DNA of 64,000 bases from Cystobasidium ongulense. Its lineage: Eukaryota > Basidiomycota > Cystobasidiomycetes > Cystobasidiales > Cystobasidiaceae. Shown here piece by piece: positions 1 through 64,000 of this stretch (positions within the stretch are counted from its first letter, which is position 1; the number at the start of each line of letters is the position of its first letter). The stretch is taken from positions 2,838,534-2,902,533 of the forward strand of contig BQUP01000002.1 of the NCBI GenBank assembly GCA_022835595.1, read 5' to 3'. Under the pieces are notes generated by a model that was not told the origin of the DNA, made no database searches, and saw only the letters and a list, made by a program, of their open reading frames with translations. Position numbers and translations under genes: made by a program.

Positions 1-129
1 TCATTTACCCTTTCAGATACCCAAGCTATGCGTTGCTTGCTGGCCTTTTCGCCGACCGCTCGGGTAGCTATCTCGGCTCGTCTGTGTGAAGAAAGTCAGC
101 TAATGCACGTGCTCTCCAAGATAGTAGAC
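1..129. other. left edge, no gene recognised
   Basis: I see no supportable coding region here. The stretch lies downstream of the reverse-strand gene that ends at 130 and holds one copy of the repeated AATGCACGTGC element (102-112). Confidence 0.4.
102..112 (+). promoter_or_regulatory. AATGCACGTGC E-box element, copy 1
   Basis: An extended CACGTG palindrome. The same 10-base core AATGCACGTG recurs at 12397, 19120 and 20970. Here it is next to the 3' end of a reverse gene, so any target gene would lie outside the window. Confidence 0.35.
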
Positions 130-1263
130 TTACTTCTTCGCTGCGTTTTTACCGCCCGCGACTCGAACTGCTAATCTCGTAGCAGAGATTTCACCGCCTG
201 CACTTCGAATCTGCTGCTCGGTAGCCACAGACTTGCTTGTGAAAAAGGCCTGCTGGCGGCGTCGGACTTTGGCCTTCTCTTCTTGCAGCCGCTTGTAGTA
301 GCCCAGCTCCACCGCCTTGTTGATGATGGTGAGGCGGAGCTGAATCAAATAAGCCCTACGTGTCGAGTCAGTTGGCGGGGGAGGCACCTGAGAGACGATG
401 TCGCGAGCGAGCTCGATGATATTTCTAGCGCATCGGTCGAGCTCAATGAAATCCAGGGCGAGAGAAGGTGAGTGGTAGGGACGGTATGGATCATGCTTCG
501 GGATCGCGATAGCGCAGTGATGCGGAAGAGGTCCGTAATTTACTACCACCGGGATACCATAGCAGTGTATCCAGGCTTCGGGACTCAGTGGCATTTCTCT
601 CCATATAATGATAATGATGGTGAAGACGCAGATTGCCGCCAGAAATGCTTCGTCGAAGTTGCCGGTGAGGAAAAGATTGAACAGGTCTTCGGTAATATCC
701 GAGGTGAAAGCTGTGACTAGGAAATCATCGAAGAAAATTCTGGTGATCTTGGAGCTTTCTACGATTAGGAGGGTGGGCTGTATAATGCATATAGATCCCG
801 AAAAGATTATACAAGCGATGATGATGAGAATGTGATATTCGCACAGGTTCCAAAAGTTGAAGAATGGGAAGAGGTAATGAGCGATCAGGTTCTGGTCATT
901 GGTAGCATTGATACGGTCCATTGCTTCTCTGGGGACATCATGCGTTCTCACGAGCTCCCTTTGTTCGTGTTGCGGACCTGGTCCTGCTAGAGAGGTCCAA
1001 TAGGCAGTCTCTGCGTCCTTAAGAGCTTCTAAAGGCATATCCTTCCTGATCCACAGCATATCGACGGTTCCAGCTGAGTTGCAGTGGAAAGCTGTACTGT
1101 CAGACTTGACCACTTCCAGAACATCTGCCGTTGCCAAAGTTCCTACGTCTTTCTTGTCTTGCTCCTGGAGGAATTCGTACGAAGCTTGAATAAAATTTGC
1201 TAGCTTTGCACGCAAAGCGATGGTGATGGGGGAGGGTGTGCGTATAGCGACTTGGGAAGACAT
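130..1263 (-). CDS. unknown protein with two hydrophobic segments
   Basis: A single uninterrupted 377-codon frame starting at an ATG (1263-1261). I do not recognise the family. Two strongly hydrophobic stretches, about residues 140-168 and 205-222, are separated by an acidic, Phe-rich segment (FFDDF, DEAF), so a two-pass membrane protein is likely. The C-terminal 80 residues are helical, Arg/Lys-rich and predicted soluble. There is no obvious signal peptide at the N-terminus. It is divergent from the gene at 1675 and shares a 411-bp spacer with it. Being intronless is unusual here. Function unknown; real gene likely because the frame is long and runs through the whole interval. Confidence 0.6.
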   Translation of the reverse strand: MSSQVAIRTPSPITIALRAKLANFIQASYEFLQEQDKKDVGTLATADVLEVVKSDSTAFHCNSAGTVDMLWIRKDMPLEALKDAETAYWTSLAGPGPQHEQRELVRTHDVPREAMDRINATNDQNLIAHYLFPFFNFWNLCEYHILIIIACIIFSGSICIIQPTLLIVESSKITRIFFDDFLVTAFTSDITEDLFNLFLTGNFDEAFLAAICVFTIIIIIWREMPLSPEAWIHCYGIPVVVNYGPLPHHCAIAIPKHDPYRPYHSPSLALDFIELDRCARNIIELARDIVSQVPPPPTDSTRRAYLIQLRLTIINKAVELGYYKRLQEEKAKVRRRQQAFFTSKSVATEQQIRSAGGEISATRLAVRVAGGKNAAKK

Positions 1264-1674
1264 GTCTGTGGGTGTGGTTGTAGCTGAGAAGTTGTATGGT
1301 GTGTATGCTGATCAGCTTGGGTTGTGTGTGTGTGGTAAGCGAGAAGTGCCTTTGGAAGCGTGCCTTGTACCTCGACTCGAGGATCCGATCAGTCTGTTCT
1401 CGATATTCCAGTTCTTCGATGTAACCACTTCGCAATCATAGTGACATACTGCACACAGCTCAAGCATCACCTCATCCAGAGGAACCAGATCAAACCACCT
1501 TCAAGTGTGAGTGCCCTCGCTGTCCTTCTTCTTCTCCGGGCTGCAGCGTTAGCGTTCCTGTCAGTCGCTGTCATTTGGCGGCTCATCAGCTCAAACGACG
1601 CTCCGCGCCATCAGCGTCGGACCGGCGAAGACCACGTGGGGATGGCTAGGATGCGCATGAGCTGACAACCGCAC
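1264..1674. promoter_or_regulatory. divergent promoter spacer
   Basis: A 411-bp gap between two outward-facing genes. It holds GTGTGT-rich sequence near 1262-1335 and a CACGTG at 1634-1639, about 40 bp before the ATG of the forward gene. No gene is seen. Confidence 0.4.
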
Positions 1675-2889
1675 ATGCATTCCACTGTACAGTCTACCCT
1701 CTACCGTATCCTCGTCGAGATGGCTTCCTCCAGCTCCAAATCACGTGTATATGTTGCGGTCGCTGCTGCTGCCAGAGTTGATGGAGCAGAGAAGGAGATG
1801 ATGGTATGGAGGGAGGAGGAGAAGCAGCGAGTCAGATGCATCCTGGACTCCCGCAAGATGCTGGAAACTGTCGCGTCCAGCAAAGCTGTACCTACTCTTG
1901 AACAGCTTGTTCAATACTTGCAAGCTGTTAGATCAGTGACACAGCGGGTGGCCTTGCAGCCCAAAGAAGTATCCCTCATCCCTGCAAACCCGGATCTGGT
2001 CAGGGCGCTCGTGGATCTGGCTTGTCATCCTCTGACTTTCGAGCCCCTCAATCATCCTCAGGCCATGAAAGAGGTGGATGAATGTGATATGGAGCTGGAT
2101 TCGGAGTCCGCGGATCGAGCCGAATACTATCTGCGACAGTTCGTCTTCAAGACCAAAGCAGATGCCTTTGAATGCATCAAAGCAGTCACTGTCAAGAAGC
2201 CGCAGTACCGATACCTCACCGCCCGCATCGAGGAAGCCCTCTCCTACACTCGCGAAGGCGAGATTCGACTAGCCTACGGCGGCTATACAGTCGCTACCAA
2301 CGCTGCAGGGAGAAGCGAAGACGACGAGGCTGTCGAGGACTCGGGAAGCTTCGTGCATGCTCTGTACGATGCCTACGGCAAGTCACCTTGCGTCTACACG
2401 TTCCCGGCTCTTGAATTCCCAGTGAAGAGCGTCAAGTCGGCGAGGGAGGATCTCAGAACCTCTCTATTCGAGACCTTGGTTGTCGATGCGCTCGGCCTCG
2501 TCTGCGCCAATACAATGGCTCCTGGATTGGTCTTCCGCTATGTCCTGAGTCCTGCTACGGTTGAAGCTAAGGCAAAGAAGCCAAAATGGGTTTTAGAACC
2601 GGAAGTAATCCGTTCCCTCTCCTCTTTAATTATGAATCAATCGACTTCAAAGCCGAAAAAGTCCATCAAAATCAAAGAGGCTCTAAGTCCCGTCAAAACG
2701 CCACAATCTCCGAAACGTGGCAAAGGCAAGGGTAAGGCCAAAGCTGTAGAGCCAGACTCCCCGGTCGAATCTTCCAGCCACGCTGAATCTAGCAAGAAGC
2801 GAGCAGCGCCATCCTCTCCACTCATCACTGCTGTTGTTGCTAAAAAGTCCAAGAGTTCGGGAAGTGGCAGTGGCAAAAACCGAAAGTAA
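1675..2889 (+). CDS. unknown protein with basic Ser/Lys-rich tail
   Basis: A 404-codon single-exon frame. A second ATG at codon 16 (MASSSSKSR) is an equally good start. Residues 1-295 form a mixed, probably globular region that I cannot assign. From about residue 305 to the end the chain is low-complexity and rich in Lys, Ser and Pro (SPKRGKGKGKAKA, KKRAAPSSP, KKSKSSGSGSGK), resembling a nuclear localisation or nucleic-acid-binding tail. The stop lies only 61 bp before the tRNA-Leu gene, so its 3' UTR may run into that gene. Function unknown. Confidence 0.6.
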   Translation: MHSTVQSTLYRILVEMASSSSKSRVYVAVAAAARVDGAEKEMMVWREEEKQRVRCILDSRKMLETVASSKAVPTLEQLVQYLQAVRSVTQRVALQPKEVSLIPANPDLVRALVDLACHPLTFEPLNHPQAMKEVDECDMELDSESADRAEYYLRQFVFKTKADAFECIKAVTVKKPQYRYLTARIEEALSYTREGEIRLAYGGYTVATNAAGRSEDDEAVEDSGSFVHALYDAYGKSPCVYTFPALEFPVKSVKSAREDLRTSLFETLVVDALGLVCANTMAPGLVFRYVLSPATVEAKAKKPKWVLEPEVIRSLSSLIMNQSTSKPKKSIKIKEALSPVKTPQSPKRGKGKGKAKAVEPDSPVESSSHAESSKKRAAPSSPLITAVVAKKSKSSGSGSGKNRK

Positions 2890-2968
2890 AGCGATCAGGC
2901 GTTCACAGAAGAACATTCTTTCATCAAACAGATGCAACAGCATAGTGAAAGGACGGATGGCCGAGCGG

Positions 2969-3026
2969 GTCCGTTTAATTCCATCTATCTGCTGTTGTTC
3001 ATCATCTGATCTTGTCTTCTCTTCAG
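2969..3026 (+). other. GT-AG intron 1 in tRNA-Leu D-loop (58 nt)
   Basis: It starts GTCCGT and ends with a pyrimidine tract TCTTCTCTTCAG. A branch-like TCTGAT lies about 20 nt before the end. Its length equals that of ordinary mRNA introns in this window. It falls directly after the conserved GG of the D-loop (G18G19). It has no resemblance to a tRNA-endonuclease intron. Confidence 0.75.
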
Positions 3027-3033
3027 TCTAAGG

Positions 3034-3090
3034 GTTAGCATCATTCGCCATATCTTCCGGGTTCAATTCCTGACAATCATATCTTCTCAG
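3034..3090 (+). other. GT-AG intron 2 in tRNA-Leu D-stem (57 nt)
   Basis: It starts GTTAGC, has a consensus CTGAC branch site (3070-3074) and ends ATCTTCTCAG. It splits the D stem between positions 24 and 25. It also carries GGTTCAATTCC (3060-3070), which resembles a Pol III B box. Confidence 0.75.
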
Positions 3091-3103
3091 CGCTAGACTA
3101 AGG

Positions 3104-3127
3104 ATAGTCACAACTTGACACTTGTCA
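3104..3127 (+). other. canonical tRNA intron (24 nt) at position 37/38
   Basis: It lies one base 3' of the AAG anticodon, the standard eukaryotic nuclear tRNA intron site. The intron contains CTT twice, able to pair with the anticodon as expected for the A-I helix. This is the type removed by the tRNA-splicing endonuclease. Confidence 0.85.
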
Positions 3128-3173
3128 ATCTAGTCCTCCGGGGCGTGGGTTCGAATCCCACTTCGTTCAAATC

Positions 3174-3177
3174 TTTT
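3174..3177 (+). terminator. Pol III terminator
   Basis: A run of four T residues starting five bases after the tRNA discriminator base. This is the minimal Pol III stop signal on the non-template strand. Confidence 0.6.
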
Positions 3178-4324
3178 GCTGGAATCGTGTCGTAACACAA
3201 TCTGTTCTTTCTAAACGTTCAAGCTTTTTTTTGGTGTAATTTTACTTGCATAGACTTGCCAGTACGTGGAATAGCACTTCGTTCAAATCTTTTTGCTGGA
3301 ATGGAGCGTCGTAACATCGCTCTATCCTCCTATCCTTTTTCTTGGGTAACGGAAGTTCCTGGAAGAAAACTTTGGAATCGGCCTTTTTTTGGCGTAATGT
3401 TGCTTGAATTGGCTTGTAGACACTGTAGATAGATGAAAACACGTAGTATACGCTCTATATACACCCGTCTTACTTCGTCCTTTGCCCTTGGAACGCCTAA
3501 TCTGAGTTCTGGTGGCGGTCGGTACTAGGGAGCACGGGCGACTGGCTATGCCTTTTTTTTCCGCAAAAGTACTTCTATGTGATGAAGAATACACCAATAC
3601 CATGTTTGGGAACCTCTTTCCTAGTTCAGCCTAGTATTCTGTCGTGCAATTAGATCGAATCTACCAGCTTTCGAGCTCGATACGTAAATCCATGTGTAAT
3701 CAGACCACGAAGCAAAGGTAAATACCATACGTCCAATGCTTCACAGAGTAGTGACTTGGATGGCTTCTGCAGCCTTTTCACCTTCGCGACCATCGTTTGC
3801 AATCACATACTTTCACCATCTACCTCGAAAGGGTTATAGATAGATGAAATGTAGCCGAGCAGAACTGTGACTAGCGTTAGCAGACTTATGCTGTATCACG
3901 CTCTTAGATCAGGGAGGTTCGTTCAGGCTTGAGCGTACTGAGATATCTTGCGTATCCCTGCTTTCAGGTCGCGCACTCACCTAGTCTCTGCAGACTATGC
4001 GGAAACCTTCGCAGACGATATAGACAACTACTACTGAAATCCACAGCCTATGCGCTACCGTACCCTCAAGGTGCATGATCACATGCTTCTCCCGTCGCCA
4101 TGGCTTGCATACTCCCTTGTTAAGTTGTTATCGCCACTTCGACCAGCTTCGGCTCTCGATCAGGTTGGTCACCAAGTTGCCGAGACGGCCGGGTGGCCAG
4201 GCCCAGGTCCGGATCCAGGTCCAGGGCGAGCAGCTTGTACTGATGCCAACAGGAACAGGAACGTCCTCAACAGCAACAAGCCACAGCTCTCAGCGATGTT
4301 ACCTACTAACCAACGCACCTCATC
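3178..4324. other. gene-poor spacer with decayed duplications
   Basis: No gene is supported across this 1.1-kb stretch. Its first 250 bp hold imperfect copies of the tRNA 3' end and flank (3275-3318) and a repeated T-tract-plus-GGYGTAAT motif (about 3224-3260 and 3382-3420). The rest is unremarkable. Confidence 0.5.
3275..3318 (+). repeat. duplicated tRNA-Leu 3' end and flank
   Basis: CACTTCGTTCAAATCTTTT followed by TGCTGGAAT and CGTCGTAACA matches 3159-3200 with few changes. It copies the tRNA acceptor 3' strand, terminator and downstream flank, but not the T loop or the rest of the tRNA. It is probably a fragment of a local duplication. Confidence 0.65.
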
Positions 4325-4672
4325 ATGTCATCTATGGAAGCTCCCAGCATTTCAGAGCTTCTCCCGCTCGACCGCGAGCCCATGCCGTGCTTGATAAGGG
4401 TATGCGTACCAAGTCCGTATGCCCCGACACATTTGCCTGTCCAAATTAAAAGGCTTTTCACAAACAACACTCTTGTCCTCCTCTTCAACTAACTGTAGGA
4501 CATTGTACTTGTAACACCTTCATTTCAAGCAGCACGGTTCAAAGCACGTCGCAAGAGCAACGCCTTGCGACTCGCCCAGGCCGTCTACTACAGGACGCAC
4601 GCAGTCAGTCTACAAGAAGTACATCCCGAGTCAAGACAACCTCTGCTCGACATAGCCAAGCTGTGTACCTAA
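4325..4672 (+). CDS. small ORF directly upstream of the ABC transporter
   Basis: Exon 4325-4399 and exon 4499-4672, joined over a 99-nt intron with GTATGC, CTAAC branch and TGTAG acceptor, give an 82-residue protein starting MSSMEAPSISELLPLDRE. The second exon is basic (RFKARRKSNALRLAQ) and ends at a TAA only one codon before, and in the same frame as, the transporter ATG at 4676. It could be the transporter's own N-terminal extension, separated by a stop, or a conserved upstream ORF. The clean intron argues that it is real. I could not find a splice that removes the TAA. Confidence 0.5.
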
Positions 4673-4675
4673 AGG

Positions 4676-7257
4676 ATGATCGCTATTCCAGCTCTCGATT
4701 CTCTGGCACCATTGAGTAGCCAGCGTGTCCAGCTACCGAAGCACAAAAACTACACTATCAAAAGCGAAGGGATATTCACCGTCGTACAGCGTAAAGCTCC
4801 ACTCCCACTCAACAGTGCAGTCTACGCTGTTCTTTACCGCTGGGCACGTGGCTATACTCGCTGGCTGCCATTGCTCGTACGCTTCATGCGCATGACCGCC
4901 AGCGTGAGTCCAGGCAGGTTCGCCATATACTGGCTAGGCAAGATTATTTCCTCGATGATGGACACAGCTACTCTGTGGTCAGATACACGTCTGGAAGCCT
5001 TAGTAAGCTTTATACCGCCACCGCTGTGTGTCATCGGCTAACCACCTTTCACAGGTCGAACAAGCTGTCGGCACGCGTGCTGTCAAGCAGGCATCTTTGG
5101 TCGGATATACGTGCGCAAATATCTTGTCCACCGGCCTCCGTTCCAAGATAGAAGCCCTCTTTACAAGCAACGAAGGCGCACTTTCCGCTACTTTCGACGT
5201 CGCCGTACGAAAAAGACTGATACAAGCCCGCGGAAAGCTTGACATTGTCACATTGGCGGATCCAATCGTCTCATCTGCATTCAGGCAGGCGAATGCTCTG
5301 CAGGGGTTGGACGTGGCCTCCCACGTCGTCAGTCTCTGTACAGGCGTCTTTGCTATCTGGTCCCAACTCTCCCTCTATCGACTGTTGACTGGTCACAAAC
5401 GCACTATCACCTATAAGCCGATAGTTGCATTCACATTTGCGTCTTCACTCGTTCAATATTTCCGATGGCTCATCCAGCCTCCCAAGAGTGAACGATCCAA
5501 ATCAACCCACTTTGCGTTCCAGCGCCTCAACGAGCTGTGGTCGTTATCCTGTCAAGCCGAAGATGCTTCTTCGAGTGCAAATATAAAGCTACTCAATATA
5601 CAAGAGTATCTCTCACATCAATTTGAATTAGCAAGTGACAAGCTGGCGGACCTCCCTTTCATTCGGAACGTCACAAAGCCAAGTCTTCAATTTGCGCTGG
5701 AAGTGGCAAGTAGTGCATGGCCAGTCTTGCTGCGGACCATGTTTGCCCTTCAGGCGGTGAAGTTTCCAGCAAGTGTTGGTTCTCTATCTCAACTCTCAAT
5801 AACAGTACTCTGTGCTCGTAAAATTGCTATCACCCTGAGCAATTTGGTTTCCGTCGTCGATGATCTCCGCCTCGACTGTTCCAAAATCAAGGCTTTCTAC
5901 GAGGTTATGGACGTGAAAAGCCAAATCGAAGATCCCGAAGAGCCTATCACATACAGCACTCAATCCAGCCTCTTAGGCTCTGGCATGAAGGTAGAATTCA
6001 AGAATGTTTCATTCGGCTACACAGGCGAAGAAGGACCCATGGCACTGAAGAATATAAACTTTATCATTCCACCGGGCGCTTTGGTCTGTGTCGTCGGTGG
6101 CAACGGCGCCGGAAAGGTGAGATTTCATGCTTCGCAGGTGCAGACTAGCCAGGCTGACATCTTCTCAAGTCTACGCTTATCAGGCTCTTGACGCGTCTCT
6201 ACGAACCAACTTCCGGTGAAATTCTGGTCAACGACAAACCGATCGGCGCATACACCCATGCAGAGCTCCTTAACAGCATTACCGTTCAGCTTCAGAGTGT
6301 GCCAGTCTCGCAAGTAACAATTGCCGAATTTGTTGGACTGGGCGCTGCCGGACAGCGGGTAGACAAGAGGATCGACGAGACAGCCGTGAAGCGCGCATTA
6401 AAGAAAGCTGATGCCATGCCGTTCATCAATAAATTCGACAAAGGTATCTGGGCTCGCCTTGGACCTGTGAGTGACCTCAAGACGCTACAATCCGATGTTC
6501 AGCGTCTGACCTTGCCAAATCTTTTTGATAGTTTCCGCCTCGAGCCAACGCCCAGACTGTGCTAGACGAAGCGCTATACTTTGATGAGCAAGTAAACGAT
6601 GAGTGGAACATAAGTGAGAATACGCCAGCACAACAGGTCTCGTCGCAGTCCGTACCCACCGCGGCCAAACAGCATGCACCAGCCAAAAGAAATACGAAAT
6701 GGGGTTTGACCTTGTCAGGCGGCGAGTGGGCCAAGATTTGCTTTGCACGTTCGCTCATGAAAGATGCAGATCTTCGGTAAGTATCGCATCCATCGTATAA
6801 CTTATGTGTAGCTTGCTTACGGATGCTCCATTCGAACAGGATTTTCGATGAACCGGCGGCAGCTTTAGACGCTCTTGCCCAGCAAGCAGTATTCCGAAAC
6901 ATTGAAGAGCTTCGAGGCAGGCAGTCAATAGTACATGTCACACACCACATCCGCTCGGCTATTCCTGCAGACTTAGTTCTGTGTTTGAAGAATGGTGAAC
7001 TTGTCGAGCAAGGCGTAAGCGCAAATTTTCTCTTCGAACCCCAAGTGAGACTAACTTTTTACATATCTACACAGACACATTGGGATCTTGTCTCAATCCT
7101 AGGTGGATTTTACCGCTCACTTGCTCAATTACAGATGCCAGAGGCGGTTCTGATGGCAAGTACACCACTTTCAACGCCTATGGGTTCAAGTTCCTGCACT
7201 CCCAGTGATGCCGGCTCCGATTTTTCCAACGACTCTGGTTTTTTCGGCAAACTGTAA
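4676..7257 (+). CDS. ABC transporter, half-size (TMD-NBD)
   Basis: Exons 4676-5002, 5055-6116, 6170-6466, 6532-6776 and 6840-7257. The N-terminal part is a weakly hydrophobic six-helix-type transmembrane domain. The nucleotide-binding domain follows: Walker A GGNGAGKST, split by intron 2 between K and S; signature LSGGEWAKICFARSL; Walker B as IFDEPAAALD; and an H-loop in VTHHIRSA. The signature is LSGGE as usual, but a roughly 60-residue insertion rich in Gln, Ser and Ala precedes it. It is one TMD plus one NBD, so it should dimerise. Substrate unknown. A 30-nt in-frame stretch at 7045-7074 looks like a tiny intron. The C-terminus is Ser-rich. Confidence 0.8.
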
Positions 7258-7660
7258 TGCCAGCTTGCCGACTACCGTAAGACATCAAGCGACAACAACC
7301 GTTCTATACCGTAAATCAGTATCACGCATTGTATCATCGTCCATTGTATTATCGTCCAAGAATTGTATCATTCGCCGCATTCAAGCAGTATTCTTTAGTA
7401 TCATCGTTTTGACAGTAGTATTATTTGTCTCTTCGACAGACTATGTATCAAGTACTCCCGTTTGAAATATATTGCGTGACAACATCGGGTACGACCGTCT
7501 ACGATATAACTACAAAAGCCATGTCCACCACATCGAGTTCATCTGTTGCAAGGTTGTAGACTGGTACCGTAGTCACAGATGCCGTCGAATTCACAAGATA
7601 CTTCGCCTCAACTGCAGCTGTGCCAATAAACAAAGACATGAGTACCGGCCGACCTTCATT
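7258..7660. other. convergent 3' spacer
   Basis: A 403-bp gap between the stop of the transporter and the stop of the reverse-strand DPH6 gene. It contains a degenerate GTATCATCGTCC-type simple repeat at about 7318-7420. No gene is seen. Confidence 0.5.
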
Positions 7661-9944
7661 TCAACAAAACTCAGACGTACCGGAGTCAGCAGAGATTGAT
7701 ACTCTGTGAAAGGCCCTTATCGCAAACGCTGTACCCTCTGCTTGCTGCAGCGACGTAGGGGCAACTGGCTCCTGACAAGACAGAGTAGTTATGCTAACAG
7801 TGGCAGATTGGGAAATTGAAGAATGGCTTCGGAACGAGCCACTTGAATTACTCCAAGCCGATCTTTGAGAATAGGGTTTAACAACGATGTCGTCCTCGCC
7901 AGAATCCGAACTTGAGGCTCCAGCATGCCACGTCATCTGCCATTCTATTTGAGCGCCTTTCGGCAGGCTCGGTACTTGCACGACAAGCAGCGGCACCTGA
8001 ATATGTTCAAGTTCTGGTGAATTTGCCATCCAAATCTTCCATGCTGCCCGCACTGCTCGCAGCTTTGATTGAAAAGATGAAGGTGGTCCAGAGACCCAGC
8101 ATATGCAGCTCTCCATACGAGCATCGAAACCACCACCAGTGCCTTCTTGCACAGCTCGGACTATGCGGCGTTCATGTTGAGATGAGAGAGCGGCCTCCTT
8201 TGCGAACGATATTGGTGAAGGAAGGCTTAACGATGCAGGCATGAGACCTATCTGACCAGCTACAAACAGCCGCTGTCTGACTCGCACGGCTTGCGAGTAC
8301 GGCCCGATGTTGGCAGGTGCCCAATAGCTGAGACCTCGTACGTGCAACGCGCTTCGAACATTTTCAGAAGACTCCTGTTGATATGACAAGACTTCCATTT
8401 TTACATGACAATTTGGGGGCAGCGGGCAAGCCACACAGGCTCGGGTTGGAGGAGAGGGTCCAAAGAAGTTGTTGTAGGCCGCGTTGATGGGTAGGAAGAG
8501 ATCCATAGAGGACAAGTAAAGATTGATGTGAGCGATATGCCGGAAATCGAGCTTCTGAGCTAGCAAGCGATCTGTCGAGCTGTTTGTTAGCTTCGGTATG
8601 GTATGTGCAGGACATGAAGCTTGATAATTACCCTTCAGTACTTGGAAACACTCCTCCGCCTGTGCCTCAGGAGACTCTCCGCGACCTGTTAGGTTGCCAA
8701 TGCTCACCCAAGGTCCTGCGATACTGCTGCTAATCCCTTCGAGAACAGCTGGAGTAGTAGAAAGGGATGTGAAAAAATCTGCGTTGCGCTTCTCAATGTC
8801 ATCGTCGAATTGAGCAAGCGCCTGGTACAGTTCTTGTGCCTCATCGTCCAAGAGTACGGGAACGGGCACTAGCGAGAGGGGATCCGGTGACTTGCTGGAG
8901 GGCACTAGACGGGCTTCTTGTATACGAAGGTATGCTACTGTTCCTATATCATAGCGGGGATCAGATGACGACAACACAACCTGTTCTGTCTTGATCCTGA
9001 AGTGTCGCGCTCAGCTCGGGGCAGTAAGCTAAAACTTCTATATACTTACAGATCAATGCGCTTCTTGAACAGCGGACAGTCGAGAGTGAAGGTTTCAAAC
9101 TCTCCACCTTCGCCAGCCGGATGTGTTCCCCATTTATTCTTCTACGCAATGATGGTGTATATACATATCAGCCTCTGTAAAATCCATCTCACGACCTACT
9201 GACCAATATATCCAAAGTGGTCCTCATTTCTGGACTACAGACATTCTTCCCTAGGTGCCGCAAGCCTAGTCCAGCACCGGCTACTTTTATGATTATGCAT
9301 TCCATGCCAGCATCGGCCATGTCTTCCAGCAATTGGCTTTGATCGTACTGCCATAGATAGGACAGCGACTGGAGCCCAAGCCGAGCGCACACATGCTCCA
9401 CTCTGACACGTTGATAATTGGATAATATGGCACCGACTGAGACGCCTTTAACATCGGGGTGTGCGGCCTATCCATTGACGAATAATAGTCAGATGTTCTT
9501 CCAAAAACGGATAGCCCAGGAAGAGAGCGTACCAATACTTCCGTTAGGAGATCATATAGATCTTCTGTCTCGTCACCCTCGACTCGTCCCTGTAAACGAG
9601 CAGCCGACGTGGAAGCATAGTCGCTCCCTTGGTCGACGGCAGTACCGTGAATGACACGTCGATACAGAGGCAATTCGAGAGCTTCTGCAATAAAATGCAA
9701 GCCGTCTTGTCCCACAGTTTGGTATAGGTAAGAATCGATTTCCTCTGTTATCGGCCATGGTCAACAAGGCATTGTCTAAGCTACATGTGAAAACTCGAAA
9801 TGAAAGTCCGGGTTGCTCCAGCCCACCTTTTCCCCCTTCGGGCCTAAGGCTGGCCAGAGCTACGACTTCATGTCCTTGTTTTACACAATGACACAGGTTG
9901 AAGCAGCTATCCTTGCCTCCCGACAGCAATCCGACCACCTTCAT
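7661..9944 (-). CDS. DPH6: diphthine-ammonia ligase
   Basis: It catalyses the last, ATP-dependent amidation of diphthamide on elongation factor 2. The start codon is 9944-9942, giving [16 protein letters not shown], the SGGKDS PP-loop of N-type ATP pyrophosphatases. Exon 1 is 9944-9827 and exon 2 starts at 9744. Family motifs follow in order: [26 protein letters not shown]-type segment, [13 protein letters not shown] and the C-terminal signature [17 protein letters not shown]. The last 438-codon exon (from 8977) adds two RidA/YjgF-like domains ([26 protein letters not shown]), the architecture of yeast Dph6. About five introns are present; not all junctions were resolved. Confidence 0.9.
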
Positions 9945-11256
9945 CTGAGACCGCCGACGCTTTGGAGGGGGCGAAGCTGTAGTAGAACGATGAAAAGTGG
10001 GTCAGCATGTGCTTCGAGCTCTATGGCGATCATTCAAGAGTTAGGAGAGCGAGCTCATTCGTGAAAGCCTCAAACTGCCGAGACGGTTTTGCTATTGCAG
10101 CGATATTTTCTTCAGACCAAACTCTGTGAAGAGCCTGATCGGAAGGCTCTGCGACATTGCGGCGTGGACAAGTGGCCAGCAACGCCGAGATGCTTGACTG
10201 CGTGGGTGGCTGTGCTCTACTCGCTCTCTCTCCCTTTCTGATGTTGTTACTCACCTCTATAATAGTATTGCTGATTTTGAAGAGCAGTGGGCGCAAGAGA
10301 GAAGAGGGCAATCGGGCGGAGAGGCGAATTTATACAACGACTTGTGATCAAGATATTGTATAAAGGTCGGTACACCACATCTCAATTTGCTTACTTCATT
10401 GGCCTATGAAGCCATGCGGTCACTGACGTGGGTGATTTAATATACCAGTCGATGCATCATCGCAGTAGACCTTCAGCTAATTTGATACAAGTGAATGAAA
10501 GGCTACTCTGGAGCACTACTACCATCACATAGACTCGTCGACTCCCTACAGCGAGTCTCTTGCCTATCCCACATTAATCAGATTGCCGACAGGGTCAGTT
10601 CGCATAGCCACTAGTATCTTACAAATGATTGCTGAGGAGGACTCCGATCTTTTAACAAAATGGTACTGTAAGCTACATACCATTCTGTACGATCTCGGCA
10701 AACCACGCTCACTTTCTTTCCAGCTTACTGCTTAATGGTTCTGAGTGTTCGCAAGGCAGGAATGCGTGTCAGGAGGTCACACCTTTGACACGGACTAAGA
10801 GCATCTTTGCAGTTGTTCACGTGCTTTATTGTTATCGAGTCGCATTAGCTCTGGCGGTTCACTCATGTGCAGCTAGTATGAGTTGAGAGAAGTTGCCACC
10901 TCTACCCTATACATACTCTGGTTGGGATGTAATCAGTACTTGGCTAGCCCTGCGAATATGATAGGGAGCATGGGCTGCCGCCACTGGCATTGGCTGCTGG
11001 CGCTGAGCTTTCCATAGCCTGATGGAAACTCTGATAATCAAGGACCTGCGCTCGGCAGAGCAATCAGCTGGATACGTAAAGGTGTACCTATATCTGTATG
11101 GAGACGCAGAGCTCCCCTGCTGCTATCCTTTCCCCCAATAATGGATTGTGCCAGCTCACTTCTGTCCACAAAGTCATGTGACAGATTTTGAACACTTTCC
11201 TTTGCTCTTGCCCAAACGGAAGCACGTGCAGCAAGCGTGCCACTTCTTTCACAGCC
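9945..11256. promoter_or_regulatory. 1.3-kb spacer upstream of DPH6 and the bHLH gene
   Basis: Both flanking genes point outwards. A reverse-strand open frame at 10030-10311 lacks an ATG; it has a TATAAAT upstream on the reverse strand and an intron-like GTGAGT...CACAG, so an unassigned small transcript is possible. CACGTG sites lie at 10819-10824 and 11223-11228, the second only 30 bp before the bHLH start. Confidence 0.4.
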
Positions 11257-12317
11257 ATGGCAAGCGAGCAGGAGGCCTCTCTCATTCTTTCCCAGGTGCG
11301 TTCTCGTCTGCCTGGCTGGCTGGGGGGGCATCTCGTTCTTGCCCGCTCGCTGGCGGCGCGATGCTGGGAGCGCAAGAGCACAGTCAGGATCTCGCTCTAA
11401 CGTTGGGCTGCTTGATAGATGAACCCAGGCTACAAATACGACAGCAACGGCACTGTCACCAGCACTGGCAGCAATGGCAATCCAAATGGCGCACAGCCTG
11501 TCCCACAGGCATCTACGTGAGCTGCTGTCCTTGCACTGTGATCCTGGTTCTCCTGCTGAGAACCCTTTGCCCGCGCTCCCTCGACGAAACCCGCAGATCC
11601 ACAGCCCTTCCACCACTTCCACCACTTCCCGTTCCAGCACCTGCCCAGCCGCCTCGTAGAGCACGGCAGGCCAAGTTGGCAGCTCAGGCCATGACGAGCC
11701 AGCAGACAGTCGACGAAGCGGGCGAGGAAGATGATGGGGACGGCGACATGGACGAAGAAGATGGTGCTTTCGAAGAAGATATGCTTCACTACAACCCCAA
11801 TGACTACAATTTTGATGACAGTGGGCTCATGGACCAAGGTACACCAAGCGGTAGTGTCAGTCCTCGCTCAAACAGACCAAGAGGGAGAAAGCCCAAGTCT
11901 ACATTTGGAGCTGGTGTCCCTAAAGATTCCAACGAATATCAGAAGCTCAGGAAGGAAAACCACGTGAGCTTCTTGGGACGCTCGACTCATACATTCCAGT
12001 CTTTCTTACTGACCGCTCTGTAATAGAAAAATGTCGAGAAGAAGCGAAGAGAGACCATCAATGATGGCATCAAGCGTCTTTCTCTCTTGGTCCCTGGAGC
12101 AGACAGGAACAAGTCAAAAATTATCAACCAAGCCGCCGAGTATATCAACGTGCTCAAAGATGCAGAACAAAGCAATATCGAGAAATGGACTCTCGACAAG
12201 CTCATGACGGAAAAGTCAATGCGAGAAATGCAGGCTGAGATTGACGATCTCAGAAGCAAAATGCATCTGAAAGATCGTGAAATTTACGAGCTCAAAGAGG
12301 CTCTTGGCAGGAGATAG
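11257..12317 (+). CDS. bHLH transcription factor, Cbf1/USF-like
   Basis: Exons 11257-11295, 11419-11516, 11597-11963 and 12027-12317. The N-terminal half is low-complexity: Asn/Gly/Ser, then a Pro run, then an acidic Glu/Asp-rich stretch. The basic region has H-x3-E-x3-RR (NHKNVEKKRRETIND), the residue set of class B factors that bind CACGTG. Helix 1 is GIKRLSLLVP, helix 2 begins KSKIINQAAEYINVLK, and a heptad-patterned coiled coil runs to the C-terminus (MREMQAEIDDLRSKM). The start was chosen because ATG 11257 gives an open path through good splice sites. It may control sulphur or lipid genes like Cbf1 or Ino4, but that is inference. Confidence 0.8.
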
Positions 12318-12757
12318 AGATGCATCTTACAATGGCTGTCGCCAATTCGTCTAGCTATTATCTCCATTCATAGCACACGTATTGTACGAAACCGATAATG
12401 CACGTGCCTCAATTGAGGTTTTTCAAGAGTTGATTTCAAGACCCGTGGAATAGTTCGGAAGGACCGGATGGAGAATGTACTCTCGATCTTGTCGGTTGTT
12501 CGGTTGTGGTCTGTTGTTTTTTAGCAAACGCCCCCAAGAGACCTTCTCGATACGTGCTATACAATGCTTGTGGCTCTGTGCAATGTATCATAAACAGTCC
12601 CTGTGCTGAAAGTTGTGCACGTGCAGTTTTTGCAGTCACGTTTTTTCTGTCCGACGATGCTGAAGCTCAGCATGACGCCAACTGCCGATTTCCATTTACG
12701 AACGTCCACCATCGACTTGATCTGTCTGCGCATTTCCGGACGCCTTATAGAGGTGTG
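12318..12757. promoter_or_regulatory. spacer with two CACGTG sites
   Basis: A 440-bp gap between the bHLH stop and the next forward gene. It has AATGCACGTGC at 12397-12407 and TGCACGTGC near 12617-12625. No gene is seen. Confidence 0.45.
12397..12407 (+). promoter_or_regulatory. AATGCACGTGC E-box element, copy 2
   Basis: Identical to the element at 102-112 and 19120-19130. It is 350 bp upstream of the hydrolase-like gene. Confidence 0.4.
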
Positions 12758-13894
12758 ATGCAAGACTCCCCTATCGAGCTCCAAGCTCAAGCTCTATCGC
12801 AAGCATCAAGCTCAAGATCAGATGACAAGCCCATACCAACAAAATTTGCCTCCGTTCCATTGTTACGATTCACTTATTCAGGATCACCAGACGGTGTTGA
12901 CACTAATCTTTTGATACTTCTGCATGGCCGAGGTGAGCACCTCCTTACCGACTAGTCTTGACAACGTAGCCGGGAGCTAAGCAATGTCCAACTAGGCGAC
13001 TCTGAAGTACCATTTGCAAAGCTTGGGGATAGTTTACACTTGCCTCAGACGGCTACGCTTGCATTGCGAGGACCCCTGACAGTCCCACTGCTGGACGAAG
13101 ACGAGAGAGAATGGTGGAATGAGACCGACATGATGGGTATGAGTAAGTTGGGAAAGCAAGCTGGCTGGTGAACTTCCGCATGCCAATCACACGCCTGACT
13201 TCTACGTACAGGCGTACCAAACCCAAACCCTTCAGCTGCAATAGAGCTGCTTTGCAAGATCGTGGACGAACTTGGACAAGCTCCATACGGCTGGTCGCCT
13301 GACAGTATCCATCTGTTTGGCTTTGGCCAAGGAGGCACGCTAGCCTGCGAGACTGCTCTCCAACTCTGTAAGAGTCGACAAACAAACTACGATCTCGGTA
13401 GCGTGGTGTCTATGCAAGGTCCACTCTTGTCACTTCCCCCTCAATCGTCAAAACCCGGCTCAACCAAAATTCTCTTTGTGTACCGTGCCAAAACGACTGT
13501 TACATCAGCAAAGACGAAGGCTGAAATCTCAGCATTGGAACGAGCGTTCACATCAGTCAAGACGCTAAGGTTGACCGACAAGAATGGCATGGCAAGTATG
13601 CCCGATAGTAAAGCCGAATGGGAAGGCATTATGGCTTTCTGGAGCGAGCACCTGCAAAGCTCTTCGTCTTGGCAACGGCAAGGAGAGGTGTATGAAGTGA
13701 CAGGCAAACAGAATAGTGTCCAGCTCGCAGGCGAATTAGCTGCTGCTCCAACCTTGAAGCGCGCCGCAAATGCACAAAGTGGGACAGCGTCGCCAAGTAT
13801 AAATGCAAGCACACCCGCCAGCGTCAGTGCGGCTAAGGCCACGCCTAAAGCACCGTCTGGATTAAAGCGAGGCTTCCTGTCACGCGGATTGTGA
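12758..13894 (+). CDS. phospholipase/carboxylesterase-like protein without the nucleophile serine
   Basis: Exons 12758-12932, 12996-13136 and 13212-13894. The fold markers of the alpha/beta-hydrolase phospholipase/carboxylesterase family are present: LLILLHGRGDSEVPFAKLG at the oxyanion strand, ALRGP, and HLFGFGQGGTLACE at the nucleophile elbow. The elbow normally reads G-x-S-x-G; here it is G-F-G-Q-G, so the nucleophile is glycine. I recall similar GFGQGG proteins in yeasts (YDL057W-like), so this may be a conserved non-catalytic branch. The C-terminal 70 residues are Ala/Ser/Thr/Pro-rich and probably disordered. A soluble protein is likely; there is no signal peptide. Confidence 0.75.
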
Positions 13895-14177
13895 AGCCCA
13901 TGAACACTTGACTACTTTCCTTACTATGATTTGTTGTGGCAAGTGTTGTATTGGTTATTTTCGATCATCGAGCTATTGATGAAGGGACATAGCACCGCAT
14001 GCATAGCGACTACTTGCCTTTCAATACCCACCAGCACGTCCGAGGGTGCACTGCTCTGTTGCTCATGGCACACGACCTTTGATCTGACTCCCAACAAACT
14101 AGCATCAGCAAGCACATCACACCGCACACGCGAGCTTCATTCATAGCGGCAAGGACATCTCAGGACAATCGCCCCAC

Positions 14178-17100
14178 ATGCCGGCGGGCAATGGCAACTT
14201 AGAGCCACAAGCTCCAGCGATATCCATTACACTCAGCAGAGATGGCTCTGGCTCGGAAGTTGATGCATCCCAGGTTCTGACACCCATGGCCTCGCGAGGC
14301 AGCACCGGGTCACAAGAGGGTAATGAGCCGCCTGTCAACGCCGCAGGACAACAGCGCCGCCCAACACCGTTGAAGCGCCTAACAGGACTCCCAAAAGGCC
14401 TAAAACTCAATCTGAAGAAGGGCAGCAACAGATCGGCCAGACCGTCAGACCCAATGGCCGCCCCTCTTGGTTTGCTATGTGTAAGGGTCATCGCTGCACG
14501 CAACTTGACCAGCAAGGACAGGAATGGCAAGAGCGACCCCTGGCTCCTCATCAAGGTCGGAGACTGTCGCAAGGAGAGCGATGTTGTCAAAGCCAGCTTG
14601 AATCCAGTATGGGGCCAGCCTGAGGGAATCTCGAAGTCCGCACTTACCTCCGACGGTAGCACGGACAGGGAAGCCTTTGTTGTGGCGCCTGTTTGGGCCG
14701 ACACTTTAGGCGCAATCAGGATAGAGATCATTTTGTGGGACAAAGACAGTTTCAAGAAGGACGAATACCTCGGAGAAGTCAGTCTGGGCTGGGAGGAAAT
14801 GGCTGAGATCTTCCGAGACTCGATTCCAGTTGCGTACGGCTCTCCAGACAATCAAGTATGCAATCGCCTCATTTCTAATAGCACAGCTGCCAGCGCCAAG
14901 TAACTGACTGATATGAACGTTGCTCAATCTAGCCCTTCTGGAGGACGGTCACTTCATCAAAAAGCAAGAGCAAAGTCTCGGGCGACCTCCTAATCAAGGT
15001 CGGTTGGTTGGCACCTCCTGCCAGTGATCTCGATAGAACAGCATCGGGTGGCAGCGAAAAATCAGTCGTTGCAGAACCAGCAGGCCTAGCTCTTGCTTCC
15101 AAACTCACCATCCTGGCATCAAGAACCTCTCTTGCTCGATATGCTCATGAGCATCCACTGTCTCAGAGCGATACCAGCTTGATCTTGAGGGCGGTCACAG
15201 ATCAATTGGAAAAGCACGTCGCTGCCGATGCAGATCAGAATCTCAAGTCCACGAACGAGCAAGAGGAAAGTCGGGAAACAGGCAAGTCCGGCGGACGTCG
15301 TCTAGGCTGGCCAAAGCTGCGTCGAAAACGCCGCGAGGCACTGCAAGAGCGTGTCTGGGCGGCTCCACCTGTACGCCTCTTACTCCTTACTCCACCAAAT
15401 TGACCTGTTGACACGTCCTTTTGTACAGAATGAAAGCGTGGGAACGATGCGACTGGACGAAACTCCCCACGGGGCACTAAGCAATGAACTCGCGGCCGTG
15501 AATACAGGCTCTTCTTCTGACTCGTCTTCTCCGGGAGAAGACTACGACCAAGATGACGACGAAGCCAGTGATGTGGCAATGCTCAGCAAGGACGACGCTT
15601 CTGCTACCAGCGAAGCTTCTTCAATCGCCGATCTTGACGAGGATATCGGGACCGACGATTACTTCAATCTCAGTCTAGGAATGCCCGATGCTCCGGTTGC
15701 TAGAGAAACTTCTCCTGAAATGCACCTCACGCCACATTCCATAGCAGAGACGCACGAGTCAACCCCGTCCACTCCCGACGGGAATGAGAAGAAGAAGAGG
15801 TCACTTTTCCCGAAAGTTTTCAAACGTACCTCGAGCTCCAAATCCGTTGAGAAGATGAATGGGCTCACGTTAAAGCCCGAGCTATTATCCCATGACAGCT
15901 TCGCATCCGACACTGGATCAGCAGGCCCATCAGAACCAGCTTCTGGCACTAACACACCGAACGCATATCGCCGCAAGAAGTTTACGCGTCGCAAAGTATA
16001 TCTGAATACGGATGATTCCGCTCAAGTTGGTGCTGTCAATTTGGATGACCATGGCAAAGGCAAGACAAAGACAAAGAAACACCAGCGAAAGGCAGCCAAG
16101 ACGGGTAGACGACGGAAGTCCAGTCACCCTCCTTCAGCCGGTCTCGGGGGTTTCAGCATATCTACTGGTGCTTCTCAAGACGACTTCTTGGGGGTTGTAT
16201 TCGTCGAAGGTACTGGCTCATTACTATATAAAGCTTGCTATTCAATTTGCTGATCTGCACATTGCGCATCGACAGTCAAGGGAGGGAATAACCTCCCTCG
16301 ATGGCGAAACGTGACCAGGACTGGATGGGACATGGATCCATTCTGCATTGTCAGCTTTGGTCAAAAGATCTTCAGAACCCGTGTCATTCGGCATTCGCGC
16401 AATCCTGTGTGGGACGAACGCCTATTCTTCCACGTTAAGAGACACGAACACGCCTTTCAAATCTTATTTACTCTTTTTGACTGGGACAAGATGAGTAGCA
16501 ACGTAAGAAGAACGCCCACTTTGTGCACGATGGTCGAGTAGCCCAGCTAACTTGCTGAATCAGGATTATGTTGGAGAGGTACTACTTCTGCTCAACGAAC
16601 TTAACGACAAAGCCGCGAAGCCCAATTCAGGAAACGGCATTTTCCCGGTAACGGCGGATGGCAAGATCATCGGCGACGATCTGCACGACTATGTCCTGAC
16701 TCTCGGGTCTAGATCAGCCGAACTGGAAGATGCCGCAAAGGAGCAGCAGCCAAACATCACTGTTAGGGCTAAATTTACGCCCTATTCAGCCCTGCGACAA
16801 CGTTTCTGGCGCACCTAGTAAGTACCCGGTGTTTGAAGAGCCTGGCTACATTTGCTTACACCGATATGATGTTTAGCTTGAAGCAATACGATACCGATGA
16901 TTCTGGAACGTGGTCTTACGTCGAAATCTATTCCATGCTCGACTCCCTTGGGGCGACCCTCACACGTAAAACCATTGACAGCTTCTTCACACGCTTTGGC
17001 AAGAGCCCGGAAGGCGCACTCACAGCAGAAGAAGCTATTATCTGCTTGGAGGATGAGCTTACGAAGCCACGCAGCGAGAAGCGCGAGATAGACTTGCCAC

Positions 17101-18897
17101 CTAGCGATCTCACTGGAACGAAATCAGGCACTACTACTCCGTTGAGTGAGATGACTGGTCTCGCACTGGCAGATAATGCTTTAGCCGGACCCCTCCGATT
17201 CACTGGCGAAGCGTTGACCGGTGAGCCAGCGCAAGGCGTACCTTACAAAGAAGGTGTACTTGAGGATACGATGAAACACGTAGGACATACTGCTCCAGGA
17301 ACCAACACGCCCTCCTCTAGTGCTTCAGGTCAGACAAAATCCTTCACCCCGCTCTCTGAGACAGGGTCAGCGTCTCCTGCAGACGCGCCGTCCAGTGGTA
17401 ACCATAGCGATTCTCCTGAGGCGCATGAATTGGAACGGGTAATAAACATTCAAACCTGCCCGCTGTGCCATAAGAAGCTTTCGAAGAAGGCCGAAGTGGA
17501 CATGGTCTCCCATGTGGCGGTCTGCGCTAGCCAGGATTGGAGCTCCTTGGACAGTCTTACGGTCGCAAATTTTGTTTCAACAAGCCAAGCTCAGCGGAAA
17601 TGGCTTACCAAGCTAGTCACCAAGGTATCTCACGGTACATACAAGCTGGGAGCTGTAAGCCTGATACTCAAGACACTGTGCAGGTTAGCGTGCTGACACA
17701 CATTGTCCCTTTCAGGACTCAGCCAATATACTTGTACAAGACAGAATGACCGGCCAAATGCTGGAGGAGAAGATGCAGGTTTACGTGAGACTTGGCATCC
17801 GTCTTTGGTACAGAGCTGCTGGCTCATCCAGTCGTATGGAAGCTACAAGAAGTAGGTTAAACTTCTGTTAGAGGCTTCAGCAGTAGAGACTGATGGCGAG
17901 TTGGTTGTTGGCAGTCAAGAAGCTGTTAAGATCGATGACACTCAAGCAGGGAATCAAGTTCGATTCGCCCGAATCTGTAGCGGAAATTCCTAGATTCGTC
18001 GCGTACCACAAGCTTGACACGAGGGAGATATTGGATCCGATTGACTCCTTCAGTGTGTCTTCGTTTAAGCTTGACTGGATAAGTGCGCCGGTGATGCAGC
18101 TGACGCCATTCACTTTTGTAGAAACCTTTAATTCTTTCTTCTACCGCAAACTAAAGCCCGAGGCAAGACCGATTGAGAATCCTGATGATCCTAGAACACT
18201 TGTGTCAGGCGCAGACTGCCGCATGACCGCCTTCCAGACAGTCACAGATGCGACTAGCATCTGGATCAAAGGTCGCAATTTTAGCATCAAGCGTCTGCTG
18301 GGTGACCAGTACAAGGACGATGCAAGCAAGTTTGAAGGCGGTAGTCTCTGTATTTTCCGTCTGGCACCACAGGTGAGTGTCAGGGTAGAGTATGACCATT
18401 CAGTCCCGCAACCTGAACAACAACTACTCCAGGACTATCATCGATACCATAGCTGCGTAGATGCGACGATCGGAAAGATGAGCTACATCTCTGGAGAATA
18501 CTACACCGTCAACCCTATTGCTATCCGGTCAAGTTTAGATGTGTATGCTGAAAACGCTCGAGTTATTGTGCCTATGGACAGTCCAGAATTTGGAAGAGTC
18601 TACAACGCATGCATCGGAGCTATGATGGTTGGCAGTATCAAATTCACCAAGAACGAAGGTGACACGGTCAAACGAGGAGAGGAATACGGTATGTTCACCG
18701 ATGTGGAAATTCCTGCTAGGAATACAACACTGACACTCAATTTTATAGGCTACTTCGCGTTCGGCGGAAGTACGATTGTATGTTTGTTTGAACCAAACAC
18801 CGTACAATTCGACAATGATATCCTTCAGAACTCGGCTGCTTGCATCGAAACGCTGGTGCGGGTAGGCATGAAATTTGGCACAAGTGTCAGGAACTAG
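14178..18897 (+). CDS. PSD2: phosphatidylserine decarboxylase with C2 and EF-hand-like domains
   Basis: It makes phosphatidylethanolamine from phosphatidylserine. Ten exons: 14178-14855, 14933-15370, 15429-16209, 16276-16502, 16564-16817, 16877-17654, 17716-17851, 17915-18372, 18433-18688 and 18749-18897. A C2 domain opens at [13 protein letters not shown], a second at about 16276 ([19 protein letters not shown]), then an EF-hand-like [14 protein letters not shown]-x2-C pair (TCPLCHKKL) precedes the catalytic region. The decarboxylase domain shows [26 protein letters not shown] and the self-cleavage segment [10 protein letters not shown] near the C-terminus, where the Ser becomes the pyruvoyl group. 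The architecture matches Golgi/endosomal Psd2 rather than mitochondrial Psd1. Confidence 0.92.
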
Positions 18898-19245
18898 TCT
18901 GCTGGTTGAAGGCCTGAAATTTATCGCTGGCTGCTGTCAACATCCTATGGCCTCATTGTCAGTTCTATGTATGCGAGCAAGATGTAACGTGTGGCCGACT
19001 CAGTTGGCAGAGAGGCCTTGTACCAGACTATTGACCCGATGCTACGGGTCGCATTGTATCGTAGCCTATTGAGTAAGAGCTGCCTTGCTGGCTGCATTAG
19101 AATCGTAGCCCACAATGCAAATGCACGTGCGCAAGGCCAATCGAAAAATCGCGTGAGCTTGCTGGAGGCTGGAAACAGCCGAACATCTCTTGACTTGCCA
19201 TTTAACTCGAGACGCAGAACATCACTCGCTCCACACGACTTCATC
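18898..19245. promoter_or_regulatory. promoter spacer of the FPP synthase gene
   Basis: A 348-bp gap between two forward genes, with AATGCACGTGC at 19120-19130, about 120 bp before the next ATG. No gene is seen. Confidence 0.5.
19120..19130 (+). promoter_or_regulatory. AATGCACGTGC E-box element, copy 3
   Basis: The same 11 bases as at 102 and 12397, placed 116 bp before the FPP synthase ATG. This is a typical position for a promoter element. Confidence 0.45.
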
Positions 19246-20828
19246 ATGGCGTCGCAAGCCCCTATGAACACCAGCAATGCGCCAGCGCCCGTTGTGGACG
19301 CTGCCGCGAAAAAGCTGGAACGGCGAAAACGATTCGAGGCCGTGTTCCCCCTCATCAAGCAGGAGCTGCTTGAATACCTCGACGAGTGCAAGATGCCTAG
19401 TGAAGCGCGAGCGTGGTTCGACAGGGTGTGTCTCTATTCTAGCCCACTCGCAGGTGTCCTGATGACTGGAAGTCTGTTCTGAACCACTTGTGCCTTCTTT
19501 GTCTCCCTCAACCATGCGCTTGGGCAGAATCTCGAATACAACACACCTGGAGGTGAGACTATTTCCTGCCCACGATGCACATGATGTCCGGTCAGTATGT
19601 GAAGCTAACGACTATGTGTAATGCAGGGAAACTCAACAGAGGCATGTCGGTTGTCGACACTGTCGAGATTCTGAAGGGTTCCGACCTGACAGAAGCCGAA
19701 TACTTGCAATCAGCCATCTTAGGATGGGGCATCGAGCTAGTACGCTGAATGGGCTATTAGGATTTTCAGTAATGTGCTAACACTACCCCTTTACAGCTTC
19801 AAGCATACTTCCTCGTCGCAGACGACATGATGGATCAAAGCATAACAAGACGAGGCCATCCATGCTGGTACAAAGTGGCGAGTGCATAAAAGCAACGCTA
19901 CTGCACCACATACTTATACGACCATATTTTCTGCTACAGGAAGGCGTCAACAACATCGCCATTAATGACGCTTTCATGCTTGAAGCCGCCATTTACTTCC
20001 TCTTGAAGAAACACTTCAGGAAGCTTCCTTGCTATGTCGGCCTCCTCGAACTATTCCACGATGTGTGTTCTCAACGGCAAGGCTATCACGAAAGGGCTTA
20101 TACTGATTCAATTGCTATGTCTGCAGGTCACCTTCCAAACAGAGCTTGGTCAATTAATCGATCTAATTACGGCACCAGAAGACTCGGTCGACCTTTCCAA
20201 GTTCTCCCTGAAGAAGTAAGTCTACTGTTTGCGGTCATCTACTCGACTTGACGATTTTACCTCTTTCTCAAAAGGCACTCTCTGATCGTCATTTACAAGA
20301 CCGCATACTATTCCTTCTACCTGCCAGTTGCCCTTGCTATGCAGATCTCAGGAATCCAAGACGAAAAGGCGTACAAGACAGCGGAAGATATCCTGATACC
20401 AATGGGAGAATACTTTCAGATCCAGGACGACTTCCTAGACTGCTATGCTGATCCCGAAACACTCGGGAAAATTGGGACAGACATTCTAGACAACAAATGT
20501 TCTTGGGTCATAAACACAGCACTCGCCCATGTTACGCCTGAGCAGCGGGCCGTGTTGGACGTAAGTCTATTAAGAACCAGGAACGCCCTTCTGGAATAGG
20601 AACTGACTTTGGGTTCATCAGAACAACTATGGCCGTAAGAATGCAGAAAGCGAAGCCTTGTGCAAAAAGGTTTTCTTAGAAGTAGACATCCCGTCAAAAT
20701 ACGCCTCGTATGAAAATTCTTTCTACGAGACCATCAACAAGCAGATCGACGCTGTCGATGAAAGCTGTGGCTTGAAGAAAGACATTCTCCGAAGCTTCTT
20801 GTCTAAAATCTACAAGAGACAGAAGTAG
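19246..20828 (+). CDS. ERG20: farnesyl diphosphate synthase
   Basis: It condenses isopentenyl and dimethylallyl/geranyl diphosphate to farnesyl diphosphate for sterols, dolichol and prenylation. Eight exons: 19246-19425, 19528-19552 (25 nt), 19627-19739, 19797-19877, 19940-20062, 20127-20215, 20275-20560 and 20622-20828. The first aspartate motif is DDMMD, followed by [13 protein letters not shown]; the second is DDFLD, in [18 protein letters not shown]. The C-terminus ends KIYKRQK, the usual form for this enzyme. Intron 4 (19878-19939) starts GC, not GT; using it keeps the conserved Val of WYKVEG. Full length compared with the family. Confidence 0.95.
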
Positions 20829-20969
20829 ATAGGCTTAGTTGCAATAGGAGTGCTGTGTAGTCTTAGACAGATAGGTCTACAGTTCCGAGGTTAGAAGCCA
20901 GGATGGCTGTAATAGATTGAATGATGATGCCAGCATGTAAAATCGCAACGCTCGCAATCTGATCGCCGA

Positions 20970-20980
20970 AATGCACGTGA
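20970..20980 (+). promoter_or_regulatory. AATGCACGTGA E-box element, copy 4
   Basis: It shares the first ten bases with the other three copies and lies 93 bp before the aprataxin ATG. Confidence 0.4.
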
Positions 20981-21072
20981 CGCCGGTGTGCGACAGCAAC
21001 ACCCTCTCGTCTTCGCACCAACTGGCCATATACGCCGCGTACTGAAGCACATTGGCAATTGTGGCCGAGAAC

Positions 21073-22135
21073 ATGTCCTGGAAGAATGCGCTCGTCGACT
21101 ATGCGCGCACGAAAGAGCCACAGAGTCTCCCGGATGAAGTCCTGCTCATGTGCACGGAACACACGCTGACGATTTGGGACAAGTACCCCAAAGCAAAGTT
21201 CCAGTAAGCGAGAAAGCTGCTCTAGAGAAGCTCGTTTCGCTTATTGCGCATGTCTATAGCTTCTTGACGCTTCCGAGACTGCCCTTGGTAGAGCCATCGA
21301 CCGCAGCCGAAGTTCCGAAATCGGCACTCGACTCACTATCGGCTTTACTCGGCAATAAACATGCTCTATCAGTCCTCAAATTGCTCAAAGAGGCTAGTGA
21401 TGAAGTCAGGCACCCCATTCTCAAGCCTCTCTGTGCATCAAGCTGATATACAGCTTGGGCAGGTCAAGGAGCAGATCGAGGACGAAATGCTAAAGCAGGA
21501 AGGCTTCACTTGGCCCATATCAGTCGGTTTTCATGCTATCGAGTCCATGTCGCATGTGCATCTGTGCGTTCTGTTGACCATGTCACCAATACTTACAGCT
21601 GACTTCAGGTTCTTAGACATGTGATCTCGCAGGACTTCCTATCGGATCCCCTAAAGAACAAGAAGCATTGGAACTCCTTCAACCCTAAACATGGTGAGTA
21701 CGATTGGTCGAACACAATCAAAGGTATGCTTCGTCTAATGCCGCCCACGGATCTTTTTGCAAGGTTTCTTCCTCCATCTCGATGATATGATTAATTGGGT
21801 TGAGAACCGCATCTTGAAGGAGGTAAGTGTTGGAATGCCCAGGAACTTACTGTACGTGTCTAAGGTCTTTCTTTTAAAAGCACAACAAATCCAAGAAGGC
21901 ATATGAGGAATTGTTGAAGAGTGAGATGCAGTGTCACATTTGCGAGGAGACCTTTCAGACAATACCTTCGCTCAAAAAACACATTAAAGGACATTTCGAC
22001 AGACTCCAAGAGAAAAGTACAACGCAGAAACGGAAATTTGCAGCTACGGGGGAGGAAGACGGGATACATCTTTCGGGATCGCGAAAGAAAGCTAAGCAAA
22101 CTTTGTCGCGTGATTCAGCGGTCGATAGCGATTGA
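21073..22135 (+). CDS. HNT3: aprataxin-like DNA-repair HIT protein
   Basis: It removes AMP from abortive 5'-adenylated DNA ends left by ligases. Six exons: 21073-21203, 21260-21405, 21454-21563, 21617-21693, 21764-21822 and 21881-22135. The start MSWKNALVDYAR and DKYPKAKFHFL match the N-terminal part of the HIT domain. The catalytic HIT triad HVHLHV is rebuilt only after splicing at 21563/21617. KNKKHWNSFNPKHG and WVENRILKEH follow. A C2H2 finger (CHICEETF...HIKGHF) completes the known HIT plus zinc-finger layout. A Lys/Arg-rich tail follows. The exon 2/3 junction is the least certain. Confidence 0.88.
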
Positions 22136-22358
22136 GGCTCCATGCGTCGGCGGAGTCTGTGGAATGTTCCTCGAAAGATAGTACTGAGTATATGCAGTTC
22201 CTACCTCGTACCTGAGTTGCTCATTGTAATCATTATGGTCTTGCTGCAAGTGGCGACTTGAGGCACACTCTAACTCTGGCCCGTACGATTCTAGGCCTCT
22301 TTCCTTCGTTCTATAGCATCTTGCAAAGCGATAGCAGCACCAATGATCTCGCCCGGTC

Positions 22359-24411
22359 ATGCCAGACTCTCCATCCATCCCTGCTATCGGATGGAATGGC
22401 CTGCCGAAGCGTAAAGCACGGCCTCTGCTCCATGTCACGAAAGACCGCCTTCGGCCAGCTTCTGGCGCAGACTGGGGAACGCTGTTCGTCGACATTAGCG
22501 GCGAACCATCTGAGACTCTACTGACGAGCCTCCCTCCAGACCAAGCGCTAGTCTTCCAAGGCAGCGTCTTGCTGTACTCGCGACGCTTCTTGTCGTGATT
22601 GTCACACTCGTCGTGCTGCTTTCACTTTCTGTATACCCCCTCGATCACCTACAGCACAACGCATATCGACAGCCAGCTTGGCCAGAAGCACAAGAAGTTT
22701 TGTTTCAAGATGAAGAGCTAGACAGAGACGGAGAGACGCCGTCTGACGAGGACTTTCAAGCGAATTCGCACGACGGGATGGCTCCTACCGCCGATCGACC
22801 GACGCGCCTACCATTCTCTTGTTCTACATCCAAACTCGATGGAACAAGTATAGCAGCAAAATATACCAAGACCCCCGGCTTCCTGAAGCGATCCTTGCTG
22901 CATACTGGATCAGGACAGGATCTTGTTAGGGTCCTCAAGCGACTCGCAAGCTTGTCCCAGTCATGGGCAACCACGCGAAAAGCTAGCGGAGCTAGCGATG
23001 CATTCAGGGTATTGGTCATAGGTGGTAGCGGTCAGTTTCCCGACATTACCACATCCAACGCTTCAGTTCATCTGAGCGATATCTCTGCTCAGTCTCCAAT
23101 TGTCGAGGAGTTGATCGTTCTCTCTGCTGGCATTCACATCTGATGCGATGGCTATCTAGCACCTTTCCGCTTGGCGATGTGCGCGATAAATCACAAGTTT
23201 CATACCGCTTTATCGACCTTGCAAAATCTGCCACTGGCTCTACATTTTTCAGTTATTGTTGGCACAGCGAACTCGTCCTACGCAAGAAGCGTACTCCATA
23301 TCTTTGGGGCGAAGGTCCAGATCTCGTTGTGATAGAGACGGGAATCAACGACGTTGTCTCACCGAGCGACTTCACCGACAAGGAGACACGTCAATCCTAC
23401 CAATCTGACTTCGAATCTCTGCTCTTGCAAATGAAGAGCTTACCTTCCAGACCTGCTGTAGTTGTCTTAGACGCACCCTCAAGGCTGTTGCAAAACACTC
23501 AGGGTCTACACAAAGCTGCAGAATTTACTACGCATCTTGCACCGAGCGTATGGCTTGACGTACCGGTGATCTCGGGCAAAACAGCTTTGCTTACTCCAAC
23601 AGCTAAGATGGAAATGGGCGACTTGGTGGAACTGTACCTCGCAGAGTAAGTGACCAGGAGAACAAGCGGGTTTTGAAAATGCTAAAACGTATCATAGCGG
23701 TCACCACCCGAATGCACAAGGGCACGAGATGCTGGCGGATTTACTTATAGCACATCTGGAAGACCTCGCTTGTCAAATGCACGAAAAGGCAGGATTGTTG
23801 CCAGCAGCAGAAGTTGAGACCCTGCAGAAGCTTTCGGATCCTCCTGAGGCAAGCTTGCTTGCTACGAGTCCTCGTGAGCAGTGCATACAACTCGGCTCAA
23901 GTGGGGAGAGGCGGAAACCGAAGAAGAACCGAGGCTGGAACAGGCTTGCTACATCTCGGGACAAGCAATAGTGGGTGGTCTATTTTCTGAGCGCTTATGA
24001 AGCTTACCGTGAGCTTGATCCCGCAGCATGGCTTCTTCTTCTCCTGGTTCGAGACTTTCATACGATGTTACCGTAGGCGAGGGAGGACAGATACTACTAT
24101 CGTGGCTGAAATCGAGGTTCTATGGTTTGGGAGAAGCACGTGTGATTTTGGATGATCAGAGGCCGGGGCTCAAGATTAGCGGGCACTGGGAGTACGTCCT
24201 CCCCTGTACTGCTCCGACATGGTCTCCTGCTTACGTGCGCATTTCTTACTGCAGACTTGGATGGAGCATTGGTGTTCCTACAGTCTTGTTCGAAGGCATT
24301 CCCGCCGGAATTCATACCGTGACCATCGAGCATGTGAAAGTGAAGGTCAAGGATTTAGCTACTACTACAGCGGGCTCAAATTTCAGATTGATAGCACTGG
24401 CAACTACATAA
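22359..24411 (+). CDS. SGNH-type, capsule-associated membrane protein
   Basis: Probable exons 22359-22481, 22538-23030, 23160-23645, 23698-23970 and 24027-24411. A short cytosolic N-terminus is followed by one transmembrane helix (LATLLVVIVTLVVLL), then a lumenal SGNH/GDSL-like domain: VLVIGGS (block I-like), IETGIND (block III) and DGHHPNAQGHEMLADLL (catalytic Asp-His block, restored by splicing). A C-terminal beta domain (PGSRLSYDVTVGEGG, IPAGIHTVTIE) follows, as I recall from fungal capsule-associated proteins. An apparent TAG at 23969-23971 disappears when the 56-nt intron 23971-24026 is removed, restoring a Tyr codon. The first junction is the weakest. Role in surface polysaccharide is inferred. 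Confidence 0.75.
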
Positions 24412-24578
24412 GGTGCAAAGGTTACTGTAGATAGCAAAGCAAAGCGAACAGCCTGTAGCGTCAGAGACTTTTAGTATATCAAGTAACATGTAGGGCGATC
24501 AAGCCGCTTCTCGGCATTTATTCCGCTCTCCTCTTCCTTGCACCTGTCGAAAGAGCAAGTGTCAGACTTCCTCTGTAA

Positions 24579-26031
24579 ATGCTCACACGCCTCTTTCGTC
24601 CAGTAATACTTCGCACCATGTCTACAAAAGCATCCGGGCCCAAGCAGCCATCAGCGCTTGATGGTAGTTCTTTCCGACTGGCGCTGGTCCAGCTAGGCGG
24701 ATGTACGCCATCGAAAGCAGCCAACCTCGAGCGAGCGCGGAACTTAGTGCTCAAAGCAGCAAAGGGCAAAGCCGGAGATGGTGCTGTTGATATGATAGTG
24801 CTGCCTGAATGCTTCAACAGCTTGTACGGAGCAGGCGAGTCTGGCTTCCCTTTGCCTGCATTATGCACCTGTGGATAACGGCGCAGGGTGCGGTGTCTCT
24901 GGCTGTCCAAGCTGACCTTGTATGGCGATCCAGAGCACTTTCCAACCTATGCCGAGCCCATCACAGGCGACTCTGGCGAGGGCGGCGAGACGACCGCTAT
25001 GCTTCACGAGCTGGCGAAAGAGACGAACAAGTGGCTGATCGGAGGCAGCATGCCGGAGCGTGACGGCGATGGCAAGCTCTACAACACATGGCAAGTCCGC
25101 ACCTCTGCATATTGTTCGCTTTCATTGATGAAGTCAAAAGAGCTTACCGTGGTCTTTTGGCACTCAGCACAGTATGGAATCCCCAAGGCAGAATGATAGC
25201 CAAGTACCGTAAAATGCATCTATTCGACATTGACATTCCAGGTAGGTAGCCAGACGATGCTGCTCCTGACACCACTGACTGATGCATCTTGCCCTGCTGA
25301 CCATTTCTGTATCTTTTCAATACCCAGGAGGTATCACCTTTCAAGAATCAAAGACCTTGACTGGCGGCAACGACCTTGTCACATTCGAGACAGGTGCGCA
25401 TCAAGCATAGTATTCCAAAGAGAATCTGTGCTGATTTCTTGTGTTGTAGAATTTGGCAAACTGGGCTTGGTGAGGGTCTCGTACATCCTTGTACCTGCAG
25501 AAGCGAGCAAGCTAATGCTTGTATATCTCAGGGCATTTGCTACGATATCAGATTCCCAGAACTCGCCATGATAGCAGCAAGAAGCGGATGCATTGGAATG
25601 ATATACCCTGGAGCTTTCAACACGACGACTGGACCACCATATTGGGAACTATTGGGGCGGGCACGTGCCGTAGATAACCAGATCTTCGTTGCCATGTGCA
25701 GTCCCGCACGCGCGCCTGATGGATACCCTGCGTGGGGCCACAGGTCAGCTAGCAATTGTTCAGTTCTTAGAACGTCGCTGACGCATATACCTGCTATACA
25801 GTATGCTTATTGACCCGACAGGTAAAGTCCAAACAGAGCTAGATGAACAGGAAGGTATCGCCTTTGGCGAAATAGGTAGGCCACGCTTTGCATTTCGCGG
25901 CGGATGAATGGCAGTCACTCACCTAAGCTTTCGCTATTCCAGATGTGGACCTACTAAACAAAACGCGCAAAGGTATCCCAATCTCAGTGCAGCGCCGGTT
26001 TGACTGCTACACCAGTGTCGAGAAAGTGTAG
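24579..26031 (+). CDS. NIT3: nitrilase-superfamily omega-amidase (Nit2/Nit3-like)
   Basis: It hydrolyses alpha-ketoglutaramate and related amides. Eight exons: 24579-24834, 24934-25090, 25168-25241, 25328-25393, 25450-25469, 25532-25743, 25802-25875 and 25943-26031. The catalytic triad is visible: Glu in [10 protein letters not shown], Lys in [15 protein letters not shown] and Cys in [10 protein letters not shown]. The Nit2-type motif [15 protein letters not shown] follows. A second Met 12 codons in (MSTKASG) suggests a short optional N-terminal extension ([13 protein letters not shown]) that could target mitochondria. Introns 1 and 2 both use a GC donor (GCGAGT and GCAAGT). Full length for the family. 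Confidence 0.92.
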
Positions 26032-26285
26032 CAATGGTCATGTTTTGCGATAGTCAATTGGAGGACTTACAGACGTCAGCTGTGTGCATATGTAAACCTT
26101 CCACCATCATTTGGTCGCCTGTATTGCCATTCATTTCGAGAGCTTTTGCTATTGCAAGTAGTCTTCGCCACTGCGGTCAAATAGCACGCTTGCCTGCTTG
26201 GTCGTTTTGGCGTGCCGGACGATGGAACAGAAGTCTCCTCCGCGCCAACCACGTCGAGAAGCCAGGCTTGACCAGACTGTCCAGC

Positions 26286-29200
26286 ATGGATACCGACACG
26301 CGGCGGAAGAAGAAAGACGAGGAGGATAGAGCAGCTAGTAGTGATGAAGAGGGTATCGACCTGATGAACAGCGAGGGCGACAGCAGCGAAGAAGAGTCTG
26401 ACGAGGATCCGGAAGAAGAGGCAAGAATCAGAGAAGGTGAGCAGTATCCAGATGTAAAGCTGTGAAAGGCTTCATGCTGAGACTGCCCGATATACTGCGT
26501 TTCTCCAGGCTTCATTACCGACGAAGATGAAGGCGAAGACGGCGAGCGCAAACGGCGGAAGAAGAAGAAGAGAAAGCACAGAGAGCGTGAGTGATAAAGG
26601 ATTGTTGCCTGTTGCCTTGCTTGTGGTATATCCTGCTGAACCTGTCATACCGTTCGCAATGATGCAGGCGAATTCGAAGCCTTGTCTGAAGATGACCTTG
26701 ATCTTGTCGAGCAAAATACAGGTGTCCGCATCGCAAGACCAGAAGGGGTGAGCCCGCCTATCCATGTGCTAGCCACGGTCAGCGAGTACTAATGCATATT
26801 TACCATCACCATAGCGCAAGACAAAGAAATTGAAGCGAGCTGGGGCAGCTTCAGACGAGTCTGAAGATGATCAGCGAACGCCGGATGTTGCCGACCTATT
26901 CGACGAGCGCAAGGAGAAGGGCAAGGGCAAGAGTCGCCCATCAAACAATCTGGACATGCGCCTTAGAGCAAATCAGGTCTTCGACGAGGATGAAGACGAT
27001 ATGGCCGACTTTATCGAGGAGGATAGCCCAGACGAGGAGGACAGGGAGCGCGACGACCGCCAGGCAAGAAAGACGCGAGAGAAAGAACGCAAGCGTCAAC
27101 GAAGGGCAGAGGGTTTCGCTCTCAGCAACCTTGACATTACAGCAGAGTGAGCATTATCGAACAATTGCCGGCTTGGTCATTTGAGCAAGTGCTGAATCTA
27201 CTATTCGCAACAGAGCTTGGGACGAAATACAGGAAGTCTTTGGCGACGGCCACGACTACGACGAGGCCTTTGACCGCGACGATGAGGAAGAAGACAGGCC
27301 ACAAACAACTATACAAGATGTCTTTGAACCTTCGGAGATTGCAGAGCGGATGATGACAGGCGAGGACGAGATTATACGAGCTATCGATATTCCAGAGAGA
27401 ATGCAGATCGCTCAAGCTGGTATACAAGCTAGGCCTGCCCGCCCCTCGACAACCGATGCCGAGGCAGAGACTCCCGATGATATACTGCTACGAATGGACG
27501 AAATGGCTGCTGCTGCAGTCTGGTGTTCCAGCCGAATCTCAGACGACCTCACCAAGGACTTCATTCAGGCAGCCGACGGGTCCATTCCTCCCCTTCGCGA
27601 TGTATTCACTTCTGCTGTCCAACGCGTGCTAGAGTTCCTGTGTGTCGAGTATTTCGAAGTACCCTTTATCTGGGTACACCGCCGTGATTACTTCATTCAT
27701 CATGATCCAAACTCTCTCGATCCTGCTACACGCTCGAAAGCCCTTTTATCTCGCGAGGATCTTTGGAGAATCTACAACTTGGCTGTGAAGTATCGCGCTC
27801 TGCTCGACAAGAAGGCACAAGTTCTCAAGCTCTGGCAGAAACTACAGAAGGATGACGAGTCTTTTACAGATGCATTCAATAGCATTGATAGTCCTGAAGA
27901 AGCAGCCGACCTTGTGGAATGGGTGACCATGAAATATCAGTCCCAGCTGAAAGAGCTTTCCCAAGCGGCGGGAGCAGATTACATTGCAGAGGACGAGAAT
28001 GAGGAGGTAAATACTCGATTGCCCAGCTCGAAATACAAGCGATCTACTGGTGCATCGCGGTACGAGACAGCAAAAAATTCCCTGGTTTCTAGGTTTGCTG
28101 AAGTATGTAATCTGTCCGCAAGACCTCCTACATCTTTTGACTGATGCCTCTCTCTCTCTCTCTCATTCTCTCATAGCAAATCGCCGTACCAGCGGAAAGG
28201 CTGGCACAAGACTTTATTGCTGGCGTCAAGCAGAGCTTCATGGACGACCCACCATCAGGACCAGAGGCTTTCGCTGAGACTTTCGTCGATCCGACATCTG
28301 CCTTTACGGACGCAGATAGCGTTATAGCAGGAGCAAAAGCGATATTGATCAATGAAATTGCTAAAGAACCTACTCTAAGGAAGGAGATCCGCAAGACTTA
28401 CCGCACCTTCGGCGCTGTGTCTGTGCGACCTACAGAAAAGGGCGCTCAGATTATTGATGACTTCCATCCCTATCATGTAAGCATCTCACTGCTTCACATT
28501 TGAGCTAGGTTGATTTACGACTTGTCTACTTTCAGAGCTTCAAATACCTGCTGGACAAGCCTATCGAGCCTTTAATTCACTCTGCTCAATTCCTGCAAAT
28601 TCTCGCTGCCGAAAGTGAAGGACTGGTCCAGGTCGATATACATGTGCAGAGAGAGTCATTGCGCAAGCTCACGCAAGAATTCTATAATGTTTACCTCTCA
28701 GACTTAACCTCGGCCGACGCTACAGCCTGGAACAAAATTCGTGAAGAAGTCATCATGGAAATGCTTCAGCAGCATCTCTTACCTCTAGGTGCTCGCTGGA
28801 CGCGCGAATGGCTTAAGGAGGTCGAAGAAGATTTTATTTGTGCGCGTTGTGCGGCCCGCTTGGAAGAGCGGATCGAGGTGGCACCATACCAAGTCAAAGG
28901 TCAAGAGAAGGGAGACGTTCCAAGGGTGCTTGCAATATCGCAAGGCCGAGGCGATAACAAACGGGACTGGATTCACCTAGTGATGGTCAACAAACGTGGC
29001 CGCTTCATTCACCACGACCAGCTGTTCGATCTTCAGCTCGGCGACACAAAGAAGGTTCTCCAAGAACAGATCGTCAAATTCAAACCAGACGTTATAGTTG
29101 TAGGCGGCTTTACCCCATCTACCTTACGCTTACAATACCAAGTCCGCCAAACTGTCAATGAGATCGAAATTGAGAGGAAACAGGCCATCGCCGATGATTC

Positions 29201-31667
29201 TGACCTCACGACACAAGAACGTGATGAAGCCCTCGAGAAGACATCCATCAAAACTATATATGTACATGATGATGTTGCTCGATTATTCCAGAACAGCAAG
29301 CGCGCGAATGTGGAATTTGGCGAGCTTGCACAAGTAGCCCGGTACTGCCTCGGGCTAGCAAGATACGTACAGAGCCCTCTATGCGAATTTGCATCACTCG
29401 GACGGGATCTTGATGCCATCACCTATGATACTAATCAAAGATTGGTGAGCTCTGAACCCAGTCAGTCGGGGAGAGTGTTGTTGACCAGGCTGCCATCATA
29501 TTTAGGTCCCACGCCTGAAGCTGATGCAAGCATTGGAAAGTGCTTTGGTAAATGTAGTCAATCTTGTCGGAGTCGACATCAACAGGGCAATGCGGGATTC
29601 ATATTACGCGATTCTGCTCCCATACGTTGCAGGACTTGGGCCCCGCAAAGCTAGCGGGATGATTCAGCGAATTGCTTCAGCTGTGAGTTCATCTTGTCTA
29701 TGTTTCAGTATCGCTGTCACTAATCTGTATGGCAGAGCGAGGGAACCTTGGTTTGTCGGGCAGATCTTGTCAAGCGGAACATCTGCACATCCAGGATCTT
29801 CATGAACTGCGTGGCTTTTCTCAAAATTCCTGCGGAAGAGGATCCCGATGAAGAGTCCGAATACGACATCCTTGATAGCACACGTATTCATGTCGAAGAC
29901 TACCATATCGCCCGCAAGATGGCAGCCGATGCCGAGGAAATGGACGAAGAAGATCTCGAGGATCTTCCACATCCATCAGGCGCAGTGAAACAGCTCATGG
30001 AGAATGGAGCCGGAAAACTCGATGAGCTCAGTCTCGACGACTTCGCAACGGCCCTCTTCGAAACTCAGCATTTACGAAAGCGCTTGACCCTATACATGAT
30101 CCGCGACGAACTACAGAATCCGTATGCAGAGCGCAGGGCCGACTTTAGATTGCCTACCGATCCCGAAATCTTCACCATGTTGACAGGAGAAACCAGGCAG
30201 ACCCTCAATCTAGGCATGGTCATTCCCGTTAAGATTGTGCGAGTTCTAGCGGACGAACGCCGGATTTGCCGACTCGATTCGGGCATTGAGGGAATAGTAA
30301 AGCCAGACTTCCTAGAGCCAGGTGGTTCATATCAGGTGGAACAGACAGTGCAGGCCCAGGTCATCTCATTCAGTATGACTTTCAATCAGCCAACAATAGA
30401 GAAAGCAGATAGTATGTCAGTAGAGTTGTCAATGCTGAGGTCGAGCGTGACTGCAGATGAGTCAGACCGACGGAAGGTGATACCAGATCGCTACTATGAT
30501 GTCAATCAAGAGGAAATAGACAAGCAAGCTCTTGAAGCTAAGACCAAGCGTACAACTGGCCGTCAAAGGCGAGTTGTAAATCATCCAAATTTCCACAATT
30601 TCAACGCTGGACAGGCGGAGCAATACTTAGCGAACATGCAGCGTGGCGACTGTGTTGTCAGGCCCTCGTCTCGTGGTGTCGACCATTTAGCTGTCACGTG
30701 GAAAGTCGACGACGGTGTCTATCAACACATCGGTAAGCGAATTCCCTTGGACTAGTCCATGCTCTCCAATATTGATTACTAGTGTCTCGATACTATCACT
30801 TCCCGTAGATGTCCTCGAGCTTGACAAGCCAAACGAATACTCTCTAGGACGCAATCTGCGAATTCAGGGCAAATACACCTACTCCGATCTAGATGAGCTG
30901 ATTGTATCGCACGTGCGCTCAATGGCGCGCAAAGTAGATGAAATGATGCATTCGGACAAGTACAAGGGGTCGGAGGCCGATCTTCGTTAGTCTAGTTCAA
31001 GTTCGCTTGAAGGAGTTGTTTTTCCTTGCTGACTGTTCTGTCGCAGGCAAATGGCTTAATACTTCCATAATGGCCGAGCCCACACGGAGCTTCTACGGTT
31101 TCGCTCTCGATCCTCGAAAGCCAGGCAACTTCATTCTGTCCTTCTTGACCAAGGGTTACGAAATCCAAAATTGGGTAAGAAGATCGTTCATACCGATAGG
31201 GACAGGTCTTTTGAATATTGAGCATCGTAATTTTGCAGAGCGTTACTGTCGAACCGGAAGCGTTCGTTCTACAAGGTAACAGCGACCCGGTGCCAAATGT
31301 TACAATGCTATGTAATGCTTTCAAGGTATGCTGCGTAGTACCTACAAAAGCAAACATAGATTCACTGACTGTAGATTGCACCTGTCTTCAGTCAACCTAC
31401 GTTACCAAGATGGCACTCGCTGGCGGCAATGCTGCAGGTATGGCTGCTCGCACGCCTTATGTCGGCGGACGAACCCCGAATCCCTGTGGGTTACAAACAA
31501 TTTACATTGAACTTTAGCGAGCTGTTCTCGCTGACTATCCTGTTTTCTGAATAGACGCTGGCGGCATGACACCGTACGGCATGGCTGGCCTGCCTTCCAG
31601 ACCACCACAGAATGCAGGCTATGTTCACCCGTCGAGAATGCAACAAGCAGGGACCGGCCATAGGTGA
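26286..31667 (+). CDS. SPT6: transcription elongation factor SPT6
   Basis: A histone chaperone that travels with RNA polymerase II. Fourteen exons; introns at 26437-26508, 26587-26667, 26749-26814, 27147-27213, 28103-28176, 28477-28535, 29445-29505, 29683-29735, 30733-30808, 30986-31046, 31175-31238, 31327-31391 and 31496-31554. The acidic Asp/Glu/Ser and Lys-rich N-terminus is followed by the helix-turn-helix and death-like core, a YqgF-like segment ([14 protein letters not shown]), HhH ([15 protein letters not shown]), S1 and the tandem SH2 module ([38 protein letters not shown]). The C-terminus is Gly/Pro-rich ([19 protein letters not shown]). Convergent with the DUF4211 gene. About 1,500 residues, as expected. 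Confidence 0.93.
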
Positions 31668-32009
31668 TGCATGTGTAGTGGTTGCAAAAGACTTAGCAAG
31701 GATGTCCTCTGGTCTTGTGTGCTCTGTAGTAGTCATGTATCTGTAGAACGAGAGAAGACCTTAGCTTGCATGAACGTACTAACCCGAGATTGTTGAAGTG
31801 CATCACGACAACAAGACGCCTTTCTGTAGACGCATCGTCGCATCGTCATATGGTCACGAGCAAACATTTGTTCGAGCAACCTGCAGGTTGCCTGGAAGCT
31901 AATTACCGGTTCTAATTGAACCGTGGCGTCACGGGCAAGCGAGCTATCCATTACAGTACTCCCATTGGTAACAAAGCATGCCATCATTCTACAATACTGT
32001 TTCACAGAC
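31668..32009. other. convergent 3' spacer
   Basis: A 342-bp region between the SPT6 stop and the stop of the reverse DUF4211 gene. I see no gene or repeat in it. Confidence 0.5.
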
Positions 32010-34940
32010 TTACTTCAAATACTTGTGCTTGGCCCTTTCCATCAATTGATCCAGCTCGTTCCAAAGTAGGCGCTGCGGAGATACATTACTATCTGCCAGG
32101 ACATGCACTATCCTGGCAGCCTCCTCCTCGCGTCGCTGCTTTCTATCGTCTTTGTCTCCCATCAATTTGGCGCCTAGCGTAGAACGAGTACGGCAGTAGT
32201 CGCGAATGATTTCGTAAGCCTTCTTTAGAAAGTCTGAAGCGGAAAGCGCGTAAGTCGGCATTGAGAATCTCGCGGGTGCAACGTCCACGTTTGAAAGGCT
32301 TACGTCTAAGGCTGTGATGGAAATGAGCCTTTTCCGCACAGAAGCGTCCAAGATCGAAATCTTGGGATGGTTCCTCATCTTCATCGCTATCGTCCTCGAA
32401 AGTATCGGCATCGTACGACTTGCCCTGCAAAGATAGGGATGAGCTCGACGGTTTCTTCTCGTGTAATCCAAGTCCTCCTACGGTTAATATAGCACGCTGA
32501 GACGCGGTGCGATCATATTTGTCGCAACCTTGACAGCCTGGCGAATGTGCAATGGGATCCATGTCTAGCTCCGGTCTCGCATCAAGGGCGGCCCGGAAGT
32601 CTTCTCTCCAGATAGACGAAGCAATACTACTGTTAATAAGACCGTTGATAGCGTTCTGTACCTGTGACTGGGAGAACTTGAACTCCGCGCTGTCTCGATA
32701 GTATTTGGATTTGGGCAAGAAAAACCGGAAGACTACGGAGGTGATCTATTCGTGCAGATTCAGTCCTGAGAAGCAATAACTATTGACACGTGACCAAGCT
32801 TACAAAAATGTGGAAATGGCCCTCCAAGTTGAGTGCAGCATGCCCCGAAAGGTGGACTGAAGAGAGACGTAAGCGTCAGCACATATGAGGTCGCCCAATA
32901 CTTGCAGTCTGGCTTACTTGGCATCATTCTTGCTGCGCGAGCCAGCTCCTCATCGTCAATGTCGCCATTGTCCGGTACAATGAAGTCCTCTACATCCGCA
33001 GAAGATGAGGACCCTTCATCGTCATCATCGCCTTCTTCGATCTGTTCCACCTTGCGGCTCTTGTCGGCCTCATCCTCGTCGGAATCGATGATACCCTTCC
33101 GCAACTTTTGTTGTTTCACTGCAGCAGGCAAGTCAGACCAATCGTCGGATGCGCTCGTATGACTTGTATTCCGGCAAACTCACGGTCCTTGGCAGCTCTG
33201 GCCTGCTTCAGTGCGTCAAGGCGATGCGCCTTCGAGTTATCTTTCGGTCGTAGCTTATCTCGCACAACGGGGTTATAGTTCAGGGAGATATCTTCCTCCA
33301 CCTCGCTAATTTCGTCCTCGTCGGGTGATGCTGACGACTCGGCACTTGAGCTTGATGAAGATGAGCTGGACGACGCCTTTCGCTTCTTTCCCTTCCCATG
33401 ACCATTGCCAGGCTTTGTTGTCCTCATAGGTTTGATTGGCTCTGACTCTTCAGAGGCACTGACGGTAGCTTCAGCATCACTGTCGTCACTGGGCGGACGA
33501 AACATTGGCCTCTCTGCCTTGCGAGGCTTGCCTGCTGACGGTATGGCTCGCACATTGAGCCGGCTGTTCGTGCTCCTGGGGCTGACTGTTGAAAGTATTT
33601 GACTTGATGGACGACTAGCGACCACTTTGACAGGCTCTGGCGACGGACTTGCTACTGTTCGTTTGGCTTGTTTTTGCTTCAAGAGACTCTTCTTGTCAGC
33701 TAAGCGCCGACGCTGACTGAGTTGCTCTAGATTCTCCTTGTGACGCTCTGACTTGCTCGGCCTGGCCACTGGTGTTCGATTTGTGCTAGTACTGGGCAGG
33801 GATGGCAGCTCGTCGTCATCATCAGACGAATCCTCTATCGTTTGCATGTGGCGGTATTTAGATCCTCCTTGACTTTGTGGGCTGTTTTCCAGCTCTATTA
33901 TCGGGTGAGCGCTGGTGGATGCCTTCGGCAGTTTAGATTTCCTAGGTCTTGATTTACGCGCAGAAGGCTTGTCGTCGCTCTCGTAGTCCTCATCGTCTTC
34001 ATCACTGGCAAAGCGCGCGTCGTTGAGAGGCTTTCATAGATTACCGCACATCAGGCCGGCACCACACCTTCGAATAATGGAATGTACTCACTATAGAAGT
34101 GGAGACGCTCGACCGCGCTTTACCCTTGGATTCCTTGCTGAAATTGGGTGTTGGATTTGCTTGAAGGCGTTCAATAAAGGAAGGGCCATCGCGAGCGTCT
34201 CGAGGCCAGCTTGGCTTGTCGATGATGGCTTTCTCTACAGGCGTTCGGTCAGCCTTGAGCAGACGCCTGGGTTCAGCTTGGGGCGTCGGTGGGCTGTCGG
34301 AGGACGAGCTAGCGTGAGAATCAAGCTGCATTGTCGAGGATGTTGGTTTGCGTCCACTCGAAGCAGAATTGACCGGACTTCGGCGCTTGATGGCTGTTTG
34401 GCCGCCACTACCACTACCGTTATCACTCGAGCGCTGCTTGCCCTTGTTGATAGTGCGCGACGTTGCGACCATGGGGGCATCAGACGACTCGTCCGAATCC
34501 GAGCTGATATCCTGGAGTGTCAGCTTATTATCTGATGCCTTGCTCTTGCTGCTTGTGCCTTTTGCTGCCGGCTTTGTTATCAATGAGGCCGCTTTTGTTC
34601 TGCTCTGGCGGCTCGACTGTCGCGACGGCATCGTGCGTCGGGCACTCAATGGCGGGCCATCGCTGTCGCTGATATCGATAACCTGATCCACAGCGGTCCT
34701 TCTGCTAGATCCTGGCTTGCTCTTCTTGTTGATCTGCGTCGGCATTGTTCGCTGCTCCAAGACTCGCCGTCGAATTGATGCAGAACAAAGCCCGACATGC
34801 GCCTTTGCAGCCTGCTTTCGTGACAAGCCTGGTCGCCCTCGAGCTTCGAGCATGCGATGCGTCGCAGTATGCATCGAGGGCTGGAAGCCATCTGACGAGG
34901 TAGACAGCTGCTGCAGCTTCCCATCAGCCTCGACTTTCAT
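32010..34940 (-). CDS. DUF4211 nuclear protein
   Basis: Six exons on the reverse strand: 34940-34093, 34030-33184, 33118-32918, 32856-32804, 32745-32304 and 32233-32010. The first half is disordered and rich in Ser, Lys and Asp (KSKPGSSRR, SDDDDELPSLPS). The C-terminal half has the DUF4211 pattern: DVEDFIVPD, AALNLEGHFHIF, INSSIASSIWREDFRAALDARPE, then CQGCDKYDR and GKSYDADTFEDD. The function of the family is poorly known; nuclear localisation is inferred from the basic and acidic runs. The first ATG (34940) would overlap LYS5 on the other strand; a downstream ATG at 34745 (MPTQINKKSK) avoids this and may be the true start. Confidence 0.78.
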
Positions 34941-35908
34941 CAGCTAAATGCCGTCTCTTTGTCCACGTGCCGATAATCAAGCTCTTCAATCGACTGGTCG
35001 GTCTGCTTGACGATGCTGCAAGAACACGCATACGAGCGTTCAAGTTCAGACACGATGCTTTAGGCGAGTCCTGAGCTCACTTGCTTTCGTCGGTGGAGCT
35101 GAACTTGCTTCATTGCAGCCAACTTGGTCGGCCGATTACTGCCACTGTGGGAGATATGCTCTCTGAACGAGCTCAGTCACATCGAATCTTTTCGACAGGC
35201 TCGTGAAACCAAAGGAAGGCCATACCTGGTGAGAAGCGATACATTCAAGCGCGAAGGTTCCAAGCTGACCGACGCTGACCGACGTCTCTAAGGTCGATGC
35301 TATGAGCAATGCACCCCTGGACTATGACTTCAACATTTCCCATGATGGAGAGGCAATAGTCATGGCATCCCAGACTTCACCTCAGGATATCAAGCTAGGT
35401 ATCGATGTCATGCGTGTAGGTTTGCCGGCTGGTATTCCAGACATACCAGAATTTGAAGCTACTCTAGAAGATATGGTGAGTTGGCAGCAGACCACCAATC
35501 TTACCGCGTCCATCTCACCCAAAGTATCTACAGCTCTCTACAAATGAGAAAGAGGCTTTGAAGCGAGCACAAATCTGCGAGAAACTCGGCTTACTCCTTC
35601 AGTTCTGGACAAGCAAGGAGGCTGTATCAAAAGCTTTGGGAGACGGTCTGGCTTTTCCGTACGCTGAACTGGACAGCATAAACCTGCAGGAGCAAGGGAG
35701 CTGCATATTACGCGGACAGAAGTGCCTCTCGCAGAGATATGGCTGTTCGATGGGTTCTCATGAATACATGGTCTGCCTTGCGCAGCTAGGCGACAGAGAC
35801 TCGGGTTTCCCAGCAGGAGTAGAATGTGTACCTATACATCAACTCATAGAGAAAGTGTTCAGTTTTTCGCCCGAAGGTAGAGAAGAGAGTGCTCTCATGG
35901 CGAAATGA
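34852..35908 (+). CDS. LYS5: 4'-phosphopantetheinyl transferase (LYS5-type)
   Basis: It transfers phosphopantetheine from CoA to carrier domains such as Lys2. Exons 34852-34899, 34982-35063, 35119-35228, 35293-35475 and 35534-35908. Joined protein: MRCVAVCIEGWKPSDE, then LLDDAARTRIRAFKFRHDAL, RETKGRPYL, the Asn-Ile-Ser-His block FNISHDGEAIVMA, the Mg-binding GIDVMRV and FWTSKEAVSKALGDGL. Intron 2 (35064-35118) uses a GC donor (GCGAGT) and is needed to keep the frame. Exon 1 is only 48 nt and lies antisense to the longest reading of the DUF4211 gene. The acceptor of intron 1 was chosen because it alone gives the conserved family frame. Confidence 0.85.
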
Positions 35909-36113
35909 ACTGTTAGCCAGTTAATCTGGTCGACTCTCACGCTGTTCGCAAAGGTCAGGCCAATAGTACAACGACTGCATGACTACTACCGTACACTGAG
36001 ACCAACATAGAGCCGTTAAAAAGGCCTAGTATCCATCCGAATCCCTTCGTGTCCTCCCAGAGCTCGAACCTAAAATGGCACGTGACTGTGGGGTTTCAAT
36101 CAGCATGAGACGC

Positions 36114-38909
36114 TCATATCGGCTGAACCAGTTGCAGTCGACTCACGCCTTGACTTTCTTCTTCATCGCCTGGGTACATAGGTGATCTTCCACCAAGTGC
36201 GCCGTCTAGATCTACATAAGGATCTCCTGTTGGCGAAACGGACGAAGCGAATTGCGTTTGCTCGGCAGGACTAGCTGGATCCAAAAGATCCGATTCGCCA
36301 ATCAAGTCACCATTGCCATAATCGGAAATGGTTGAGTCCATCCTTTTAGGCGGTAACGGAGGAACACCGCCTGTCGCTGTCGTAGAACGCGGTGGCATTG
36401 GAGGTGGTGCTATAATCAATGGATTTGAGGCGTTCATCGAACTCCGGGCTTCAGAAGTTAGAGCTGACGAGTCTTGGAGTCTGCGAGGCTTCTGATTGCG
36501 AATGAAAGTCTCCGGTGCCTGGTGGTAGACTGATGCAAGCGAGCCAGTGTGTAACAAGAGTCTATCGAGCACTGTACGATCCATAGTCTCGGCCTCTGTA
36601 TTGATGGCGGGCATATCGGGAAGGACGACATCTTTTGCTGCTACCGGATCTGTAGAAAGCAGGCGCCAATATATAAAGCCTCGATCGCGAAGATCTGGAT
36701 TGTCGACCTCCTCGGTTGCCCACTTCAGTACTTTGGGTACCAAGTCCTGTCCGACCGTGGGACGTTTGATGAATAGTTTCACTGTAGCGGTCAACAAAGC
36801 CAGTTGTACCTAGAAGATATGCGCATGAGCTCTGGTAGCTTATAGGGCGAGAGGTCATACAAACTTACCTCCGCTGGTTCTTCCAAGAAATTTTCCAAGA
36901 AATCTTCAAGTAACTCGTCAGAGTTATCGATCCTATCGGCATATTGACCAATGATCCATATTATCGCAGCTTTCGCTTCTGGAGAATCCAAAGCATCGAG
37001 GTGTTCACATAGCGTCGCTATGATACCTTCGTATTGATTAGGGTACCGACGGAAGACGTCTTTGATGACGACGACTGCTTCTTGCACGACATAGTTGATC
37101 TTGGTAGATACTAGCTCTAGCAATACAGCTATGCACTTGTCTGCCGCGCTTGAAATTTTGATGGCTAGTCTGCCTATAGCGCGCACTGCTTTGCGTACGA
37201 AATCCACGTCCACCTCAGATGCGTATTCTTGGAGTTCTGTGAGTACTTGCTGCACATTTGACTTGTCCGCTAAGCGATAAATTATCTCGAGCTTCGAAAG
37301 TTTGACGTAAATCGGGTCGTTGTACTTGCAGAAGAAGACCTTTACGTCGTTCTTGAGGACTTGTGGTCGTCGCTGTATTATAAGAAGGATATTGCGCAAG
37401 GCAACGTATTGTACCTCGTAACCAGAGGATAACAACGTAACTATAGCATCTTGTTAGCTGATTCGCGAGGCGTCGTAGCTATTGTGCCTACCTAGAGGTG
37501 GGCTGAGTTTTCGACAAAGAGCGTCTATCCGCTCAGGATCAGGAATGTAGTTCATGAGGTAAAGCATGACTTTGATTGTTGTAAGCACCACAGCCGAGTT
37601 GGCATGCTGCAAGCGCACTGATATCCGTTCAGCTAGCAATTCCGCATCCGTCGAGTCTTGCGGAACAAAGTTCATCAAGGCGTCTAGGATATATGCTTGT
37701 CCCCACCTGGATAAAGTATTAGCGAAGCGAACTTTCTCGGACGGTAGGTCCAAGCCCAACTTACTCTGAGCATTCTCCCATCGCGCTCACGAGTTTACTT
37801 GATATGCTTGCGTTCAACCGCAGCTGTATGTTATCGCTTCTGTCGCTGATTTCGACAAGAGCAGCCACCGCGTTGGCTACCACGGTCGGATTGCCATCGG
37901 CCAGAAGATCTCGTAGGTCTGTGATGAAGTCCTCTTTCTCCACCAGCTTTCTGTCTATCATATATACTTTAGCAACACATATGGCAGCTGTTTTGCGAAC
38001 ATAAGGATCCGAGTCTTTGATAGCGTGCCGAAGTGGATCCACCAGTGCGTGTATCACCTGTTGGCGAGTGTGAGGTTCGAAGTGAGACATGATTATTTGG
38101 TATTTGCATGCGTGGGAAGCTTACGCTTGGTACTTGTATGTATGACATGGTTCGTATGGCCAACGCTCGAATGAGTGGATTGCGGTCATTCGAGTCCTGC
38201 TGAGACTGTTAAGCCAGATATAGAGGACGCTACAATACAGAGCTACCTACCGCTAGGAAACCGTCCATTGTATATTTCATCATATCTGGCTTGCTCCGCG
38301 CATAGTTGACTGACAGATTACAAGCAGTCTTCGTCACTAGGCGAAACGACAAATGTGTGCAACCGAGGCTCACTGAGGTAGAGGTACACCTAAAGCCGAA
38401 TGCGGATTAGTAAAGGGCGCTACCGTATCATCTGAAGTTGGGACCTGGTTGCCCGAATGTTCGACTCACCATCTTCTTGATCTCTAGAACCTGAATGCTC
38501 ATGCACGCCACGACCTCACTGAAGAGCGGGCTCATGTCCATGCCCATAGTCATGTTGGCACTGCATGGTTGTCGAAGTCAGACTCTCTGTCAAGCCTAGC
38601 CTTGAAGGTCTCGGGTCTGCGGCTTCCTACTCACACTACTTTCTTGAGCGCGGCCTGCGATCAACGCATACAACAGTGTCAGTACTGAGCTTCACTAGGC
38701 CATGACCATACCCACCTTCGTCTTTGCGAACCCTTTATCCTTCTTGTCTCCAGCCTGCTGCAATTCCACGCGCAGAGCATCGGCCTTGCCCTGTTATTGA
38801 TGCAGCCGTCAAGTTGCGGTCACGGCTTGGAAGTCAGCACCTTGTAGACTCTTGCGAACTGCAACAGCAGAGCTAGACGCACCCGCGCGAAGAACTTGCT
38901 GTCCGACAT
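36114..38909 (-). CDS. APL2: AP-1 complex beta subunit (beta-adaptin)
   Basis: The large clathrin-adaptor subunit for trans-Golgi/endosome sorting. The first exon (38909 down) encodes MSDSKFFAR; the second starts [20 protein letters not shown], after a GTGCGT...AACAG intron. The adaptin N-terminal solenoid follows ([28 protein letters not shown]-like; [67 protein letters not shown]). After the trunk there is a Pro/Ser-rich hinge with acidic LIGESDLLD, resembling a clathrin-box hinge. The protein stops soon after the hinge with no recognisable ear domain, as in many fungal AP-1 beta chains. About eight introns. Confidence 0.92.
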
Positions 38910-39307
38910 CCTTCTCTCCGTTCGTGCAGCTGTACTTTCGTTTTGTTCTTATCCTGTCGGTATACAGTCGTCGCAAGTGAAGATGCCAGACACGAACCTC
39001 AATCGAGACCCCCCGCCACTATTGTGGGTAGTCAAGCATGGAAGATGCGCATTGTCCAGCATCAATCTCCCTTGCAAAGATGTCATAAGTACGAATTGCT
39101 AAAGCAGCAAAGGTCAATCATGCCGTCCTTAGTGTATAGCGAGTGTCAACAATTCGACAGACAAGTCATTCTATTACTGCAGGTCTCACTTTGAGATAAC
39201 GCCTATCTATGCCTCAATTTCATAGCAGCTTCTGCGCAGGGTATATAGGATAGTAACAAAAACATGGATTGGGTATCGTCAGAGCTCTAACAATTGAGAT
39301 AACATTG
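38910..39307. other. spacer between AP-1 beta start and secreted protein A stop
   Basis: About 400 bp upstream of the AP-1 beta gene and downstream of the next reverse gene. It should hold the AP-1 beta promoter. No gene or repeat is seen. Confidence 0.4.
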
Positions 39308-40250
39308 TCAGATAATATGCGTTAATGTGTGTTTGTTCGAAACAAGGTAGAGAAGATATGAAGCTAGAAAGGGAGCAACAGCTTGTCGCTGAGTAGAGGT
39401 CAAAGGAACAGACTCAAAGGATGAAAAGAGAGGCGAGAGAGCCTGATACGGCCAGAATGCTGACCGTGTTGACGAGATAGGTGCTTGAGGCTCATTGACA
39501 GAACTGCCACCTACGCGAGTCGCCGAGGTCGTTCCATTTGTCTTTGCGATGCCGCCTGACTTGGCCGCAGAGAAACCAGTGTGTCCAATTTCAGATGATG
39601 CAGGTTTGAACCAAGCCTCACCTGTGCCGTCTACGGCATCACTGGCAGGTGCGCTGGCGCTCAAAACGACGGTGCGGCCGACAGCTTCGCACTCAGAGAG
39701 AGCATTCTTGAAGAAGCCGGGGAATCCTCCGTCGTAGATGTCGTAGTATTCTGGCGCACAACTGCCACAGCTGTTGACGAAGGTGGGTCAACAGAGGAAA
39801 GAAAGGCAAGTTGTAAGCAAGAGCATGGGACTCCAATTGCAGCACATGCTTGGCGCGGCTTGTCATAGGGTGGCTTACCTGTTCCATGCATCAAAGCTTT
39901 CGGTTGTGCATACACATGCTTGCCATTCCGTGCCATTCTTGACACTGCAGTCGGCGGTCAATGCCGAGAATTTGTCGCATGCACTGTACGGTATGATCAG
40001 AATGTCAATTCTCATCAGCCCTTGTTGTGCTGGTACCGACAGCTTTTGGGACTGACCCTGCACACTCAGATGGCATCTTTTCATCTTCGGGGAGGTATCG
40101 CTGGGGTTGTTCGTTCTCTCTGGCGACCAGATTGCGAGGCTGCAGGAGTCCGGACTGGTCGTGAGCGACATTGTTCAGCCCTCTGGCGTGTGTCTGTGCG
40201 AGTAAGCTGGCGGCGAGGGCAAGAGCGATGTTCTGCGTGGACCAGAGCAT
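39308..40250 (-). CDS. small secreted cysteine-patterned protein A
   Basis: Exons 40250-40057, 39983-39879 and 39770-39308. An N-terminal signal peptide (MLWSTQNIALALAASLLAQ) is followed by eight Cys, then a Ser/Thr/Ala-rich stretch and a weakly hydrophobic C-terminal end. It shares with proteins B and C the arrangement C-x9-C-x10..14-C-x-C-x10-C-x2-C, a later C-E pair (SECEA), and a phase-2 intron exactly before the C-x2-C (NSCGSC). It is the most diverged of the three. No known domain is recognised. It could be a cell-surface or effector-like protein; that is inference only. Confidence 0.7.
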
Positions 40251-40860
40251 GGTAGGTGTAGTAAAGGCTGTCCCATGGCACGATTAGCTGTCAGCTTAGC
40301 CATAAGGTGGTGAGACAGCCATGATTCTGCTCACATACCTAGATGGAGTGGTATGGCTGATCCAGTTAGGGTTATACGAGGTCCGCGGTCGGCTACTGAT
40401 ATTCAACAATCACGATGAGATGGGATCCTGCAAGGGTGTGGGTGGGTGGATGGCGATGGATGGGATGATGCGAGGAGATGGTCAATGAATGGAGTGAGTT
40501 GCTGCACAGACAACGAACAAGCATCTCGTCGCATCGTCGTCGAGCTCCTTCCCTTGTCGTGCACGTCTCTCTTCCGGTTTTGATGCCCAAACACAAACGG
40601 CCTGGTTGCGGACAAAGCTGCAAACAAAAGCCCACTGCAGCAGAACTTGGCTGCGGAGGCGGGCGAGCTGACACTTCAAGTACAAGGCCAGTACCAAGGA
40701 GAGCTTTCAAAGTGCAATTCAAGGCTTGAATCCTTGGTAGAAGGTTGTGTGTGTGAGTTGGTCGAGCGACAGACCTTCGCCAATTACAAAACTGCAGACA
40801 AGGGCAAGAGCGGGCACGTGACTGCGATGCCTTGACTGGATACATGAATGGCGATTGCTG
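40251..40860. other. spacer upstream of secreted protein A
   Basis: It contains short open frames on both strands but none with splice logic or family resemblance. A CACGTG is at 40815-40820 and a GGGTGTGGGTGGGTGG-type low-complexity stretch near 40434-40450. No gene is supported. Confidence 0.4.
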
Positions 40861-40864
40861 AGGA

Positions 40865-41000
40865 GATACAATAGCTGGAAAAGAACGAGAACAGTAATAT
40901 AGGGCGTACGAGTAGGCGTGTGCCTCGTGACCGGCACTTGGCGAGATCAGACTAATTGGAAGCTGGCGTGTAGGGCTCTGCAAGACTTCAGAAGACTTCC
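40865..41000 (-). repeat. tandem duplication tail, copy 1 (3' flank of gene B)
   Basis: About 135 bp matching the 3' flank of gene C (42025-42150). The best block is 40935-41000: ATTGGAAGCTGGC, TAGGGCTCTGCAAGACTTCAG. It marks the 3' limit of the duplicated unit. Confidence 0.75.
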
Positions 41001-41623
41001 TATGGTTGTTGCACATACCCAGGGATGCGATTTATATCGCCATCAATGGGCATACCACGTTCCTCGCAAGATAAGTGCATGCCTGTGAAAACAGTCACGG
41101 AGAGTCAGCTCGTGCGACACCTATCAAATCAGTCGTCGACTTGCCTAGCAACTGGCCGAGAAGACCCCCTTCCGCCGAGTCGAATGTCTCAGATGAGCAC
41201 ACTATGCAGCTGCAGGCGAGGACATGGATCCTGTCAGCCTTTCACACCTGCGAGTTATCATGACTCTACTGCCGGACCCAATCATTGCATTATAAAATGA
41301 ATCCGTGCATAAGCAGTCGTAATGATCTTCTATCTCATCTTGTGTTGAATCGCATGCAGCCAACTTTCTAAAATAAGGTGCGCAAGGCCTGGGAGTGCAG
41401 AAGTTACAGGTCAGGCCGGGCATACCACACAGCAAATCTTCCTGTTTGGTGCGTTACTCATTGCTACAATCCATTTTGGCAGTCTGTCCCGATTTACCAG
41501 AGCAATCCCTTCTTTTGACACCCGCTGCGCCCTGGATCCAGCCAGACAGGGTTCGGCTAGAAGTATGAGATAAAGAGCGCCCAGCAGGAGCATACACTTG
41601 TGGATGGTGAAAGCTGTGACCAT
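41000..41623 (-). CDS. small secreted cysteine-patterned protein B, no GPI tail
   Basis: Exons 41623-41498, 41441-41278, 41210-41145 and 41082-41000. Signal peptide MLLLGALYLILLAEPCLAG, then CAPYFRKLAAC, CLC-x10-C-x2-C (IGCIVCSSETFD) and SCEERG, ending IPGYVQQP and TAG. The last intron has a GC donor (GCAAGT) in the same place as a GT donor in gene C. Gene C continues past IPGY into a Ser/Thr-rich region and hydrophobic tail; in B the stop is followed after four bases by the sequence that flanks the stop of C, so the tail has been lost cleanly. It should be secreted rather than anchored. Confidence 0.7.
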
Positions 41624-41764
41624 GGCTGGACGTGTTTGGCAAGTGAGGAGCGCGGCAATCCAAGATGAGGCGGTGTGTAGATGTGCGTACCGTCAGCCGT
41701 GAGTGATTGGAAGAGAGATAAAGAGGAAAAGAGACCAGGGACATGAACTCAAGCTCAGGCACAC

Positions 41765-41985
41765 CGCAGGCAAAGGCAGTGAGTCGACTTAAAGGGGCAG
41801 GAGTATCAGCTCTCGTGACAATGCCGCCGTGGCGGCGGTTTCACGGCACGGTAGCGGTGGACGAGCTGAACGTCATATGCACTTCTATGCGAAATTGCAC
41901 AGGGTCTAATTATTTTCGTACTCAAGTAACTAGGCTCGCCCTCTTTGGGTTCCGAGAGGCAGTTGATGCAGTAGTATTCGGGAGG
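41765..41985 (-). repeat. duplicated promoter region of gene B
   Basis: It matches 43237-43470 upstream of gene C: GGCAGGAGTA, then a GCCGCCGTGGCGG core, then ACGGTAGCGRTGGACGA and, further up, TTGATGCAGTAGTATTCG versus TGGATGCAGCGGTATTCG. So the promoter was copied with the gene. The GC-rich palindrome-like core is the best-kept part. Confidence 0.7.
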
Positions 41986-42024
41986 AAACAATGGCATAGT
42001 GTGACATCAGAAGAGCAGTGATAT

Positions 42025-42150
42025 GGCATAGCTTAAGAACAAAAGAGTGATATAAGATGTACGGACAGGTATATGTCTCGTGACTAGCACTTGACGAGAT
42101 CAGACTCATTGGAAGCTGGCTTGTAGGGCTCTGCAAGACTTCAGAAGAAG
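42025..42150 (-). repeat. tandem duplication tail, copy 2 (3' flank of gene C)
   Basis: Counterpart of 40865-41000. It begins at the stop codon of gene C and runs into its 3' flank. Confidence 0.75.
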
Positions 42151-43086
42151 AAAGATGCGAGCATGAAACCAAAGCCGATGGCCATGGCATGATGTCCCTG
42201 CAATTTGAAGCCAGATGAAATTAAAAGAGGTTCGTCGATTGTCTCTTCGTCTGCCAGAGACGAGGTTGTGACTTCAACCTTGCGCGACGTAGTGACCGGG
42301 ATTGTAGTGGTGGTGCTCCGCAGTGTTGTACTCTCGTCAGTAGTTCGCGGAATATCACTCGTTGTAGTGTCGTCCCGTTGAGTTGAAGCACTGACTTCAT
42401 TCGCAGGCAAGTCACTGGCTTCCGCTTGAGGGGCCACATAAGGATATCCAGGGATTTTAGTCATGTCAACAGAGACAGGCAAATTGTTCGCCTCGCACTG
42501 GTTCACTTGGCCTGTCAAAGCAATGGTATGAGTTTTGACGAGAAGCGAAGGAATCAGTAACTTACGCATGACTACGCCCATCAATTTCCCCTCCTGACTG
42601 TTGTACACCTCAGGTTGGCACATTGCGCAACTACAATCAGGGAAGTGGACCAAGTCAACCTAACCTTCAAATGGCCCAGTCTACAGCGGTGTTACCCAAC
42701 TCACTCGATCCATGCTGTAAATAGGGAACTTTCGCATTCGCAGCCCATCTTAGCTTTGTGGTTGGGTTCAGGTGAGGCTGATTTGCAAGCGTCCATTTTC
42801 ATCAGAAAAGGTGCGCAGGTACTGTAGAGACAAGCGTTAGTCGTACACAGCACACAGCGCATAGCACAGCCTCTCTCCTAGCTTGTATGGGATCAACTCA
42901 CAGAGTGCATTCAGAAGAGACCTCTGAAGACAGGGTACCGTCGGTCTGTCGACGTTCAGCAGACAAAGCTCTTGCTCCGACTGTAGCTGGAGAAATGGGT
43001 CCAGCTAGACCGGGTTCGGCTAGGAGAATTAGAGAGACAGCGCTCGCCAGGAGCACGGACTTGGGGATGAAGTATGATTGAACCAT
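42141..43086 (-). CDS. small GPI-type cysteine-patterned protein C
   Basis: Exons 43086-42902, 42821-42705, 42630-42566 and 42511-42141. Signal peptide VLLASAVSLILLAEPGLAG; then CAPFLMKMDAC, CEC-x10-C-x2-C (IDCAMCQPEVYN) and NQCEANNLPV. A long Thr/Ser-rich stretch (TTTSDIPRTTDESTTLRSTT) follows and a C-terminal hydrophobic end (AIGFGFMLASFFF), which fits a GPI-anchor signal. It is the sister of gene B: same signal-peptide core (LLAEPxLAG), promoter and 3' flank. Introns 2 and 3 fall in the same places as in B. Likely a wall or surface protein; the ligand is unknown. Confidence 0.78.
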
Positions 43087-44277
43087 GGCTGAAAGTTTAC
43101 CAGGTAAAGAGTGTGGGTGATGAAGTCGGCGTGGTGTCAAAAAAGGCTTATTTCAATGAGCGGGTTGTTGGGAGGAAAGAGAGGGAGAGACCCCAAAGGC
43201 AACAGACAACTTCAAGCAGCTGTATTGCAGGCGAGGCAACGAGTCAAGTCACATGGGCAGGAGTACGAAAGCCCTCGCAACATTGCCGCCGCGGTGGCGG
43301 GGTTGAGGTACGGTAGCGATGGACGACGCGGGACGGGTTTAACATAAGAGATTTTTGTCTGAACTTGCATACAGAATCACTCGACCATGGATTATCGTGC
43401 ATGCGGAGCTATGCTTCGGTCCTCTTTACTATTTGCGTCGGTGGATGCAGCGGTATTCGCATGTGCTGCTTCTTCCCTAGGACCACGCTCGTCCGGTCCA
43501 TCGGTAACGTTGACTGGATTTGTTGTTTCCAATGGTTGTGTCATGTTCTTCACAGCTTGTCCGCCAGCTATTCAGTCGAATGATGTATATGTCCAATGTA
43601 TGCATAGAAGAAGATCGAAAGGTGGTGATGTCAGGTTGATGAAGAGATATTCGAGAAGTGGAACCAATGGAGCAATAGCATGAGGGCGAGTGAAGTGTGT
43701 TTATCAGCTCAATAGACCTCCATAGCATGACTCTTGACCAGTTCCGACTCACCTGCTCTGGTTGCGCTGTTCTCGAACTCGTGCGAAACGTCTTCTGGTC
43801 CAGCACTGGTGTTTTCCTCCGAAGTGCCACCTTGAGGAACAGCAAGCTCTGGCTTGTGGTCGAGGAAGACCCCTCCTGCTGGTGGCTGCATGATGTTCTC
43901 TGCGAGTGCACAACCGTGTACAATACTGAGTCTCTACTTGTCTCCTGCTTCGGGCTCGATGGCCATCATGACCAGAAGGAAGGAAGCCGACGCACCGGAG
44001 CTGCCTGCGCTGTTCGTTTCCTGCATTGTATAGGTGGTGTTGCTGCTTATATGTGACAAGCTACTGCTGCTGTGCTGAATGATGGGGAGATAAGGCAGTG
44101 AGCGGCTCCTCAAGGCCATTATTGAAGTCAATCGAAACGAGGTGACAAGGAAGCTGTAGACTGCTCTAGTACTGTGATTGCTCAGCTGGCATTCAGAAGG
44201 GTATGTCACATTCATACTGTTACATCAAAGCATTCTCCACGGTCCTGCAGTCCTTTTCCTGTCCGAGAGCTTTCTTT
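43087..44277. other. spacer between gene C and SmE
   Basis: 43237-43470 is the duplicated promoter block shared with gene B. A reverse-strand path from 44098 (MALRSRSLPYL) through an intron-like GTAGAG...ATGCAG to a Pro/Gly/Glu-rich exon ending near 43755 is possible but not convincing. A forward ORF at 43387 has a signal-like start but no support. I make no gene call here. Confidence 0.35.
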
Positions 44278-45094
44278 CTACTCCTGCATCTGTGTCGAGT
44301 ACGAGTCTGCCGGTCCAGCAGTTGGCTTTTGAGCGGGTGAGATGGCAGTGCTGCAGAGTTCCGACATCAGTATCAGTATATCGCGCAGCTTGTCTGTCTC
44401 AGCGTGCGCTTACATGTTCTCGCCCTTGAGGAGTAAACGGCCTGCGTTAAGGTGAAAAAGAAGATGGAGAGTCAGTCCCGAGGCGACGAGCAGCGACTAG
44501 CGGTACCCAAAAAGTCAAGCTCCACCCACCAAGCGTCCGTCTGTCTCCATATTGCTTCTTTGTCTTGCTCGTCTGTGCCCCGTTTGCTTTGCTGTCTTCG
44601 CCGGAATCGTCGTTTGCAGGCTTGCGGCTCTGCTTGATCCAGACCTCCTCTGCCTCGTCCACGACGACGTTCATGAATTCATCGAAGCCCTGAGAGCACA
44701 ACATCACGCATCAGTATGCTGTTCCGAATGTGCTTGCTGCTGCCGCTGCCACCGCCGTGCTGTGGCTGGCCTTTGTGATTTTTGAAGCTGCCTTGCTGCG
44801 TTTAAACAGCGACAATGGCATAAAAGTATCGAAAACATACAATGATCTTGCCCTCTAAGCGGAACTCGAGGTTGTCATATAGCCAAACGCTGACCTATCA
44901 ATCCAGATGAGAGTTCCACGTCAGCTTCTTCCTGTCCTTCGTCACATTCGCGTCCAACGCTGTTGCACTCGTGCTTCCCAGGCAGCCAGACGCTTGTTGC
45001 TCCATCACTTGTCACTCACCCGCTGACCAGACTGGAGGTATCGGAAGATGGCATTGATAGGCTGCACGAGCGTCTTTTGCTGTCGGCCTGACAT
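44278..45094 (-). CDS. SME1: small nuclear ribonucleoprotein E (SmE)
   Basis: A core Sm-ring protein of U1, U2, U4 and U5 snRNPs. Five exons: 45094-45020, 44894-44841, 44689-44530, 44441-44414 and 44350-44278. MSGRQQKTLVQPINAIFRYL and VWLYDNLEFRLEGKIIGFDEFMN match Sm1; GRLLLKGENI matches Sm2. Between the motifs sits an unusually long loop of about 30 residues, rich in Asp, Ser and Lys (ANDDSGEDSKANG). The last exon was found by splicing at GTAAGC after AAC-AT, which turns an apparent early stop into ENITAISPAQKPTAG. Of note because spliceosomal introns are central to this window. Confidence 0.9.
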
Positions 45095-45766
45095 GTTGAA
45101 CAGGTGATTGGACTTGAGGTTGGTCTGCGGCAAGGTGGTAGTCGAGCTGCAGCGCGAACATGGCCTTGCAATCGGGCAGCCGATGGAACTCGAATATAAT
45201 GTATGCAAGTCACAGATTCGCGGTCAGCATTCTGACTAGTGATAATAAGGCGGGAAATGGGGACATCGAAGCAGTAATGTATTACATTCTACTATGCAAA
45301 TCCAACCCCGATAGACTAGTATTTACACACTTCTTAGTCTACAAGACTCTATGTATGGTCACGCCGCGTTGTATAGTACTGCAATTATGATCCACCGCCG
45401 TGATTGGAGCTGTGTAATACGTATGTACTCCAGTTGCTCACACGCCTCGGAACTCCACGCTGTCAAACCGCGCTATCGAGGTTCGAATGTTGTGGCTCGC
45501 CGTATGTGGGCTAGATTTCAACCCTCAGTACAGCCAGTGTTCAGCAACAGCATAAGGGCGCCACTCTGCACATGTCCCCAATGCGACGATGATGTTTTTG
45601 CTTGGCGTTGCTATTTTGGCGCCGTAGCGATTTTCTGGTTCTGTATGAGAATACAGAGACTGTCTGGCGAAGGGCGCGCGGGCGAGCCGATCTCTGGTGA
45701 CAGTTAGGATTATGTTGAATCCTTGCACGCTTCTCTTAAGGTGAGACCAAGTATTCCTACCAAAAT
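45095..45766. promoter_or_regulatory. SmE promoter spacer
   Basis: A 670-bp gap between the SmE start and the stop of the next reverse gene. It contains GAGGTTCGAATG at 45478-45489, which looks like half a tRNA T-arm but has no pairing partner. No gene is called. Confidence 0.4.
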
Positions 45767-46864
45767 TCAAATAATCCCCATCGCATCAACGATCCGGTCT
45801 AGGGATGCCTCTTGATTCAGAGATGACCCTATCTCCGCCCTGATTACCTTGTCCAGCGTCATTGTAGAAATGTCGCTTCTCAAAGCCATGCTGCGCAGCA
45901 GAGGAGCCATTTCTGCGGCGATAGCCGAAGTCGGCTGTTCATCCGACAAGTACGGCAAATGAGATAAGATGACATTGAAGGCTATCCAAGCTTGTCGAAG
46001 AATGAGTATGCACTCGTACGTGAGAAGTGAGAACTTTCCGAATATGTGATGATTGGTTGCTGTAGAAGCGAGAAGGGACAGTTCGTTGGAGAAGAGCAAC
46101 ATGAGGGAGGTGAAACGCCACTGTATGAAGAAGTACCTCAGCACATGAGAAGAGCCGTAAGGTGTTGCAGCGAGAGTGTCACTCACGAAAATCTTCTTGT
46201 TCGACCGACTGCTTAAGGCAGGTATTATAATGAAGATCAAGCAACTGACGATATACCAGCCGATGGAGGATAGCGTTCCGCTAACGAGTACCTCGCGGTC
46301 CGTCCGTAGCTTTTCCAATGAAGTATGCTCAATAAACGTAGGACCGAATCTAGCAAGCAAGGAAATGAGTTGAGCCTTTGCATCTGTCCTCATCTACCAG
46401 TATAGCAAGGATACGATCGCTTACTTCTCGTAGGCCCGCCTGAAGAGGTCACTTTTCAGCAATTCGTTCGCCCTCTGAAGATGTCTGAAGAGTGCATGTG
46501 CTTCTTCAGATCCACCTTGCTTGTCTGGATGGTAGGTTCGAGCGAGCGACAGCCAGCGGGGTCGCAAAACAGTATCCTTCCATTTGTCGGCTACTCCACC
46601 CAGGGGAGACTCGGGCGGGGGAGCGATGCCCAAGAGATGGTAGTAATTTTGAGGAAGCTCTGTATATGCTGATGGTACGATATAGGCAGCGTAGATCCAG
46701 AGTATTGTGTTGTGTGCGAAGCGAGCGTGCTTTGCGTCGGGCTGAAGTCGTGGGAAAGCACGGTAGAGAATTGCGAGAGCTCCTTGGACAAGCAACGGCG
46801 GGATGAAGTACGAGACCGCCGAGGTGGTGACCAGCCGTAAGAGTGCGCTCGCTGGCGAGCTCAT
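45767..46864 (-). CDS. membrane-bound DnaJ-domain protein
   Basis: Exons 46864-46424 and 46349-45767, joined in KFGPTF. An N-terminal hydrophobic stretch (VTTSAVSYFIPPLLVQGALAI) precedes a J domain with NYYHLLGI and the catalytic HPD in ARTYHPDKQGG, ending LFRRAYEKFG. The C-terminal part has hydrophobic segments (IGWYIVSCLIFIIIP and later) and no client-binding CXXCXGXG zinc region, so this is a class C J-protein, probably in the ER or mitochondrial membrane. It should stimulate an Hsp70. The exact orthologue is not clear to me. Confidence 0.82.
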
Positions 46865-47397
46865 TGCAGCTCTGTGTTGGCCGGAACGACGCTACCTTGG
46901 AGGCTCTGGGTCTCGTCTGTGTGCAGCGATCGAGTTCATGTTGTGGGATCTGGCCAGAGTGAAGTATAGAGGTATGCATCCTCTCAGCAGATCCTGGTGC
47001 CCCGAACGCGTATAGCAAGACGACACGAATTAGCCGAACCCAGCTTGCATTGAATCAAGTATGGATGAGATTGCCACCGAGTCGTTGCCTGAATGGCAAC
47101 GAGACGGAAGCTTTGTCTCTTGCCATACCGAGCAATAAGCAACAAGTACAAAGCAGATGCAGGCTAGCGCTCGCATACAGTTAGCATGAAGCCATCAAGA
47201 TCGCCTCGCTGACAGGCGTACCCGGCTGCTCGCTGATCACAGCCAGGCCTATTTTGATCTTGCGCAGTCCAGCTGCACCTGCAAGACAAAGCAACTGCAG
47301 CAGCAGCAACAACAAAGGCAGAAGGAGGGACACTCCTGGCCGTCTGCGACCAAGAGTAAACTCCTCTGTCCGGCCTTTGCCTTCAAAGCAACCAATC
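46865..47397. promoter_or_regulatory. divergent promoter spacer
   Basis: A 533-bp region between the DnaJ gene and the Och1-like gene, which face apart. A GCAGCAGCAGCAACAACAA-type short repeat occurs at about 47297-47315. No gene is seen. Confidence 0.45.
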
Positions 47398-49005
47398 ATG
47401 TCACTGAAAGTCGACAGCAAGCTTCCGACAGTCGACAATGGCAGAGACAGGACAACCTCCTCATCATCCAGCGTTCTCTCGTCCTCTTCCAGCTCGAGTT
47501 CCCTCAGTCCCAATTTTCGATTTGCGAGCTTCTATCTTGGACACCTCCGTCGGCGACCAGCTTTCCTACTTTCCTTCATAGCTCTGTCTCTCATTCTCGT
47601 CGCTCTGCACATGTATGAGCACAATGACTTCTCAAAGTACCTCAAAACTCTACCTCGATATCCCTTTCACCCAACAGTTGTTGAAGAAGTCCCGGTTCCG
47701 GAACCATCTCAGCCGCTTACAGAACTAGGGTTCGAGGCAGATTACGTCTACGAGAATATTGGCTCTACCGACCTCGTCGAGTACCGAAGTGACCTGGAGA
47801 ATTTTATAAGGAAGAAGTTTCCATCGAGTGACGCGGATGATAGCAATCCTGATTCTCTTATGAGCATTCTTCACACATTCATACCACCAGCACCGCTTGT
47901 TCCCATTGTGCACCCACAGAAAGCTCTACAGCATCTCATTTTCATGCCTTGGCAATGGGCTTTTCGTACAGCAATCCGTCTATGTTCCGGGCCAGAACCA
48001 GAAGCTGTGCCTTTGGTGCAGCCAATGATACCAAAAAATGTTTTTCAGACAGGGCCGTGGGAAGGCAAAGAACCTCCATCTGAAAAGCTATTGCCACTCT
48101 CCTGGAAGAATCAAAACGCAGATTTTGCATATCAGTACTTTGATAATGCAGCAGCAGCGGAATATATTGATACCCGATTTAACGAATCGAATGTGAATGA
48201 TGGCAAAGGAGGAGGTATCGCGGAGACCTATTGGAAAATGAAGGACGTTCCCGTTATGCAAAGTGACTTTTGGAGATATGCTATCCTTGCGACCCAAGGC
48301 GGAGTCTACTGTGAGTAGACATGGCCTTCTCAATACTGCTCTCTCTCTAGCTAAGGGTATTTTCCATCTCTCGCGTTTGTAGCCGACGTCGATACAAAGT
48401 GTTTGAAACCGATAGACCAATGGCACAAAGCGCCATGGCTTAGAAACCTCTTCGAAAATGAGCCCAGAGCTGAGCCTGCCATCATCGTCGGCATCGAGGT
48501 GGATGTTGGATCTCGGGCAGATTGGCACGACTGGTGGCCTCGTCCTCTCGGGATGCTCCAGTGGACCATCGCAAGCAGCAAAGGCCATCCTATACTCATC
48601 GACACTATGAGAAGAGTTGTTGAAGCTATTGATCGAACGAACACATCAACTTCGTCCACCGAGAATGGACATCGTAAACTTGATTCTGTCGTCGAAAAGA
48701 CTGGCCCTGCGCCTTTCACTGATTCAATACTGCGATGTGAGTTGCCACGCATAGTTTAATTGACACTTGGCTTTGTACTGATATGCACAACGTAGATCTC
48801 GGCGCGCGATACAACGTCACCTGGCCATCTCTGAGACACGTACCCAACGAAGGTATTCTTTTCGGGCACGAAGGAGTTCCAGCGGACGTTTTAGTCCTTT
48901 CAGTGACAGCCTTCAGCCCTGGAGTCGGCAACTTTGGAAGCGGGGACGTCAAGAGCGAAGCTGCACTTGTCCAGCATTTCTTTTCAGGTTCGTGGAAGCA
49001 TGATT
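47398..49005 (+). CDS. OCH1: Och1-like alpha-1,6-mannosyltransferase (GT32)
   Basis: It starts the outer mannan chain on N-glycans in the cis-Golgi, or is a close GT32 relative. Exons 47398-48310, 48382-48735 and 48796-49005. A Ser-rich cytosolic head is followed by a signal-anchor helix (FLLSFIALSLILVALHMY). Family motifs: IPKNVFQTGPW, VMQSDFWRYAILATQGGVY and the metal-binding SDVDTKCLKP (DxD), then HWPRPL-like WWPRPLGMLQW, ending RHVPNEGILFGHEGVPADVL-like. The ATG at 47398 was chosen because the longer frame upstream has no ATG. Confidence 0.88.
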
Positions 49006-50450
49006 AGTCCTTGACATACCTTTACATCAGTAGAAATCGTTGTATTACAAGCGCATATAGATTCTCGGATAGCTGGTAGATAGCACACTGTATATCACCT
49101 ACCGGGTAAGTAGTCCCGTCGTGTAGCTCAATGTAACCCTGATTATGTACTAGACCTGCGTCTTAGACACATCTGAGCACACAAGCTATATATATAGAGC
49201 TTTGTCTACGATAGCTCACAAAATACTGCTGTAAAGGTTCCAGGATTTTAGCAACCTATAGCGCGCTAAGCGTGTTGTATGGTTAAAATCAAAGGCATTT
49301 GCCATAGCAGACGTATTGCATGATTATGTCGTCTGGTATCAACTTGCTTTTTTATCAGCTTGCAGCAACTCAAGCAACCGTCGCCACTCGCTAGGGCTTT
49401 ACCTATTTCCAACTGGTGTGCAAGCTATCAGGTTGCCATGCAGGCAGGTGAAGCTCCTAGTGAGCATGAGCGGGTTGGTCATGCGCAGCCAAGGGCCTTA
49501 ACCACTGGAAATGGCGCACATGATGCCCCAGAGAGCAGCCTGACTGCCAGTGAAGGTCAAGAAGCAACTCGATTGGATTCGCACCTGTTAAAGCACACCT
49601 ACCATGGGCACAGAAGGAACAGCTTTCGGACGAAGGACATCGATGAGCTCACTGAGCTTCGTGCGCGACGTGAGCTGCCATTTCTCCACTTCGCCATGAA
49701 AGCTTGCAAATGGCTAAAGCACGTGCCATTATTCGTATTGCGCCTTATCTCTCAATGCAGAGCGGACCTTCGAAGGGGCGTACCAGAGAACTGCACTCGG
49801 TATGGCAGTCTACGCGTGCATCATTCTCAAGATTTTCTCTCCCTCATTCGCGAAAAGTCAGTTGCCTTTGCTTCTCGTTGTCGCTGAACCGAGGCAAGTT
49901 ATGAGAATTGCTGATCGTACATTCACCTCGACTCAGTTGGAATAATCTACGTAGTGATGGCAGCTATGCTTATTGTTATATCCATACTGCGGCGGCGGCA
50001 AAGTATGCATGATTTTGCAGATCAATATCAGCGTAGTCCAAACTACCGACCTGGTGGAAAGCGATACTGGGGCCGAGAATTCAAGTGGGTAAAGCTCATG
50101 AACGAGCCAATCTACGACCTCCAGACTGGGGAATCAGCCATGGCTAACCTTCTGCATCTGTTCCTTCCTCTCTTGCTCTTTCGCAGGACTGTTGGTAATC
50201 TTGTCATCTTTCTATGCTGTGCTATAGGCGGCTTGGAATTGGCCGTTCTGGTCTTGATTATGCGTATGTAGCATGTAAGGAAATAGTTATGTGTCGTTGT
50301 GTTCTTTGTCTGTTGAGACAGGAGAGGAAGGCCTCAGCTGGTTAGCCAACATGGATAAAATGATGGAATGAAAGGTCCATTGCTCTACGACAAGCCTCTA
50401 AAGATACATTTGGTTGGCGAAAAGCAAACTGATAAGAGCATAGAGGGCTT
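49006..50450. other. gene-poor 1.4-kb region
   Basis: It lies between the converging ends of the Och1-like gene and ARPC5. It contains a 104-codon ATG frame (49957-50271, MAAMLIVISILRRRQSM) with a hydrophobic C-terminal half, and a frame at 49360-49887 without an ATG near its start. Neither has introns or recognisable motifs. AT-rich TATATATAGAG occurs near 49188-49198. Nothing more can be supported. Confidence 0.4.
49957..50271 (+). CDS. possible small membrane protein
   Basis: 104 codons. Residues 1-12 are hydrophobic (AAMLIVISIL), the middle is basic and polar (SPNYRPGGKRYWGREF), and the last 45 residues are two hydrophobic segments (LLHLFLPLLLF; LVIFLCCAIGGLELAVLVLI). It is unrecognised, and chance is possible. 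It is listed because it is the only plausible coding frame in the 1.4-kb gap. Confidence 0.25.
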   Translation: MAAMLIVISILRRRQSMHDFADQYQRSPNYRPGGKRYWGREFKWVKLMNEPIYDLQTGESAMANLLHLFLPLLLFRRTVGNLVIFLCCAIGGLELAVLVLIMRM

Positions 50451-51116
50451 TCAGACTGTGCGGTGGTCGGCCATGGTTCGTACAATGCATCCCACTCCCG
50501 CCACTTCCGTCAACTGTGAGGGGAGGTATCAGCTACGCGTCGAGCCGCAACCCGAAGTCGACGCACCTTTTCGTGCCAATTCAACAGGACGGCGCAGTGT
50601 GAATTTTCGTCGATGCTTGACATCCCCTTGTAGATGTACTTCATGAGGTTGTCTTGCGACGGGGCGTCTAGTGACGACAGCACCTTGGGGATGTCGGCTG
50701 AACGAGTAGAGTTGAGCACCGAGAGAACTGTTGCGAAGGTTGTGCTCTGGATTATGCGAGGAACAATATTAGTATCTGCACGGCATGAATGCTCTGCAGC
50801 TGTAGTCTACGCACTTTCGCTTCCTCGAGAGCGCTTCCGTACGGTGGCTCGGACAATGCGACTGTCAAAGCACCGACAGTGTCGTTCCTAGAGCAGCAAT
50901 AGGCCTATGTCAGAGTGCATTCGATGCCTCAGAGGCAGCACTACTAATGCATAGCACCCACTTCTGCAGCAACGAGCGGACTTCCGAGCTCTTGTTCTTC
51001 GCTTCACTCGCCGCCTCTTGCGGGCTCCTTGGATCTGGATCAACCAGGTCCTCCATTGTCAAGATGCCATCCTCATACTGGTCGATGTCGATGAGGCGCC
51101 AGTTGCGTGCTGCCAT
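50451..51116 (-). CDS. ARC15: Arp2/3 complex subunit 5 (ARPC5/p16)
   Basis: The smallest subunit of the actin-branching Arp2/3 complex. Three exons: 51116-50963, about 50888-50740, and a last one ending 50451. The start MAARNWRLIDIDQYEDG fits the family. Exon 2 gives DTVGALTVALSEPPYGS and the following segment IPKVLSSLDAPSQDNLMKYIYKGM. The last exon gives LTEVAGVGCIVRTMADHRTV, the conserved C-terminal end. The first intron interrupts after QK (donor GTGGGT). Full length for the family. Confidence 0.9.
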
Positions 51117-51751
51117 GGCGGTAACGGGAGTCTGCACCTTTGCTGGCGTGTGAGACGGCGGTCAAAAGGCAAGCAAGCGCCACTCCGCCGACACGAAGAA
51201 GAAGCTAAGATTTCTCCACACAAAGAGGCCTGGCAAGCGGTCTACTGGCTAGCAATGCTGCATATGGATGGCAGTTGTACAGTGCAGACTAGAGTGTCGT
51301 GGTAACAGTGACGCCGCTTGAAGCTCCAAGGCGCGGGCGTGTTCTTGAGCCAGAGACAGGCAGATGGACAGATGTGGACCGACCCAGCATGAGAGAGTGG
51401 TCGTAACACACAATCACTCGAGTAAACATGCAGATGTCTCTGTGGCATGACTCTCATCACCGCCGGCAGCATCGTTGGTGACTCGCGCTCGGCGGTGTTC
51501 AGCTCGCTGACTCCCTTTTCTGCTCTGCTCCATCCGGCAAGCATACTCAATGGTCCGCTCTCTATCAATGCTCTCCTAAGTACGTACGTAGTAGTAGCAG
51601 TGCGGCTGGAGTCGACACTGCCGCTACGACCGTCACCACCTGTCAACACAAGGCGAGGGAGCACGTGTTGAACAAGACTGCCACGAGAGGGACTGTTTTC
51701 AAAGAAGCTGAACCACGCTCCGTGAAGCCGTTACAGCAAACTCCTACCACC
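51117..51751. promoter_or_regulatory. divergent promoter spacer
   Basis: A 635-bp region between ARPC5 and the next forward gene. CACGTG at 51662-51667 is 85 bp before the forward ATG. A run of TACGTACGTAGTAGTAG lies near 51581-51597. No gene. Confidence 0.45.
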
Positions 51752-52693
51752 ATGACACCCAAGAAGCGCGATTGGCGCGCTGGACTCGGCTACTACGACG
51801 GACGGATGGACGACATGGTTCATGAGTATGCCTACGATCCCTCGGCGCCTTTCGATGAAGCTCAGCTCTTACAGGCAATCTCAAGTATCCTTTCGGTACC
51901 AAATCTGCAAGTCCTCCTAGACAATCGGAACTTCATTACCTACATCGAAGGCATGTTTCGTATTGGACCGTACAGCGATGAAGCTGTTAAAGCATCAGTC
52001 GAAGTCATGCTAGAGACCTGGAATGAACGCCTGGCAGCTTATGCCACCCATCAAAGCGAGGTGGACGAGAACAACCGCATCAGAAAAGCAAATCAAAGCA
52101 CAACTCATTTGCAGACGAGCGAGCCTGAGGCAGCTTCCAGCGACTCAAGTACATCGCCTCCTGAGGACAGTGCTGCGTCTCAAGCTACACCCACAAGAGA
52201 CAATGCAATGACATTCTCATCATGCGCAACGCCCCAGACTCCGAATGACGCAAAACCTGGAGACGAGCCTGCACTCCCTACCGTCGACGAGAACAAGTTT
52301 GCTTACTCTGCATGGCTTATGCATGAAGGTCTCCAGCAACGTCTTCTAGCAGCTGCGCAGTACATCGATCATTTTCAAGTATTGAATCTGACCCTTTCAG
52401 ATGACCCGGCTCTAGATAACATCGCTCGTATAGATGCATTTCGAGTGCTGTCCAAAGGCGATAGATCCAACATACATGCTGCAAAACGTTTCCTTGATTC
52501 GCTTCGACGACAAATGGAGCTAGAGGGAAAGAAATGGCCTGGACAAGGCCTTTCGACACAGCAAACACCTCAAAGTAACCCAACGGAAGCCTCTTTCTCT
52601 GATAGCCCCAAGAAGTCTCCACAACACGATGACTTCGACCTCAGCGACGGAGAAAGCGAAATAGAAGACGACGATACCCTGGCAAATGAATAA
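51752..52693 (+). CDS. unknown acidic-tailed protein
   Basis: A 313-codon intronless frame from ATG 51752 (MTPKKRDWRAGLGYYDGRMD). The open frame extends further upstream but has no ATG there. Two helical, folded-looking blocks (about residues 25-95 and 170-255) flank a Ser/Thr/Glu-rich linker (SDSSTSPPEDSAASQ). The C-terminus is acidic (DDFDLSDGESEIEDDD). No transmembrane segment or signal. Family not recognised; likely a soluble, perhaps nuclear, protein. Confidence 0.6.
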   Translation: MTPKKRDWRAGLGYYDGRMDDMVHEYAYDPSAPFDEAQLLQAISSILSVPNLQVLLDNRNFITYIEGMFRIGPYSDEAVKASVEVMLETWNERLAAYATHQSEVDENNRIRKANQSTTHLQTSEPEAASSDSSTSPPEDSAASQATPTRDNAMTFSSCATPQTPNDAKPGDEPALPTVDENKFAYSAWLMHEGLQQRLLAAAQYIDHFQVLNLTLSDDPALDNIARIDAFRVLSKGDRSNIHAAKRFLDSLRRQMELEGKKWPGQGLSTQQTPQSNPTEASFSDSPKKSPQHDDFDLSDGESEIEDDDTLANE

Positions 52694-53405
52694 CGACTAC
52701 CCTCGTAGCTATTCATGCTCTGACGTGCTTATCACACTACAATTGATTATTTTCTTCCCCTCGAAACTGGTGAAGGTCGTGCTTCGCATTCCTTCGACGA
52801 CAACGCAGTAATCGTGGCAGTATTAGCTGTTATTGTTTTCATTACTGTTTGATTTACGCTCGAGATCGATTGTATCATATCACATCTTTCGGGTAGAATT
52901 GAGACTGAAACCAGTATGTAGCTAAATTACGGTATAGTTACTTTATCCACGTATATGTCGCAGTGGTTGATGTGTTTGCTGGATCATGGAGCCTCGAGCT
53001 CGCCGCCACCATGTCCGGTTGTCGGAATGCGACGCGGAGAACCCATCCAGATCTTGCGGATGCCACGACGGACGCAGGCTGGGCGATGGCAATCACCTTG
53101 CGATGCGAGATGAGGCTCGAGTGCAGGAGTAGAACAGGCTGACTTCAGGCTGACTGGCTGTGGGCGCTGTTGGATCCATCACAGCACTTGACCGACCGTC
53201 CGTATCCATCAGATCAGCCTGCACATCTGCGCGCGGGACGCTCTGGTCTCAAATAAGCACTCACTCAAGTCAACGCTCTATGGCAAGCCGGCCTCGAGGT
53301 GAGTCTGGTGTATCTAGTCTCGGACAATGCGCTTGAAAGCTGACCGCGCTGCTGTTGGCCACCCAGGCCGCCATCACCAAGTGCAGAAGATCACCCTCGC
53401 CCACC
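52694..53405. promoter_or_regulatory. spacer upstream of the F-box gene
   Basis: About 710 bp with no supportable gene. Short frames here lack start codons or splice logic. Confidence 0.4.
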
Positions 53406-54458
53406 ATGGCCGTCTTCCAAGACCTGCCGGACGATGTCATCCAGCGTATCCTAAGCTTGCTCGAGCCTAAACGCTATGGAGTAGGGTACAGGCGCGACTC
53501 GAAATCATGCCTGTCGCTCATGCTGGCCTCGCGTCGCTTCCTGAGACCTTGTACGCGAGTGCTCTACAGCACGGCCACTATTTCGCGTCCAAACCAACTC
53601 GAGTGCTTCATAAATGGTCTAGTCAAGCTGCCCAGAAAGACCCTGAAGCACATAGAGATCTTTCCCTCTGCTCGTTGGGTGGTTAACGGCGAAGAAGGCT
53701 TTCACATCGCTCCTACATGTATACAACGGCTGGCTCAATACGGCGCCTCCGTCGATACTCTCGACATCTATCCATCAGGCCAAGATGGCAGCTCGACCCT
53801 GCAAGCTGATCCAGCTTCGTACCTCCCTCTCTTCTTGATCATCAACCCTCGTCGCCTTCGAATACAATGTTCAATGAGCCCAATTTGTGCACAACTCATA
53901 ACTTATGGAAAGGTTCCGCAATTCGATGTGTCCGAACTCGTCCAGCCTTCAGCACGCTATACTGCTCTTGCGGACCTACATGTGCCATTCCTGAAATTCG
54001 GTGCAGATGTGGAAGACACCATCTACGGTTTCGCTCATCTACCCTTTCGTCGACTCCGCTTCGACTGGCCCCGAGGTTTGACGCCAACAATGGTTCTCGC
54101 AATCCTTCGAATGTTTAAGTCCACTCTTGACCAGCGAGGTTTCGCGATCGCAGCTCCGGTGGGCTGGCTCGAGTCAGTGTGCGGTTGCATACCAGACGGA
54201 GGCAACATCAAGACATCAACAGAATGGTTCATCGAGAACAATCCGGGTCTTACAATGGTCGCTTTACAAAATGAGGCTAAATCTACGAACGAAGAAAGTC
54301 TCCTTGAATACCTGGATTGGCAAATCCAGGAATACGACTTCCTCGCACTGTGGACCGTTCCTGTTCCGAGGCCTCTGCCTTCTTTCCCCATTCTACCACC
54401 TTCATCTAGCATCATGGGTCATCCAAGACCTCCTAGGTCCGCAACATCATCATCGTAA
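53406..54458 (+). CDS. F-box protein
   Basis: A 350-codon single-exon protein from ATG 53406. The F-box is at the N-terminus: VFQDLPDDVIQRILSLLEPK, then CLSLMLASRRFLRPCTRVLY. The rest is a mixed region without clear leucine-rich or WD repeats. It presumably links substrates to an SCF ubiquitin ligase through Skp1. The substrate is unknown. Codons upstream of 53406 stay open but do not include an ATG, so the start is well placed. Confidence 0.75.
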   Translation: MAVFQDLPDDVIQRILSLLEPKRYGVGYRRDSKSCLSLMLASRRFLRPCTRVLYSTATISRPNQLECFINGLVKLPRKTLKHIEIFPSARWVVNGEEGFHIAPTCIQRLAQYGASVDTLDIYPSGQDGSSTLQADPASYLPLFLIINPRRLRIQCSMSPICAQLITYGKVPQFDVSELVQPSARYTALADLHVPFLKFGADVEDTIYGFAHLPFRRLRFDWPRGLTPTMVLAILRMFKSTLDQRGFAIAAPVGWLESVCGCIPDGGNIKTSTEWFIENNPGLTMVALQNEAKSTNEESLLEYLDWQIQEYDFLALWTVPVPRPLPSFPILPPSSSIMGHPRPPRSATSSS

Positions 54459-54841
54459 TGCAGGCGCAAGCCATACCGACAATATGTACAGCAGAATGAC
54501 AGAAACGACACACAGATGATGTGTCATTTAATAAGTTCAAAGAACTGAAGTAGAAGTAGTTGTATAGTAGTAGCCTTGAAACAAACACCTGCAGAACAAT
54601 CTTAGCATTATACATTTCTTTCACTTTTGGCTAGCCGGGCGAGCATGCCTGCTTGCCTCAGTATTCCGCACCAAAGCCCTGTCGGTATGCAGTGCTTTTT
54701 GCCTCAGTGTGCAGCCTTGTGGTAAGCATGTCTTTCGCATCATCTTCACGTGTTTACGCCGCTTCACTATCTTTGCCACCTGATCCTGCCCATTGCCTTT
54801 GACTCCCTGCCGACCACCCAACAAAGTTCAAGGAAGGCGAG
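54459..54841. promoter_or_regulatory. promoter spacer of TPR gene
   Basis: 383 bp. A CACGTG at 54748-54753 is about 90 bp before the TPR-gene ATG. No gene. Confidence 0.45.
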
Positions 54842-56194
54842 ATGGCTTCCAGCAACATACAAGAGGTGCAGGTAGGCTTATAGGCGCCCTTGTTACAGTA
54901 CTGTAAACCTGTGCCTTGTTTACATCAAACTGAAGTCCGCATCAGCTGCAGGCACAGATCGACACGGCACTGAAACTGAAGGACCTGGGTAAGCTGGTAC
55001 TCTTTTGTTCTTGTGTTTCGGTTGCTAACTGGCTCAAGTCCATCAGGTGCAGCTGCTTGTGAGTGTTCAACGCATTCGCCGGCTATCCCGATTGGGTTGC
55101 ACTTCGAGCAGTGCGACATACTGAACTGACTGACATGACTATTCAACAACAGTCAAAGCAGGAGATTACATATCCGCATTAAAAAAATATCACCATGCAG
55201 TGCTGAATTTGAAAGGGATCACCAACGGACAATCATTCCGACATTCTGCCATTCCAGGTCCCAAAATACAAGAAATACGATCCGAAGGCAATGATAGGGA
55301 CGATATGGCCCAAGAGCGAGGAGAAACTGTAGACGATAAGTACACTTTTGAGGCAGTCAAGAAAGCTATGGCGGCATGTTACGTCAACATGGCCATTATC
55401 CACTCTAAAAGCAACGCATGGGCGAAATGTAAAAGAGCTGCCGAGAGGTGAGGAGTGGTGATGCAGGACAGTAAAGTCTGTCAAGAAATTGAATCTTGTA
55501 TTCCATTTTAGTGCCTTGGGAGTCGACAAGGACAATTTCAAGGTAAATCTATGGCAATGCGGCACAAGCTGCAAGGATCTGGCGCACGATACTGAATGCG
55601 CACACATCCCTACAGGCCAAATTTCGAGTCGCCCAGGCTACTGTGCGTCTAGGAGAGATTGGAGAAGGGAGGAAGAAGCTTGAGGAACTGCGCAAGGAGA
55701 AAGATGGCGAGTTTATTTTGAGCTGGATCCCGAAACCGTGGCTGAATGTCAGGTCTTTATCTTCCAGATGCCGCTATCGCAACGGAATTCAAAGTACTCG
55801 AGGCAGCTGAGGCAGTTAGAGAAAAGAAACACAAGGATGCATTCAGAGGGTAAGTTCTTCCGTTGCTGCAAAGCCTCTGCCGGTGAAGAGTGGCTGAACC
55901 GTACCACTTGTAGCTTCCTAAAGTCGGGATTGCCGGGTTCGCCTGAGAAGACTCGAGATGAAGGTTTTGCTAGGTATCGATGCCCTTTTTGTTGCTCTCG
56001 GCCATGTGGGGAACAGTGAACTGATGCTTTCGTTTTGCCTTCACTTGTAATTGCCCGTCTCGAACGTTAGCGAACACGCTCTACCTAGCACACCGCGCTT
56101 CACGGAGCTGCCCGGAGAAGCGGAGTCGGAGGGAACGACACCATCTACAGTTAAGGACGATTCGATGCCCCTGACGCCTCCGAAATCCGATTGA
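54842..56194 (+). CDS. TPR protein with a 12-nt microexon
   Basis: Starts MASSNIQEVQ. Exons, as far as resolved: 54842-54871, 54953-54988, 55047-55058 (microexon), 55153-55446, 55510-55541, 55616-55706, 55768-55849, 55914-55973 and 56071-56194. With the microexon the text reads KDLGAAAFKAGDYISALKKY, a good TPR motif (G-x2-x-F-K-x-G-D-Y). Later TPRs include AMAACYVNMAIIHSKSNAW and AKFRVAQATVRLGEI. The C-terminus is Ser/Thr/Pro-rich (TPSTVKDDSMPLTPPKSD). Intron 55707-55767 uses a GC donor (GCGAGT). Probably a co-chaperone-like protein; the partner is unknown. Confidence 0.75.
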
Positions 56195-56604
56195 ACTGCT
56201 TAATGAGAAACTATATAAAGGTCTCCTCAAATGCCCTGTTGCGTTCAACACCTGCCCATCTTTGTCAGTCATTGAGTAATCAGTCGCAAACTATAGCTAT
56301 ACCCTGTCTTCTCCGATCCCGTGTATTCCAAGGTCAGTCTTACAGCTTAAAAGTCGAGTAGTTTCCCCTTCCCGTTGTTTCAAGATTCGTAGTCGTCGTA
56401 AGGGTGGAGTGCAGTTGCAACCAAAGTCGTCCAATATCTTATAGCTTCTGAATGCTAAAGTGGTGATTACTGATTATTCGGTCCAGAGAGAAGCTGCAAA
56501 TTGTCGGGTCGTTCGGCTGAAGAAAGCGGCCGATTCGATCGCCTATCGAGTTGCGTTAGGAGACGCAGCTCTTGCTTCAAGCCAAGCTACCTCTCGAATA
56601 CAAG

Positions 56605-58651
56605 ATGGACGTGAACGAGTGCGCGTCTTCCTCAACCATCTCGAGGCCGTCTCACTGCTAACGAATGCTGTTCTCATTGATGAATCCGTAGGTTCCGGCG
56701 TGCCGGTCATGCTGCAGTCGAAGAGATCGCAGCATACTATGAAAAGCTGCAATTGGGAGGAGAAGGCTTTCAGGTTGCACCTTCAATGAAACCTGGTGAT
56801 CTCTTCAAGCAAATTCCAGGTACTTCAAGCAAGCGTTTCGCCTCGAAGAGACTATACTGACAAGACTCTCCCGGTGGCGCGGTTTTCTAGAGAGTCCTCC
56901 GAATGAACCGACACCATTTGAGGAGGTTCAGAAGGATTTCGACAAGCTCATTCTGCCTGCAACAGTATCTTGATGCATCCCCGATCACGTTACGGATACC
57001 AATAATCTGATTCTGTGTTTCTTACTTTCAAAACAGTGTCATTGGCAACACCCATCCTTCTACGCGTACTTTCCCGCCAATTCAACCTTTGAAAGTATTA
57101 TAGCGGATATGTACGCAACAGCGACTTCAACACCAGGCTTCAACCACAGCTGTAATCCAGCCGCTACCGAACTCGAACAAGCAATGACAAGCTGGGTTGG
57201 TCAAATGCTAGGCTTGGATAAATCACTATCTACGAATGGAGTAATACAAACTACAGCTTCTGATGGTGCTATCATAGCCTGCGTAGCTGCTCGCGAGAGA
57301 GCTATCAAGTATCTATTAGCGAAGGAAGGAACAAAGTACAAAACTCGTGAAGAAATACATAGCAGACTTGTCATGTATGGTTCTACGCAAACACACAGTT
57401 TAGGCGCAAAAGCCGGATTGGTACTTGGCATTCCTTTCCGGGCCATCGAAACATACGCCAGTGACAACTGGGCTCTTACGGGTGCAAGTCTTGAAAAGGC
57501 GATAGCAGAGGATCAAGGGAAAGGCTTGATACCCTTCATGCTTAGTGGGCTACTTACTCTGTAATCACTACATGAACTGCAGCTGATATCATGTCGCAGT
57601 ATCTACAATCGGCTCTACGAGTAGTGGGACGGTCGACAAGCTGGCCGAACTCTGTGAAGTCGGTAAGCGTGTTCACATTGTGATCCGTTTTAGAAGGCTC
57701 CCCATCAGGCTGATCGTATACACGCTCTACAGCCAAGGAGCATCCGGAGATATACATTCACGTAGATGCCGCCTGGGCTGGTGTTTGTAAGTCTTGATTA
57801 TATACCGCTGGAGCGTGAGCTTGATAGCTAACTATGCAGACACTCAGACTTGGCTCTACCCGAAGAACGACTAAAGCTAGGCCTGGACGCTGTCAATAAG
57901 CGAGGGGAACAGGAAGGTGAATTTACCTGGGGTGAAGTACACAGTTTCTGCACCAACTTGCACAAGAACGGCGTACGTCCCAAACTTTTTGATATGCGAG
58001 CACTTTGAAGTTTGCATCGCCTAACACTTCTTACTAGCTCGTTGCTTTCGACTGCTCCACCTTCTTCATTAGAGACTCCAAGCTTCTAACTGAAGTTCTC
58101 GACCTCACGCCACCATTCCTCAAAAATCAAGGTGGGTACGGCCAAGTTACAGATTATCGAAATTGGGGACTTTCATTGGGAAGAAGGTTCCGGTCTCTCA
58201 AGATCTTGTTCGTACTGCGCTCGTACGGCGTGCAAGGATTCCAAGGGCATCTACTACGGACTATCGAGCTCGGAAAGACGTTCGAAGAGCAAGTTGTCAA
58301 AGATGATAATTTCGAAATCGTTACGCCCAGAAGCCTCTCTTTGGTTGTGTTTAGACTGAAACCTAAGGGCAAAGACCAAGATGAGGAAGCACTCAATGAG
58401 CTAAATAAGAAATTCTATGCACGCTTGCACAAGCATACTTCCATACAGCTGAGTAAGCACGGAATCTTCCAGACACCTATAGGTCTTTTGGCTGATGTGG
58501 AACCAATAATGCAGCATCGACCATCATTGGAAATACCTTTTGTATTAGATTCGTCCCTGGTAGTCCGTGGACGAGAGAAGAGCATGTTCTTGCAGCGTGG
58601 AAAGTGATTCGAGAGACTGGAGAGGAGGAGCTGGCTGCTGGTCAGCCGTGA
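56605..58651 (+). CDS. aromatic-L-amino-acid decarboxylase
   Basis: A PLP enzyme that decarboxylates tryptophan, tyrosine or DOPA. Exons 56605-56618 (14 nt), 56694-56819, 56891-56964, 57037-57544, 57600-57662, 57733-57786, 57848-57974, about 58039-58452 and 58515-58651. MDVNEFRRAGHAAVEEIAAYY opens the family N-terminus; HWQHPSFYAYFPANSTFES, TPGFNHSCNPAATELE, HVDAAWAG and the PLP-lysine block FCTNLHKNGLVAFDCS follow. The C-terminus FCIRFVPGSPWTREEHV appears only after the last intron is removed. The usual Thr-His-Trp-Gln reads CHWQ here. Group II decarboxylase; substrate not predictable. Confidence 0.9.
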
Positions 58652-59114
58652 TGAATGTCGAACAACACTCCAATGTACATATTGTGAATACCTGGATCAC
58701 TAGCACTGTCCGAGACAGATCCGATCTCTTCCTGTCAGTATAATAACGGTAGTAGGCTTGATCAAGATCAAAAAGACGATTGAACGGGGCACCGACGCGA
58801 ACGATAAGAAGGACCCAAGTTGAAGGCAATTGTCTGCATGGGATACACAAACCAGTCTTGCTTCTCTGTGTTGACATGTCTGAGTAGGATTGCAATCCTT
58901 CTCCCATTGGCTCCCTCTGCGTCGTAAATAAAAGGCAGCAGCCGCCTTGTTTCTGGGCCTGGCTCTTTCCCTCTCTTTCTCTTTCCACTTGCCCGGCGGG
59001 AATTCCACAGCGTTGTTGCTCTCTGCAGGTTTCTCGACGAGTACAGCACACCACCCAGGCAGAGAACAGGTTCAGCAAGAAATACACACGCGGCGCAACT
59101 CGAAAGCATCCGCC
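58652..59114. promoter_or_regulatory. White collar 2 promoter spacer
   Basis: 463 bp. Pyrimidine-rich tract (CTCTTTCCCTCTCTTTCTC) near 58964-58985, shortly upstream of the ATG; no gene. A long reverse open frame across this region has no start or homology signal. Confidence 0.45.
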
Positions 59115-62100
59115 ATGGCGTCCGCAGAAGAGCAATCGCGCACCCGGTGCTACTGGGCTATCCTCGACACGGGAATGGCTTTTCAATACCTGGACCCGCT
59201 GTTCCAGCAGCACATGCGCGAGGTGAGCAGCAGCAGTAACATGCTTGTGACACTTCATCCATCCATCCATGCACTCCATCCCGTCCTGCCAGCACAAAGA
59301 CAAAGAGGCAATCGCACTTCGAGGCTGCTGCTGGGAAACTGGGAAAAGCAATCGGATCGGATCAAGAAGATAGAGTCGAGCTGTTGATGCAGACACGCTG
59401 GTCAATCGAGTCGACTGCACCCACCTCACGCGCATGCTGGATGGCTGCTGCTGTGCCGCCTGCTCGTGCTGGCCCTGTCTGCATTCCACAGCCATGCCTC
59501 ACCTTCCCTCCCGGCGCAGCGACCTGATTGGCTCCCAGCTTGGACGGCCATTTCGCGCTCTTCGCCTGCGATCACTCACTCCATAAACACGTGCTCCGTC
59601 TCACGTCCAGAGCTAGTAGCTGAACATGCTTCCTTGTACGCTCGCAGCAATCCTCGGCCATGATTGGCAAGTCCCTCGTCGACTTTATCCACCCAGAAGA
59701 GAAGCAGATCGCCCAAGAGGATTTTGCAAAATTCAAGTCTTCCAGCTCAATCTTCGGCAGTGTGACTAGGTGGGTTCGCGCAACTATACAAGCTTGTGAA
59801 GCGGTATACTGAACAACGCTCCATTCTCCAGGTGTCGTTACGCTCGTGTCTCTCACTGCAGGGAGATTCTCGGCGCTCAAAACGTCGCAGAGCCGGCTTT
59901 AGAAGGTGAAGGCGTCGACGCCAACGTGAGTTTCCAACTCACATAGTGCCAGCGTAAGAGATGTCATTTCCGAGCTGACCTATCTCCTGCTCCAGTGGAT
60001 TGCCGCCCGAATTACTTCTAGCTTGGTGGCCAACAACACCGTCTTGGCTTTCTTCCATGCTATGCCTGGTGAGTTCCTTCAGTGCCCGCAAACTAGTGTG
60101 CTGTTCTGACTACTTTCCTCCGTACACAGAAGGCGCAAATACATCTACAGCGAATTGGAACAATTGCGGACCCGACGCGGCTGACATCTCGCAAGAGTAC
60201 ATGACACCACAACAAGTCGAACTACTCAAGCAAGCTTTCACGAACTGCCAAAATGCATCTGAAGCAGTCAAGATACAATCAATCAAAGCAGAAGACAAGA
60301 CTCCAGCTCCACCAAATTACGTCTTCCAGCTGCTAGCTACCAACAGCGACGCTATCTACTTCACTTGGCCACCTTCACAGCCTACTGGCGATAGTCAGGA
60401 TCTCGTTGCCAACGGCCCTGCTCCTGAAGGAGAGGAAAGATACTCGCCTGTCGAGTATGCTGCTCTTGCGAAGAGCGTTGCACTGCCTCAGACGGTGCCA
60501 GATGCAGGCGAGGCATCGACCAACTGCACTAAGCGCTATCAATCCAAACATCCAGTGTAGGTCTCGTCAGTCGCGCTGACGACAAAGTATACCGCTGACT
60601 TTTATCCTGCTCAATACAGTCTGATGGATGGCAACTTTGCCAATGTCGAAAGCGTGGTGATCACCTACCAATCTCTCACTTTTGTCTGCTTCCAAAGTGG
60701 AGGCATTCTCCTCAACAGAAACACCTTCTCTACTATGCCTGATCTCCGAGTCGGCGATACCAATGGTCTGAAGCGTAAAGACACAGACTTTTCGGAAGAT
60801 GAGGCTATGAAGCGTCTTCGAACTGCTAATATGCAACACGACGATCAAGATACTCCCGTACCCATCTTGGACTTGGCTCAATGGCAAAACCATGTTCCTC
60901 AACAAGGGGTAAGATCATGTTCAGCTCTTGGAGAATGAGCTGTCACTCAGTCTACTTGTTGCGTTTGCCTTTCTATTCAGCAGCTCGATGATGGGTCAGG
61001 ACAGCAACAGCAGCAGTTTCAAAACCTGCAAGGCACGAATACCCAAATTCCAGCAGCTTGGACAGCCGACGATCCAAACAACCAGAACAATCTTCAAAGC
61101 CCATACTATGGTAGCACTGCTTATCCAAGTGTCTATTCGAACATGTTCTCCAACGATGGACGGACAAGCGGTTTCATGGGAGGCAGTACCAATATTCCAC
61201 CTATGCCAGCACCGTCTCAACCTTCTACATCTAATGGACTGCAGAATTTGGCTTTAGCCTCCACTTCGTCTTACTACTCAGATTACAATCCTGCTCAATT
61301 CAATGTTGATGGAACTGCTCCGCCTGCAGTACCCACCGCTGGTTCAGGTACCGGTAATGAATCGCCTGCGGGCGGTTCAGGTGACGATAAGAGTATGGGT
61401 CAGTCTCTCAGAGGTCGTTTATGAATGATACGAAAGCTTACTTGCATACCAAATGTGATTCCACAGTGATACACCGCGTTAGAAAGAACGACAGAGGTCG
61501 TATCTGCACAAGCTGTGGTACTACCAACAGTCCAGGTATGTTTCGGTACAACAAGTCATGCGTGTGACTTGTACTTTTCTGACGCATGATGCTACTTCTA
61601 CAGAATGGCGAAAAGGCCCCTCTGGTATCAAGACTCTCTGTAACGCTTGTGGTCTCCGATACTCTCGTGCACAGGCTCGCAAGGCAAAGAAAGCAGCTAA
61701 AGACGCAAACCCTCACGCTGAGGCTAATGGTGCTGGTGCAGTACCAGCAAACAACAACAACAATACCGCTAGTAGCTCAAATGGCGAAAACATCAGTACA
61801 TCATACAATATCCCTACACCCTTACAAATTCCTACCTCTGCCACTTCAATTCCTAGCGGACCTCACACTGGCGGTGCACAGTCACCGTACCTTCCGATTG
61901 GCGATTATTCCGTTCATGCTCCTCTGCCACCTCTTCCCCAGCCTGCACACGATGAACAGCAGCCTCACTCGGCTGGCAGTGCTAACGGATCGGGTCAAAA
62001 TATCCCTACTGGCGCAGGTAATGGATCATACAGCAACTTTGTCAACTATCCTTATGAGCAATGGGGAAGCCCGATGTATGACCAGAGCTTCGCTGCCCAA

Positions 62101-62118
62101 CAGCAGCAGGGTCAGTAG
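59115..62118 (+). CDS. WC-2: White collar 2-type blue-light regulator (PAS + GATA)
   Basis: A GATA factor that works with the photoreceptor WC-1. Exons 59115-59222, 59648-59769, 59832-59925, 59996-60068, 60130-60556, 60620-60910, about 60981-61398, 61467-61535 and 61604-62118. The PAS domain spans exons 1-4 (AILDTGMAFQYLDPLFQQHM; GKSLVDFIHPEEKQIAQ). A nuclear basic patch (GLKRKDTDF) and a Gln/Asn-rich middle follow. The GATA finger is C-x2-C-x18-C-x2-C: ICTSCGTTNSPEWRKGPSG, then LCNACGLRYSR. Intron 1 is long for this genome (425 nt) and contains a CACGTG. The C-terminus is Asn/Ser/Pro-rich. No WC-1 partner is in the window. Confidence 0.9.
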
Positions 62119-62607
62119 ATGCTAGAAGCAGACCAGATCGACGATCCATATACAAGATCAATTGCCTAAGGGGCTAGACGGCTCCAGTAGGGGTCTCTCC
62201 TTGCCTGCACGATTGTCTCTTCTCAAACACACACAAAACGACCTAATTTCATTCAGAGCAAACTGAGTCCATCGCACTATATCTTGTACAGCTTCTGCTT
62301 TTCTCTTCTTCTCGTCCCTTTTATCCCTTCTATCAAACAATTTGTTTTTTCGTGCGGTCTCAATTTTGTACATGCAGTACTGCTTCTCCTCAAAAGGTTG
62401 TCAAAGGATGCTTCTTTACATGCTCGATGCTGCAATGCTCATAAAAAAGCAATGAGAAACTTGCCCAGGTTTCCTATAATTCCGACTTTGCCATTACCTC
62501 TGACACGACAGTCAGATCTTCACTCGAGGCTGCTTATTCGACAAGACCACGATACATTGCTCAGCCAAGGATTCAAATAAAGGTATATGTGAAAATTTTC
62601 TGTGACT
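62119..62607. other. convergent 3' spacer
   Basis: 489 bp between the stops of WC-2 and HIS3, rich in TTCTTTCTCTT-type tracts. No gene is seen. Confidence 0.5.
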
Positions 62608-63676
62608 CTACAAAGCCAAGACGCCCTTCGTGCTAGGTACATCATCGCGTCCCGTTAAAGAAATAGCTTCCCTCAGAGCCAAAGCTAACGCTTTGAAAGC
62701 TGATTCTGCACGATGATGGTCGTTATCTCCTCTTAAGCAATCAACGTGAAGTGTGATTCCAGCTTCCATGGCAAAAGAGTGAAAGACGTGAGGAATCATT
62801 TCACATGATAAGTCTCCGATCTTTTCTCGTTTCTGTCGTTGACAAAAGTAGTGGCGGAGGGTGGGTGTGATAGGCGTGAGATTAGCTTCCATGGTGAATA
62901 TCTCCAGAAGGAGGGAGAAGATAGTCAACACGCACTAAGCCAAGTTCTGCTACGCAGTATGGACGTGATGATATGTCGACTACGGCTCTTGATAGAGCCT
63001 CGTCTAGTGGCGCATGGCCGGTACCGTATCGCTTGATGCCGCGTCGTTCTCCCAGAGCTTGCTTGAAAGCTGAAGACATACAAGCATGTTAGATGATGCG
63101 GGTCTTTAATAACAAGCCTGTCAGGGTCACTTACCAGCTCCTAACGCCAATGCACAATCTTCCGCTGAATGGTGATCGTCTATCCAGAGGTCACCTTTGC
63201 ACTTGAGCTGGAGGGACATGCCTGAGAGGACGGAGTAAGTCAGTCAGTGAGCTGGCGAGCGGTGTAATTGAAGTCGCAGTTGGCAGCTCACCTCCGTGCT
63301 TAGCTAAGGCTGTGAGCATCTATATCCCGTTTAAAACAGCGTATGCGCGATCAGCTGCTGCATGACTTGGAATCACTTGCTAATGCTCGTCCTATGGCTG
63401 GCTTGCCGAAGCACCGACTCACATGGTCAAGGAAGCCGATTCCACTCTCGACTTTGATCTTCTGCGGTGCTTCAGCAGTCACATCTAGGCCTATCGACAC
63501 TGTAATTTCAGTCTCGCTGTGGTCCGGGATGATGGTTATCGAGATTGGATTTTATGCAAGAAAACAACCCGGCCGAGAAGTCCATCAGTCTTCACGAAAA
63601 GGAAAGCTTCACAGCATGGCAGGACAGCTTACGAGGTCTTGCGCTCCACGGTAGCTACTCGAAGTGATGAAGACAT
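62608..63676 (-). CDS. HIS3: imidazoleglycerol-phosphate dehydratase
   Basis: Sixth step of histidine synthesis. Six exons on the reverse strand: 63676-63633, 63516-63423, 63319-63292 (28 nt), 63221-63135, 63069-62936 and 62832-62608. Start [16 protein letters not shown]; then the family motifs [22 protein letters not shown] and [21 protein letters not shown], with the two HHxxED/HHxxES metal sites. The end is [13 protein letters not shown], as in yeast His3. About 203 residues; full length. Confidence 0.95.
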
Positions 63677-64000
63677 GTTGACTGCAAGAATGGGTTGATT
63701 GGAGCGAGGTCGAGCTGCATGACCGGTCTTGCGACGACTGCCGTCGAAGACAGTGTGGCAAGAAGAAGCAAGCAACAAATTCGTTACATGAACAGAGGTA
63801 GATGCAAGGCGCGGAGGACGATCTGAGTCTGGCGATTGTACAATTGCCAGCGGCGTGAAGCGACATTGTCGACCAAGCTCGTTCATCGCAGCAAGACAAT
63901 GCAAACTGCAACTCCAGCAACCACATACAGCTGGAAGAGCCTAATGCGCATACATATTACTGAACACACGATGCACCTCGCATGATGCATTCCCGACGTG
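63677..64000. other. HIS3 upstream region
   Basis: 324 bp to the window edge; it holds the HIS3 promoter. No TGACTCA (Gcn4 type) was noticed. No gene is seen. Confidence 0.4.

Follow-up and report, generated by a model that had tools for sequence, protein, structure and literature searches.

The tRNA-Leu(AAG) locus

The window analysed here, a stretch of 64,000 nt from the genome of Cystobasidium ongulense (C2:2838534-2902533), carries a tRNA-Leu(AAG) gene at positions 2951–3169 of its forward strand. Upstream of it lies an intronless protein gene on the same strand (1720–2889), which encodes 389 aa with no assigned function and has its stop codon 61 nt 5' of the tRNA gene. Four relatives of this protein were found, the best being 81% identical and the one from Cystobasidium minutum 34% identical, while no Pfam family was matched.

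The tRNA gene is interrupted by three inserts of 58, 57 and 24 nt, the first two in its D arm, and removing all of them leaves a tRNA of 80 nt, just as the original prediction had described. The product has complete A and B boxes. The first exon (2951–2968) covers tRNA positions 1–19 and holds the 5' acceptor strand and the A box TGGCCGAGCGG, which agrees with the consensus at 9/9 positions in both the gene and the product. It is followed, at tRNA position 19/20, by a GT-AG insert of 58 nt (2969–3026) that starts with GTCCGT, has a branch-like CTGAT 17 nt from its end and ends in CTTCAG. The short second exon (TCTAAGG, 3027–3033) completes the D loop and contributes the greater part of the 3' D stem, and a second GT-AG insert of 57 nt (3034–3090) is located at position 24/25, starting with GTTAGC, with the branch motif CTGAC 17 nt from its end and TCTCAG at its 3' end. 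The GT-AG borders, the TTCAG and CTCAG ends and the single CTGAC previously claimed for these two inserts are all seen in the sequence, and the junctions of each can be set in two registers, GT-AG or GG-CA. When insert 1 is cut as GG/GTCC...CAG/TC (slashes mark splice junctions), the D arm becomes GGCCGAGCGGTCTAAGGCGC, the standard Leu form. The third exon (3091–3103) ends at position 37 and was read by hand, with the anticodon AAG at 3100–3102 and the arm CTAGA/TCTAG. A classical tRNA intron of 24 nt (3104–3127) lies at 37/38, and the last exon (3128–3169) provides position 38, the rest of the anticodon stem, the variable arm, the T arm and the 3' acceptor strand. The acceptor stem has 7 bp (GGACGGA/TTCGTTC), two G-U pairs included. 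The B box GGTTCGAATCC is located at 3148–3158 (pattern match at C2:2841681), and a Pol III-type terminator, TTTT, at 3174–3177, 4 nt downstream of the tRNA. All of these features are on the + strand.

ARAGORN at default settings detected no tRNA in the whole window and gave nothing for the uncut gene, and a scan of the window against Rfam at E ≤ 5 gave no match to any family. Once both GT-AG inserts are removed, ARAGORN calls a tRNA with an intron of 24 nt (score 109.1). It shifts the register of the small intron, however, and therefore names the anticodon ATC, read as Asp(atc). When this intron is set at its canonical site, 37/38, where the third insert had been predicted to lie, the hand-read loop is CTAAGGA and the anticodon AAG. 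The minimum free energy fold of the 80-mer contains the acceptor stem, the anticodon stem and the T arm and lacks a textbook D arm, and its energy is unexceptional (z = -0.80; 39/200 shuffles are as stable or more).

Split tRNA genes across the genome

Other tRNA genes that need GT-AG removal, as envisaged in the original prediction, were sought throughout the genome (19.77 Mb, 19 contigs). We were able to locate 17 such genes, the window gene included, representing 15 isoacceptors and split by 21 mRNA-type inserts. They were found via intact T arms, whether TTTT followed or not, so that inserts within the T arm lie outside the reach of the search; the surroundings were read for part of the T-arm matches, promising-looking ones among them, and one T-arm search covered 100 of its 122 places. 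Leucine is represented by three split genes, namely Leu(AAG) of the window, Leu(UAG) (L039) and Leu(UAA) (L098), and arginine by Arg(UCU) (L031, C2:2726705, - strand) and Arg(CCU) (L025). Two copies each were found for Ile(AAU) (L070 and L075) and Gly(GCC) (L101 and L102). The remaining genes are Lys(UUU) (L045), Cys(GCA) (L057), Asn(GUU) (L062), Ser(AGA) (L077), elongator Met (L026), Gln(UUG) (L092), Phe (L094) and Tyr (L095). Two GT-AG inserts each are present in the window Leu(AAG), the Tyr and both Ile genes, with a further intron at 37/38 in Leu(AAG) and Tyr.

Read by hand in standard numbering, the inserts occupy 11 distinct positions between 10/11 and 46/47, and none of the 21 is at 37/38. 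They are found at 10/11, 14/15 (three times), 15/16, 19/20 (twice), 20/21 (twice), 22/23, 24/25 (twice), 25/26, 26/27 (twice), 28/29 (four times) and 46/47 (twice). A B box is present in 17/17 genes, as the search design imposes, and TTTT follows the 3' end at a distance of no more than 13 nt in 15/17 and of 33 nt in both Gly genes. The A box matches at 9/9 positions in 17/17 products and is uncut in 12/17 genes. In the other five (L025, L031, L039, L077 and L095) it is cut by the intron, and 6–8 of the 9 positions remain; a 5' splice site that partly imitates the lost half of the A box may maintain the promoter in these genes. Precursors of the split genes would span 134–219 nt.

Products of excision

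After excision ARAGORN reads 17/17 products as tRNAs, 15 of them with the hand-read anticodon. The exceptions are Leu(AAG) and Arg(CCU), for which a shifted register of the small intron leads to the names Asp(atc) and Ser(cga). Left uncut, the 15 genes that were submitted to ARAGORN gave nothing in eight cases and a tRNA with a different anticodon in seven. All 13 real single-insert genes have at least one GT..AG excision of 50–70 nt that gives a tRNA, whereas none of 1300 dinucleotide shuffles of these genes does (0/1300; 11026 excisions); the Arg(UCU) product counted here is a GT..AG one and differs from the GA-AG product favoured below. In a blind register test, with insert ends shifted by up to 12 nt, GT-AG was the pair of ends that most often gave an ARAGORN score no more than 1 point below the best, doing so for 15/21 inserts, against 7 for the next pair. 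The named product is unbeaten by nearby excisions in 9/21 cases; some other near-junction excision scores higher in the remaining 12, by way of one or two products in eight and of 11–111 in four (Asn, Gln and, twice, the second Ile intron). Chance is excluded by the genome-wide pattern of 17 genes and 21 inserts with common signals.

The duplicated genes were also compared with each other. The Ile pair is spread over two contigs and has identical exons (74/74) and a nearly identical intron 2 (63/65), while intron 1 has diverged (50/64) and the flanks are dissimilar (25/63 aligned positions on the 5' side, 23/41 on the 3' side). The diverged intron 1 retains GTAAGC, a CTTAC branch and AG. The two Gly genes agree in exons (71/71) and intron (62/63) and are similar in their flanks too (42/60 and 33/40), so that this pair tells little about selection.

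Splicing signals of the inserts

In the register that yields a tRNA, 20/21 inserts have GT-AG ends. The exception, Arg(UCU), starts with GAAAGT, carries a CTAAC branch and ends in CTGCAG; its alternative GT register leads to a D loop of 12 nt, and a GA-AG intron, which applies if the D loop is normal, is favoured. G at +5 is found in 21/21 inserts (shuffle mean 2.1), a CTNAY branch motif in 21/21 (shuffle mean 9.7), with its A 7–23 nt from the intron end, a YAG 3' end in 21/21 (shuffle mean 12.9) and a G(T/A)NAG(T/C) start in 18/21, the GA start being counted (shuffle mean 0.35). None of 2000 composition-preserving shuffles attained any of these four observed counts, and the signals are not imposed by tRNA structure.

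The inserts measure 57–66 nt, with a median of 62 nt. For comparison, 30 candidate mRNA introns were identified in the window (45–76 nt, median 61), about one fifth of which are possibly false, as the same scan gave 6 in controls of equal length. A looser scan (134 with signals, against 70 in two controls) had been too loose, and the stricter one was therefore adopted. The 5' sites of the candidates are mostly GTAAGT, GTAAGC or GTGAGT and their branches chiefly CTGAC, then CTGAT; an intron of 61 nt in the Spt6 gene (30986–31046, + strand), with GTTAGT, CTGAC and CAG, serves as an example. The tRNA introns are like these candidates in length and in branch type, and the agreement in length foreseen for the Leu(AAG) inserts extends to all 21. 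A difference concerns T at +3 (GTTAG), which is present in 8/18 non-redundant tRNA introns vs 2/30 mRNA candidates (Fisher p = 0.003), and in 3/4 introns of the U6 gene described next.

The U6 snRNA gene

The U6 snRNA gene of the same genome (L108, C1:2353058-2353147, - strand) is split as well. It is the best Rfam U6 match, with 37.3 bits, below the cut-off of 44, and its pieces were recognised against the U6 consensus. Its layout is ...CACATAAAAT/GTTAGT...TACAG/TGGAACAATACAG/GTTAGC...TGCAG/AGAAG/GTTAGT...ATAG/ATTAGCATGGCCCCTGCACAAGGATGACAC..., with three clear GT-AG introns and a tentative one downstream, all of 60–70 nt. Two of them flank the AGAAG of the ACAGAGA region, the gene being cut at GGAACAATACAG/AGAAG/ATTAGC by introns that start with GTTAGC and GTTAGT. 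The weaker points are the third intron, which has no CTNAY motif, and the fourth, which has a weak 5' site (GTAGTC). Judged by its sequence, then, another Pol III RNA of this genome carries GT-AG introns, in the very heart of U6, a situation already reported for some yeasts.

Unsplit tRNA genes

The Rfam tRNA model was searched against the genome, with scores for the best 63 of 554 candidates, and these include at least 32 matches, at least 24 of them above the cut-off. About 29 tRNA genes were seen without a GT-AG insert, part of which were checked in detail. Twenty-two are full-length Rfam matches above the cut-off (L002–L022 and L024), and the other seven are L023, L027, L028, L029, L047, L059 and a Gln copy at C9:333618. 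The names that ARAGORN gives among the unsplit genes include Lys, Met, Val, Thr, Asp, Ala, Pro, Gly, Leu, Gln, Glu and Ser. Three of its calls were rejected on reading. Ile(gat) for L021 was read as Ala, on account of G3-U70 and a T arm nearly that of L023; Cys(aca) for L018 was read as Arg(ACG); and SeC for L024 was read as Leu(CAA). The sole unsplit Met gene found (L004) has the initiator features A1-U72 and A54.

Among the best 63 of the 554 Rfam candidates and the T-arm matches that were read, there is no unsplit gene for Phe, Tyr, Cys, Asn, Ile, elongator Met or Gly(GCC). An intact tRNA-Leu(AAG) elsewhere in the genome was also sought, and none was found among those 63 candidates or with an A-box/D-arm pattern allowing up to 2 mismatches. 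The only genome match of this pattern is a tRNA that we read by hand as Leu(CAA) and that ARAGORN names SeC. For Trp, His, Thr(AGU), Ser(GCU), Val(AAC) and Pro(AGG) no gene, split or unsplit, is present in this incomplete inventory. Their T arms are possibly cut by an intron, or their B boxes divergent; perhaps these genes are more deeply split, or were missed by incomplete searches.

A number of T-arm candidates were rejected as tRNAs on reading (L032, L034, L037, L048, L049, L061, L093, L096, L097, L099, L100, L103–L107, L110, L111 and L112–L114). Five others (L063, L068, L073, L088 and L090) had 4/5 T-stem pairs with no surrounding tRNA and were dropped, likewise those with fewer pairs. Locus L019 (C12:330124-330195) is tRNA-like, with the ARAGORN label '???' and an odd T loop. 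Opposite-strand tRNA pairs about 3–24 kb apart were also observed at C4:103975/127990, C4:1303576/1306601 and C9:330809/333618 (Gly, Ser-like and Gln).

Nature of the inserts

The inserts are very probably ordinary U2-type spliceosomal introns residing in nuclear tRNA genes of Pol III type, with the spliceosome maturing their precursors. Processing of Pol III tRNA precursors by the spliceosome, as had been suggested for the Leu(AAG) gene, is the favoured reading of these sequences, with spliceosomal signals in 21/21 inserts and a complete BHB helix in 0/21. Alternatively, the inserts could be tRNA introns of a non-canonical kind, with excision by the tRNA endonuclease and joining of the exons by tRNA ligase. 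Passages of PMC4090602 describe such systems in Cyanidioschyzon merolae, nucleomorphs and Crenarchaeota, where tRNA genes have two or three introns, some of them in the D arm or elsewhere outside 37/38, as here, and attribute the red-algal and nucleomorph introns at odd positions to the splicing endonuclease. The third Leu(AAG) insert, like inserts of several other genes, is moreover of the ordinary 37/38 type. The algal and archaeal introns are nevertheless of BHB or endonuclease type (3–24 nt in the Guillardia nucleomorph), whereas here the 4-bp central helix of the BHB is complete at none of the 21 inserts, and at least 3 pairs form at 4/21 (0.19), against 0.17 at shifted control sites. Excision by the endonuclease would also leave GT-AG, the G at +5 and the branch motifs unexplained, and we regard it as very unlikely. 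The classical eukaryotic 37/38 intron, found in many other tRNA genes of this genome besides Leu(AAG), differs from the GT-AG inserts, which are located elsewhere in the tRNA, are longer and carry different signals.

The split genes might instead be pseudogenes broken by insertion, with intact copies doing the work. PMC4090602 notes of eukaryotic nuclear tRNA genes with odd introns that most have many synonymous counterparts and are supposed to be pseudogenes; unsplit Lys, Leu, Gly, Gln and Ser genes do exist here, with other anticodons, and the tRNA inventory is incomplete. Against this stand the exons, which yield a tRNA in 17/17 genes, the splice signals kept in 21/21 inserts, and the Ile pair, whose exons are identical while intron 1 and the flanks diverge. 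Among the 63 scored Rfam candidates and the T-arm matches that were read, moreover, no unsplit copy was present for Phe, Tyr, Cys, Asn, Ile, elongator Met, Gly(GCC) or Leu(AAG), and that the split genes are pseudogenes is very unlikely. Self-splicing or mobile elements (group I/II remnants or introners) that leave by another route would be compatible with a certain resemblance among the inserts, since 24/276 pairs, U6 introns included, reach z > 3 against shuffles. Eight of these exceed z = 4, three of them from duplicated genes, and the best non-duplicate pairs, at z 4–5, are Leu(AAG) intron 2 with Phe, Ser with Phe and Leu(UAG) with Ser. To our knowledge, however, any group I or II ribozyme is far longer than the 57–66 nt of these inserts. 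Rfam gave no match in the window at E ≤ 5, and near-identical copies, as searched by BLAST in the window and the loci analysed, occur only between duplicated genes. Removal of such elements by another route is extremely unlikely.

Relation to known introns

Textbooks assign mRNA to the spliceosome and nuclear tRNA to an endonuclease and a ligase. Introns of mRNA type are nonetheless present in the U6 genes of Schizosaccharomyces pombe and other fungi, and several in that of Rhodosporidium dacryoidum, currently named Sakaguchia dacryoidea. The latter and Erythrobasidium hasegawianum are yeasts with introns in snRNA genes, and by taxonomy Sakaguchia dacryoidea, Erythrobasidium and Cystobasidium belong to one class, the Cystobasidiomycetes. 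In Rhodotorula hasegawae the U1 and U5 snRNA genes also contain spliceosomal introns. The fungal U6 introns resemble the tRNA inserts in being GT-AG, of similar length and in a short structured Pol III RNA. U6, however, is a component of the spliceosome, while tRNAs are not and have splicing enzymes of their own; being part of the spliceosome, and so an RNA that is near it, U6 is easily imagined as a target of reverse splicing. The introns of U3 snoRNA, of U1, U2 and U5 snRNA and of rDNA are likewise spliceosomal and in non-coding structured RNAs, but none of these hosts is a tRNA. Yeast U3 and the majority of snRNAs are made by Pol II and rRNA by Pol I, and we know of few precedents for the spliceosome splicing Pol III transcripts (U6).

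A passage of PMC10484740 states that the fission yeast U6 intron is thought to derive from reverse splicing, and one of PMC5832005 that, of the small structured RNAs, frequent interruption was known for U3 and U6 only. The Rhodotorula hasegawae U2 intron and spliceosomal introns in ascomycete rDNA appear as titles cited in PMC2586383. Archaeal non-canonical tRNA introns are modelled in PMC8450103, with no word that begins with spliceosom, and an excerpt of PMC13149111 still classes tRNA splicing as spliceosome-independent in 2026. Our literature search, which covered titles and the openings of abstracts of papers other than preprints, few of them from subscription journals, gave no report of spliceosomal introns in tRNA genes. 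Spliceosome-dependent nuclear tRNAs would therefore represent a new combination with no precedent found, even though the introns themselves are of an ordinary type and U6 comes close to being a precedent.

Proposed maturation pathway and significance

We infer Pol III transcription, spliceosomal excision and the order of the steps from these sequences. The two promoter boxes, A and B, together with the T runs make transcription by Pol III likely, and it would give a long precursor of 134–219 nt. The spliceosome, recognising 5' sites similar to GTNAGY, branch points of the form CTNAY and ends in YAG, would excise the introns of 57–66 nt, and only then could the D and anticodon arms form. The tRNA endonuclease requires these arms, and because most GT-AG introns disrupt them, the spliceosome would act first and the endonuclease second, taking out the classical 37/38 intron where it is present. 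RNase P, tRNase Z and CCA addition would complete the tRNA. Gain of the introns by reverse splicing, the other possibility raised in the original prediction, is plausible, since Pol III RNAs, U6 among them, were struck; no direct sign of it was found, and near-identical insert copies in the window and the loci analysed are confined to the duplicated genes.

In this organism the spliceosome is probably an essential enzyme of tRNA maturation, as suggested by the large share of tRNA genes predicted to need it, among which are all the copies found for Phe, Tyr, Cys, Asn, Ile and elongator Met. Essential tRNAs seem to rely on the spliceosome acting on transcripts of Pol III, which have neither a cap nor a polyadenylated tail. 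The dependence of splicing on Pol II, the entry of introns into tRNA genes by reverse splicing and the way in which two splicing machines order their work on one RNA of 219 nt become testable. Since a standard tRNA finder (ARAGORN at default settings, in the window) misses such genes, the kind may be more widespread, unseen. If the reading is true, some tRNAs require two spliceosomal events and one endonuclease event, and as U6 requires similar splicing, translation and splicing would be interdependent via Pol III RNAs.
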